NCBI RefSeq assembly: GCF_003967035.1 | Contig: NZ_AP018560.1 | Span: 1,511,001 to 1,575,000 of the forward strand | Direction: 5' to 3' | DNA length: 64,000 nt | DNA from: Aerosticca soli | GTDB lineage: Bacteria; Pseudomonadota; Gammaproteobacteria; Xanthomonadales; Rhodanobacteraceae | Shown: piece by piece, positions 1 through 64,000 of the stretch | Position numbering within the stretch: position 1 is the first letter of the stretch | How the letters are laid out: each line of letters begins with the position of its first letter | Translations under genes and position numbers: made by a program | The notes under the pieces: generated by a model | Told to the model about the DNA's origin: nothing | What the model saw: only the letters and a program-made list of their open reading frames with translations | Databases searched by the model: none

Positions 1-579
1 TCCGCCTATCAAGATGAGCTCAAGACCCTGCTGCAGATCACCACGCCCGCCGATACGGTGATCGACGCCAAGGGCGAGAGCATCTTCCGCCAACGGCCGA
101 CCTGGCTGGTGTTCGAAGGCATCACCCGCTATCGCATCCGACGCGGCTTGTTGCCCGACGATACCGTGGCGCAAATCGTCGCCCATGGCACGCCCGTGGC
201 CATCGACGCCAACCTGATGCCCGCAGATGCCTGGTTCGTGATCCGCCATTACCTGCCGATCGGGCAGCGTCTGCGCCTGCTCGGGCAACGGCTGCCGGCA
301 GGATCGCAGGTGACGGTCGACATCGCCGTGCCTGCCGACTACGCCGCGGTTCGGGCCGATGGCCGACGGCTCTGGCTGCGGGTGGACGACGGCCCGGCCC
401 AGCAACGCTTTCATCTGAGCGCCGGTCCGCATCGCCTGGCGATCGTCGGTGAGGCCGGCGGTGTATCGGCGCTGGTATGGGCCGACGCGCTGGATCGTGG
501 ATTGGACCCGGCGCGGCTGTTCCGCTCTGCGCCGCTCGCCATGACGGACGCTGCACCGGGACGGCCGGCATCACGCTGA
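1..579 (+). CDS. C-terminal part of a probable membrane glycosyltransferase (partial)
   Basis: The frame is open from the first base, so the gene begins before the window; only about 192 C-terminal residues are visible. They contain a soluble region with the pattern TPADTVIDAKGESIFRQRP followed by beta-rich sequence and no membrane segment. This resembles the periplasmic tail that follows the membrane part of GT39/ArnT-type lipid-linked glycosyltransferases, but no catalytic motif lies inside the window, so the family call is an inference. An internal GTG at 58 is not needed as a start. The gene runs convergently into the CLC channel gene 58 bp downstream, with no clear terminator between them. 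Confidence 0.55.
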   Translation, partial: SAYQDELKTLLQITTPADTVIDAKGESIFRQRPTWLVFEGITRYRIRRGLLPDDTVAQIVAHGTPVAIDANLMPADAWFVIRHYLPIGQRLRLLGQRLPAGSQVTVDIAVPADYAAVRADGRRLWLRVDDGPAQQRFHLSAGPHRLAIVGEAGGVSALVWADALDRGLDPARLFRSAPLAMTDAAPGRPASR

Positions 580-637
580 AGCGGCCTCGCCTTCAAGGGA
601 GGTCTGCAGCGGCCGGATGCGTCGCAGGCCGTATGGC

Positions 638-1987
638 TCACCCGTTCGACGCGCGGACTTTCGATGCCTCATGGGTGAGGACGAGTTCCCGCGCCAGGGC
701 CTTGTAGACCGGTGACGGGCAGAACAAAGCCGACGTCGCCCGGGCCAGCAGGCAGGCACCCATCAGCGGCACCGCCATCTGGTGGGTGGCCGTCAATTCC
801 ATGGAGATGACGACGGCAGTCAGCGGCGCCTGCGTCACCCCGGCAAGATAAGCCGCCATGCCGAGCAGGACGACGGCCGGCATGTCCGCGGCGGGAAACC
901 ATTGCGCGATATCGCCGCCCAGCCCTGCTCCGACCGCCAGTGCCGGCGAAAAGATGCCGCCGGGAATGCCGGCCCAGGACGAGACCAGGTTGCCCAGGAA
1001 CTTCAAGCCGCCGAACCACGGTCCTGTACTGGCGTGTCCTTCGAGTATGGCGCGGGCCTGGTCATAACCGGTGCCGTAGAGCCCGTCTGTGCTCGACTGG
1101 CTCAACAGCACCAGGACCAGACCGCAGGCCGCCGCGAAAACCACCGGCTGGCGCGAACGCAGGCTGCGAAGATACCCGCGAAACCCCATCGCCGAGGGCA
1201 GGATGAGGCGGGCGAAAAGGCCGCCGGCCGCGCCGCCGGCGACGCCGGTGAGCAGCACCGCAAGCCACGCCCGACCCAGGGGTAGATACGCGGCAACCGT
1301 GCCGAAATAAGCGTAGTTGCCGACCCACCCCAGCGACACGATGCCGGCCAGGATGACGGCGGTGAGCAAGGTGCCACTCATCCGGTGCTCGAAGGCGCCG
1401 GCCATCTCCTCGATGGCGAACACCACGCCGGCCAGGGGCGTGTTGAACGCGGCGGCCAGCCCCGCAGCCGATCCGGCGAGGATGAACCGGCCTGCCGCGG
1501 CCGGTTCGTCGAAGCCGAAACGTCGCCCGATGGAATAGAGCAAACCGGCGCCCACGTGCACGGTCGGCCCTTCGCGCCCGACCGAGGCGCCGCCGGCCAA
1601 AGCCACCAGCGTCAACACCAACTTGCCGACCGCCACCTTGAGCGACAGCAGACGCTGGCGGAAACCCTCATCTTCCACCGCGAGCGCGGCCATGGCCTGC
1701 GGAATGCCCGAGCCGCGGGTGGCGCGCAAGGCGCCTTCGGTCAAGCCACTCAGAAGGGCGAACGTCGCCGGCGTCAGCAGGAACGGCACCCATCCGCCGT
1801 GGCGCACCATCGACCGAAACAGCCCGAAGGCGCGATCGGCCGACTTGGCGAACAGCACGGCGGCCAAACCCACGGCGACCGCACCCGTCCAGAACGCGAG
1901 GCGACGGCGCCATTGCCGGGGTGACAGGTAGTCGTGACTGGCCAGATGACGCCAGGCCCGGCGCGCGTGGTGATGGAATCGGGACAA
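638..1987 (-). CDS. CLC-type voltage-gated chloride channel / H+-Cl- antiporter
   Basis: About 449 residues forming the multi-helix CLC core that moves Cl- across the inner membrane, probably in exchange for protons. The three selectivity motifs are visible: GSGIPQ (about residues 92-97), GREGPTVHVGA with the gating Glu near 139, and GGIFSPALAVGA near the C-terminal half. FAIEEM near 190-195 supplies the internal proton-pathway Glu of the antiporter-type members. There are no C-terminal CBS domains, as in the short bacterial forms. I chose a TTG start at 1987 because AAGAGG sits six bases upstream and the frame further upstream only overlaps nrdR. It is probably cotranscribed with nrdR, which ends 37 bp before this start. 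Confidence 0.85.
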   Translation of the reverse strand: MSRFHHHARRAWRHLASHDYLSPRQWRRRLAFWTGAVAVGLAAVLFAKSADRAFGLFRSMVRHGGWVPFLLTPATFALLSGLTEGALRATRGSGIPQAMAALAVEDEGFRQRLLSLKVAVGKLVLTLVALAGGASVGREGPTVHVGAGLLYSIGRRFGFDEPAAAGRFILAGSAAGLAAAFNTPLAGVVFAIEEMAGAFEHRMSGTLLTAVILAGIVSLGWVGNYAYFGTVAAYLPLGRAWLAVLLTGVAGGAAGGLFARLILPSAMGFRGYLRSLRSRQPVVFAAACGLVLVLLSQSSTDGLYGTGYDQARAILEGHASTGPWFGGLKFLGNLVSSWAGIPGGIFSPALAVGAGLGGDIAQWFPAADMPAVVLLGMAAYLAGVTQAPLTAVVISMELTATHQMAVPLMGACLLARATSALFCPSPVYKALARELVLTHEASKVRASNG

Positions 1988-2024
1988 CTCAGCCCTCTTC
2001 AGGATGCGCGTTCTTGGGGTGAAG

Positions 2025-2537
2025 TCAGATCGGCTCGCCGGGCGACTTGGAGAGCAGGGAAAGTTGCAGCTTCCCCAACTCCGGCGGATCGCGCTCCAGC
2101 CGTTCGATTTCCTCGCGGAAGGCTTGTACATCTTCGAAGCGCCGGTAGACCGAGGCGAAGCGCACGTAGGCCACCTGGTCGAGCTTCTTGAGCTCGCGCA
2201 TGACCAGCTCACCGATCTGGCGTGAAGGCAGCTCGCGCTCGCCGCTTCTGCGCAGATCGTCGATCACCGCACGCACCGCGGCATCCAGCGCGGCGCTCGC
2301 CACCGGGCGCTTCTGCAGCGCACGTTCGAAACTGGTGCGCAACTTGCGTTCGTCGAAAGGCTCACGCCGCTCGCCGCTCTTGATCACCGTCGGCAGCTTG
2401 AGCTCGGCGGTTTCAAAAGTGTTGAAACGCTCGCCGCAGCGCGGACACTCCCGCCGGCGACGCACGATGGCGCCGTCCTCGGTCAGCCGCGAGTCGATCA
2501 CGCGGGTGTCTTCGTGCTGGCAGAACGGGCAGTGCAT
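2025..2537 (-). CDS. nrdR: Transcriptional repressor NrdR
   Basis: A 170-residue zinc-ribbon/ATP-cone repressor of ribonucleotide reductase genes. The N-terminus [17 protein letters not shown] and the later CPRCGERF supply the four zinc-binding cysteines (CxxC...CxxC). An ATP-cone follows ([16 protein letters not shown] onwards), which senses ATP/dATP so that the protein binds NrdR boxes when dNTPs are plentiful. Length and N-terminus match the family exactly, so I use the internal ATG at 2537 and not the longer open frame. It lies 13 bp after glyA on the same strand, the usual glyA-nrdR pairing in gammaproteobacteria. Confidence 0.96.
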
Positions 2538-2550
2538 GCGTCGCGGCGGC

Positions 2551-3819
2551 TCAGCCGTAGACCGGGAACTTCCGGCACTGCGCGGTGACCTCATCGCGCA
2601 CGCGCGCGATCACCGCCTCGTCGGTCGGCGCATCGAGTACGTCGCAGATCCAGTGCGCCAGCGCGATGCAGTCCTCTTCGCGATAGCCGCGCGTGGTGAC
2701 CGCCGGCGTGCCGATGCGCAGGCCCGAAGTGACGAAGGGCTTCTGCGGATCGTTCGGCACGGCGTTCTTGTTCACCGTGATGTGCGCGCGGCCGAGCGCG
2801 GCCTCGGCATCCCTGCCGGTGACGGCGCGACCGATCAGGTCGACCAGCATCAGGTGGTTCTCGGTGCCGCCGGAGACGATCTTGTAACCGCGCTCGATGA
2901 AGGTCCTGGCCATCGCCTTGGCGTTCTTCACCACCTGACGCTGGTAGTCCTTGAAGGCGGGCTCCAGCGCCTCCTTGAAGGCCACCGCCTTGGCCGCGAT
3001 CACGTGCATCAGCGGCCCGCCCTGGATGCCGGGAAAAACGATCGACTGCAGCTTCTTCTCGATCTCCTCGGCGCGCTCGCCCATGCCCTGCCGGCTCGCC
3101 ACCACCAGGCCGCCGCGCGGGCCGCGCAGGGTCTTGTGGGTGGTCGAGGTGACCACGTGCGCATGCGGCAGCGGATTGGGATAAACGCCGGCGGCGACCA
3201 GACCGGCGACGTGCGCCATGTCGACGAACAGATACGCGCCGACCTCGTCGGCGATGGCGCGAAAGCGCGCCCAGTCCATTACCTGCGAATAGGCGGAAAA
3301 GCCGGCGACGATCATCTTCGGCCGGTGTTCGCGGGCCAGGCGCGCGACTTCGTCCATGTCGACGATGCCGTGGGCGTCGACGCCGTATTGCACCGCATGG
3401 AACAGCTTGCCGGAGAAGCTCACCGCCGCGCCATGGGTCAAATGCCCGCCGTGCGCCAAGCTCATGCCCAGGATGGTGTCGCCGGGATGGAGCAGCGCGA
3501 AGTACACCGCCTGGTTGGCCTGCGAGCCCGAATGCGGCTGCACGTTGACGTAGTCGGCGCCGAACAACTGCCTGGCGCGCTCGATGGCGAGGCGCTCGGC
3601 CACGTCCACGTATTCGCAGCCGCCGTAGTAGCGCTTGCCGGGATAGCCTTCCGCGTATTTGTTGGTGAGCACGCTGCCCTGCGCTTCGAGCACGCGCGGG
3701 CTGGCGTAGTTCTCCGAGGCGATCAGCTCGACGTGGTCCTCCTGCCGACGCGCCTCGTCGGCGATGGCCTGGGCCAGTTCGGGGTCGTAGCCGGCGATGG
3801 TGGCGTCTTTCGGAAACAT
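2551..3819 (-). CDS. glyA: Serine hydroxymethyltransferase
   Basis: A 422-residue PLP enzyme that interconverts serine and glycine while charging tetrahydrofolate with a one-carbon unit in the cytosol. Visible hallmarks are [10 protein letters not shown], the substrate-site region [27 protein letters not shown], and the PLP lysine in [13 protein letters not shown]. The start [15 protein letters not shown] matches the usual N-terminus; an in-frame ATG 33 bases upstream (3852) is less likely. It is first in the glyA-nrdR-clc run on this strand. Length and motifs are intact. Confidence 0.97.
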
Positions 3820-3885
3820 GGCGTGGGCTCGCTCGCGATGGAAAGCAGCCATCCATGTTAGCGCAGCGGCACGAGACCCGAAGCC

Positions 3886-4638
3886 TCAGCCGCGCAAAAA
3901 CAGGCCGATGCTGAGCGCCGTGCCGATGCACACGATCACCACCCGCAGGGCCTTCTCGTTCACCCGGTGCAGCAGCAGCGCCCCAAGTTGGCCGCTGAGG
4001 ATGGCCGGCACCGCCACGCACAGGATCGGCAGCCACGGCAGCGTGTGCGCACGCAGCAAGAAGATCGCCACCGCCGAGGCATTCATCACCGCCGCGAGTA
4101 CGTTCTTGGTCGCGCCGGCCACGCGCACGCCCAGGCCCGCCGCGGTCAGCGCCGCCAGCATCAGGATGCCGATGCCGCCGCCGAAATAACCGCCGTAGAT
4201 CGCGATCAGGCCCTGCACGAGCATCGCCGCGCGGCGACCGAGCACGGGTGGCGCACCTTCCGCGCGTGGCTTGCGGAAAAAGCTGCCCCAGGCGAAGACG
4301 AGGGTGGCGAACAGCACCAGGAACGGCACCAGATGCGTGAACACGCTGACCGGCGTCACCAGCAGCAACACCGCGCCGACCGCGCCGCCGATGAGGCTGA
4401 TCCAGAACAGGGTGCGGAACGACAGCCCTTCCGCGCCGGCGACATGGCGACGCCCGGCCAGCCCGGTGGTCACCTGGCCCGGAAAGAGCGCGATGGTCGA
4501 GGCGATGTTCGCCGTGCGCGGATCGATGCCGGCGACGAGCAGTGCCGGAAAAGTGAGGAACGAGCCGCCGCCGGCCAGCGCGTTCTGCACGCCGGCGGCG
4601 AACGCGGCGAGGACGAGGAGCAGCAGGGACCAGGACAT
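3886..4638 (-). CDS. TSUP-family (TauE/SafE) membrane permease
   Basis: A 250-residue inner-membrane protein with about eight hydrophobic helices, almost no soluble loops, and the duplicated TauE/SafE pattern. The first half carries GVQNALAGGGSFLTFPALL, and the second half carries GGYFGGGIGILMLAAL with GATKNVLAAVMN. The family exports or imports small sulfur-containing or organic anions (sulfite, sulfoacetate, taurine-related); the substrate cannot be told from sequence. The start at 4638 (MSWSLLLLVL) directly precedes the first helix; the longer open frame upstream is charged and unlikely. It is 66 bp upstream of glyA and may be independently expressed. Confidence 0.85.
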   Translation of the reverse strand: MSWSLLLLVLAAFAAGVQNALAGGGSFLTFPALLVAGIDPRTANIASTIALFPGQVTTGLAGRRHVAGAEGLSFRTLFWISLIGGAVGAVLLLVTPVSVFTHLVPFLVLFATLVFAWGSFFRKPRAEGAPPVLGRRAAMLVQGLIAIYGGYFGGGIGILMLAALTAAGLGVRVAGATKNVLAAVMNASAVAIFLLRAHTLPWLPILCVAVPAILSGQLGALLLHRVNEKALRVVIVCIGTALSIGLFLRG

Positions 4639-4748
4639 CGGCGGCGCTTCGCGATGGCGGAAAGGCCGCCATTGTGCCAGCGCCTGGCCGCCGTCATCGG
4701 CCGCGGCTTTCGCGCACAATGATGGGCTATTGAGCCTGCGATCCCTCC

Positions 4749-5483
4749 ATGCGCACGATCCGTATTCATGTCGATCATCCGCTCACCGTCGGCGAAACGC
4801 TTCCATTGCCGCCGCAAGCGGCCGAACACGTGGCGCGCGTGTTGCGCCTGGTGGCGGGTGACGCGGTCGTGCTCTTCAACGGCGACGGCTTCGACTACCC
4901 GTCCCGATTGCTCGCCGCCGACCGGCGCCGGGTCTGCGCAAGGGTCGAGGAGCGGCGCCCGGCGCAAGCGGCCGAATCCCCGCTCGCGCTCACCCTGGCG
5001 CAGGGCATCGCCCGCGGCGAGAAAATGGATCTCATCGTGCAGAAGGCGACCGAGCTCGGCGTGACGCGCATCGTTCCGCTGCTCACCGAACGCTGCGAAG
5101 TGCGGCTCGACGAGCAGCGGGCCAGCCGTCGACTCGTCCATTGGCGTGAAGTGGCGGCGGCGGCCTGCGAACAATGCGGCCGCGCCACGCTGCCGGTGAT
5201 CGAGCCGGCGCAGGCGCTGTCGGCCTGGCTGGCGGGTCTGCGCGCCGGCGACGCTTGCCGGCTGGCCCTGCTCCCGGAGGGCGGGCAAAGCGTCCGCGAA
5301 CTCGCGTCGCCGCGGGCGGCGATATTGGTGGTCGGCCCCGAAGGCGGCCTCGGCGCGCGCGACACCGTCACCCTGCAACAAGCCGGTTTCGGCGCACTGC
5401 GGCTGGGGCCGCGCATCCTGCGCACCGAGACCGCCGGACTGGCCGCGCTCGCCGCGCTGCAGGCGCTCTACGGCGACTTTTGA
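4749..5483 (+). CDS. rsmE: 16S rRNA (uracil-1498-N3)-methyltransferase
   Basis: A 244-residue SPOUT methyltransferase that modifies U1498 of 16S rRNA on the assembled 30S subunit. The N-terminal PUA-like domain (HVARVLRLVAGD) precedes the knotted SAM-binding C-terminus. That region shows ARGEKMDLIVQKATELGV, VGPEGGL and the final LGPRILRTETAGLAAL signature diagnostic of RsmE. Full length and intact. It is transcribed divergently from the TSUP permease and converges on chpC. Confidence 0.95.
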   Translation: MRTIRIHVDHPLTVGETLPLPPQAAEHVARVLRLVAGDAVVLFNGDGFDYPSRLLAADRRRVCARVEERRPAQAAESPLALTLAQGIARGEKMDLIVQKATELGVTRIVPLLTERCEVRLDEQRASRRLVHWREVAAAACEQCGRATLPVIEPAQALSAWLAGLRAGDACRLALLPEGGQSVRELASPRAAILVVGPEGGLGARDTVTLQQAGFGALRLGPRILRTETAGLAALAALQALYGDF

Positions 5484-5535
5484 ACAACCGGCGCGAGCCC
5501 GGAGCCACGGCTCGCGCAACGCCAGCCATGCGCTT

Positions 5536-6012
5536 TCAGGCCGGTTGCGGCAACAGCCGGCGAAGTTCGGCCTCCAGCCATTCCAGGTCCGGAATCACCG
5601 CCATGTCGTCGCGGACCAGCACCTGTGCACGCACGCCGGCCGGCAGCGGCGCGCCGTCGTGGGCCGGGATGATGAGTTCGGGATTGAGCGTGGTCAGCCG
5701 CGGAAACCCGCGGGTCAACACGGCGATGAAGGGCAGCGCCGGATCACCGCCCACGGCCTTGAGCACCGCCACGCGCACGGTGAGTTCCGGATCGCCTTCG
5801 CCGGCATGGGCCAGACGCGCGAAGGCGATCAGCGGCACCCGCCAGCCGCGCCAGGCGATGTGGCCGAGCAGCCAGTCTGGCGCATCGGTGACGGGCTCGG
5901 GCGTGGGCAGCGTGATGACCTCGGCGACGGTGGCATTGGGCAGCAGCAGGCGCAGATCACCGGCGGGCACCAGCACGCAGCGGATTTCGCGAGGCAGGGT
6001 CGGTTCGCTCAT
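5536..6012 (-). CDS. chpC: CheW-domain protein ChpC of the Pil-Chp system
   Basis: A 158-residue protein made almost entirely of one CheW-like fold (LLPNATVAEVITLP near the start, DWLLGHIAWRGWRVPLIAF in the middle). CheW proteins couple chemoreceptors to the CheA-type kinase. In Pil-Chp clusters a second CheW besides PilI is named ChpC and is the last gene of the operon, as here. The ATG at 6012 overlaps the chpB stop codon by one base (TGATG); an overlapping GTG at 6015 is an alternative start. Sequence identity to other ChpC proteins is usually low, so the name rests mainly on position and fold. Confidence 0.8.
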   Translation of the reverse strand: MSEPTLPREIRCVLVPAGDLRLLLPNATVAEVITLPTPEPVTDAPDWLLGHIAWRGWRVPLIAFARLAHAGEGDPELTVRVAVLKAVGGDPALPFIAVLTRGFPRLTTLNPELIIPAHDGAPLPAGVRAQVLVRDDMAVIPDLEWLEAELRRLLPQPA

Positions 6013-7493
6013 CACGGGCTCTTGGGGTCGTTGATGGCCAGCCGGGCGACGAGTCGCGCGGCGAGCTCCCGCGGCGTGCCGATGAAATGGAACAAGCGCT
6101 CGGCGCGTACCGCCTCGCCGACGTCGGCGGTATGCACGGCCGCGGTCTCGAGCCAGACCTCACCGCCGCGATCGTGCACGGCCTGGCATCCGCCGACGGC
6201 GTCGAGCGCTTGGCCCGCAAAGAGTATCGCCACCAGATCGCGCCCGAAGCTGTGGGCGAGCGCGGTGAAATTGGCATCGATTGCGGCGGCACGGAAATGG
6301 CGCGCGGTGAGCGGATGCAACGCGATGCGACCGTCGCGACCCAGTTCGCACTGTTGGCCCGACGGCACGATCAACACTTCGCCCTGTCGCGCGCGACCGC
6401 CGGACGTGGCCACCCGGACAGGCCAGGCACCGCCGGCGGCCAGCCGTGCCGCCAGGGCCTCGTCGCTTGGCGCGGACTCCTGCTGCACGTGGACCAAAAG
6501 CGCGCCCGCCGACACGGGCAGGGCCTGCAGGAAGGTTTCGACCGCCGCATCGCAGCCCGCCTCTGCGCCGATCACCACCACGCGTTCGATCAGACCGGCC
6601 TCGTCGAGCCAGGATTCGGCGACAGGCTGCGTGTCGTTACGCGCAGGCACGTCATCCTCATCATCGACCAGCACGTAGGCGGGCCATTCGGGATGGGAAA
6701 CCTCGGCTTCGCGCGACAGCTGGACGGATGCTGGCGGCGTCTCGTCCTCACCGGTGGCAGCGGCAGGAAAGCCAGGCGCATCGTCATCGACGAGGGTCCA
6801 GCTGTCCGACGGCCGCGGCGCGGCCGGCGTTTCAACCTCGGCACCCGGGCCGGTGGCAGACGACAGAGAAAAGTCCTGGACTGGGAAGGCCACATCCGGC
6901 TCGAAACCCGGACTCTCGGAGTCGGCGGGAACGGCGCCATCACTCTCCGCGCCTGCACTCTCCTCCGCCGCCGCCAGCAGGGCTTCGAGTTCGGCCGCGA
7001 GCGCCTCTGCATCCTGGTCGGCACGCGGATCGCGTTCGAAATCGGCAGGACTCGCCGCAAACGGGATGACGTCGTCCGCATGGATCGAGGGCGCGCCGGC
7101 GACATGGCCCGGCACGGCCTCGATCGGTCGCGCATCGCGCGGGCGCGGTGGGTCCAGTTCCCCGCGTTCGAGCACCTTGAGCGCCAGGTGCCGGGCCCAG
7201 CGCGCGCGATCCCAGCCTTCGAGGCCGCGGCTGGCCTCGGCATCATTGAACACGATGCGCAGTGTCAGGTCCTCGACCGCCGCATACAGACGCTCGAGCG
7301 AACCCTCGTCGGTCTCGTCGAGATTGACCACCAGCACCTCGGCGCCGCAATCATCGAGCAGCCCGCGGTCGATGCCGCTCAGCGGCCCCTCGTGCACGAT
7401 GCGCGCGCCGCGTGCCTGCAGGGCCTCGCGCAGATGCGCACCCAGAATGTCGTCGTCGAACAGCAGCGCGACGGCCGTTTCCCGCTCATCCAT
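6012..7493 (-). CDS. chpB: CheB-like protein ChpB, probably catalytically dead
   Basis: A 493-residue protein. The first ~110 residues look like a degenerate receiver-like domain (ALLFDDDILGAHLREAL). Residues ~120-290 are an acidic, low-complexity linker, and residues ~300-490 align by eye with the CheB methylesterase domain. The CheB nucleophile motif GASTGG reads GAEAGC here (residues 309-314), so Glu311 takes the place of the catalytic Ser, and the next residue positions are also changed. The catalytic His (usually QHM) has no clear counterpart, while the LTGMGxDG segment is FAGQALDA with only the Asp kept. It overlaps chpA by eight bases. Receptor demethylation is therefore unlikely; a scaffolding or regulatory role is inferred. 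Confidence 0.8.
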   Translation of the reverse strand: MDERETAVALLFDDDILGAHLREALQARGARIVHEGPLSGIDRGLLDDCGAEVLVVNLDETDEGSLERLYAAVEDLTLRIVFNDAEASRGLEGWDRARWARHLALKVLERGELDPPRPRDARPIEAVPGHVAGAPSIHADDVIPFAASPADFERDPRADQDAEALAAELEALLAAAEESAGAESDGAVPADSESPGFEPDVAFPVQDFSLSSATGPGAEVETPAAPRPSDSWTLVDDDAPGFPAAATGEDETPPASVQLSREAEVSHPEWPAYVLVDDEDDVPARNDTQPVAESWLDEAGLIERVVVIGAEAGCDAAVETFLQALPVSAGALLVHVQQESAPSDEALAARLAAGGAWPVRVATSGGRARQGEVLIVPSGQQCELGRDGRIALHPLTARHFRAAAIDANFTALAHSFGRDLVAILFAGQALDAVGGCQAVHDRGGEVWLETAAVHTADVGEAVRAERLFHFIGTPRELAARLVARLAINDPKSP

Positions 7494-10400
7494 GCGGCGT
7501 CTCCATCAGGGGTTGCAGCATCTCGCCGATCAACGCGAGCAACTCGGATTCTTGGTAGGGCTTGCCCAGATAGTGGTCGACGCCGATGTCGAAGGCGCGC
7601 TGGCGGTGTTTCTCGCCGGTGCGCGAGGTGATCATGATGATCGGGACCTCGCGCAGGCGCGGGTCGGCCTTCATCTGGGTGGCGAGCTCGTAGCCGTCCA
7701 TGCGCGGCATCTCGATGTCGAGCAGCATGAGATCGGGCACCCGCGACTCGTGCAGCTTCTCCAGCGCATCGAGCCCGTCCTTGGCGGTGGCGACCTCGTA
7801 TTCGTGGCGTTCGAGCACGCGGCTGGTGACCTTGCGCATGGTGATGGAATCGTCCACCACCATGACCAGCGGCCGCTGGCGCGGTGCCGCCGCCACCGGC
7901 GCCGGCACCGCCGGCCGACCTTCGGCGACGCGCCGGGCACGCCGCGTCAGGTTGTGCCGGATCAGCGGCGGCAGGTCCAGGATGACCAGTACCGAACCAT
8001 CGCCCATGATGGTGGCGCCGAGCACGCCCGGCACCGAGCTTACCTGCGGGCCGACCGACTTGACCACGATTTCGCGTGAGCCGATCACCGCGTCGATGCG
8101 GATGGCCGCGCGCACGTCGCCCGCGCGAGTCAGCAGCAGCGGTACGGTTTCATCGCCGGACGGCAGGCGGGCGGGCAGATCCAGCAGTTCGCCCAGGTCG
8201 TGGATGCCGTAGGCCTCGCCGTGGTGCTCGAATACCGGCGTGTCGTTCGCCAGATGCGCGGCGAGCTCGTCCGCCGCCACCCGCGCCACGCCTTGCACCG
8301 AGGCCATGGGGATGGCGAAGCTGGCCTCGCCGATGCGCACCAGGATGGCCTGGGTCACCGCCAGGGTGAAAGGCAGCCGTAGCACGAAGGTGGTGCCCTC
8401 GCCCGGCGCCGACTCGATCGCCAGCGAGCCGCCGAGCTGACGGATCTCGTTGGCCACCACGTCCATGCCGACGCCGCGGCCGGCAAGCTGGGTCACCGTG
8501 CCGGCGGTGGAGAAGCCAGGCTGGACGATGAGCGCGAGCAGCCGTGCGTCATCCAGCGTCGCGTCTGCCTCGATGAGCCCGCGCTCCAGCGCGCGTGCGC
8601 GGATCGCGGCGCGGTCCAGGCCGCGGCCGTCATCGCTGATGCGCACGACCACCTCGGTCGCCTCGCGCGCCACCTGGATGCGCACGGTGCCTTCTTCCGG
8701 CTTGCCGGCGCGGCGGCGATCGGCGGGCGACTCGATGCCGTGCGCCACCGCGTTGCGCAGCATGTGCTCGAATGGCGCCTTGAGCCGGTCGAGCAGGTTG
8801 CGATCCATTTCGCCGTGCGCGCCTTCCACCACCAGCTGGGCCAGCTTGCCCTCTTCCAGGGCCGACTGGCGCAGGGTCCGGCGCAGGTTCGGCACCAGGG
8901 TGTCGAAAGGCAGCATGCGCGTGCGCAGCAGGCCTTCCTGCAGATCGCTGCTGACCCGCGACTGCTGGATCAGCAGGGTTTCGGCCTGGCGGGTGAGTTC
9001 GTCGAGCGTGCCCTGGATCGAGACCAGGTCGGACACCGACTCGGCCAGCGCGCGCGAGTACTGCTGCAGCTGCGAGAAGCGGTCCAGCTCGAGCGGGTCG
9101 AACGCGGCCATGCCGGCCTCGCGATGCTCGCGCTGGTAACGGGCGATGATCTGCGCCTCGGTCTCGATCTCCAGCATGCGCAACTGGCTGCGCAGGCGGG
9201 TGACGGTCTGCTCCAGTTCGGCCAGGTTGAAGCGGTAGGCGGACACCTGCTGTTCCAGCCGCGAGCGGTAGATCGCCACCTCGCCGGCGTGATTGACCAG
9301 GCTGTCGAGCAAATCCGCGCGCACCCTGATCTGCTCGGCGCCACCACGGTTCGGGCCGTCTTCGGCCGTCGTTTCCTCGGGCAGCAGGGCCGGCAGCGGC
9401 TCCACGGCGGCCTGTTCGACGGGCGTCGACGCAGCACTGGCGCCTGCCAGGGCCAAGACGCGATCGATGAGCGCCTGCGGATAGGCCATCGCCCGGCCCT
9501 GCGCGAGCGCCTCGGTGAGCCCGTGGAGATGATCGAAACCGTGCTCGAGCAGGCGGATGACCTCCACCGCGCGCGATGGTTCAGCGATCGGTTTTTCGAG
9601 CAGGGTCTCGATGGCGTGGGCGAGATCGCCGACCGGGGCGAGTCCGGCAATGCGTGCGCCGCCCTTGAGCGTGTGCAGGTCGCGCTGCAGGTCTTTGACC
9701 GGCGCCATCTCTTCCGGCGCGGCCCGCCATTGCGCGAGCGTGGCGTCGGCGTGGTCCAGCAGGTCCCGCGCCTCGTCCAGAAAGACTTCCAGCAGGTCCT
9801 GGTCCACCGCCTGATCGACCGGACCGGTCGGGGCCGCAGACACCTCGGTAGTCTCTTGAGCCTCTTGAGTCTCTTGAGTCTCTTGAGTCTCTTGAGTCTC
9901 TTGAGTCTCTTGAGTCTCTTGAGTCTCTTGAGCCTCTTGAGCCTCGGAAGTTTCGGGTACTTCGGGCGCGAGAGAAGCCGCCGGCGCCTGGGAAACGTCG
10001 GCAATCGCAGCAAGCTCGTCGTGTTCCGGCGCGGCGGCCGCTTGAACTTCGTCCGGCGCCGCAGGTTGCGGAGTGCGCTCTTGCGGCGTTTCGGCGTGCT
10101 CCGCGAGGCCGGTATCGACGGCGTGGGCTGCCGCGTCGAAAGACGCCACGAAAGACGGCTCGGGTTCGACGTCCGGAGCCTCCGCGGCCGCATCGTCGGT
10201 CATCGCGGTCATGTCCGCGGCCTCCTCGAGCGCCTCGCCCGTATCCGCCTGCGCTTCTGCGGCGTCGGTCGGGGCGGGCCTTTCCTCGAGCAGGGCATCG
10301 AGCAGGGCGTCGAGCTCCTGCTCGTCATGCGGCGTTTCGAGCGGTTCCCTGATCGGCGGTTCGAACGCATCGAGTGCGGCGATCAGGGCTTCGTCCAGCG

Positions 10401-13400
10401 CGAACGATGCCTCGTCGGCATCGCCCGCGGCGGACGAGGGCGACTTCTGTTCGTCGGCGGTTTCCCGGACGGGCTCTACGTCTGGCGGCCGTGCCGGCTC
10501 GGCGGTCTGCTCGACGCGGGCGTCGTGATCCACGAGGTCCGGGAACGCGCCGGCGAATTCGATGGGTGGCTCGAGTGACACGATCGGTGCGGGCGATTCG
10601 TGCTGTGCGTCGCGCAGGGCGGCCAGCCTGGCCGCCAGCGGCTCGACGTCCGGCAATTGCGGCTCGGCGGCATCGAACTCCCGCATGTACTGCTCGACCA
10701 GATCCGCGGCGGACGACACCAGCTCCGCGGCTTCGGCGGACAGCGGCGTTCCGGCCCCGCGCAATCGCTTGATCAGTCCCTCCAGCGGGGAAAGCAGCCG
10801 CATCAGGGGTTCGACGTCGACCATGGCGATGGCGCCATGCAGGGTGTGCACCGCGCGCAACAGGTCGTCTTCGACCGGGATCGCCTGGCCGGCGTCGGCC
10901 AGCGCGGCCCGGATGGTCTGCAGATACTGGGCGACTTCGCTGCGCAGGATCTCGAGCAGGACCGGGTCTACCGGCGGCATCGCCGGCAGCGGAATGGTTT
11001 CCTCCGGCGCCGGCTGCGCCGCTACGCCGGCGAGACCGGCATCGTTGAACAAGGCGGCCGGCGCGGCATCGGCGTCGACGGCAGGCAGGCGCCGGCGCAC
11101 CGTGCGGCGCACGGCCTCGGTACCGGCCGCCGCCACGACCTGCTCCACCGTCGCCCGTTCGCCCGCGGCCAGGCGATCGGCCACCTGCATGATCGCCGAC
11201 AGCGGCGCCTCGGGCGGGGTGCCGTCGGCCAGCGCCCGACGCAGCTGCGGCAGCGCGGCGATCGCATGCCGGACCAGCGCCACGACATCGTCGTGTGGCG
11301 GGATGGTCCCGTCGAGCACACGATTGAGCATGTTCTCGACCTTCCAGGCGAATTCGCCGAGCACGCGCGCACCGACCAGCCGCCCGGAACCCTTCAGGGT
11401 ATGGAACGAGCGCCTGATCGGCACCAGCAGCGCCTGCTGTTCGGGCGCCATGCGCCAGGCACTTTCGGCAGCCTCGAGATGGCCGATTTCCTCGCTGACT
11501 TCCTCGAGAAAGATGGTGCGGATCTCATCGTCGATGTCCTCGCCACCCCGCTCGAAGCCGGCTTGCGCCGCGAGTGGATCGGCGACGGGACGCTCCTCGA
11601 CGATGGTTTCCTCGATCTCGGTCCAGTCCTGATCCGCTGCCGGCGGCGTCATGCCCTCTTCCGTCTGCACCAGGCGCAGGCCGGAGAGGTCCTGCCCGGT
11701 CTCGGCCGGCATCCGGGCTTCACCGAAGAACAGGGTCTCGGGGGCGTCACCCGGCGCCAGACTGACCGGTTCGTCCAGGACCGGCACCGGCGGCGGCTCG
11801 GTCCTGACCGCGGGTGCGGGCGCAGCGGTCGCCTCGAGCAGGGCACGCGCCTGCGGCAGGGGCCAGTAGCCGAGCTCGCCCAGGCTGTGTTCGGCCACGT
11901 CCAGAATGTGATCGAGACCGCCACGATGCTCGCGCGCGGCCTCCAGGTAGTACTCGAGCGCGGCCAGGGCGTCGGCCAGGTGATCCATTTGCGCGGCGCT
12001 CGGCACCCGCTGCTCGACCAGCAGCTCGTTGCGGACGAAACGGCCGATGCCTTCGGCCAGGTCGGCCGGGCGCATCGCCGAAAGCATGCGCAGCGCGCCG
12101 GCGACCTCGTCCATCAGCACCGGCACGCTGTTGAGCGCGTCGTGCCGCCAACCCGATTCCACGAACGCGACGATGGCGTCCTTGACCTTGGCGGTATTGC
12201 CCACCGCCTCCTGCATCAGCGTGGCCAGGATGTGCCTGGCCTCGCTGCGCGGCAGCAGCGGTCCGGCCTCGTCGGCCGAGTCCTCGTCCGCGCCCAGGCT
12301 GTCGATGTGGTCGTCGAGCGAGGCTTCGACGTAGAGCAGCGCGCCGGCCATATCAAGCAGGGTTTCTTCGTCGGCGGGCCGGGCACGGCGGACGATCTCG
12401 GCGAGCACGCGGCGCTGCTCGCCGATCACCCGCCGCGGCACGCCCAGGGCGAGCATGCCGAGCGTGTCGCCGACGCGTTCGAGCACCTCGCACTGCACGC
12501 CGAGCGTGGCCGGATCCGCGTCCGGCTGGCGCAGGAACAGGTCGAGCGCATCCTTGACCCGCAGCAGGTCCTCCTTCAGCGCCTTGGCGACCGAATCGAG
12601 CAGCGCGCGGTTGTGCCCGGACATGGAACCACGCGCATGCTCGAGTTCGGCGGCGTCCGGCAGCAGGCTGTCCAGCCGGTACACCTGCCGCAGCAACTCC
12701 ATCTGTGGGCTGCGCTGGGGTGCCTGGGCGACGAGATAGAGCAGTTGCCTGGCCAGATCATCGGCATCGCCGCCGCGCAGGCTTTCCTCGCCGCGGTCGA
12801 GCAGCTGGCGGATGTTGCGGTCCACCCGGCCGATCAGCCGACGGATTTCACCGGCCTGGCTTTTCAGCAGGCCCTGTTCGAGGCCTTCCAGCACGGCGGC
12901 GGCGATCCACCAGACCCGCCGCCCGGGCACGCTCCAGCAGCGGGCGCTGATGCCCAGCAGGGCCTGACGCATGCCGGCCAGCCGCTGTGCCGGCTGTTGG
13001 TTGCGGAACCAGGCCAGGAGATGCTGCTGGAAGCGGACGCGCAGCTCGGCGATCTCGCCAAGATGCCGCTCGGCCTCGCCGGCATCGGCAGCGCCCGGCA
13101 CCTGGGACGGCAACGGCGCCTCCAGGTTGGGCATGAACAGCGCGGCCTCCGACAAGGCCTGCTGATTGCGCGCCGCCCGCAGCTCGTTGAGCAGCGGCAG
13201 CAGGACCATCGGCACGTCCCGATGGCCGCTCGAGAGTCTCTCCAGATAGTCGGGCAGCTGCACCAGCCCGCGCATCAGGGCGGCATAGGCATCGTCGCGA
13301 CGATCGACGCCACCGGCGAGCAGCGCCAGGGCGAGCGATTCCATCTCCTCGGTGACCAGCGCCGCCCCGTACAGCTCCACCATGCGCAGGATGCTCTGCA

Positions 13401-13557
13401 CCTGGTGCAGCCGTTCGGCACAGTCGCGCATCGGCTCGGCCACGGTGGGACGGCCGACGTAGGCCTCGAGCGCCTCGCGGGCGCGGGCCAGCGTCTCGTC
13501 GAGCTCCGGCTTGACCCATTGCAGGGTGGTGAAATCGATGTTTTCTTGGAGTCTCAT
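7486..13557 (-). CDS. chpA: Hybrid chemotaxis histidine kinase ChpA (PilL)
   Basis: A very large (2023-residue) CheA-type kinase of the Pil-Chp pathway that phosphorylates PilG and PilH. Order of parts: an N-terminal FimL-like/degenerate Hpt region (LHQVQSILRMVEL around residue 50); Hpt domains with phospho-acceptor histidines at about His719 (FHTLKGSGRL), His904 (VHTLHGAIAM) and His1295 (LHTLKGGARIAG); the dimerisation helix region (~1390-1540); the ATPase domain (~1560-1705, N box near His1606, DDGRGLD, GRGVGMDVV); a CheW-like domain; and a C-terminal receiver with Asp1902/1903, phospho-site Asp1947 and Lys in GKPY. Long acidic Ala/Pro/Glu linkers separate the Hpt domains; one is a 9-bp minisatellite. 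Fewer Hpt modules are obvious than the eight described for Pseudomonas ChpA, but degenerate ones may hide in the N-terminal 600 residues. Confidence 0.93.
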   Translation of the reverse strand: MRLQENIDFTTLQWVKPELDETLARAREALEAYVGRPTVAEPMRDCAERLHQVQSILRMVELYGAALVTEEMESLALALLAGGVDRRDDAYAALMRGLVQLPDYLERLSSGHRDVPMVLLPLLNELRAARNQQALSEAALFMPNLEAPLPSQVPGAADAGEAERHLGEIAELRVRFQQHLLAWFRNQQPAQRLAGMRQALLGISARCWSVPGRRVWWIAAAVLEGLEQGLLKSQAGEIRRLIGRVDRNIRQLLDRGEESLRGGDADDLARQLLYLVAQAPQRSPQMELLRQVYRLDSLLPDAAELEHARGSMSGHNRALLDSVAKALKEDLLRVKDALDLFLRQPDADPATLGVQCEVLERVGDTLGMLALGVPRRVIGEQRRVLAEIVRRARPADEETLLDMAGALLYVEASLDDHIDSLGADEDSADEAGPLLPRSEARHILATLMQEAVGNTAKVKDAIVAFVESGWRHDALNSVPVLMDEVAGALRMLSAMRPADLAEGIGRFVRNELLVEQRVPSAAQMDHLADALAALEYYLEAAREHRGGLDHILDVAEHSLGELGYWPLPQARALLEATAAPAPAVRTEPPPVPVLDEPVSLAPGDAPETLFFGEARMPAETGQDLSGLRLVQTEEGMTPPAADQDWTEIEETIVEERPVADPLAAQAGFERGGEDIDDEIRTIFLEEVSEEIGHLEAAESAWRMAPEQQALLVPIRRSFHTLKGSGRLVGARVLGEFAWKVENMLNRVLDGTIPPHDDVVALVRHAIAALPQLRRALADGTPPEAPLSAIMQVADRLAAGERATVEQVVAAAGTEAVRRTVRRRLPAVDADAAPAALFNDAGLAGVAAQPAPEETIPLPAMPPVDPVLLEILRSEVAQYLQTIRAALADAGQAIPVEDDLLRAVHTLHGAIAMVDVEPLMRLLSPLEGLIKRLRGAGTPLSAEAAELVSSAADLVEQYMREFDAAEPQLPDVEPLAARLAALRDAQHESPAPIVSLEPPIEFAGAFPDLVDHDARVEQTAEPARPPDVEPVRETADEQKSPSSAAGDADEASFALDEALIAALDAFEPPIREPLETPHDEQELDALLDALLEERPAPTDAAEAQADTGEALEEAADMTAMTDDAAAEAPDVEPEPSFVASFDAAAHAVDTGLAEHAETPQERTPQPAAPDEVQAAAAPEHDELAAIADVSQAPAASLAPEVPETSEAQEAQETQETQETQETQETQETQETQEAQETTEVSAAPTGPVDQAVDQDLLEVFLDEARDLLDHADATLAQWRAAPEEMAPVKDLQRDLHTLKGGARIAGLAPVGDLAHAIETLLEKPIAEPSRAVEVIRLLEHGFDHLHGLTEALAQGRAMAYPQALIDRVLALAGASAASTPVEQAAVEPLPALLPEETTAEDGPNRGGAEQIRVRADLLDSLVNHAGEVAIYRSRLEQQVSAYRFNLAELEQTVTRLRSQLRMLEIETEAQIIARYQREHREAGMAAFDPLELDRFSQLQQYSRALAESVSDLVSIQGTLDELTRQAETLLIQQSRVSSDLQEGLLRTRMLPFDTLVPNLRRTLRQSALEEGKLAQLVVEGAHGEMDRNLLDRLKAPFEHMLRNAVAHGIESPADRRRAGKPEEGTVRIQVAREATEVVVRISDDGRGLDRAAIRARALERGLIEADATLDDARLLALIVQPGFSTAGTVTQLAGRGVGMDVVANEIRQLGGSLAIESAPGEGTTFVLRLPFTLAVTQAILVRIGEASFAIPMASVQGVARVAADELAAHLANDTPVFEHHGEAYGIHDLGELLDLPARLPSGDETVPLLLTRAGDVRAAIRIDAVIGSREIVVKSVGPQVSSVPGVLGATIMGDGSVLVILDLPPLIRHNLTRRARRVAEGRPAVPAPVAAAPRQRPLVMVVDDSITMRKVTSRVLERHEYEVATAKDGLDALEKLHESRVPDLMLLDIEMPRMDGYELATQMKADPRLREVPIIMITSRTGEKHRQRAFDIGVDHYLGKPYQESELLALIGEMLQPLMETPHG
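9852..9941 (-). repeat. 9-bp in-frame minisatellite coding Glu-Thr-Gln inside chpA
   Basis: Ten head-to-tail 9-base units. Seven are identical on the plus strand (TCTCTTGAG, 9870-9932) and flanking units differ by one base (CCTCTTGAG). In the chpA frame they read (Glu-Thr/Ala-Gln)n within the linker just before the third canonical Hpt domain. Because the unit is a multiple of three, copy-number change would alter linker length without a frameshift. Confidence 0.95.
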
Positions 13558-13621
13558 GCCTGCCTCTTGAGGCTGCGCAACGCAGCGCGCAACCGACGAG
13601 GTTGCCGTAAGGTCCCGCCGC

Positions 13622-15652
13622 TCAACCCGGCAGTTTGAAGTGCGCCACCGAACGCCGCAGGTCGCTGGCCAGCTTGGCCAGGTAACCGATCGACTCGGCG
13701 GTCCGGCTCGCGCCCTGCGAGGTCTGCGAGGTGATCTCCTGGATCGCGTTCATGGACTGGGAAATGTGCGTCGCCGCATCGGACTGCGCGCGCGCGGCGG
13801 TGGAGATGTTCTGGATCAGCGCCGAAAGATCGTGCGACACGCGCTCGATGTCGCCGAGCGCGCTGCCGGCATCCTCGGCCTTGCGCGCGCCGGCGACCAC
13901 CTCTGCCGTGGTCTGCTCCATCGAATGGACCGCCTCGTTGGTATCGGACTGAATCGCCTTGACCAGTGCCTCGATGCGCTTGGTGGCGCTGGCGGAACGC
14001 TCGGCGAGCCGCTGCACTTCGTCGGCGACCACCGCGAAACCGCGTCCGGCCTCGCCGGCCGAGGCGGCCTGGATGGCCGCGTTCAGGGCGAGGATGTTGG
14101 TCTGCTCGGCGATGTCGTTGATGAGCTCCACGATCGAACCGATCTCCTGCGAGGATTCGCCCAGCCGCTTGATCCGCTTGGAGGTCTCCTGGATCTGGTC
14201 GCGGATCGAGTCCATCCCGGAAATGGTCTCGCGCACCACCTGCGCGCCGCGCGAGGCGATCTCGACCGAGCGCTCGGCCACCTCGGCCGATTCGGCCGAA
14301 TCGCGCGACACGCCGTCCATCTGGCTCGCGATCTGGTTGATCGCGCTGGTGGCCGAGCTGATCCGCTGGGCCTGATGCTCGGCGGCGTCGGCGAGCTGGC
14401 GGGCGGTGGTCTGGGTTTCCTGCGCGGAGGAGGACACCTGCTCGGACGTCTCGTTGATCGTGGTCACCAGCGTGCGCAGCTCGTCGATCGCGTAGTTCAC
14501 CGAATCGGCGATCGCCCCGGTGATGTCCTCGGAAACGGTCGTCTTGACGGTGAGGTCGCCCTCGGCCAGCGAACCCATCTCGTCCAGCAGGCGCATGATC
14601 GCCTCCTGGTTGCGCTGGTTGAGCTCGGTACTCTCGCGGAAGCGACGGCGCTGATCGCCGACCAGGGCCACCACCAAAAGCAGTGCGAAGGCCACTGCGG
14701 CCAGGGCGCCGAACACGCCCCACTCCACGTTGGGGAATAGGCGGCGGTAGGGCAGCCGGCCGATCTGTTCGGCCAGTTCGTTCGCACGCAACAGCACGTT
14801 CTGCGAATCCAGCGAGGCCTGGTTGCCGGCCAGCTTCACCTCGGCGAGATTGCCGGCGGTGGCGACCAGCTTGGCGATCGGCTCGGCCAGGGTCTGCCAG
14901 TTGGCCTGCATGTCGGCGAGGATCTTGTGCGCATTCGCGTCCCCGATCGCCTGGGTGCCGGTGTCGGCGTTGCCCTGCAGCAAACCGTCCAGCACCGCGC
15001 CGTAGAGCTGGGCATCACGGGCCAGGCCATCCGCGGCGGCCTGCACACCCTCGCCGCCCTGCAGGACCTCCTGTACGCGGCGGATGATGCGGTCGGCCAG
15101 CAGCATCTGGCGCGAGGCCCCGAGCATCTGTTCGGCGTTGCCGCCGCGCTGCTGCAGAATGTTGGTGACCTGGTCCATGCTCGAATTGAGCAGGGGCATC
15201 TGCTTGGCGATGCGGTCGGCGCGGTCGGCCGACTCCAGAATGACCGCCTTGCTGGAAAGGATCTTGCGGATGTCGCCGTCGAGCTGCGTCCAGGCCTGGC
15301 TCAGGGCCGTGACCGCGCGCCCGACCGGGCTGGCATTGCCGTCACCATAGGCCGGCATGCCAGTCCGCGGATCGCCCTTGGCCAGGCGGGTGACCGCCGA
15401 GTCGATGGCGTTGCGGGTGCCTTCGAGTTCCTTGAAGGCGTCGACATTGCCACCCGCGGCCTCCAGCGCATATTTCGCCGTCTGCTGCGAAAGCACCTGG
15501 ATCTGCGTGGTCAGGCCGATGGCCTGGCGGTCCTCGCCGTTTTTCTGGAACAGCATGAAAAAATCGACCGCGGCGAATGCGATCGCCAGCAGCAAGAGAA
15601 CGATGAGGCCGGTATAGCCCCGTTCCTTGCCGACGCCCCCTGCTGCTTTCAT
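13622..15652 (-). CDS. pilJ: Methyl-accepting chemotaxis protein PilJ
   Basis: A 676-residue chemoreceptor of the Pil-Chp system. A short cytoplasmic start ([15 protein letters not shown]) precedes transmembrane helix 1 (about residues 15-36). A ~290-residue periplasmic region of PilJ type follows, then transmembrane helix 2 ([24 protein letters not shown] region, ~325-350), a HAMP linker and the long signalling coiled coil. The conserved hairpin tip reads [20 protein letters not shown] then [15 protein letters not shown]. The start at 15652 is the ATG nearest the first helix; the open frame extends 45 bases further up. In other systems PilJ senses pilin or surface contact. Confidence 0.94.
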
Positions 15653-15758
15653 TTCGGCCACCTCGTCGTCTTTCCACCCGCCGCGCCGTACGACCACGGC
15701 GCGGCATTTCCCTCGAAAAAAGGCCCGGCAAGGCGCCTCTCCATCACGTCCGCACTAT

Positions 15759-16301
15759 TCAGGCGGCTGCCTGGCGAAAATCCGGAGCCCGCACCAACCG
15801 GCTCATGCTGAACAGTGCCAGCTCCTGGCCATCGACCTGCACGCGCCGCTCCACGAATCGCGCGAGTCGCGGATCATCCTCGGCCACCGAAGTCTGCCGC
15901 TGGGTCTCATCCACGGTGCGCTGTCCGTAAACCTCGTCGACGAGCAGCGCCACCGCGCCGCCGCCCTGACGGACCACCAGCAACCGGCTGCGCTCCCCGG
16001 GCGTGGTGCGCATGTCGAACAGGAACCGGGCCAGATCGATCACCGGCACCAGATTGCCGCGCACGTTGGCAATGCCGAGCATCCACGGCTGCGTGCCCGG
16101 TACCGGAGTGATCGCGGGCACCGCGAGCAGTTCGCTGATTTCCTCGATGCCGCTGGCCAGGCTGCGTGCGCCCACGCGATAGCCGATGCCGCGCCACAGG
16201 CCAGGAGCGTCGAGGCGATCCTCCAGCTCGAGCGCATGCGCAAGCGAAAGACGCTCGTAGCGCGCCAGGATCTCGAACGGCGAGAGCGCGAGGGCATTCA
16301 T
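15759..16301 (-). CDS. pilI: CheW-type adaptor PilI
   Basis: A 180-residue adaptor linking PilJ to the ChpA kinase. It has one CheW domain: GIGYRVGARSLASGIEEISE, VPGTQPWMLGIANVRGNLVPVIDL (the most conserved CheW stretch, shown here in part), and LLVDEVYGQRTV. The ATG at 16301 overlaps the pilH stop codon (ATGA), which implies translational coupling and fixes the start; the open frame upstream is inside pilH. Confidence 0.93.
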   Translation of the reverse strand: MNALALSPFEILARYERLSLAHALELEDRLDAPGLWRGIGYRVGARSLASGIEEISELLAVPAITPVPGTQPWMLGIANVRGNLVPVIDLARFLFDMRTTPGERSRLLVVRQGGGAVALLVDEVYGQRTVDETQRQTSVAEDDPRLARFVERRVQVDGQELALFSMSRLVRAPDFRQAAA

Positions 16302-16669
16302 GCGGCGCGCGCCAGCAGGTCGTCGATACAGGCGAGCAACGCGCCCGCATCGACCGGCTTGGTGATGAAGGCGCGCGCGCCCTGGCGCAGGCCCCATACG
16401 CGATCGCTTTCCATGGACTTGGTGGTGATCATCACCACCGGTACGTCCATGGTCTGCGGATGCCGGGTCAGCATGCGGGTGGCCTGGAAGCCGTTGAGGC
16501 CGGGCATGATGACATCCATGAGGATGAGGTCCGGACGCTCGCGATGGACCCGCTCGATGCCTTCCTCGGCCGTCCCGGCGGCCACGACCCGATGCCCGGC
16601 CTTTTCGAGCATGCCGGTGAGCACGCGCACGTCCACCGGTGAGTCGTCGATGATCAAAATGCTCGCCAT
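16298..16669 (-). CDS. pilH: Single-domain response regulator PilH
   Basis: A 123-residue CheY-like receiver with the acidic pocket IIDDSP, phospho-acceptor Asp in LILMDVIMPG, Thr-Thr in VMITTKS and Lys in ITKPVD. It is the second receiver of the Pil-Chp operon. In Pseudomonas PilH opposes PilG, affecting PilT-driven retraction and phosphate flow. It lies 17 bp after pilG and overlaps pilI by four bases. Confidence 0.94.
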   Translation of the reverse strand: MASILIIDDSPVDVRVLTGMLEKAGHRVVAAGTAEEGIERVHRERPDLILMDVIMPGLNGFQATRMLTRHPQTMDVPVVMITTKSMESDRVWGLRQGARAFITKPVDAGALLACIDDLLARAA

Positions 16670-16686
16670 GTCCCCTGTCCGCTCCT

Positions 16687-17091
16687 TCAGGCCGGCTGAC
16701 CGACGTGGCGCTGGATGGCGCCCAAGAGTTCGTCGCGGGTGAAGGGCTTGGTGAGGTATTGCTCGGCGCCGACGATGCGCCCCCGGGCCTTGTCGAACAG
16801 GCCGTCCTTGGAACTCAGCATGATGACCGGCGTGCCGCGGAACTGCGGATTGTTCTTGATCAGCGCGCAGGTCTGATAGCCGTCCAGCCGCGGCATCATG
16901 ATGTCCACGAAGATGATCGCGGGCTTGTGCTCGGCGATCTTGGCTAGCGCCTCGAAGCCATCGACGGCGGTCAGCACCTCGCAGCCTTCCTTCCTGAGCA
17001 ACGTCTCCGCGGTGCGCCGGATGGTCTTGGAGTCGTCGATCACCATGACCTTGAGACCGGCCAGACCGTTAGCGTTCGAGTTCAGGTTCAC
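16687..17091 (-). CDS. pilG: Single-domain response regulator PilG
   Basis: A 134-residue CheY-like receiver, the usual PilG length. Key residues are the acidic pair in VIDDSKTIRR, the phospho-acceptor Asp in FVDIMMPRLDGYQ, VIMLSSKDG and Lys in LTKPFTRDEL. PilG promotes PilB-driven pilus extension in Pil-Chp systems. I place the start at a GTG (17091) preceded by GGGGGG; the open frame continues far upstream, but in unrelated sequence that overlaps gshB on the other strand. It is the first gene of the operon running through chpC. Confidence 0.93.
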   Translation of the reverse strand: MNLNSNANGLAGLKVMVIDDSKTIRRTAETLLRKEGCEVLTAVDGFEALAKIAEHKPAIIFVDIMMPRLDGYQTCALIKNNPQFRGTPVIMLSSKDGLFDKARGRIVGAEQYLTKPFTRDELLGAIQRHVGQPA

Positions 17092-17212
17092 TATTCCCCC
17101 CGCAGCCCACCCCAGGCCGAGGCAACAACTTCGACAAAGCGCCAGCGGCGCGCATGAAGAACCAGACGACTTGAAGGTGCGGCGACACGGCTGCCGATCA
17201 CTGCCGACCTGC

Positions 17213-17241
17213 TGTTTACTGCCTGCCCCGCAGCGCGTCAA
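17213..17241 (-). promoter_or_regulatory. Candidate sigma-70 promoter of the pilG operon
   Basis: On the minus strand, TTGACG (17241-17236) and TAAACA (17218-17213) are separated by 17 bases. This is a good -35 with a mediocre -10, about 120 bases before the pilG GTG. It sits in the 297-bp divergent pilG/gshB gap, which otherwise shows no gene or repeat. Recognised by eye only. Confidence 0.35.
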
Positions 17242-17388
17242 GCCGAGCCTTTGCACTCTGCACTTGCCATCACAGCTTATCGGTATGCAATGACGGCGGC
17301 TTGAGGGCATCCGGTGCTTGCCGCAAGGCATCGCGCTCGGCGAACATGCGTATGCCGGGTTCCGGCACGCTTCTATCGGAGACACACG

Positions 17389-18351
17389 ATGCCGCGTTCG
17401 GTCGCGGTGCTGATGGACCCCATCGCATCGATCAAGATCGTCAAGGACACCACCTTCGCCCTGCTGCTGGAAGCCCAGCGGCGCGGCCATGCGCTCCATT
17501 ACATGGAGCAGGGCGACCTTGCGCTGCGCCAGGAGGCCCCGTTCGCCCGGCTGGCGCCGCTGTCGGTGCGTGACGACGTCAACGGCTGGTATCTGCTCGG
17601 CGAGCCGGTCTGGCGCGATCTGCGCGAGATGGACCTGGTGCTGATGCGCAAGGACCCGCCGGTGGATGCCGAGTTCGTCTACGACACCATGGTGCTCGAA
17701 CGCGCCCAGCGGGCGGGCGTCATGGTGGTCAACGACCCGCGGGCACTGCGCGACTGCAACGAGAAACTGTTCGCCCTCGACTTTCCGCAGTGCATGGCGC
17801 CCACCCTGGTCGCCCGCGATGCGGATGAACTCAAGGCCTTCGTCGCCGAGCACGAGGAGGTCGTGCTGAAGCCGCTGGACGGCATGGGCGGACGCGGCAT
17901 CTTCCGCGTGCGGGCGGGCGACCCCAATCTCAACGTGATCCTGGAGACCCTGCTCGGCGGCGGGCCCCACGGCGAAGGCCGCCGCTTCACCGTCGCTCAG
18001 CGTTTCATCCCGCAGATCCAGGCTGGCGACAAGCGCATCCTGATGGTCGACGGCGAGCCGGTGCCCTACGCGCTGGCCCGGATCCCGCGGGAAGGCGAGT
18101 TCCGCGGCAACCTCGCCGCGGGCGGGCGCGGCGTCGGCGTCCCCCTCAACGAGCGCGACCGCTGGATCGCCGCCGAGGTCGGTCCGGCATTGCGCCAGCG
18201 CGGGCTGCGTTTCGTCGGGCTGGACGTGATCGGCGATTATCTCACCGAGATCAACGTCACCTCGCCGACCTGCGCGCGCGAGCTCGACGCCCAGTACGGC
18301 CTCAACATCGCCGGACTGCTGTTCGACGCCCTGGAGCGCGACCGCGCGTGA
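17389..18351 (+). CDS. gshB: Glutathione synthetase
   Basis: A 320-residue ATP-grasp ligase that joins glycine to gamma-glutamylcysteine, the last step of glutathione synthesis. Visible are the N-terminal AVLMDPIASIKIVKDTTFAL, the ATP-grasp loop VLKPLDGMGGRGIF, IPQIQAGDKRILMVDGEPVPY and the Mg2+-binding end EINVTSPTC. The start at 17389 follows CGGAGACAC; a longer open frame upstream lacks family similarity. It overlaps the next gene by four bases (GTGA), the common gshB-tonB-like pairing of xanthomonads. Confidence 0.96.
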   Translation: MPRSVAVLMDPIASIKIVKDTTFALLLEAQRRGHALHYMEQGDLALRQEAPFARLAPLSVRDDVNGWYLLGEPVWRDLREMDLVLMRKDPPVDAEFVYDTMVLERAQRAGVMVVNDPRALRDCNEKLFALDFPQCMAPTLVARDADELKAFVAEHEEVVLKPLDGMGGRGIFRVRAGDPNLNVILETLLGGGPHGEGRRFTVAQRFIPQIQAGDKRILMVDGEPVPYALARIPREGEFRGNLAAGGRGVGVPLNERDRWIAAEVGPALRQRGLRFVGLDVIGDYLTEINVTSPTCARELDAQYGLNIAGLLFDALERDRA

Positions 18352-19208
18352 ACGCCGTCGGCCGCAACGCCGGCGCCGAGCCCTTCGGCGCCACCCTGCT
18401 GTTCTCGTTGTTGCTGCATGGTCTGGTCATCCTCGGCGTCACCTTCCATTACGCGAAGCCCGCCCCGTCCCTGCCCACCCTGGACGTCACCCTGGTGGAC
18501 GTAGCCAACCGCCGGGCTCCCGTACATGCGGATTTCCTGGCCCAGCTCGACAACCAGGGCGGCGGCGAGCAGGATCGCGTGGCGCGCCCTTCGGCGCCCG
18601 TCGCCGGACCGCTGCCGATACCCACCCAGGGCACTGCGCCACGACCGGTCGAGGCGACCGAACCTCGCCCGCAGACGGCGACGCCCATGCACCTCATCAC
18701 CACCCGTGGCGAGGCCGGCGTCACGGTCCCAAGCGCGCAGGAGCACCGCGTGCAGGAATCCCAGGCCCTGCCCGACGCCGACGAACGCCGTCGCGCCGAG
18801 GAAATGGCCGCCCTCGCCGCGGAATTGCGCGCGCGGACCGAAGCCTATGCCAAGCGGCCGAAGAAGAAATTCATCTCCGCCAATACGCGGGAGTACGCCT
18901 ATGCGGCCTACATGCGCGGCTGGGTCGACCGCGTGGAACGCATCGGCAACCTCAATTACCCCGAGGAGGCGCGCCGGCGCGGTCTGCACGGCGAGCTGGA
19001 GTTGACCGTGACCCTGGCCCGCGACGGCAGCGTCAAGGCCATCGACGTGACACGCAGCTCCGGTCAGCCGATCCTGGACCGTGCGGCGATCCAGATCGTG
19101 CGCCTGGCCGCGCCCTTCGCCCCGATACCGAGCGAGGAACGCATCGACGAGCTGCACATCACCCGCACCTGGCAGTTCCTGCCCGGCGGAGTGCTCAGGA
19201 ACCGTTGA
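18348..19208 (+). CDS. TonB-family energy-transducing protein
   Basis: A 286-residue protein with TonB architecture. It has a short cytoplasmic start, one membrane helix (ATLLFSLLLHGLVILGVTF, about residues 15-33) with the TonB-like SxxxH-type pattern, a long Pro/Glu/Ala-rich periplasmic linker, and a C-terminal TonB domain (about 190-280). The C-terminal domain carries YPEEARRRGLHGELELTVTL and GSVKAIDVTRSSGQPILD, and ends ITRTWQFLP. It would span the periplasm to power outer-membrane transport, but which receptor it serves is unknown. No exbB/exbD lies nearby. It starts with GTG overlapping the gshB stop. Confidence 0.88.
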   Translation: MNAVGRNAGAEPFGATLLFSLLLHGLVILGVTFHYAKPAPSLPTLDVTLVDVANRRAPVHADFLAQLDNQGGGEQDRVARPSAPVAGPLPIPTQGTAPRPVEATEPRPQTATPMHLITTRGEAGVTVPSAQEHRVQESQALPDADERRRAEEMAALAAELRARTEAYAKRPKKKFISANTREYAYAAYMRGWVDRVERIGNLNYPEEARRRGLHGELELTVTLARDGSVKAIDVTRSSGQPILDRAAIQIVRLAAPFAPIPSEERIDELHITRTWQFLPGGVLRNR

Positions 19209-19211
19209 CGC

Positions 19212-19248
19212 AAAAAAACGTCGCGCGATCCGCAAGGATCACGCGACG
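19212..19248 (-). terminator. Rho-independent terminator of the SYLF lipoprotein gene
   Basis: On the minus strand a 13-bp stem (arms 19248-19236 and 19231-19219, one mismatch, loop TTGC) is followed by seven T (19218-19212). It lies 23 bp past the stop of the SYLF gene and just beyond the end of the convergent TonB-like gene. Confidence 0.85.
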
Positions 19249-19271
19249 CCGGGTGAAGAAAGCAAGCGGAT

Positions 19272-19868
19272 TTACAGCGTGATGCGGCTGATCTTGGCAC
19301 CGCCGATCGCCGCGCCGGCCTCCAGGCCGACGTTGGTCAGCACGAAAGCGGCCACCGGCTGCTTGGCCGTTTCGGTGCTGATGGAGCCATCGGCACCCAT
19401 CTTGGCAACCGCCACGCGGGCGTTGGCCCCGACCGTCCAGCCACTGCTGGCCTTGAACTCGTTGAGGGCTTCGCGGGTGTTGAACACATAGATGACGGCC
19501 TTGGACTGGCCGCCGGCCTGGAAGCCGAGCGAACCTGCCGTGGTGCTGTAGTAGCCGGTGGTCCGGCCGCCCTCGCGCAGCGCGCCCTTGCCGTATTCGG
19601 CACCGACGATGAAGCTGCCGCCCACCACCGACGGGAACACCAGCACGCCGGCCGACCGCTGGATCAGCTCTTTGGAGCCCGGCACCACCTTGTACAGACG
19701 CGCCAAGGTGGCATCCACTTCGTGGTCCAGCGCGGCGCGGGCGCTCTGGCCGCTGGCATCCGAATTGGGTGGCGTGGTGGTGCAGCCGCTCATGGTGAGT
19801 CCGCCCAGGACCAGGGCCGCGGCAATGCACACGGTCGGCAGCTTGAGATTCAGTCGACGCTTGTTCAT
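19272..19868 (-). CDS. SYLF/Ysc84-domain lipoprotein
   Basis: A 198-residue secreted lipoprotein. A signal peptide (MNKRRLNLKLPTVCIAAALV) ends in a lipobox LTMSGC with the lipidated Cys. The rest is a SYLF domain: SAGVLVFPSVVGGSFIVGAEYGKGAL, then GYYSTTAGSLGFQAGGQSKAV and FVLTNVGLEAGAAIGGAKIS (conserved stretches, given in part). SYLF proteins bind phosphoinositide-like lipids in eukaryotes; the bacterial role is unclear, probably envelope-associated. The start at 19868 has AAGAGG nine bases upstream; the ATG at 19877 abuts that site and is disfavoured. The gene has its own terminator and stands alone. Confidence 0.85.
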   Translation of the reverse strand: MNKRRLNLKLPTVCIAAALVLGGLTMSGCTTTPPNSDASGQSARAALDHEVDATLARLYKVVPGSKELIQRSAGVLVFPSVVGGSFIVGAEYGKGALREGGRTTGYYSTTAGSLGFQAGGQSKAVIYVFNTREALNEFKASSGWTVGANARVAVAKMGADGSISTETAKQPVAAFVLTNVGLEAGAAIGGAKISRITL

Positions 19869-20080
19869 GACATCCATCCTCTTCACGTTGGTAGATGAAA
19901 TCGGGCTGTTTGGCGAGTGCGAATGCGCAAATACCTTTGAACCGAAGGCTTCGAGCGCAACCGTCTTGACTCGCGCCGGCACCTTATACCCCAGGCTACG
20001 GTTGAGGCCGTGTATGCACGAAGCGCATTTTCGTTCATGTTTCTTCTGCATCCGGCGTGCAGAGGGTGATGCCACTTATC

Positions 20081-20086
20081 TACAAT
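20081..20086 (+). promoter_or_regulatory. Candidate -10 box for a leaderless yqgE transcript
   Basis: TACAAT lies seven bases before the ATG at 20094, so transcription would begin at or next to the start codon. There is no Shine-Dalgarno sequence between them. The -35 region is weak. The same arrangement occurs before aroK and lpxB. Confidence 0.4.
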
Positions 20087-20093
20087 GAACGCC

Positions 20094-20663
20094 ATGTCCT
20101 CTCGCACCTCCCAGACTTTGGCTGGCCATTTCCTGATTGCCATGCCCAGGCTCACCGAGCCGCCCTTTGCCCGCGCGGTGGCTTTTCTTTGCCAGCACGA
20201 CGAGAACGGCGCGGTCGGCCTCTTGATCAACCAGGTCTCCGAATACCGTCTGGGCGACGTGCTCGCACAGCTGAAGCTGTCTTGCGAAGATCCCGAAATC
20301 GCCGACCGGCCGGTACTGATCGGCGGCCCGGTCCAGCAGGAACGCGGTTTCGTGCTCCATCGCGACGACGGCCACTGGGAGTCGAGCTATCGCATCGACG
20401 AGCGCTGGTCGGTCACCACCTCGCGCGACATCCTGGTCGCGCTGGCCGCCGGCGAGGGCCCGCGCCAGGCCTTGCTGGCCTTGGGCTATGCCGGCTGGAG
20501 CGCCGGGCAGCTGGAGCAGGAGCTCAAGGAAAACACCTGGCTCACGGTGGAAGCCAGCGACCGGGTGCTGTTCCAAACCCCGCTCGAGGAGCGCTGGAGC
20601 GCGGCGGCCGGCCTGGTCGGCATCGATCCCTTGCAACTGCCGGGCTATGCCGGCCACGCATGA
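20094..20663 (+). CDS. yqgE: YqgE/AlgH family protein (UPF0301)
   Basis: A 189-residue single-domain protein with the family signatures GHFLIAMPRL, GAVGLLINQ, IGGPVQQERGFVLHR and the C-terminal GYAGWSAGQLEQELKENTWL. The biochemical role is not established, although the family is sometimes called AlgH after a Pseudomonas regulator of alginate genes. I prefer the ATG at 20094 over 20085 because the latter lies inside a good -10 hexamer. It overlaps ruvX by four bases; the yqgE-ruvX-pyrB run is a conserved operon. Confidence 0.92.
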   Translation: MSSRTSQTLAGHFLIAMPRLTEPPFARAVAFLCQHDENGAVGLLINQVSEYRLGDVLAQLKLSCEDPEIADRPVLIGGPVQQERGFVLHRDDGHWESSYRIDERWSVTTSRDILVALAAGEGPRQALLALGYAGWSAGQLEQELKENTWLTVEASDRVLFQTPLEERWSAAAGLVGIDPLQLPGYAGHA

Positions 20664-21118
20664 GCAACGTGCTGGGCTTTGATGTCGGGCATCGACGGAT
20701 CGGCATCGCCGTCGGCAACCGCATCGCCGCCAGTGCGCGTGCCGTGGCCGTGGCGGCCGTGCATGGGCAGACGCCGGATTGGTCGCACATCGATGCTGTG
20801 CATCGCGCCTGGCAGCCCGAGCTCCTGGTCGTCGGCCTGCCGCTGAGGCTCGATGGCGCCGAACAGCCGGCGAGCCGCCGCGCGCGCCGTTTCGCCGACG
20901 ACCTGCGGCAACGCTATGGCCTGCCGGTGGTCCTGGTGGACGAGCGGCACAGCTCGCAGGAGGCTGCCGAACGCTTCGCCGCCGCGCGCGCGCAGGGCCT
21001 GCGCAGGCGACGCGATGCCGCGCAGCTCGATGCCGTGGCCGCCGCGGTCATTCTGGAGCGCTGGCTGCTCGATCCGGCTTGCGCAAGTCCCGATCCTTCC
21101 GAGCCGAGCCGACCATGA
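20660..21118 (+). CDS. ruvX: Putative pre-16S rRNA nuclease RuvX/YqgF
   Basis: A 152-residue RNase H-fold nuclease implicated in 16S rRNA 5'-end maturation. Visible are the first catalytic Asp in LGFDVGHRRIGIAVGN, VVGLPLRLDG, VDERHSSQEA and the last acidic residue in RRRDAAQLDAVAAAVILE. The ATG overlaps the yqgE stop (ATGA), and its own stop overlaps the pyrB start in the same way, so the three are translationally coupled. Confidence 0.93.
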   Translation: MSNVLGFDVGHRRIGIAVGNRIAASARAVAVAAVHGQTPDWSHIDAVHRAWQPELLVVGLPLRLDGAEQPASRRARRFADDLRQRYGLPVVLVDERHSSQEAAERFAAARAQGLRRRRDAAQLDAVAAAVILERWLLDPACASPDPSEPSRP

Positions 21119-22041
21119 GCTGCCGCCTGCGTCATCTGACCACGCTGGAAAATCTGCCCCGCGCAACCATCGAGCATCTGCTCGACCGCGCCCTCGCCAT
21201 GCGCGATGCCTGCGCCCACGGGACGCGCAAGCTCGACCTTCTGGCCGGGCGCACCGTGCTCAATTTGTTCTTCGAGCCTTCCACCCGCACCCGCACCTCG
21301 TTCGAGCTGGCGGCACGCCGGCTCGGCGCCGACGTGGTCAACTTCGACATCGGCTTTTCCTCCACCAGCAAGGGCGAGGCGCTGTACGACACCCTGCACA
21401 CGCTGGAGGCGATGCATCTGGACGCGATCATCGTGCGGCACAAGGTTTCCGGCACGCCGGACGAGCTGGTGCGCCATGCGATGAGCGCCGTCTCGGTGAT
21501 CAACGCCGGCGACGGCAACCGCGCGCACCCGACCCAGGGCTTGCTGGATGTCCTGACCATCCGCCAGCACCGGCCCGATTTGGACGCGCTCACGGTGACC
21601 ATCTGCGGTGACGTGAAGCATTCGCGGGTCGCGCGCTCGGACGTGCATGCGCTGGCCACGCTCGGCGTGCGCGAAATCCGCCTGTGCGGTCCGGCCGCGC
21701 TGATGCCCGAACCGGCCGAGTTTCCCCAGTGCAGTTTTTACCAGGACTTCGACGAAGCCATCACCGGCGCCGACGTCGCGATCATGCTGCGTCTGCAGAA
21801 GGAACGCATGGCGACCTCCGAGCTCCCCGACGAAAAAGCCTATTTCAGGTCCTACGGCCTCGATCGCCGCCGGCTGGCGCTGGCCGCGCGCGGCTGCCTG
21901 GTCATGCACCCGGGACCGCTCAACCGCGATGTCGAAATCGCCTCGGAGGTCGCCGACGGCGCGCAGTCGCGCATTCTCGAACAGGTGGGCAATGGCGTCT
22001 TCGTGCGCATGGCCGTCCTGGCGGAGCTACTCGGCCGCTGA
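21115..22041 (+). CDS. pyrB: Aspartate carbamoyltransferase catalytic subunit
   Basis: A 308-residue enzyme of pyrimidine synthesis (carbamoyl phosphate plus aspartate). The carbamoyl-phosphate site FFEPSTRTRTSFELAA, the HPTQGLLD segment, the aspartate-site loop MLRLQKERM and HPGPLNRDVEI are all present. No pyrI regulatory subunit or pyrC-like partner follows. The ATG at 21115 overlaps the ruvX stop. Intact. Confidence 0.97.
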   Translation: MSCRLRHLTTLENLPRATIEHLLDRALAMRDACAHGTRKLDLLAGRTVLNLFFEPSTRTRTSFELAARRLGADVVNFDIGFSSTSKGEALYDTLHTLEAMHLDAIIVRHKVSGTPDELVRHAMSAVSVINAGDGNRAHPTQGLLDVLTIRQHRPDLDALTVTICGDVKHSRVARSDVHALATLGVREIRLCGPAALMPEPAEFPQCSFYQDFDEAITGADVAIMLRLQKERMATSELPDEKAYFRSYGLDRRRLALAARGCLVMHPGPLNRDVEIASEVADGAQSRILEQVGNGVFVRMAVLAELLGR

Positions 22042-22110
22042 GCGGCGTGTACCGCAGAGGTCGCCCTTGGGCATAATGGCCCAGCATTTTTTTAACTTTT
22101 GGGAACAGCG

Positions 22111-23889
22111 ATGCGAACCACGACGCGCGTGCTTGCGCTTGGCCTGACCGGCCTGCTCCTGGCTGCCTGCGGCCACAAGCGGGCCAAGGATGTGCCACTG
22201 GCCTACGTGCCGGTGGACACGCCTTATGTCCTTGCCAATCTCGAGCTGCTCGACGATGCCACCCGCCAGGCGCTGCTGGCCCAGGCCGACGCGCAGCTTC
22301 CCGCGCAGCTGCAGCAGCTGCGCGCCGCTGCCGATGAACTGGCGGCCCGCGATCCGGAAGGCGCGCGGCTGCTGCGCGCCCTCGCCGGCGAGCTCGACGG
22401 CAAGTCCATCGCCCAGTTCGCCCACGACGTGGGCCTGGACATCAAGGGCTACTCGGCCGTCTACGGGCTTGGTCTGGCGCCGGTGGCCCGTTTCCAGCTG
22501 GCCGATCCCGCCGCCTTCGACGCCTTCGTCGGCCGGTTGGAAGCCGCCTACGGCAAAGCGCTCGAACAGGTGGCCGTCGATGGCCAGCGTTACCGGCGCT
22601 ACGTCCTGCCCGCTTCCGGCACCCAATTCGTGCTCGCGCAGGTCGGCCGACAGGCGGTGGCCGCGCTGCTGCCCGCCGAGGCGCCCCGGGCCATGCTGCG
22701 CCAGACCTTCGGCCTGGACCGGCCCGAGCACAACCTGGAAGAGGACGATCGCCTGCGCGATCTGGCCAAGGCCAAGGGCTACCAGCCCTGGCTGGTCGGC
22801 CAGCTCGATCTCACCCGCGCCCTGCCCATGCTGGCAAGCGGCAAGGACCCGCTGTTCGCCGCGCTGCGCAAGGCGCATGCCGAGACGGAATCGGCACGCA
22901 CCGGCGAACCGGTCGCCAATCAATTGCAGAGCGATCCTTCCTGTGCCGCCGATGCCGCACGCATCGCGGCCCGCGTACCCGCCGTCAGCCTGGGCTATAC
23001 GCGCCTGGAAGCCCATCTGCAGGAAGTGCGCTTCGACGTCGCCCTGGCCGGCGACATCACCCAGGCCTTCATGCAGGCCATCGCCCTGCCCGGCCTTGGC
23101 GGCGGTCATGTCGCCCCCTTCGATTTCAGCCTGGCGCTGCCGGTGATGCAGATGCGCTCGTTCTGGACGGCGCAGGCCGATGCGGTGACCGCCAAGCCCT
23201 TCACCTGCCCGGCATTGGTCGACCTCAACGAGACTTTCGCCAAGCTCGGTCTGGCGATGCAGAAGGCCGCGATGCCGCCCTTCGGCGACCTGCTCGGTGT
23301 GCGCCTGGCCCTGGATCGGCTCGACCTGGACGAGGCTGACGCGAAATCCGGCCGGACGACGCCCACGATCAAGGGCAGCCTGCTGGTGGCCTCACGCAAC
23401 CCGGCCGGATTGCTGGCAACCGGTCAGATGATGAATCCGGCGCTGGCCGAGCTCAAAATCCATCCGGACGGCAAGCCCGTCGCCCTACCGGCAGCACTGA
23501 GCGCCGCCTTCGGCCAGCCCGGCTGGCTGGCCATGACGCCGCAGGTGCTGGCGCTGGCCATCGGCCAGGATGCCGACACCAGCCTGGCCCGCGATCTGGC
23601 CGATCCGCCCGGTGCCGCCGGGCAACTGTTGCGCGCCCATGTGGACGGCGCGATGTACCTCACCTGGGTCAAACTGCTGCAGGACAAGGCCGATACGCTG
23701 GCGGACATCGGTGGCCCGGCGACTGGACAGGCGGGCGATGTGGACGCCGAAAAAGCCGCTGCCCGCGAGCGCCTGCGACGGCAATTCGCGGCCATGCGCA
23801 CGCAGGCCGAGCGCATCAAGTCGCTGCGGCTGGAAGCCCACCTGGAAAACGCCGGCCTGGTCCTCACCAGCACGACCGAATTCAAGTAG
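22111..23889 (+). CDS. Uncharacterised lipoprotein
   Basis: A 592-residue protein that I do not recognise. It begins with a clear lipoprotein signal peptide (MRTTTRVLALGLTGLLLAAC, Cys at position 20). No lipid-retention Asp follows the Cys (GHK), so outer-membrane sorting is likely. The mature part is soluble, Ala/Leu-rich and without membrane helices; the repeating 'DxxxFxAFVGRLEAAYG' and 'LVGQLDLTRAL' segments suggest a beta-barrel-free, two-lobed fold like DUF3352-type proteins, which is a guess. A possible -10 (CATAAT) lies about 40 bases upstream and GGGAACAGCG precedes the ATG. It stands alone between pyrB and the BON gene. Confidence 0.7.
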   Translation: MRTTTRVLALGLTGLLLAACGHKRAKDVPLAYVPVDTPYVLANLELLDDATRQALLAQADAQLPAQLQQLRAAADELAARDPEGARLLRALAGELDGKSIAQFAHDVGLDIKGYSAVYGLGLAPVARFQLADPAAFDAFVGRLEAAYGKALEQVAVDGQRYRRYVLPASGTQFVLAQVGRQAVAALLPAEAPRAMLRQTFGLDRPEHNLEEDDRLRDLAKAKGYQPWLVGQLDLTRALPMLASGKDPLFAALRKAHAETESARTGEPVANQLQSDPSCAADAARIAARVPAVSLGYTRLEAHLQEVRFDVALAGDITQAFMQAIALPGLGGGHVAPFDFSLALPVMQMRSFWTAQADAVTAKPFTCPALVDLNETFAKLGLAMQKAAMPPFGDLLGVRLALDRLDLDEADAKSGRTTPTIKGSLLVASRNPAGLLATGQMMNPALAELKIHPDGKPVALPAALSAAFGQPGWLAMTPQVLALAIGQDADTSLARDLADPPGAAGQLLRAHVDGAMYLTWVKLLQDKADTLADIGGPATGQAGDVDAEKAAARERLRRQFAAMRTQAERIKSLRLEAHLENAGLVLTSTTEFK

Positions 23890-24045
23890 GAAACGCCTCG
23901 GCCGATGCCGGCAAGATTTTGACGATGGGCTGAACGGCACGCCGGGCGGCGACGCCGTCTTCACCGGGGGTCCGATTATCTTCGGTGGCGACGGCATTCC
24001 CATGCCGCCACTCATCCCTTACGGAAAAACCCAAAGGAGTCTCGT

Positions 24046-24426
24046 ATGCCCAGCCTTTTCCCCGTCCGCAAGGCCCTGCTGAGCGCTGCCCTGGCTATGA
24101 CGGCCATCGGCGCCGCTGCCGCGCAGGCGCAGGAAGCCAGCACCACCGGGACGCAAGCCTCGAGCAACCAGACCGTGCCCGATAAGGCGGCCGACGCCTG
24201 GATCACGACCAAGGTGAAGTCTGAGCTTGCCGCCACCAAGGGCATTCATTCGACCAACATCGAAGTCCATACCACCGATGGCGTGGTCACCCTGAGCGGC
24301 ACCGTCGGCAGCAACCAGGAGCGCACCAAGGCCGAACATGTCGCCAGCAAGGTCAAGGGCGTCAAGAAGGTCGACACCAGTGAACTCAAGGTCGATGCCG
24401 CCGCGCACAGCGACAGCGCGCACTGA
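24046..24426 (+). CDS. Periplasmic BON-domain protein
   Basis: A 126-residue secreted protein. A Sec signal peptide ends at AAAQAQ (about residue 29), followed by a short Ser/Thr linker and one BON domain (residues ~45-118): DAWITTKVKSELAATKGI, TTDGVVTLSGTVGSNQE, VKGVKKVDTSELKV. BON proteins such as OsmY bind membranes or phospholipid and are usually stress-induced. AAAGGAG precedes the ATG, and a strong terminator follows the stop. Confidence 0.9.
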   Translation: MPSLFPVRKALLSAALAMTAIGAAAAQAQEASTTGTQASSNQTVPDKAADAWITTKVKSELAATKGIHSTNIEVHTTDGVVTLSGTVGSNQERTKAEHVASKVKGVKKVDTSELKVDAAAHSDSAH

Positions 24427-24446
24427 GTCGGCCGTCTAGGTCGCAG

Positions 24447-24478
24447 CGCGGACAGTCGAAAGGCTGTCCGCGTTTTTT
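24447..24478 (+). terminator. Rho-independent terminator of the BON-protein gene
   Basis: A perfect 9-bp stem (CGCGGACAG at 24447-24455 and CTGTCCGCG at 24464-24472) with an 8-base loop is followed by six T. It lies 20 bp after the BON stop and just before the end of the convergent pilU gene. Confidence 0.92.
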
Positions 24479-24491
24479 ATTTCCGGATCGC

Positions 24492-25661
24492 CTACGGACG
24501 CTTCCTGATATACGCCCCGCCACCCTGCCAGTCACGCGCCTCCTCGACCTCGACGCCATCTAAGCCCTGCGACAGGGTCCGTGCATCGCCCCCGCGCGCG
24601 AGCTTGATGGCGAGGCGCACTTCGTTGGAACTGTCGGCGTGGCGAAGCGCATCCTCGTAGCTGATCTCTCCGGCGTGATAGAGCTCGACCAGACTCTGAT
24701 CGAAGGTCTGCATGCCGAGGTTGGTCGACTCTTTCATCACGTCCTTGAGCTTGTGCACCTCGCCCTGACGGATGTAGTCCTGCACCAGTGGCGTGCCCAG
24801 CAGCACTTCCACCGCGACCCGGCGCACCTTGCCGTCAGGCGAGGGAATCAGCTGCTGCGCGACGATGCCCTTGAGATTCAGCGACAGATCCATGAAGACC
24901 TGCTGGCGCCGATCCTCGGGAAAGAAATGGATGATGCGATCGAGCGCCTGATTGGCGTTGTTGGCATGTAGCGTACACAGCACCAGATGGCCGGTCTCGG
25001 CGAAATTGATCGCGTGCTCCATGGTTTCGCGGGTGCGCACCTCGCCGATCATGATCACGTCCGGGGCCTGGCGCAGCGTGTTCTTGAGCGCGTTCTCCCA
25101 GCTGTCGGTATCGATGCCGATTTCGCGCTGGGTGATGATGCAGCCCTCGTGGCGGTGCACGTACTCGATCGGATCCTCGATGGTGATGATGTGACCGCTG
25201 GAATGCTGGTTGCGGTAGCCGATCATCGCCGCCAGCGAAGTCGACTTGCCGGTACCCGTCGCACCGACCAGGATCACGATGCCGCGTTTGGTCATGGCAA
25301 GCTGCTGGACGATCGGCGGCAGGTTGAGTTCTTCCACGGTCGGGATCTTGGTTTCGATCCGGCGCAACACCATGCCTACGCAGTTGCGCTGGTAGAAGCA
25401 CGAGACGCGAAAGCGTCCGACGCCCTGGGCCGAAATGGCGAACTGGCATTCGTGGGTCTTTTCAAATTCCTCGCGCTGGGCGGGCGTCATCACATTGAGC
25501 ACCATGTCCCGCGCCTGCTGGGCCGAGAGCGGACTCTGTGTGATCGGCGCAATCTTGCCCTGGACCTTCATCGAGGGCGCAAGGCCGGCGGTGATGAAGA
25601 GATCGGAAGCCTTCTTGTGCACCATGAGCTTCAAAAAAGCGGTGAAATCGAACTCGCTCAT
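24492..25661 (-). CDS. pilU: Type IV pilus retraction accessory ATPase PilU
   Basis: A 389-residue secretion-superfamily ATPase. It has an N-terminal PAS-like domain (SDLFITAGLAPSMKVQG), Walker A GATGTGKST, the Asp-box region TIEDPIEYVH, Walker B-type MIGEVRTRETM and the His box CTLHANNANQALDR. The C-terminal tail beyond residue 345, absent from PilT, identifies PilU, which assists PilT during retraction under load. It lies 92 bp after pilT on the same strand, the usual pilT-pilU order. Confidence 0.95.
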   Translation of the reverse strand: MSEFDFTAFLKLMVHKKASDLFITAGLAPSMKVQGKIAPITQSPLSAQQARDMVLNVMTPAQREEFEKTHECQFAISAQGVGRFRVSCFYQRNCVGMVLRRIETKIPTVEELNLPPIVQQLAMTKRGIVILVGATGTGKSTSLAAMIGYRNQHSSGHIITIEDPIEYVHRHEGCIITQREIGIDTDSWENALKNTLRQAPDVIMIGEVRTRETMEHAINFAETGHLVLCTLHANNANQALDRIIHFFPEDRRQQVFMDLSLNLKGIVAQQLIPSPDGKVRRVAVEVLLGTPLVQDYIRQGEVHKLKDVMKESTNLGMQTFDQSLVELYHAGEISYEDALRHADSSNEVRLAIKLARGGDARTLSQGLDGVEVEEARDWQGGGAYIRKRP

Positions 25662-25753
25662 CGGTCCCTCCGGTCAATGGATGAAGCAGGAGCCTCGGCA
25701 TGGGGCGGCATCCGATGCACGCCGCGCCGCCCGTGGCTTTGCCGTTCCGCGCC

Positions 25754-26791
25754 CTATTTGAAGATGTCCTTGTTCTTGGCATATTCCATGGCCTGCTGCC
25801 TGGTCACCAGGCCACGTTTGACCATGTCCTGCAGGCACTGATCGAGCGTCTGCATGCCGTATTGCTGTCCGGTCTGGATGGACGAATACATCTGCGCCAC
25901 CTTGTCCTCGCGGATGAGATTGCGGATGGCCGGGATGCCGACCATGATCTCGTGCGCGGCGATGCGTCCGCCACCGACCTTCTTGAGCAGCGACTGGCTG
26001 ATCACCGCGCGCAGCGATTCGGACAGCATCGAGCGCACCATCGGTTTTTCGCCCGCGGGAAACACGTCGATGATGCGATCGACGGTCTTGGCGGCCGAGC
26101 TCGTATGCAGCGTGCCGAACACCAGATGCCCGGTCTCCGCCGCGGTCAGCGCCAGGCGGATGGTTTCCAGGTCGCGCAACTCGCCGACCAGGATGTAGTC
26201 GGGATCCTCGCGCAGCGCCGAACGCAGCGCCTCGCTGAAGCCGTGGGTGTCGCGATGCACCTCGCGCTGGTTGATGAGGCACTTTTGCGCGGTGTGCACG
26301 AATTCGATCGGATCCTCGATGGTGAGGATGTGCCCGTATTCGGTCTTGTTGATGTGATCGACCATCGCCGCCAGCGTGGTCGACTTGCCCGAACCGGTTG
26401 GGCCGGTCACCAGGATCAGACCCTGCGGCTGCTCGATGAGCTCCTTGAAGACCTTGGGCGCGCCCAAATCCTCGAGCGTCAGGACCTCGCTCGGAATGGT
26501 GCGGAACACCGCGCCCGCGCCGCGATTCTGGTTGAAGGCGTTGACGCGGAAACGCGCCAGGCCCGGAATCTCGAACGAGAAATCGACTTCGAGAAATTCC
26601 TCGTAATCGCGCCGCTGCTTGTCCGACATGATGTCGTACACCAGCGCATGCACCTGCTTGTGATCGAGCGGTGGCAGGTTGATTCGGCGCACGTCGCCGT
26701 CCACGCGGATCATCGGCGGCAGGCCGGCCGACAGATGCAGGTCCGAAGCCTTGTTCTTGACCGAAAAAGCCAGCAGCTCGGCAATATCCAT
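25754..26791 (-). CDS. pilT: Type IV pilus twitching-motility retraction ATPase PilT
   Basis: A 345-residue hexameric ATPase that depolymerises pili at the inner membrane. The N-terminus MDIAELLAFSVKNKASDLHL is typical. Walker A GPTGSGKST, LTIEDPIEFVH, Walker B LVGELRDLET, the His box GTLHTSSAAKTVDR, and the C-terminal AIRNLIRE motif (the AIRNLIRE helix needed for retraction) are all intact. Its input comes from the Pil-Chp operon encoded about 8 kb away. Confidence 0.97.
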   Translation of the reverse strand: MDIAELLAFSVKNKASDLHLSAGLPPMIRVDGDVRRINLPPLDHKQVHALVYDIMSDKQRRDYEEFLEVDFSFEIPGLARFRVNAFNQNRGAGAVFRTIPSEVLTLEDLGAPKVFKELIEQPQGLILVTGPTGSGKSTTLAAMVDHINKTEYGHILTIEDPIEFVHTAQKCLINQREVHRDTHGFSEALRSALREDPDYILVGELRDLETIRLALTAAETGHLVFGTLHTSSAAKTVDRIIDVFPAGEKPMVRSMLSESLRAVISQSLLKKVGGGRIAAHEIMVGIPAIRNLIREDKVAQMYSSIQTGQQYGMQTLDQCLQDMVKRGLVTRQQAMEYAKNKDIFK

Positions 26792-27005
26792 GAAGCGCCC
26801 CCTAGCGCATGCAAGCGGTTCTACTGTCGATGCCGCATCGATCGATCAGCCGCGACCCCCATGCCCGCGATACTACTCGCGGCAGGGACATCGCGGCCAG
26901 TGAAGGCCACGACAGGCGGGCGAAACTGCGAAAAGGCGCAAGCCCCGTCGCAACCGCCTGGCTTGAGGTAGCCTGCGCAAGGTTTTTTTCGAAGGGAGAA
27001 AACGC

Positions 27006-27839
27006 ATGACCCGACTGGCCTTCGTCGGCGGCGGCAACATGGCCCGCAGCCTGATCGGCGGGTTGCTCAAGACCGGCTTCCCGGCCAGTGCCATCCATGT
27101 GGCCGAGCCGCAGGCCGCCCAGCGCGACGCCTTGAGTCACGACTTTGGCATTGCGACCTATGCCACCGGCGTTGCGGCGGTGACCGACGCCGACGTCGTC
27201 GTGCTGGCGGTCAAGCCACAGGTCATGCCGGCGTTGCGCGAGGAACTCGGCGATGCGTTCAGACGCCAGCGGCCACTGCTGATCTCGATCGCCGCCGGCG
27301 TGCGGCTGGATCAGCTCGAACGCTGGTTCGGTGCGCTGCCGATCGTGCGTGCCATGCCCAATACGCCGGCGCTGATCGGTGCCGGCGCCACCGCGCTGGT
27401 CGCCAATGCCCGCGTCAGCCCGTCCCAGCGCGCCCTGGCCCAGCACATCCTGGACGCCGTGGGCCTCACCCGATGGTTGGAAGACGAGCGCCTGATGGAC
27501 ACCGTGACCGCCCTTTCCGGCTCCGGACCGGCATATTTCTTCGCCCTCACCGAGGCCCTGGAAGACGCCGCCGTCGCGCAGGGGCTGGATCGCGAGATCG
27601 CCCGCGCACTCGCCGCCCAGACCTGTCTCGGCGCCGGACGCATGCTGTGCGAGAGCGGCGAATCAGCGACCGAGCTGCGCCGCCGCGTGACCTCACCCAA
27701 CGGCACCACCCAGGCCGCCCTGGAGAGCCTGGCCGCCGACGGCTTTTCACGCATCGTCGCCCGCGCGGTCGCCGCCGCCACCCGCCGCGGCGAGCAACTG
27801 GCCAAGTCCTTGGATGATCCGGAGACCCCAGCGCGATGA
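27006..27839 (+). CDS. proC: Pyrroline-5-carboxylate reductase
   Basis: A 277-residue NAD(P)H-dependent enzyme making proline from pyrroline-5-carboxylate. The Rossmann motif FVGGGNMARSLIGGL, AVKPQVMP, MPNTPALIGAGATAL and the C-terminal signature LSGSGPAYFF plus VTSPNGTTQAAL are present. GGGAGAAAACGC precedes the ATG. The upstream 214-bp gap to pilT lacks yggS, which normally sits here. It overlaps yggT by four bases. Confidence 0.96.
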   Translation: MTRLAFVGGGNMARSLIGGLLKTGFPASAIHVAEPQAAQRDALSHDFGIATYATGVAAVTDADVVVLAVKPQVMPALREELGDAFRRQRPLLISIAAGVRLDQLERWFGALPIVRAMPNTPALIGAGATALVANARVSPSQRALAQHILDAVGLTRWLEDERLMDTVTALSGSGPAYFFALTEALEDAAVAQGLDREIARALAAQTCLGAGRMLCESGESATELRRRVTSPNGTTQAALESLAADGFSRIVARAVAAATRRGEQLAKSLDDPETPAR

Positions 27840-28401
27840 ATTACCTCAGCCAGGCACTCGCCCTCCTGCTCGGCCTGCTGCTCGACGCCGCCGCGGCGTT
27901 GTTCGTGCTGCGACTCCTCGCCGAGGCCGCCCGGGCCGATTTCCACAATCCTTTCAGCCAATTCGTCTACCGCTATTCCAACCCGGTGCTGGCGCCACTG
28001 CGACGCATGCTGCCGAACTGGCGGCGCATCAATCTGGCCGCCCTGCTGGTGACCTACCTGATCCTGCTGATCAAGCGGCTGGCGCTGCTCGCCCTGGCCG
28101 GCTACAGCGTCACGCCGGCGGCGCTGCTGGTGTTGGTGCTGGCCGACTTCGTCGATTTCCTGCTGCTCACCTGGCTGGTGCTGATCTTCGGTTGGACGCT
28201 ACTTTCCATGCTGCATCCGGACGGCTACCACCCGCTGCAACGTTTCGCCGGCGCCCTGGTCGCGCCGCTTCTGCGCCCGCTGCGCGGCAAGCTGGTGGTG
28301 GGCATGTTCGACTTCGCGCCGGCCGTGGTCATGTTGATCCTGCTGCTCGCCCGCATCCTGATCGCCGCACCGCTGTTCGACCTCGGCATGCGTCTGGCGG
28401 T

Positions 28402-28405
<4 letters not shown>
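27836..28405 (+). CDS. yggT: YggT family integral membrane protein
   Basis: A 189-residue membrane protein with two YGGT repeats. The first is [24 protein letters not shown] with [13 protein letters not shown]; the second has [20 protein letters not shown] with PLLRPLRG. Four to five helices are predicted by eye. The role is poorly defined (osmotic tolerance and membrane-complex assembly have been suggested for relatives). The ATG overlaps the proC stop. Its stop codon (28403-28405) overlaps the stop of hsdR on the other strand. Confidence 0.9.
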
Positions 28406-31629
<3,224 letters not shown>

Positions 31630-31632
31630 TGT

Positions 31633-32613
<981 letters not shown>

Positions 32614-32675
32614 GGGATTTCCTTCCCGAAATGGATCATGGGTGCGGCGGGCTCCACGACAAGCACATTGCTGGC

Positions 32676-33980
<1,305 letters not shown>

Positions 33981-34073
33981 ACCCAATCTCCGTAAGGTTG
34001 GTGTCGCTCGCCCCGCCAAGCGTTGCAGCCTGCGCCGGTTGTCCACGAAGCGTCACCGCATCTGCTGCTTTGC

Positions 34074-35249
34074 TCATACGGCGTCCTCTTCCGCCTCCTC
34101 GAACAGTCTCAGGTACGGCTCGAAGCGAAACCGCCGGTTGCGTGCGTAACCGGTGATTTCGCGCAAAAGGCCGATGCCTTCTAGCCGGTTGACGATCTGG
34201 TGCGCGCCGGTGGCGGTGATGCCGAGCCAGTCGCGCACGATGGCGACGGTGACGATGGGATGGTCGAAGAGCCGGTCCATCACGCGTTGGCCATTGGCGG
34301 CGGCGCGACCCAGGTGCTCGGTGATGCGGGCGCGGTAGTCCTCGCGCATGCGCAGGATGGCGGCGGCGGTTTGCGTGGCCTCGCGGCTGACGGTGATGAC
34401 CCCGTCGAGAAAGAACAGCAGCCAGCTTTCCCAGTCGCCCTCATCGCGCACGGCTTGCAGGCGTTCGTAGTATTCGGCGCGGTGCTGCTTGAAGTAGTGC
34501 GACAGATACAGCACCGGCCGGCTGAGCAGGCCCTTTTCGGTCAGCAGAAAGGCAATCAGCAGCCGTCCGACGCGCCCGTTGCCGTCGAGGAAGGGGTGGA
34601 TGGTTTCGAACTGGGCGTGGGCCAGTCCCACCTGAATCAGCGGCGGCAAGCCGGCGCCGTGGTGCAGGAATGTTTCGAGATTGGAGAGGGCATCGGGTAC
34701 TTCATGCGGCGGTGGCGGCACGAAGGTGGCGGTCGCCGGCGTGCAGCCGGCCGGGCCGATCCAGTTCTGGCTGGTGCGCAGCTCGCCGGGTGTGAGGCGG
34801 CTGCCGCGCACGCCTTCCATCAGCACGGCATGGATCTCCCGGATGAGGCGCACCGACACCGGCAGTTCGGCCAGTCGCGCCAGGCCATGATTCATCGCCC
34901 GGACGTAATTGGCGACTTCGGTGACGTCCTTGGGCGTGTCGGGATCGAACAGTTGCGCTTCGGCGGCCAGCAGGTTTTGCAGCGAGCTTTGCGTGCCTTC
35001 GATCTGGCTGGAGAGCACTGCCTCCTTGCGCACGTACATGAAGACGAAAAGGTCGGGGTTGGGCAGGGTGAGTACGGCGCCATCCAGCCTGCCCAGGGCA
35101 TAGTCGGCCTCCGACAGCCGCTCGCGCAGGGCGCCGGACAGGTCCGGCGGCGGGTCGGGCGGCAACGGCGCGGGGATGAAGGCGCGGTAGCCGCCCGGCT
35201 GGCGAACATAGCGCCCGGCGCGATGGGGCTTGTTTTCACTTGTGTTCAT
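34074..35249 (-). CDS. Fic-domain protein with own inhibitory helix and winged-helix tail
   Basis: A 391-residue class II Fic protein. The inhibitory motif SxxxEG is at residues 80-85 (SSQIEG, Glu84), upstream of the catalytic core, and the active site reads HPFLDGNGRVGR with His218. This is the canonical AMPylation (adenylyl transfer) motif. The last ~70 residues look like a winged-helix DNA-binding domain (VAIVRDWLGITATGAHQIVN). Proteins of this build transfer AMP to targets when the inhibitory Glu is displaced. It sits between hsdM and hsdS on the same strand with gaps of 76 and 93 bp, so it belongs to the restriction operon. Confidence 0.9.
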   Translation of the reverse strand: MNTSENKPHRAGRYVRQPGGYRAFIPAPLPPDPPPDLSGALRERLSEADYALGRLDGAVLTLPNPDLFVFMYVRKEAVLSSQIEGTQSSLQNLLAAEAQLFDPDTPKDVTEVANYVRAMNHGLARLAELPVSVRLIREIHAVLMEGVRGSRLTPGELRTSQNWIGPAGCTPATATFVPPPPHEVPDALSNLETFLHHGAGLPPLIQVGLAHAQFETIHPFLDGNGRVGRLLIAFLLTEKGLLSRPVLYLSHYFKQHRAEYYERLQAVRDEGDWESWLLFFLDGVITVSREATQTAAAILRMREDYRARITEHLGRAAANGQRVMDRLFDHPIVTVAIVRDWLGITATGAHQIVNRLEGIGLLREITGYARNRRFRFEPYLRLFEEAEEDAV

Positions 35250-35325
35250 GAGGCGGACGATTGGCGTTCATGATTAACGCTGCGCTGATCATGGGCCAGT
35301 TTCGTGGCTGTATTCAACGCAACGT

Positions 35326-36927
<1,602 letters not shown>

Positions 36928-37036
36928 GGCGGTCCTGTCTTTTTGAATCATGGGCTAAAGCCTATGGTGGGTGCGCTGATGTCGTCCGACGGGATCGGCG
37001 ACAGTTGATGTCACGGGGCTTCGAGGCCCGCGCAGG

Positions 37037-37840
37037 TCAGGCGCGTCGCTGCGCCCAGCGGGCGATCAGTGCATGCAGGGCATCGAGGCCGTCGAACAGC
37101 GCGGCGGGGCCGGGCTGCAGGATGATCGGCGACTTGATCTCGTGCAGCTCGCCGTCGCGCACGGCCGGGATGGCGGACCAGCCGGGCCGCGCGGCGACGC
37201 GCTCGGGACGAAAGCGCTTGCCGCACCAGGAGCCGATGATGATGTCCGGCGCGCGGCGCACCACTTCACCTGTGTCGGCGAGGATGCGATCGCGCGCGAG
37301 CGGCGCGGCGGCGCACTCGGGGAAGACGTCCTCGCCGCCGGCGATGCGGATGAGTTCGGCGACCCAGCGGATGCCGACGATGATCGGCTCGTCCCATTCC
37401 TCGAAATACACCCTGGGGCGGCGCGGCAGCGCGGCGGCGGCCGCACGCACCGCGGCGATGTGCGCCTCGGCGCGGCGCGCGTAGGCCTCGGCGCCATCGC
37501 TGGCGCCGACCAGCGCACCCAGGCGGCGGATGTAGTCGAGGATGCCCTCGACGCTGCGGTGGTTGCTGATCCACACCTCCACGCCGGCGGCGACGAGCGC
37601 GCGGGCGATGTCGGCCTGGATGTCGGAAAAACCGATGGCGAGATTCGGTTCGAGGGCGAGGATCTCGTCGATCTTCGCGCTGGTGAAGGCGCTGACCTTG
37701 GGCTTTTCCCTGCGCGCCCGTGGCGGGCGCACGGTGAAACCGGAAATGCCGACGATGCGATGCTGCTCGCCGAGCGCGTAGAGCACCTCGGTCGGCTCTT
37801 CGGTGAGACAGACGATGCGCTGCGGTCCGCACGCGGTCAC
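37037..37840 (-). CDS. BtuF-like cobalamin-binding protein without signal peptide
   Basis: A 267-residue protein of the helical-backbone metal/cobalamin-binding fold (class III periplasmic-binding type): RIVCLTEEPTEVLYALGEQHRIVGISG, KIDEILALEPNLAIGFSDIQ and VYFEEWDEPIIVGIRWV (partial stretches). Relatives bind vitamin B12 for BtuCD. Unusually, no signal peptide or lipobox is visible at the GTG start (37840), and no btuC/btuD lies nearby, so a cytosolic corrinoid-binding role is as likely as transport. It follows yjbQ by 16 bp, in a run with pdxH. Confidence 0.72.
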   Translation of the reverse strand: MTACGPQRIVCLTEEPTEVLYALGEQHRIVGISGFTVRPPRARREKPKVSAFTSAKIDEILALEPNLAIGFSDIQADIARALVAAGVEVWISNHRSVEGILDYIRRLGALVGASDGAEAYARRAEAHIAAVRAAAAALPRRPRVYFEEWDEPIIVGIRWVAELIRIAGGEDVFPECAAAPLARDRILADTGEVVRRAPDIIIGSWCGKRFRPERVAARPGWSAIPAVRDGELHEIKSPIILQPGPAALFDGLDALHALIARWAQRRA

Positions 37841-37856
37841 GGCACGCCCCGGTGTT

Positions 37857-38300
37857 TCAATGACCGAGCACGGTCAGCGTGATCCTGCGCTGGTGCGGGT
37901 CGTGCCGGTGTTCCCAGAGGTAGATGCCCTGCCAGGTGCCGAGCCGCGGCTTGCCGCCGTGCACCGGCACGGTCAGGTCGACGCCGGTGAGGATGCTGCG
38001 CACGTGGGCGGGCATGTCGTCCGGGCCTTCGGCATCGTGGCGGAACAGCGGGTCGCCGTCGGGCACCGCCCGCGCGAACCAGCGCTCCAGATCGTCGCGC
38101 ACGGTGGGATCGGCGTTCTCGCCGATCAGCAACGAGCAGCTGGTGTGGGTGGTGAACACGTGGACGAGGCCGAGCCCCACCCCGCTCGCCGCCACCGCCT
38201 CGACGACCGGGGCCGTGATCTCGACCAGGCCGCGCCCGCGCGTGTGTACGGTGATGTCGCTCTGGGTGATGTGGCGCAACGGCAAGCCGCGGGTGCTCAT
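37857..38300 (-). CDS. yjbQ: YjbQ family protein (UPF0047)
   Basis: A 147-residue single-domain protein with the signature segments VHVFTTHTSCSLLIGENADP, HDAEGPDDMPAHVRS and GTWQGIYLWEHR. Relatives have weak secondary thiamine-phosphate synthase activity and may bind a metal through the conserved His residues; the true role is unsettled. The ATG overlaps the pdxH stop (ATGA). Confidence 0.9.
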   Translation of the reverse strand: MSTRGLPLRHITQSDITVHTRGRGLVEITAPVVEAVAASGVGLGLVHVFTTHTSCSLLIGENADPTVRDDLERWFARAVPDGDPLFRHDAEGPDDMPAHVRSILTGVDLTVPVHGGKPRLGTWQGIYLWEHRHDPHQRRITLTVLGH

Positions 38301-38884
38301 GGATAGAGCATCCGGCAGGTCCAGGTCTGCCCGTGGCGGCTCCAGCGCTGGCGTTCGTGCAGCCGGAATGCGGCGCCGTACCAGAACTCGACCATGTCCG
38401 GCTCCAGCACGTAACCGCCCCAGTGCGGCGGGCGCGGCACCGGACGCCCCTCGAACTCGCGCTCGTAGTGGGCCAGGCGCTGCTCGAACGCGGCGCGGTC
38501 GGGCAGCGTCTGCGACTGCAACGAGGCCCAGGCGCCGAGCTGGCTCAGTCGCGGCCGGGTGGCGAAATAGGCGTCCGATTCCTCCGCGGTCAGCTTGCGG
38601 GTGGAACCCTCGAAACGCACCTGCACGCCTTCGCGCAGATGCTTCCAGTGGAAGCACAACGCTGCCTGCGGATGCGCCTCGAGCTGCAGCGCCTTGTCGC
38701 TCTGGTAATTGGTGAAAAAACGCGGGCCGCGCTCGTCGATGCCCTTGAGCAGCACGATGCGCGAACTCACCCGGCCGCCGGCATCGGCGGTGGCGAGGTT
38801 CATCGCGTGGGGTTCGGGTTCACCGGCCGCTTCGGCTTCAGCCAGCAGCGACCTGAAGGTTTGCAGAATCTCGGAGTTCAGCAT
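38297..38884 (-). CDS. pdxH: Pyridoxamine 5'-phosphate oxidase
   Basis: A 195-residue FMN flavoprotein that makes PLP from pyridoxine/pyridoxamine 5'-phosphate. Visible: EPHAMNLATADAGGRVSSRIVLLKG (FMN-binding start, partial), RGPRFFTNYQSDKALQL, FHWKHLREGVQVRFEG and the C-terminal FRLHERQRW...RMLYP. The start MLNSEILQTFRSLLAEAEA is the first in-frame ATG with family likeness. It is divergent from the kinase gene 39 bp away. Confidence 0.95.
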   Translation of the reverse strand: MLNSEILQTFRSLLAEAEAAGEPEPHAMNLATADAGGRVSSRIVLLKGIDERGPRFFTNYQSDKALQLEAHPQAALCFHWKHLREGVQVRFEGSTRKLTAEESDAYFATRPRLSQLGAWASLQSQTLPDRAAFEQRLAHYEREFEGRPVPRPPHWGGYVLEPDMVEFWYGAAFRLHERQRWSRHGQTWTCRMLYP

Positions 38885-38923
38885 GACTCTTGCATCGCGG
38901 GCGCCACACGCCATCATGGCGCG

Positions 38924-39754
38924 ATGAACCAGGATGCTAGCACGCAGAACGAGGCCCTCGCCGGCCATCTGCTGGACCATTACGCCGGCCGCATCGCCCG
39001 CGCCCGCCGGCCCTACCTGCTGGGGCTTTCCGGCTTGCAAGGCAGCGGCAAGAGCACCCTCGCGCGGGTGATGAAGGCCACCGCCGAGGCGCGTGGTTGG
39101 CCGACCGAGGTGCTCGCTCTCGATGACTTCTACTACTCGCGCGGCGAGCGCGAGAGCCTCGCCCGCGAGGTGCATCCGCTGCTGCGCACGCGTGGCGTGC
39201 CGGGCACGCACGAGATCGAGCTCTTGCTTTCGGTGCTGGCCGCGCTGCCGCAGGCCTCGCCGCGGCTGCCGGTGAGCTGGCCGCGTTTCGACAAGGGACG
39301 CGATACGCGCGTGCCGCCCTCGCGCTGGCCGCGGGTGGTGCGGCCGCCGCGCCTGGTGATCCTGGAAGGCTGGGCGCTCGGCCTGAGGCCGCAGCTGCAG
39401 TCCGCGCTGGAGGCGCCAGTCAATGCGCTCGAGCGTGAGGAGGATGCCGACGGCCAGTGGCGGCGCTGGGTCAACCAGCAACTGCGCGCCTATCAGCCGT
39501 TGTGGCGCAAGCTCGACGCGCTGATCGTGCTGCAGGCGCCGGACTGGTCGGTGGTGCGGCGCTGGCGTGGCGAGGAGGAAGCTCGTCTGCGCGCCCGCGG
39601 CGCGCCGCTGGCCATGGACGAGGCGGCGCTGGCGCGATTCCTGGCCCATTTCGAGCGGCTGAGCCGGCATGCGCTGGCGACGCTGCCGGCGCTGGCCGAC
39701 AGCGTGGTGGAATACGACACCGAGCGCCGCGTCACCGGCTTGAGCCACGCCTGA
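38924..39754 (+). CDS. P-loop kinase, D-glycerate 3-kinase-like
   Basis: A 276-residue kinase with Walker A GLSGLQGSGKSTLA, LDDFYYSRGERESLAREVHP (substrate region), RFDKGRDTRVPPSRWPRV and LILEGW-type Walker B (VILEGWALG). This layout matches the plant/cyanobacterial glycerate 3-kinase (GLYK) and the YggC/uridine-kinase-like group; the substrate is an inference. The ATG at 38924 directly follows the divergent pdxH start region. It converges on the SDR gene with 59 bp between stops. Confidence 0.82.
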   Translation: MNQDASTQNEALAGHLLDHYAGRIARARRPYLLGLSGLQGSGKSTLARVMKATAEARGWPTEVLALDDFYYSRGERESLAREVHPLLRTRGVPGTHEIELLLSVLAALPQASPRLPVSWPRFDKGRDTRVPPSRWPRVVRPPRLVILEGWALGLRPQLQSALEAPVNALEREEDADGQWRRWVNQQLRAYQPLWRKLDALIVLQAPDWSVVRRWRGEEEARLRARGAPLAMDEAALARFLAHFERLSRHALATLPALADSVVEYDTERRVTGLSHA

Positions 39755-39813
39755 AGGCCGCGGCCAAGGACACCAAGCCGGCAAACGGCCGGCGCGAGGC
39801 ATCCAAAAGGCTT

Positions 39814-40674
39814 TTAGTCCGGTGCCAGCAGCGCTGCGTAGCCGGCACGGGCGTCCGGCCATCGCGGCGTCCAGCCGCTGGCACGCAGGCGCCGGTTGCT
39901 CAGCCGCTTGCTGCCCACGCCGGGCGGTGGCGCTCCTGGCGCGGGCGGCGGCACGCCGAGCAGTGCCGCCAGATGGTCGTACAGCGTCGCCAGCGGCAAC
40001 GGCGAATCGTCCGTGCCCACGTACAGCGGAGCCGTTTCGCGCCGGGCGAGCAGATGCGCCACCGCCGTCGCGGCATCCTCGACGTGGATGCGGTTGGCGA
40101 AATGCACGACTTCGCGCGGCACCCGTGCCTGCCCGCGCCGCAGCCGCTCGATGAGCTCGGTGCGACCCGGTCCGTACAGCCCCGCCAGCCGCAGCACCAC
40201 CGCGGGCAGCGGCTGCGCCTGCAGCCAGCGCTCGGCTTCCAGCAAGGCGGCGCCGGTGGCGGTGAGCGGCGCGGGCGGCGTGTCCTCGTCGACCCAGTCG
40301 TCGCCGTGCTCGCCGTACACCGCGCTCGAGGAGACGAACAGCACGCGCCCGAGTGCGCGGGTGTCGAGCCGGGCGATGAGCCCGCGCAAGCCGTCGACAT
40401 ACAGCGCGCGGTAGGCCGCCGCGGTGCGCTCGTCCGGGGCGGGTGCGTAGACCACGGCGGTGATGCTGCGCGGCAGCGGCCCGAGCGAGGCCGGCGCCGT
40501 CAAGTCGCCGCCGATCCAGCAGAGGCCGTCGTCGCCGTGCACTGGCGGATGGCGACGCAAGGCATAGACCTTGGCCCCGCGCTCGCGCAACAGCCGCCCC
40601 ACGCGCAGGCCCAAATCGCCGGCGCCGGCGATCAGCACGCGTTCGAGCGGCGCTTCGGTGCTGCTACATTGCAT
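39814..40674 (-). CDS. NAD(P)-dependent SDR-type epimerase/dehydratase
   Basis: A 286-residue extended SDR of the YeeZ/NAD-dependent epimerase-dehydratase kind: nucleotide-binding VLIAGAGDLGLRVGRLL, VLFVSSSAVYGEHGDDWVDE with the catalytic Tyr-region, and a C-terminal SNRRLRASGWTPRWP. The usual YxxxK is not obvious (the region reads TATGAALLEAE), so it may be a binding rather than catalytic member. Two ATGs are possible (40680 and 40674); the first overlaps the start codon of divergent aroK, so I take the second. Substrate unknown. Confidence 0.8.
   Translation of the reverse strand: MQCSSTEAPLERVLIAGAGDLGLRVGRLLRERGAKVYALRRHPPVHGDDGLCWIGGDLTAPASLGPLPRSITAVVYAPAPDERTAAAYRALYVDGLRGLIARLDTRALGRVLFVSSSAVYGEHGDDWVDEDTPPAPLTATGAALLEAERWLQAQPLPAVVLRLAGLYGPGRTELIERLRRGQARVPREVVHFANRIHVEDAATAVAHLLARRETAPLYVGTDDSPLPLATLYDHLAALLGVPPPAPGAPPPGVGSKRLSNRRLRASGWTPRWPDARAGYAALLAPD
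40665..40670 (+). promoter_or_regulatory. Candidate -10 box for a leaderless aroK transcript
   Basis: TACATT lies eight bases before the aroK ATG (40679), with no Shine-Dalgarno sequence between them. It falls inside the start region of the divergent SDR gene. The -35 is poor. Confidence 0.35.
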
Positions 40675-40678
40675 CGCC

Positions 40679-41217
40679 ATGAACCCTGCGCGAAACCTGT
40701 TTCTGATCGGGCCGACGGGTGCCGGCAAGACCACCGTGGGCCGCCGCCTGGCCGGCCATTATGGCCTGCCCTTCGTCGATCTCGACCAGGAGATCGAACG
40801 CCATTGCGGCGTGTCGGTGGCGACCATCTTCGAACTGGAAGGCGAAACCGGCTTCCGCCGGCGCGAGCGCGCCCTGCTCGACGCCTGCACCCAGCGCGCG
40901 CCCGTGGTGCTGGCCACCGGCGCCGGCGCGGTGCTGGACGCGGCCAACCGCCGGCATCTGGCCGAGCGCGGCTTCGTGCTGTGGCTCGACGTCGACGTGG
41001 AGCGGCAACTCGAACGGCTCGCCCACGACCGCCACCGGCCGCTGCTCGCCGCCGGCGACCGGCGTGCCAGGCTCGCGGCGATGGCCGAGGCGCGCACGCC
41101 GCTGTATCGCGAGACCGCCGACCTCGCGGTGGCCGCCGGTGAGGCCGATGTCGCCGCCACCGCCGCGCACTGCATCGAACTGCTCGAGCGCCATTGGCAG
41201 CGCGCATCCGTCGCGGC

Positions 41218-41221
<4 letters not shown>
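40679..41221 (+). CDS. aroK: Shikimate kinase
   Basis: A 180-residue P-loop kinase that phosphorylates shikimate in aromatic amino-acid synthesis. Walker [16 protein letters not shown], shikimate-binding DLDQEIE and FRRRE, the GAGAVLD motif and lid Arg in [11 protein letters not shown] are present. It overlaps aroB by four bases (ATGA), the usual aroK-aroB operon. Confidence 0.96.
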
Positions 41222-42309
<1,088 letters not shown>

Positions 42310-42327
42310 GCGTGGACGTCCGCACGC

Positions 42328-42333
42328 TACACT
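42328..42333 (+). promoter_or_regulatory. Candidate -10 box for a leaderless lpxB transcript
   Basis: TACACT lies seven bases before the lpxB ATG (42341), in the 31-bp gap after aroB. There is no Shine-Dalgarno sequence. The -35 is weak, and the gene could also be read through from aroB. Confidence 0.3.
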
Positions 42334-42340
42334 GCGCGCC

Positions 42341-43552
42341 ATGATCGCCGCCGTCCCCGCCTCGCCGCTCATCGCCCTGCTCGCCGGCGAGGATTCGGGC
42401 GACCAGCTCGGCGCCGACCTGATCCTCGCCCTGCGCGCGCGCCATCCGCATGCCCGTTTCGTCGGCATCGGCGGCGAACGCATGCGCCGCCAGGGCTTCG
42501 AGGCCTGGCACGACATCCGCGAACTCTCGCTGTTCGGTCTCGCCGAGGTGGTCGCCCACTTGCCGCGCTTGCTGCGCCTGCGCCGCGGGCTGGTCCAGCG
42601 CCTGCTTGAGGCGCGGCCGGCGGTGGTGGTCGGCATCGATGCACCGGACTTCAATCTCGGCGTTGAACGCCGGCTCAAGGCGCGCGGCCTGCGCACCGTG
42701 CATTACGTCAGTCCGTCGGTGTGGGCCTGGCGCGAGCGGCGCGTCGAGACCATCGGCCGCGCCGCCGACCGCGTGCTCTGCCTGTTCCCGATGGAGCCAC
42801 CGATCTATGCCCGTCACGGCGTGGATGCGCGGTTCGTCGGTCATCCGCTGGCCGACCGCTTTCCCGAACGTCCCGACCGCGCCGGCGCGCGCGCGGCGCT
42901 GAAGCTCGATGCCGAGGCGCCGGTGCTGGCCGTGTTGCCGGGCAGCCGGCGCAGCGAGCTCGCGCGACTGGGCACGCCCTTCCTCGACGCCGCCGCGCAG
43001 GTGGCCGGCGCGATACCGGGCCTGCAGGTGGTGATCCCGGCTGCCAACCCCGGCCTGGAGGCCGAGCTCGCCGCGCGCCTGACCGCCTGGCCGGCGACGC
43101 TGCCGGCACCGCGCCTGCTCGGCGGGCAGGCGCACGCCGCGCTCGCCGCCGCCGATGTCGCCCTGCTCGCCTCCGGCACTGCCACGCTCGAGGCCATGCT
43201 GGCCAAGCGGCCGATGGTGGTCGGCTACAAGGTGTCGCCGCTCAGCTATCGCCTGGCACGGCTGCTGCGTCTGCTCAAGACCGACATCTACGCCCTGCCC
43301 AATATCCTCGCCCGCACGACCGGCCTCGCCGAGCAGCCGCTGGTGCCCGAGCTGATGCAGGACGACTGCACCGCCGCGCGCCTGGCCAAGGCGCTGCTGC
43401 TGCTGTTTCGCGACGCCCCGCGACGGGCGCGGATCGCCGCGGTTTTCGGCCGCCTGCACGAAAGCCTGCGTGCCCCCGGTGACGCCAACGCCGCGGCGGC
43501 CGCCGCGGCCGCGATCGACGAATGTCTGGAGATGCCCCGTGCTGTTCGATGA
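42341..43552 (+). CDS. lpxB: Lipid-A-disaccharide synthase
   Basis: A 403-residue GT19 glycosyltransferase that joins UDP-2,3-diacylglucosamine and lipid X at the inner membrane. Visible: [75 protein letters not shown], and [20 protein letters not shown] (diagnostic). Other lpx genes are not in the window. It overlaps rnhB by 14 bases. Confidence 0.96.
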
Positions 43553-44213
43553 CGATTCCGCCGACCTGCTCGCCCCTGCCGCTGTCACGCCGGCCAAGGC
43601 GCGTCGCGGCCGCCGGCCGTGGCGCAAGCCCGAGCTGCTGCAGGCCGGTGTCGACGAGGCCGGCCGCGGGCCGCTGGCCGGACCGCTCGCGGTGGCGGCG
43701 GTGATCCTCGATCCGCGCCGGCCGATCCGCGGGCTGGACGATTCCAAGCAGCTCACCCCGGAACGGCGCGAAGTGCTCTATGCGCGCATCGTCGAGCGGG
43801 CGCTCGCCTGGCACGTGGTGCTGGTCGAGGTCGAGGAGATCGATCGCGTCAACATCTTCCAGGCGACCATGCTCGGCATGTGCCGGGCCCTGGCCGGGCT
43901 CGCGGTCGCGCCCCACGAGGCATTGATCGACGGCAACCAGCTGCCGCGCGCCCTGCCCTGCCCGGGCGTGGCGATCGTCGACGGCGACGCCCTGGAACCG
44001 GCGATCAGCGCCGCCTCGATCCTGGCCAAGGTCACCCGCGACCGGGTGATGTGCGAGCTCGACCGCCTGTACCCGGGCTACGGGTTCGCCGCGCACAAGG
44101 GCTATTCGACGCCGCAGCACCTGGCCGCGCTGCAGACGCTGGGGCCGTGTGTGCTGCACCGGCGCTCCTTCGCCCCGGTACGCGAGCGCCTGGACACCCA
44201 TCCGCTGTTCTGA
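43539..44213 (+). CDS. rnhB: Ribonuclease HII
   Basis: A 224-residue enzyme that nicks RNA-DNA hybrids and removes misincorporated ribonucleotides. Catalytic residues: Asp-Glu in [13 protein letters not shown], Asp in LIDGNQLP, Asp in VTRDRVM; also [15 protein letters not shown] use the GTG at 43539, with GGAG seven bases upstream inside lpxB. This gives an Asp-rich then Arg/Lys-rich N-terminal extension of about 30 residues before the core. No ATG precedes the core downstream. lpxB-rnhB-dnaE is a conserved order, here with mntH inserted between rnhB and dnaE. Confidence 0.94.
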
Positions 44214-44396
44214 AGGCCGGCGCCGCCCCGCGCCGCGGCCCTTTTCTGCGGCTTTCCGCCGCCGCGGCCGAACGGCCCGGGGTGGGCGCACCGCCTTGAG
44301 TTTTCACGCCCAAGCCATCAGTTGACACCGCCGGGCGCGCCAGGCGAAGGCCGGGGCCTGGCCGATTCCATGCCGCGCATTCACGCCCGCTATGGG

Positions 44397-45725
44397 ATGG
44401 ATAGCCGCAATCGCTTGGACAAACGACCGGCCGCGCGCGTGAATAGCCCGGTGACCACCCTCATCGAAACGATCTATCGCATGCATCCGCGGCATCAGCC
44501 GATGGCGCGGGCCGCGCTGCGCCGCCTGATCGGCCCGGGCCTGCTGGTCGCCGTGGGCTATGTCGACCCGGGCAACTGGGCGACCGAGATCGCCGCCGGC
44601 TCGGCCTATGGCTATGCGCTGCTCGGCGTGGTGTTCCTGGCCAGCGCGCTCGGACTGCTGTTCCAGAACATGGCCGCCCGGCTCGGCGTCGCCACCGGCG
44701 AGGATCTGGCCCGCCTGAGCGCGCGGCTGCTGCCGCGTCCGCTCGCCCGGCTGTGCTGGCTGGCCGCCGAGGCGGCGATCCTCGCCACGGCGCTGGCCGA
44801 GCTCATCGGCGGCGCGCTCGCGCTGGAACTGTTGTTCGGCCTGCCGCTGGTACTCGGCGTCACCGTGGCCGCCGCCGGCACGCTGCTGGTGATGGCGATG
44901 TCGCAGGCTTTCCAGCGCCTGCACGAGCGCGTGGTCGGCGTGCTGATGGCGGTGGTCGCGCTGGCCTTCGGCTATCTGTTGACCCGCGCCCATCCGGAGC
45001 CGGCCGAAATCTGGCACGGCATGGCCGCCGGCCGACGCCTGTTCGGCGATCACGACATGCTGGCGCTGTCGCTCGGCATCCTGGGCGCCACGATCATGCC
45101 GCACAACCTGTACCTGCATTCGGGGCTGGTTGCCGAACGCTGCGCCGGCATGGACGCGGCCGAGCGCCACCGCGCGCTGCACGTGGTCGAGACCGACACC
45201 GGCGTCTCGCTGCTGCTGGCGACGCTGGCCAATGCCGCGATCCTGATCGTCGCCGCCGCCTCGCTCAACCATCTGGGACGGCCGATCGGCAGCCTGGCCG
45301 AGGCGTACCACGCGCTGGGCGCGCAACTCGGGCCGCTCGCCGCGATCGTGTTCGCGGTGGCGCTGTATGCCGCCGGACAAAGCTCGGCGATCACCGGCGT
45401 GCTCACCGGCCGGCTGCTGAGCCGGGGCTTCCGCGGCCGCGAAAGCCGGCTGTGGCTGCGCGGCATCGCCACCCGGCTGGCCGCGGTCTGCCTGGCCATC
45501 GGCCTGTTCGAGCTCGTCCCGCAGGCAGGTCCCGACCGCCTGCTGGTGCTCAGCCAGTGCGCGCTGGGTCTGGCACTGCCGTTCGCGCTGTTGCCGATGC
45601 TGCTGATCGCGCACCGCCATCCGCGGCTCGGCCGGCGGGCCTTCAGCCCTGCGTTCATGCTCTGCGCCGTGCTCGGCACCGCGCTGGTGCTGGCGCTGGA
45701 TGCCTACCTGCTGATCGGCGGCTGA
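44397..45725 (+). CDS. mntH: Nramp-family divalent metal transporter
   Basis: A protein of about 442 residues with 11 membrane helices that imports Mn2+ (and Fe2+) with protons. The metal-binding motifs are intact: DPGNWATEIAAGSAYGY in helix 1 and MPHNLYLHSGLV in helix 6. The start is uncertain: ATG 44397 (used), GTG near 44439 and ATG 44481 all precede the first helix, and none has a strong ribosome site. The 183-bp gap upstream of it is GC-rich with no recognisable yybP-ykoY riboswitch or MntR site. The usual rnhB-dnaE neighbours are split by this gene. Confidence 0.88.
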   Translation: MDSRNRLDKRPAARVNSPVTTLIETIYRMHPRHQPMARAALRRLIGPGLLVAVGYVDPGNWATEIAAGSAYGYALLGVVFLASALGLLFQNMAARLGVATGEDLARLSARLLPRPLARLCWLAAEAAILATALAELIGGALALELLFGLPLVLGVTVAAAGTLLVMAMSQAFQRLHERVVGVLMAVVALAFGYLLTRAHPEPAEIWHGMAAGRRLFGDHDMLALSLGILGATIMPHNLYLHSGLVAERCAGMDAAERHRALHVVETDTGVSLLLATLANAAILIVAAASLNHLGRPIGSLAEAYHALGAQLGPLAAIVFAVALYAAGQSSAITGVLTGRLLSRGFRGRESRLWLRGIATRLAAVCLAIGLFELVPQAGPDRLLVLSQCALGLALPFALLPMLLIAHRHPRLGRRAFSPAFMLCAVLGTALVLALDAYLLIGG

Positions 45726-45793
45726 GCGCCTGTCAAGCTTGTGGCACCGGGCGGCGGCGCGTAGCCTTCCGCGTTCGCGTCCCAAGCCCGCCC

Positions 45794-49366
<3,573 letters not shown>

Positions 49367-49405
49367 CACGCCAACCGCGCGAAGGCGGCCGTATCGAGCC
49401 GGGAC

Positions 49406-50848
<1,443 letters not shown>

Positions 50849-50889
50849 CTATGAGGCGGCGATCGCCGGCCAGCCAAAGCCCGCAGGGT

Positions 50890-50942
50890 GGCCGGCAGGA
50901 AGCCGGCCATTTTTCGTCGGGGCAGGAAGCCCCGTCGAAAAA
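50890..50942. repeat. Two tandem hairpins with the same AGGAA loop
   Basis: Hairpin 1: GGCCGGC (50890-50896), loop AGGAA, GCCGGCC (50902-50908). Hairpin 2: 14-base arms at 50910-50923 and 50929-50942 with one mismatch, and again the loop AGGAA. Both have the same loop and a GC-rich top, so they look like duplicated modules of one element. Confidence 0.85.
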
Positions 50943-51016
50943 CGCTGACCGGCGAACGCGCACCTTGCCGGGCCATCAGGCACGGCAAGGCGCCTCATCG
51001 GGGTGCCGTTCTCTTT

Positions 51017-51053
51017 GGCTACTTTCTCTTCGGGCAAGCAAGAGAAAGTAGCC
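51017..51053. repeat. Perfect 14-bp inverted repeat
   Basis: GGCTACTTTCTCTT (51017-51030) and AAGAGAAAGTAGCC (51040-51053) are exact reverse complements around a 9-base loop. The sequence is markedly less GC-rich than its surroundings and has no T-run, so it is unlikely to be a simple terminator. Confidence 0.9.
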
Positions 51054-51145
51054 CGGCCGCCGGCAGGCGGACGGAACCCAAAACCCAGCCGCCGAAAGGC
51101 ACGAACACGCAAGCAACCCGTCTCATCACGACGCCACGCTCCCGC

Positions 51146-52198
51146 TCAAACACCATGCGGCAGGATCAGCATCGCATCGCCGTAGGAGAAGAACCGGTAA
51201 CGCTGCGCCACTGCATGACGATAGGCCGCAAGCACGAACTCGCGCCCGGCCAGTGCCGACACCAGCATCAGCAGCGTCGATTGCGGCAGATGGAAATTGG
51301 TGATGAGTCCGTCGATGCTGGTGATGTGGTAGCCGGGGAAGATGAAGATCTGCGTCTCGCCGGCGAACGGGCGCAGCACGCCGTCCACGATCGCGCTCTC
51401 CAGCGCGCGGACCACGGTGGTGCCGACCGCGATCACCCGCCCGCCGGCGGCGCGCGTGCGCTGGATCTTCTCCACCAGCGCGGCGCCGACGTTGAGCCAC
51501 TCGCGGTGCATGCGGTGCTCGTGCAGGTGTTCCGTGCGCATCGGCTGGAAGGTGCCGGCGCCGACGTGCAGGGTCACATAGCCGGCATCCACGCCGCGCG
51601 CGCGCAGCGCATCGAGTAGCGGCTCGTCGAAATGCAGCCCCGCGGTGGGCGCGGCCACCGCGCCGGGCGAGCGCGCGTAGACCGTCTGGTAGCGCTCCAG
51701 GTCATCGGCGCCTGCGGGCCGCGCGATGTACGGTGGCAGCGGCATCTCGCCCAGCTTCGCCAGCAGTTTTTCCAGCGGCTCGGGCGATTCGAAATGCAGG
51801 CGGAAGAACGCATCCTCGCGGCCGAGCACGCACGCGAAGCTGCCGTCGGCCAGCTCGATGCGCGCGCCGGGCGCGGGCTTCTTGCTGACGCGAAGCTGCA
51901 CGGTCGCCTCGTGCGCGCCGGTGACGCGCTCGATCAGGATCTCCACCGCGCCGCCGCTTTCCTTGCGCCCGTACAGCCGCGCCGGCAACACGCGGGTGTC
52001 GTTGAATACCAGCAAGTCGCCGGGTCGCAGCAGCTCGGTGAGATCGCGGAAGCGGCGATCCTCGAAGCGCTGCGCGGGCACGTCGAGCACCAGCAGACGA
52101 CTAGCCGAGCGCTCCGGCAACGGCGCCTGCGCGATCAGCTCGGGCGGCAACGCGAAATCGAAATCGGATTTCTTCAAGGCGCGTGAGGTTTTGGCCAC
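51146..52198 (-). CDS. queA: S-adenosylmethionine:tRNA ribosyltransferase-isomerase
   Basis: A 350-residue enzyme that builds epoxyqueuosine from preQ1 on tRNA. Visible: [24 protein letters not shown] (partial), [41 protein letters not shown] (partial), [32 protein letters not shown] and [16 protein letters not shown]. No ATG fits; GTG 52198 is used, with TTG 52177 (directly before [10 protein letters not shown]) as alternative. It lies 37 bp after the response-regulator gene. Confidence 0.95.
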
Positions 52199-52235
52199 GG
52201 GACGCGCATTATCCCGCAACGCGCGACGCGGGCCG

Positions 52236-52838
52236 CTACAGCCAGCCCTTCTGCCGCGCAAGGCGATAGGCTTCGATGCGATTGGCCACGCCGAGCTTGC
52301 CGATCGCCTCGGAAAGGTAATTGCGCACGGTGCCGTGCGAGAGGTTGAGCCGGGCGGCGATGTCGCCGGCGGCGAGGCCTTCGCCGGCCAGCCGCAACAC
52401 CTGCCGCTCGCGGTCGTTGAGCGGATCGGCTTCCGACCACGCCTCCAGCGCGAGTTCGGGATCGATCGCGCGGCCGCCGCGGTGCACGGTGCGCAACGCC
52501 TCGGCCAGACGCTCGGCCGGCGCATCCTTCAAGAGATAACCGGACACGCCGGCATCCAGCGCGCGGCGCAGGAACCCCGGGCGCGCGAAGGTGGTGACGA
52601 TCACCACCTTGATCGACAGCTCATGACGCTGGATGCGCTGGGCGAGTTCGAGGCCGGTCAGGCCCGGCATCTCGATGTCGGTGACCAGCACGTCGGGCTT
52701 GAGCCGTTGCAGCTCGCGCCACGCCGCTTCGCCGTCGGCCGCCGAACCCAGCACGTCGATGTCCGGTTCCATGTCGAGCAACGCGGAGAGCGCGCCGCGC
52801 ACCAGCGCCTGATCCTCGGCCAGCAGCACGCGGATCAT
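52236..52838 (-). CDS. NarL/DesR-type response regulator
   Basis: A 200-residue two-domain regulator. The receiver has the acidic pair in [10 protein letters not shown], phospho-acceptor Asp54 (VTDIEMPG), Thr-Thr in [10 protein letters not shown] and Lys in [11 protein letters not shown]. The C-terminal LuxR-type helix-turn-helix reads [16 protein letters not shown], then [20 protein letters not shown]. It is the partner of the adjacent kinase, with which it overlaps by four bases (ATGA), and probably controls the ABC exporter upstream. Confidence 0.93.
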
Positions 52839-54070
52839 GCGGCGTGTCCTTGCAGCGTCGGCGCCGGCATCGACGCGGATGGCTCCGCGACGGTGGACGC
52901 CGCGGACGAGGCCGATGCCGCGCGCAGCGGCACCTGCACCTCGATGCGCGTGCCGCGGCCGCGCGGCGAATCGATCGCCAGCGTGCCGCCGAGCGCGCGC
53001 ACGCGCTCGCGCATGCCGGCCAGGCCATTGCCTTCGCCATGCGCGCCGCCGCGACCGTCGTCCGAAACGCACAGGCGCAGCCGGTCGCCCTGTCGTTCCC
53101 AGGCGATCCGCGCGTGGCTGGCCTGCGCATGCCGCGCGATGTTGGTCGCCGCCTCGCGCAGCACCAGCGCCAGCGCGCGTCCGGTCTCGGCGGGCAAGTC
53201 CGCCGGCGGCGGCGCATAGTCCAGAGGCACGCCGGTGGCGGCAAGCAGCAGGCGCGACGAGGCCAGCTCGGCGGCCAGATCGGTGGCGCGGATGCCGGTG
53301 ACCGCCGCCCGCACCTCGGCCAGCGCATGGCGCGCGACGCGCTCGGCCTCTTCCACCTCGCGGCGCGCGGCATCGGCATCGCGGTCGAACAGCTTGCGCG
53401 AGAGTTCCAGCTTCAGCGTGATCAGCGACAGCGTGTGGCCGAGCAAGTCGTGCAGGTCGCGGCCGATGCGCTCGCGCTCGGCGATGGTGGCGAGCCGGCG
53501 CACTTCCTCGTGCGAGAGCTTCAGTTTTGCCGTGACCTCTTCGTTCGCGCGCTCGGCATGGACGATCATGCCGATGATGAAACTGGTCAGCGGAATGCTG
53601 ATCACCGCCTGCCACGCATAACCGAGCAGCCAGGCTTCCAGCAGCATCGCCGCATTGAGCGCGGCGATGATCGCCACGTAGCGGCGCGGCGACATCGCCG
53701 CGCAACCGCGCAGCATCACGCAGCCGAACACGAAATAGGTGAGCCCGCTCGGATACCACGGCATCAGCACCAGGCTGAGCAAGGCCATCGCCTCGCCCCA
53801 TACGCGGGCCTGCCGACGCGGCGCCACCGCTGATTTGGCGTACATGAACAGGAAAAGCGGATAGGACAGCGCCGTGCACAACCACCAGCGCGCATCCCAG
53901 CCGCGGTCGGAAAAGATCGGCGTGATGAACACCCACGCCGTCCACAGCAGGTGCACCGCATCCACCCAGGGCGACTTGCCCAGGCGCAGGCTCTGCGCGA
54001 CGAACGAATCCGGCGCCGGCTGGAACCAGCGACCGAGACGGCGACGCCACGCTGGCAGGACGGCGGACAT
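52835..54070 (-). CDS. DesK-type sensor histidine kinase
   Basis: A 411-residue inner-membrane kinase. About five hydrophobic helices (residues ~35-175) precede a HisKA_3 dimerisation domain with phospho-acceptor His207 in ERIGRDLHDLLGHTLSLI. The ATPase domain follows, with EAATNIARHAQASHA (N box), DDGRGG and GNGLAGMRERV. There is almost no periplasmic loop, so it likely senses membrane state or its ABC partner. I prefer ATG 54070, with AGGA eight bases upstream, over 54079. It lies 15 bp after the permease gene. Confidence 0.92.
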   Translation of the reverse strand: MSAVLPAWRRRLGRWFQPAPDSFVAQSLRLGKSPWVDAVHLLWTAWVFITPIFSDRGWDARWWLCTALSYPLFLFMYAKSAVAPRRQARVWGEAMALLSLVLMPWYPSGLTYFVFGCVMLRGCAAMSPRRYVAIIAALNAAMLLEAWLLGYAWQAVISIPLTSFIIGMIVHAERANEEVTAKLKLSHEEVRRLATIAERERIGRDLHDLLGHTLSLITLKLELSRKLFDRDADAARREVEEAERVARHALAEVRAAVTGIRATDLAAELASSRLLLAATGVPLDYAPPPADLPAETGRALALVLREAATNIARHAQASHARIAWERQGDRLRLCVSDDGRGGAHGEGNGLAGMRERVRALGGTLAIDSPRGRGTRIEVQVPLRAASASSAASTVAEPSASMPAPTLQGHAA

Positions 54071-54085
54071 GGTCGGCATCCTACT

Positions 54086-54879
54086 TCAACCGTGCCGCTG
54101 CAGGCGTCGCGCGGCCAGCCCCAGGCAGGCCACGGCCCAGCCGGCCAGCACCAGCACGTGCGGCCAGCCCGCGGCCGGCGCGGCGCCGACCGCAGCGAGC
54201 GCGATCCGCTCCAGGTGGTAGCTCGGCCACAGCGGCGCGATCTGCTGCAACACCTTCGGCAACATCGGCAGCGGAAACCACAGCCCGGACAGGAACGACA
54301 TCGGCAGATAGATGAGTTGCAGCACGCCGGGCGCGCCCTGGCCCTTGACCAGACTGCCGACCAGCATGCCGAGCGCGCAGAACGGCATCACCCCGAACGC
54401 GCCGGTGGCGAGCAGGCCGCCGACTTGCTGCGGCGTCAGCGCCACGTGGGCCAGTGCGAAAGCCAACGCCAGCAACACCAGCACGACGACGACGGCCGCG
54501 CCCATCGCCATCAGCAACTTGCCGAGCAGGTAAGCACCCGGCGGCATGGGCAGCGCGCGCTTGAGCGTGAGCAGCCCGCCGTCGCGCTCGAACGCCAGCG
54601 ACACGCCGAAGCCGAACAGGCCCGGGCTCATCACGCCGAACACGCCGTAGCTGGCAAGCAGATAACGCGAGACCCCGGCGCCTTCCGACTTGGCCATCAG
54701 GATGCCGAACACGAGATAGAACAGGCTCGGGAACAGCAGCACCGGCAGCATGAAGCCGGGGTTGCGCAGATAGCGCAGGCACTCGCTGCGCGCCTCGGCG
54801 AGATAGGCGCCGAGCAGGCGGCGCGGCGACATGCGCGTGACATCGGCAGGCGAGTGGTCGACCAGCGTGGCGGTATTCA

Positions 54880-54880
<1 letters not shown>
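54086..54880 (-). CDS. ABC-2 type transporter permease
   Basis: A 264-residue permease with six hydrophobic helices: FMLPVLLFPSLFYLVFGIL, the SPGLFGFGVSLAFERDGGLL segment, then LLMAMGAAVVVVLVLLALAF and PMSFLSGLWFPLPMLPKVLQ (partial). ABC-2 exporters move drugs, peptides, lipids or polysaccharides outward; the substrate cannot be read. The ATG overlaps the ATPase gene stop by one base (ATGA-type), so the two are translated together. Confidence 0.9.
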
Positions 54881-55788
<908 letters not shown>

Positions 55789-56063
55789 GGGCGGCGTCCT
55801 CCTGGTGCTGAGCAGCGTAGGCGGCGGCAGGCGGCGCGTGCAGTCGCCCGCGTCAGGCCGTGCGCGTGACAGCCGTCATGTGCGGGGTACCGGCCCGCCG
55901 GACGGGGCGTTATCCTTGAGACAAGTACAAGCGGACCGCACGACACATGGCCTTTTTCGAGGCCATGCCTGGCCGTCAGGTGTCGCTTGCAGACTCACTG
56001 CCGGCCTTTCGCAGGATGCGAAAGACCGCCCTCTGGCAAGACTTCTTTTGAGGAGACAACGCG

Positions 56064-57560
56064 ATGGGCGTGATCGAAAAGCTGCGCGAGCTGCGCGAAT
56101 TCGGCGGCAAGCCGAGGACCGTGGGCCTGGACGACGCCACCGTCGAGCGCATGGCCGCGCTCGACGCCCTGCTCGGCGAGGCCGTCGACGCGGCGATCGC
56201 CCGCCATCGCGAGCTGCGTGCGGAGCTGGCCGACTTCCTGCGGCTGGACGAGGCCGAGCAGATCGCCCGCGCGCAGGCCGGCTTCGTCAACTTCTATCCC
56301 GACGATGCGGTGAACCCATACCTGCCGGCCGCCGCGCGCGGGCCGTGGATCGTCACCCTCAAGGGCGCCGTGCTGCACGACAACGGCGGCTACGGCATGC
56401 TCGGCTTCGGCCACAACGATCCGGCCATCCTGGCCGCGCTGGCCCGGCCGCAGGTCATGGCCAACGTGATGACGCCGAGCGTGGCGCAGCTCCAGTTCAC
56501 CCGCGCCATGCTCGATGAGCTCTCCCGCGGCCGCGGCCAGAGTCCTTACGGTCACTTCCTGTGCCTGAACTCCGGCTCCGAGGCGGTGACCCTGGCCGGG
56601 CGCATCGCCGACGTCAATGCGCGGCAGATGACCGATGCGGGCGGCCGCCATGCCGGACGCACGATCAAGCGCCTGGCGGTGAAGGGCGCCTTCCACGGCC
56701 GCACCGAGCGCCCGGCGCTGTATTCCGATTCCAACCGCAAGGTCTACCAGCAGTACCTGGCGAGCTATCGCCATGAGGACAGCCTGCTCACCGTCGAGCC
56801 GTACGACGTGGCGCAGCTCGAGGCTGCATTCGCGGACGCCGACCGCCACGGCTGGTTCATCGAGGCGATGTTCCTGGAGCCGGTGATGGGCGAAGGCGAC
56901 CCCGGTCGCGCGGTGACGCCCGAGTTCTACGCCGCCGCGCGCCGGCTCACCGAGGCGCACGGCTCGCTGTTCCTGGTCGACTCGGTGCAAGCCGGCCTGC
57001 GCGCCCAGGGCGTGCTGTCGATCACCGCCTACCCCGGTTTCGAGAAGCTGCCGCCGCCGGACATGGAAACCTTTTCCAAGGCGATCAACGCCGGCCAGTA
57101 TCCGCTGTCGGTGCTGGCGGTCGGCGAGCGCGCCGCCGGGCTCTATCGCAAGGGCATCTACGGCAACACCATGACCACCAACCCGCGCGCGCTGGATGTC
57201 GCCGTGGCCACCCTGGGTCAGCTCACCGACGCGGTCCGCGAGAACATCCGCGCCCGCGGCCGGGAGTTCCTGGCCAAACTCGAGGCGCTCAAGGACGAAC
57301 TCGGCGGCCTCATCACCAAGGTGCAGGGCACGGGGCTGCTGTTCTCCTGCGAGCTCGCGCCGCAGTTCAAGTGCTACGGTGCCAGCTCGATCGAGGAGTA
57401 CCTGCGCGAACACGGCATCGGCGTGATCCATGGCGGCGCCAATTCGCTGCGCTTCACCCCGCACTTCCGCATCACCAGCGCGGAGGTCGACCTGGTCGTC
57501 GCGCACGTGCGCAAGGCGCTGCTGGAAGGTCCCCGCAAGCAGGCCGCCGAGGCGGCCTGA
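56064..57560 (+). CDS. Divergent class III PLP-dependent aminotransferase
   Basis: A 498-residue fold-type I aminotransferase. The PLP-phosphate site is NSGSEAVTLAGRIADV; GAFHGRTERP, the PLP-pyridine Asp in FLVDSVQAGLRAQG and the Schiff-base Lys339 in FSKAINAGQYPLSVL are visible. The usual DEVQTGxGRTG is altered to DSVQAGLRAQG, and about 85 extra N-terminal residues precede the core. It therefore belongs to an outlying subgroup, perhaps lysine- or ornithine-like, but the substrate is unknown. GAGGAG precedes the ATG by eight bases. No pathway genes flank it, so context does not help. Confidence 0.85.
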   Translation: MGVIEKLRELREFGGKPRTVGLDDATVERMAALDALLGEAVDAAIARHRELRAELADFLRLDEAEQIARAQAGFVNFYPDDAVNPYLPAAARGPWIVTLKGAVLHDNGGYGMLGFGHNDPAILAALARPQVMANVMTPSVAQLQFTRAMLDELSRGRGQSPYGHFLCLNSGSEAVTLAGRIADVNARQMTDAGGRHAGRTIKRLAVKGAFHGRTERPALYSDSNRKVYQQYLASYRHEDSLLTVEPYDVAQLEAAFADADRHGWFIEAMFLEPVMGEGDPGRAVTPEFYAAARRLTEAHGSLFLVDSVQAGLRAQGVLSITAYPGFEKLPPPDMETFSKAINAGQYPLSVLAVGERAAGLYRKGIYGNTMTTNPRALDVAVATLGQLTDAVRENIRARGREFLAKLEALKDELGGLITKVQGTGLLFSCELAPQFKCYGASSIEEYLREHGIGVIHGGANSLRFTPHFRITSAEVDLVVAHVRKALLEGPRKQAAEAA

Positions 57561-57759
57561 ACGTGTCCGCGCATGGCGCCGACGACCGTCGCGGCCACGC
57601 CGCAGGACCGCATGAAAAGCGGCCGTGCCCCAGGCCGGCGCGCCATCGCATCCAGGACGACGCGTGCCGCCTTCAGCGATTCATGAGCGGATGCTTCAAG
57701 AACGGTGCCTCGCCGTAAAAACCCCAACCGGGCGAACCCACCTCGCGATGTTCCACGAA

Positions 57760-57782
57760 ACCGCGGCATGACGCGCCGCGGT
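57760..57782 (+). promoter_or_regulatory. Hairpin in the leader of upp
   Basis: ACCGCGGC (57760-57767) and GCCGCGGT (57775-57782) form a perfect 8-bp stem with a 7-base loop, 31 bases before the upp ATG. There is no T-run after it on either strand, so it is not a standard terminator. A leader structure acting on upp expression is possible but not shown. The rest of the 253-bp gap before upp shows no gene. Confidence 0.4.
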
Positions 57783-57813
57783 CTTGAAAAAGAGCCCAGA
57801 TTCCCCGCCGCCC

Positions 57814-58452
57814 ATGAAGATCGTCGAAGTCCGCCACCCGCTGATCCAGCACAAACTGGGCCTGATGCGCCGCGCCGGCATCAGCACCAAGGAGTTCCGC
57901 GAGCTCGCCTCCGAGGTCGCCGCCCTGCTCACCTACGAGGCGACCAAGGACCTCGAGACCATCGAGGAGACCGTCGAAGGCTGGGCCGGCCCGGTACTGG
58001 TCCACCGCATCAAGGGCAAGAAGGTCACCATCGTGCCGATCCTGCGCGCGGGCCTGGGCATGCTGCCGGGCGTGCTCGACCTCATCCCGGCCGCCAAGGT
58101 CAGCGTGGTCGGCCTGCAGCGCGATGAGGAGACCCTCAAGCCGACCGCCTACTACGAGAAACTCACCGGCCGCATGGACGAGCGCATCGCGCTGATCGTC
58201 GACCCGATGCTGGCCACCGCCGGCACCCTGGTCGCCACCGTGGACATGCTGAAGGCGGCCGGCTGCCGGCGCATCAAGGGCCTGTTCCTGGTCGCCGCCC
58301 CGGAGGGCCTGGCGCACGTCGAGGCCACCCATCCGGACGTGGAGATCTACACCGCCGCGATCGACCAGGGCCTCAACGAGCAGGGCTACATCCTGCCCGG
58401 CCTGGGCGATGCCGGCGACAAGATCTTCGGTACCAAGCAGTTGCCGGGCTGA
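57814..58452 (+). CDS. upp: Uracil phosphoribosyltransferase
   Basis: A 212-residue salvage enzyme converting uracil and PRPP to UMP. The N-terminus [20 protein letters not shown], the TPILRAG-like [32 protein letters not shown] loop [20 protein letters not shown] and C-terminal [16 protein letters not shown] are family signatures. Use of ATG 57814 gives the normal length. No uraA permease is adjacent. Confidence 0.96.
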
Positions 58453-58561
58453 CGCCGGCGGCGTACATCACGCTTTCGTCGGCAAGCCCCGCACGCCTTC
58501 GCAAAACTGTCTTCAAAGCCTGCTAGCTTGCCGGGCAGCCCATCACCAGGGGAACACCAGC

Positions 58562-61312
58562 ATGCTCGGCAAGCTCAAGCGCCGCGGGCTTCGGCTCGCG
58601 TTCGTCGGTATCGTCGCATCCTGCTTCGCGGCACAGGCCGCCGACCTCTCCGTCAGCCAGTTCCGCGTGCGCGGGCCGGCCGGCGGCAACGACGAATTCG
58701 TCGAACTGTTCAACGCCGGCGCGACGACGCTGGACCTCGCCGGCTTCAGGCTCAACGCCTCCAACGCCAGCGGCACCACCGGCACCCGGCTGACCTTCCC
58801 TGCGGGCACCGCGATCAAGCCGGGCTGCTATTTGCTGCTGGCCAACGGCGCCAGTGGCGGCTATGCCGGCAGCGTGGCGGCCGATCTCAAGTATGCCACC
58901 GGCATCACCGACGACGGCGGCCTGGCCGTGCTCGACGCCGGCGGCACGGTGCTCGATCAGGTCGGCCTGAGCAGCGGCTCGGCCTACAAGGCCGGCACGC
59001 CGCTCGTCTCGCTGGGCAGCAGCAACGTCGACCAGGGCTATGCGCGCCGCCAAAACGCCGCCGGCGTGCCGCAAAACAGCGGCGACAACGCCGCCGACTT
59101 CGTCAAGGTCGCGCCGACCTCGCCGCACAACAGCGCGAGCAGTTGCGTGGCGCAGGCGGCCGCGCTGTCGATCGCCGATGCCAGCGCCACCGTCCGCGGC
59201 GCCGGCGACGTGGCGATGACTTTCACCGTCACGCTGAACCAGCCTGCGCCCGAGGGCGGCGTCAGCGTGCATGCGGCCACCCGCGACGACACCGCCAAGG
59301 CCGGCACCGACTACGAGGCGGTGGACACCACGCTCACCATTGCTTCTGGCCAGACCCAGGCGCAGCTCAGCGTCACCGTGCACGGCCGCACCACCCCGAG
59401 CGAGGACAAGACCTTCCTGGTCGAACTCGGTGACGCCAGCGGCGGCGTGGCCTTGGCCGACGCCAGTGCGATCGGCGCGATCCTCTACGACATCCCGGTC
59501 ACCGCCGAGATCTGGCAGATCACCGGCCACGACGCCGTCTCGCCGCTGCTCGGCAAGTCGGTGCTGACCTCCGGCAACGTGGTCACCGCGGTGGGGCCGC
59601 AAGGCTTCACCATGCAGACTCCGGATGCGCGCGCCGACGCCGATCCGCTCACCTCCAACGGCATCTACGTCTACACCGGCGCCGCGCCGACCGTGACGGT
59701 GGGCGACGTGGTCGACGTCGCCGCACGGGTGACCGACTACTACCACATGGCCGAGCTCAAGGACGCCACGGTCACCGCCACCGCGCACGGCGCGGCGCTG
59801 CCGCAGGCGATCGTATTCGACGAGTCCACGCCTTCCCCCGATCCCGCCCGCCTTTCCTGCGGCACCACCAATTTCCAGTGCTTCATGAGCATGCGCGTGA
59901 AGATCGCGCACGGCATGATCAACACCGGCAACAAGCGCTTCAGCAACGAGCCCTATGCCGAGGTCAGCATCACCGCCAACGGCCGCCGTTCGCTGCGCGA
60001 GCGCGGCGTGGAATTCGGCGTGCCGGTGCCCGACGGCGTCAGCCTGCCCAACTGGGACGGCAATCCGGAAGTGTTCAAGATGAACGCGGCCGACTTCGGC
60101 GTGGTACCGGCCGCGACACCGTTCAACGCCGGCACCACGTTCAGCGCCGAGGGCGTGATCGCCTACGACTTCGGCGCCTACACCTTCATCCCGACCTCGC
60201 TTAAGGTGAGGCAGGCCGCCACGATGCCCCGCGCGGTGACGCCGGTACCGCCGCTGACGCTGCGCGTCGGCGCCTTCAACGTCGAGCGCTTCTGCGACAG
60301 TACGTTCGATACCGTCTACACCTGCAGCGGCGGCAGCAAGGAGCCGAGCGCGGACGAGGTGGCGCTCAAGACCCGGCGGCTGTCGAGCTACATCGGCGGG
60401 GTGCTGAAACTGCCCGACGTGATCTCGCTGGAGGAGGTGGAGACGCTGGAGCTGCTGCAGGGCCTGGCCAAGCAGCTCGGCGACGACTACCCGGTGAAAT
60501 ACGACGCCTATCTGCTGCCCGGCCACGACCCCAGCGGCATCGACGTCGGCTTTCTGGTGCGGCACGACCGCGTCCGCGTGCTCTCGGTGGAGCAGCTCGC
60601 CGCCGACGAGACCTGGAACGACAATGGCCAGAGCGCCTATGTCCACGATCATCCACCGCTGCTGCTCACCGCGCAGGCCGGCCTCATGCGCTTCAAGGTG
60701 ATCGCCGTGCACCTCAAGGCGCGGCAGAACGTGGACGACGCCACCGCCGCCGCGGTGCGCGACCGCCAGAAGCGCTTCCTGCAGGCGAAGTCCATCGCCA
60801 CCCAGGTGCAGTCACTGCAACGCGCCGAGCCGCTGACGCCGCTCCTGGTGGTGGGTGATTTCAACGCCTATCAGTTCAGTGACGGCTGGGCCGATCTGGT
60901 AGGGCTGATCGCCGGGCGCTACCAGGACAGCGAGAACCTGCTCAAGCTCGACGCACCCAACATCGTGCGGCCGGCGCTGTGGAATGCGGTGGAGACGGTG
61001 CCGGAAAACGACCGTTATTCCTATCTCTACACCGAGAACTTCGGCGAGATCCAGGGCTACACCAAGGCCGGCAGCGGCAACCCGGGGCGCACCGTGCCGA
61101 CCGTGCAGGTACTCGACCATGCCCTGCTCAACCTGCCTGCGCGGCTGCGCTTCCTGCGCATGCAGTATGGCCGTGCCGACATCGATGCACCGGCCCAGAC
61201 CGAAGCCGACGCCGCCCAGGCCGCGGACTGGACGCGGGCGATCGGTGTCTCCGACCACGACGGCTTCGTGGTCGACCTCGTCGATCCGCTGATTCCGCCG
61301 CTGCGGCATTGA
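58562..61312 (+). CDS. Secreted multidomain nuclease (LTD + Calx-beta + endonuclease/exonuclease/phosphatase)
   Basis: A 916-residue exported protein. A signal peptide ends at AAQAADL (about residue 24). It is followed by a lamin-tail domain (SQFRVRGPAGGNDEFVELFN to ~150), a Calx-beta segment (~200-305, TVRGAGDVAMTFTVTLNQPA with AGTDYEAVDTTLTIA), a ~240-residue beta-rich region with OB-fold-like character, and an EEP nuclease domain (from ~565). The nuclease shows LRVGAFNVERFCD, VISLEEVETLELL, VIAVHLKARQ, VVGDFNAYQ and the final GVSDHDGF, which carries the catalytic SDH. It probably degrades extracellular DNA. A hairpin follows the stop. Confidence 0.88.
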   Translation: MLGKLKRRGLRLAFVGIVASCFAAQAADLSVSQFRVRGPAGGNDEFVELFNAGATTLDLAGFRLNASNASGTTGTRLTFPAGTAIKPGCYLLLANGASGGYAGSVAADLKYATGITDDGGLAVLDAGGTVLDQVGLSSGSAYKAGTPLVSLGSSNVDQGYARRQNAAGVPQNSGDNAADFVKVAPTSPHNSASSCVAQAAALSIADASATVRGAGDVAMTFTVTLNQPAPEGGVSVHAATRDDTAKAGTDYEAVDTTLTIASGQTQAQLSVTVHGRTTPSEDKTFLVELGDASGGVALADASAIGAILYDIPVTAEIWQITGHDAVSPLLGKSVLTSGNVVTAVGPQGFTMQTPDARADADPLTSNGIYVYTGAAPTVTVGDVVDVAARVTDYYHMAELKDATVTATAHGAALPQAIVFDESTPSPDPARLSCGTTNFQCFMSMRVKIAHGMINTGNKRFSNEPYAEVSITANGRRSLRERGVEFGVPVPDGVSLPNWDGNPEVFKMNAADFGVVPAATPFNAGTTFSAEGVIAYDFGAYTFIPTSLKVRQAATMPRAVTPVPPLTLRVGAFNVERFCDSTFDTVYTCSGGSKEPSADEVALKTRRLSSYIGGVLKLPDVISLEEVETLELLQGLAKQLGDDYPVKYDAYLLPGHDPSGIDVGFLVRHDRVRVLSVEQLAADETWNDNGQSAYVHDHPPLLLTAQAGLMRFKVIAVHLKARQNVDDATAAAVRDRQKRFLQAKSIATQVQSLQRAEPLTPLLVVGDFNAYQFSDGWADLVGLIAGRYQDSENLLKLDAPNIVRPALWNAVETVPENDRYSYLYTENFGEIQGYTKAGSGNPGRTVPTVQVLDHALLNLPARLRFLRMQYGRADIDAPAQTEADAAQAADWTRAIGVSDHDGFVVDLVDPLIPPLRH

Positions 61313-61324
61313 AGCGGGCCACCC

Positions 61325-61352
61325 AGCCTTCCCGCCACACGGCGGGAAGGCT
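61325..61352. terminator. Perfect 12-bp hairpin between convergent genes
   Basis: AGCCTTCCCGCC (61325-61336), loop ACAC, and GGCGGGAAGGCT (61341-61352) pair exactly, 12 bp after the nuclease stop and 56 bp beyond the pip stop. There is no T-run, so it is a probable bidirectional transcription stop or 3'-end stabiliser, not a classic terminator. Confidence 0.6.
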
Positions 61353-61407
61353 TCGGGATGATCGGCAATCCACGCGGCCGCACGGCCGCGTTCGTGCGAA
61401 GGTCAGC

Positions 61408-63866
<2,459 letters not shown>

Positions 63867-64000
63867 CGAAGGCTCCGGGAAATGGACGTCCAGACTGCCA
63901 GCTTTAGCCGGTCGCGGAAATACTGCCGAATGCCGCGCCCTACCCCGAAGCGGCCAAGGGCGGCAGATTCGCGGCCGATCCGCCAGGGTTCGCGGGGTGA

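Follow-up and report, generated by a model that had tools for sequence, protein, structure and literature searches.

Among the known systems closest to the one analysed here are the Pil-Chp systems of Pseudomonas aeruginosa and Xylella fastidiosa. In P. aeruginosa, PilK and ChpB are both needed for the methylation of PilJ in vivo, and the placement of ChpB at the leading pole depends on PilG (review PMC12632253); X. fastidiosa twitches significantly less when chpB is knocked out (PMC9956873). We compared these systems with the Pil-Chp operon of Aerosticca soli, which is contained in a 64,000-nucleotide stretch of contig NZ_AP018560.1 (the window).

Operon layout and adaptation enzymes of the genome

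The Pil-Chp genes occupy the minus strand in the order pilG, pilH, pilI, pilJ, chpA, chpB and chpC (Table 1). The placement of chpB directly after chpA and before chpC, and an N-terminal domain bearing the R-W-x-R-x4-K motif that it has in common with Pseudomonas ChpB, identify the gene product as a ChpB orthologue, the receiver homology of that domain being itself weak. PilT-family genes were found in the genome, two of them near 25 kb of the window, and type IV pilus motors are therefore present. Within chpA, a 9-bp tandem repeat of about 10.7 copies (positions 9850-9945) encodes a Gln-Glu-Thr run in the linker before an Hpt domain; its copy number could differ among strains.

Table 1. Features of the Pil-Chp operon and of ChpB (window coordinates)
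Feature	Position	Strand	Basis
chpC, CheW-like, overlapping the end of chpB	5536..6015	-	Pfam CheW, E 1.2e-13
chpB, 493 aa, degenerate CheB-type methylesterase of the Pil-Chp operon	6012..7493	-	ORF; Pfam; AlphaFold2 and Foldseek
ChpB CheB-fold domain (predicted), residues 303-487	6033..6587	-	AlphaFold2 and Foldseek; PDB sequence matches
Asp431 codon, catalytic Asp position, kept	6201..6203	-	Alignments
Gln338 codon, catalytic His position	6480..6482	-	Alignments
Glu311 codon, catalytic Ser position (GAEAGC for the GASTGG nucleophile elbow)	6561..6563	-	Alignments
Helix predicted within the ChpB linker, which is elsewhere disordered, residues 156-180	6954..7028	-	AlphaFold2; LAAELEALLA consensus of relatives
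ChpB N-terminal receiver-like (pseudo-receiver) domain, residues 6-108	7170..7478	-	Alignment; AlphaFold2; weak Foldseek receiver matches
chpA, multi-Hpt CheA-type kinase with CheW and receiver domains	7486..13557	-	Pfam
pilJ-chpA intergenic gap, 64 bp, site of pilK in relatives	13558..13621	.	ORFs; order in relatives
pilJ, chemoreceptor	13622..15697	-	Pfam MCPsignal and PilJ
pilI, CheW-like, start codon uncertain	15759..16397	-	Pfam CheW, E 4.2e-28
pilH, single receiver domain	16298..16669	-	ORF sequence; order in relatives
pilG, single receiver domain, start approximate	16687..17130	-	ORF sequence; order in relatives

As an earlier note on this DNA had claimed, no pilK or other CheR gene lies between pilJ and chpA, and the 64 bp that separate the two genes leave no room for one. 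The genome-wide search that the note proposed was carried out for CheR and CheB on an assembly of 2.87 Mb (one contig, 99.97% complete), and it returned a single CheR (C1:818479-819075) and a single other CheB with an intact GASTGG motif (C1:820317-820853), the pair being located about 0.7 Mb from the Pil-Chp operon and clustered with genes for a CheA and two MCPs. A tree of 48 CheR and PilK proteins joined all PilKs encoded in operons in one clade (SH-aLRT 99) and placed the Aerosticca soli CheR among the canonical CheRs; a topology constrained to hold it within the PilK clade was rejected (AU p 0.003). A relocated PilK was thus not found, as the sole genomic CheR falls outside the PilK clade; of a complete PilK and ChpB adaptation module, the PilK component is missing from the operon and from the genome alike.

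The presence of one intact CheR and one intact CheB in the genome gives some support to the alternative that the enzymes of the separate che cluster methylate and demethylate PilJ, making the activities of PilK and ChpB redundant. With the sites taken as defined in P. aeruginosa (PMC10896506), the candidate pairs of PilJ are Q426/E427 (14417-14422), A637/Q638 (13784-13789) and Q653/E654 (13736-13741); two of the three glutamate/glutamine pairs are retained, the middle site being Ala637/Gln638, and the canonical CheR may yet methylate PilJ. The first pair, however, is equally conserved in lineages without PilK and ChpB, that is, regardless of pilK; its retention is therefore not evidence of methylation, and the loss of PilJ sites proved uninformative as a marker of lost methylation for the same reason. 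Furthermore, the pilK-less relatives G025 and G029 have no CheR at all, so that a substitute is not required, and the che cluster includes a CheA and receptors of its own. We consider such cross-talk unlikely. The loci of these two relatives (L141 in G025 and L144 in G029) carry an intact ChpB triad with no CheR found anywhere in their genomes, which could represent an intermediate stage or a ChpB serving only as a glutaminase.

The CheB-type domain of ChpB and its catalytic site

The C-terminal domain of ChpB is predicted to retain the CheB fold: the Pfam family CheB_methylest (PF01339) matches residues 306-480 (E 4.5e-20; 72.5 bits against a cut-off of 24), and the AlphaFold2 model, with pLDDT mostly >88 over residues 303-487, was matched by Foldseek to known CheB structures (1CHD, TM(target) 0.81; 3SFT, 0.85; prob 1.00). 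The triad positions were set by aligning ChpB with E. coli CheB, the intact CheB of the same genome and relatives; with E. coli CheB as the yardstick, the same placement was obtained from alignments with the genome's own CheB and with CheBs of the PDB. The Ser-His-Asp triad of active CheB is incomplete in ChpB, which carries E311, Q338 and D431 at the three positions. The alignments bear out the earlier description of a serine-less CheB in which GASTGG has become GAEAGC, with Glu311 in place of Ser; the accompanying remark that the catalytic His is not evident can be made more specific, as the His is indeed missing, its position is taken by Gln338, and Asp431 survives. Alignment across relatives, a check suggested with that description, likewise placed the replacements at Ser and His and yielded no alternative Ser-His-Asp triad: His335 is a separate histidine, since relatives have both it and the catalytic His, the elbow offers no aligned Ser, and relatives do not conserve Cys314. 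ChpB in this genome is a predicted CheB fold devoid of the catalytic Ser and His, and we presume it to be inactive.

The N-terminal domain (residues 6-108) was modelled with a pLDDT of about 90. In the alignment, Asn57 sits at its apparent phospho-acceptor Asp position, and R98, W99, R101 and K106 of the R-W-x-R-x4-K motif are invariant in ChpB from Pseudomonas through to Aerosticca soli. Because the profile of this domain matched PilG/PilH only weakly (probability 14%, with E 0.0019 for a single comparison), we term it receiver-like from the model only. The predicted helix of the linker is conserved in relatives and is a possible docking motif.

Loss of pilK and of the ChpB active site across relatives

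A scan with the catalytic region of ChpA yielded 80 loci, to which whole-genome searches and region fetches added more; the closest named relatives by ChpA are Dyella and Rhodanobacter (81% identity), which puts the locus within or close to Rhodanobacteraceae. The 77 loci having both ChpA and ChpB were scored for pilK and for the ChpB triad. The Ser-His-Asp triad was intact at all pilK-carrying loci (25/25), and among the pilK-less loci that keep chpB the active site was degenerate in 43/52 and intact in 9/52 (Fisher P=4.5e-13, with the relatedness of loci uncorrected); three of the degenerate loci (L048, L130 and L138) have a Ser at the nucleophile column with the GxSxGG context lost, and their inactivity is less certain. 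At the nine intact loci pilK is already gone and the triad still present. On the ChpA tree, about seven losses of pilK and about four losses of the ChpB active site were placed, the latter all on pilK-less branches: in the Rhodanobacter-Dyella-Luteibacter clade, which includes Aerosticca soli, in the Xanthomonadaceae clade, and in the single lineages G016 and G041. Since 40% of the tree length belongs to pilK-less branches, all four losses would fall there with a naive probability of 0.025; an independent-pairs sign test was not significant (median P=0.25), the events being few. By the sequences compared, the combination of a degenerate ChpB with the loss of pilK is a clade-wide feature, not one particular to this locus. 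Outside Lysobacterales, pilK-less loci are generally without ChpB, for example in the Pseudomonas fluorescens group, and wherever ChpB accompanies pilK at these loci, its triad is intact. At nine loci of the P. fluorescens group (L105, L107-L109, L114 and L117-L120), the operon is without pilK and no chpB follows chpA.

The triad losses of Rhodanobacteraceae and Xanthomonadaceae have separate origins on the ChpA tree and took different routes. In Xanthomonadaceae ChpBs, the catalytic Ser is replaced by Gly in 38/38 and the elbow is fixed as G-x-GGP, with GGP invariant, while the His position (R, Q, P, T, K) and the Asp position (A, G, Q, T, others) vary freely. Among the 28 ChpBs of Rhodanobacteraceae, A, T, S or E stands at the Ser position and D/E-S has mostly taken the place of the GG, while the Asp is retained in 28/28 and the His in 26/28. 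Opposite halves of the active site have stayed constrained in the two families, a pattern for which simple decay is a poor explanation. The near-complete retention of Asp and His in Rhodanobacteraceae is what would be expected if ChpB had gained a different catalytic activity using these residues, but the variable nucleophile position is accompanied by no alternative conserved nucleophile that we could see, the Aerosticca soli protein has lost the His, and Xanthomonadaceae have lost both residues, making a new activity very improbable.

The dN/dS of the CheB domain ranged from 0.075 to 0.20 in degenerate Xanthomonas- and Dyella-type pairs, as against 0.07-0.16 in intact, pilK-carrying pairs, and was higher (0.30) in a degenerate Stenotrophomonas pair. 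Purifying selection acts on the degenerate domains, which are therefore regarded as maintained pseudoenzymes. A pilK-less pair with an intact triad (L053/L124) gave a CheB-domain value of 0.43, where relaxation is possibly under way. Between Aerosticca soli and its sister, the values were 0.66 for the CheB domain and 0.27 for ChpA, and with so high a value in this lineage ChpB could be eroding in this genome. That ChpB is here a decaying, functionless remnant would agree with the long branch and the high CheB-domain dN/dS of the lineage and with the loss of both Ser and His; against this, its reading frame is intact within an overlapping operon, ChpA is accelerated on the same branch, so that the rate is partly lineage-wide, degenerate ChpB persists under purifying selection in 28 Rhodanobacteraceae and 38 Xanthomonadaceae, and the pilK-less loci of other gammaproteobacterial groups dropped chpB altogether. 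Decay to a remnant is, in our judgement, distinctly improbable. In the ChpA tree, the Aerosticca soli branch is long, at 0.26 changes per site compared with 0.03 for the sister lineage, which suggests quicker evolution in this small-genome lineage.

Possible role of ChpB and comparison with known systems

We propose, with a probability of about 0.72, that ChpB is a maintained pseudoenzyme that was kept after the loss of pilK because the pilus pathway also uses it in a non-catalytic way. According to this proposal, pilK would have been lost in the ancestor of the Rhodanobacter-Dyella-Luteibacter clade, whereupon the ChpB esterase, left with no dedicated methyltransferase, would have become useless and its nucleophile loop would have drifted; the protein would have been retained because of its additional non-catalytic job, most likely that of a polar structural partner relying on the receiver-like N-terminal domain (R-W-R-K) and/or the CheB fold, with PilG, PilJ or ChpA as putative contacts. 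A non-catalytic role, most simply that of a polar partner, is favoured because of the polar ChpB of P. aeruginosa and the Xylella knockout, the Xylella step depending on a ChpB that we infer to be serine-less because Xylella belongs to Xanthomonadaceae, in which every ChpB sequence examined lacks the serine; Xylella ChpB was not found among the genomes searched, and the ChpB loci fetched for the family all had a GC content of 58% or more. The suggestion of the earlier note that methylation-based adaptation has been lost while ChpB was kept, perhaps as a scaffold, is supported in part, namely for the absent dedicated Pil-Chp methyltransferase, the missing Ser and His, and the retention of ChpB under purifying selection across relatives; the scaffold would be one form of the role proposed here.

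More tentatively, and on odds that we would put somewhat below even, ChpB may have two functions, of which the main and ancestral one would be the non-enzymatic polar organisation of Pil-Chp by the pseudo-receiver and the CheB body, a role that would have been exposed at least four times by the loss of adaptation in Lysobacterales, in two cases with opposite halves of the active site constrained, leading to an adaptation-free pilus chemosensory system. To judge from their sequences, genes annotated as ChpB methylesterase in Xanthomonadaceae and Rhodanobacteraceae very probably encode non-enzymes, in which case the pilus-steering systems of these families would run without a dedicated receptor-adaptation pair. 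This raises the question of how Pil-Chp steers twitching without a methylation memory, and of what ChpB does beyond demethylation; in natural ChpB pseudoenzymes the two functions are already separated, with no engineering needed. No paper describing a degenerate ChpB was found in a literature search that left out most subscription journals, and we provisionally regard it as a new observation.

The Aerosticca soli locus resembles the Pil-Chp system of P. aeruginosa (PMC10896506, PMC12632253) in its operon order, in the combination of a receiver-like N-terminal domain with a CheB-fold C-terminal domain in ChpB, and in its PilJ and ChpA partners, but unlike P. aeruginosa, which has pilK, it lacks this gene and the catalytic Ser and His of ChpB. 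The predicted fold of the C-terminal domain is that of the CheB methylesterase/glutaminase (PDB 1CHD, 1A2O, 3SFT and 6YMZ), from which ChpB differs in its replaced Ser and His and in the Asn at the apparent phospho-acceptor position of the N-terminal domain. With the Xylella fastidiosa/Xanthomonas type of operon (PMC3927602, PMC9956873), the locus shares the absence of pilK and of the catalytic Ser, as read in the loci of Xanthomonas, Stenotrophomonas and Lysobacter; whereas Xanthomonadaceae keep the elbow, with Gly for Ser and GGP, and have lost the His and the Asp, the clade of Aerosticca soli has lost the elbow and mostly keeps the His and the Asp.
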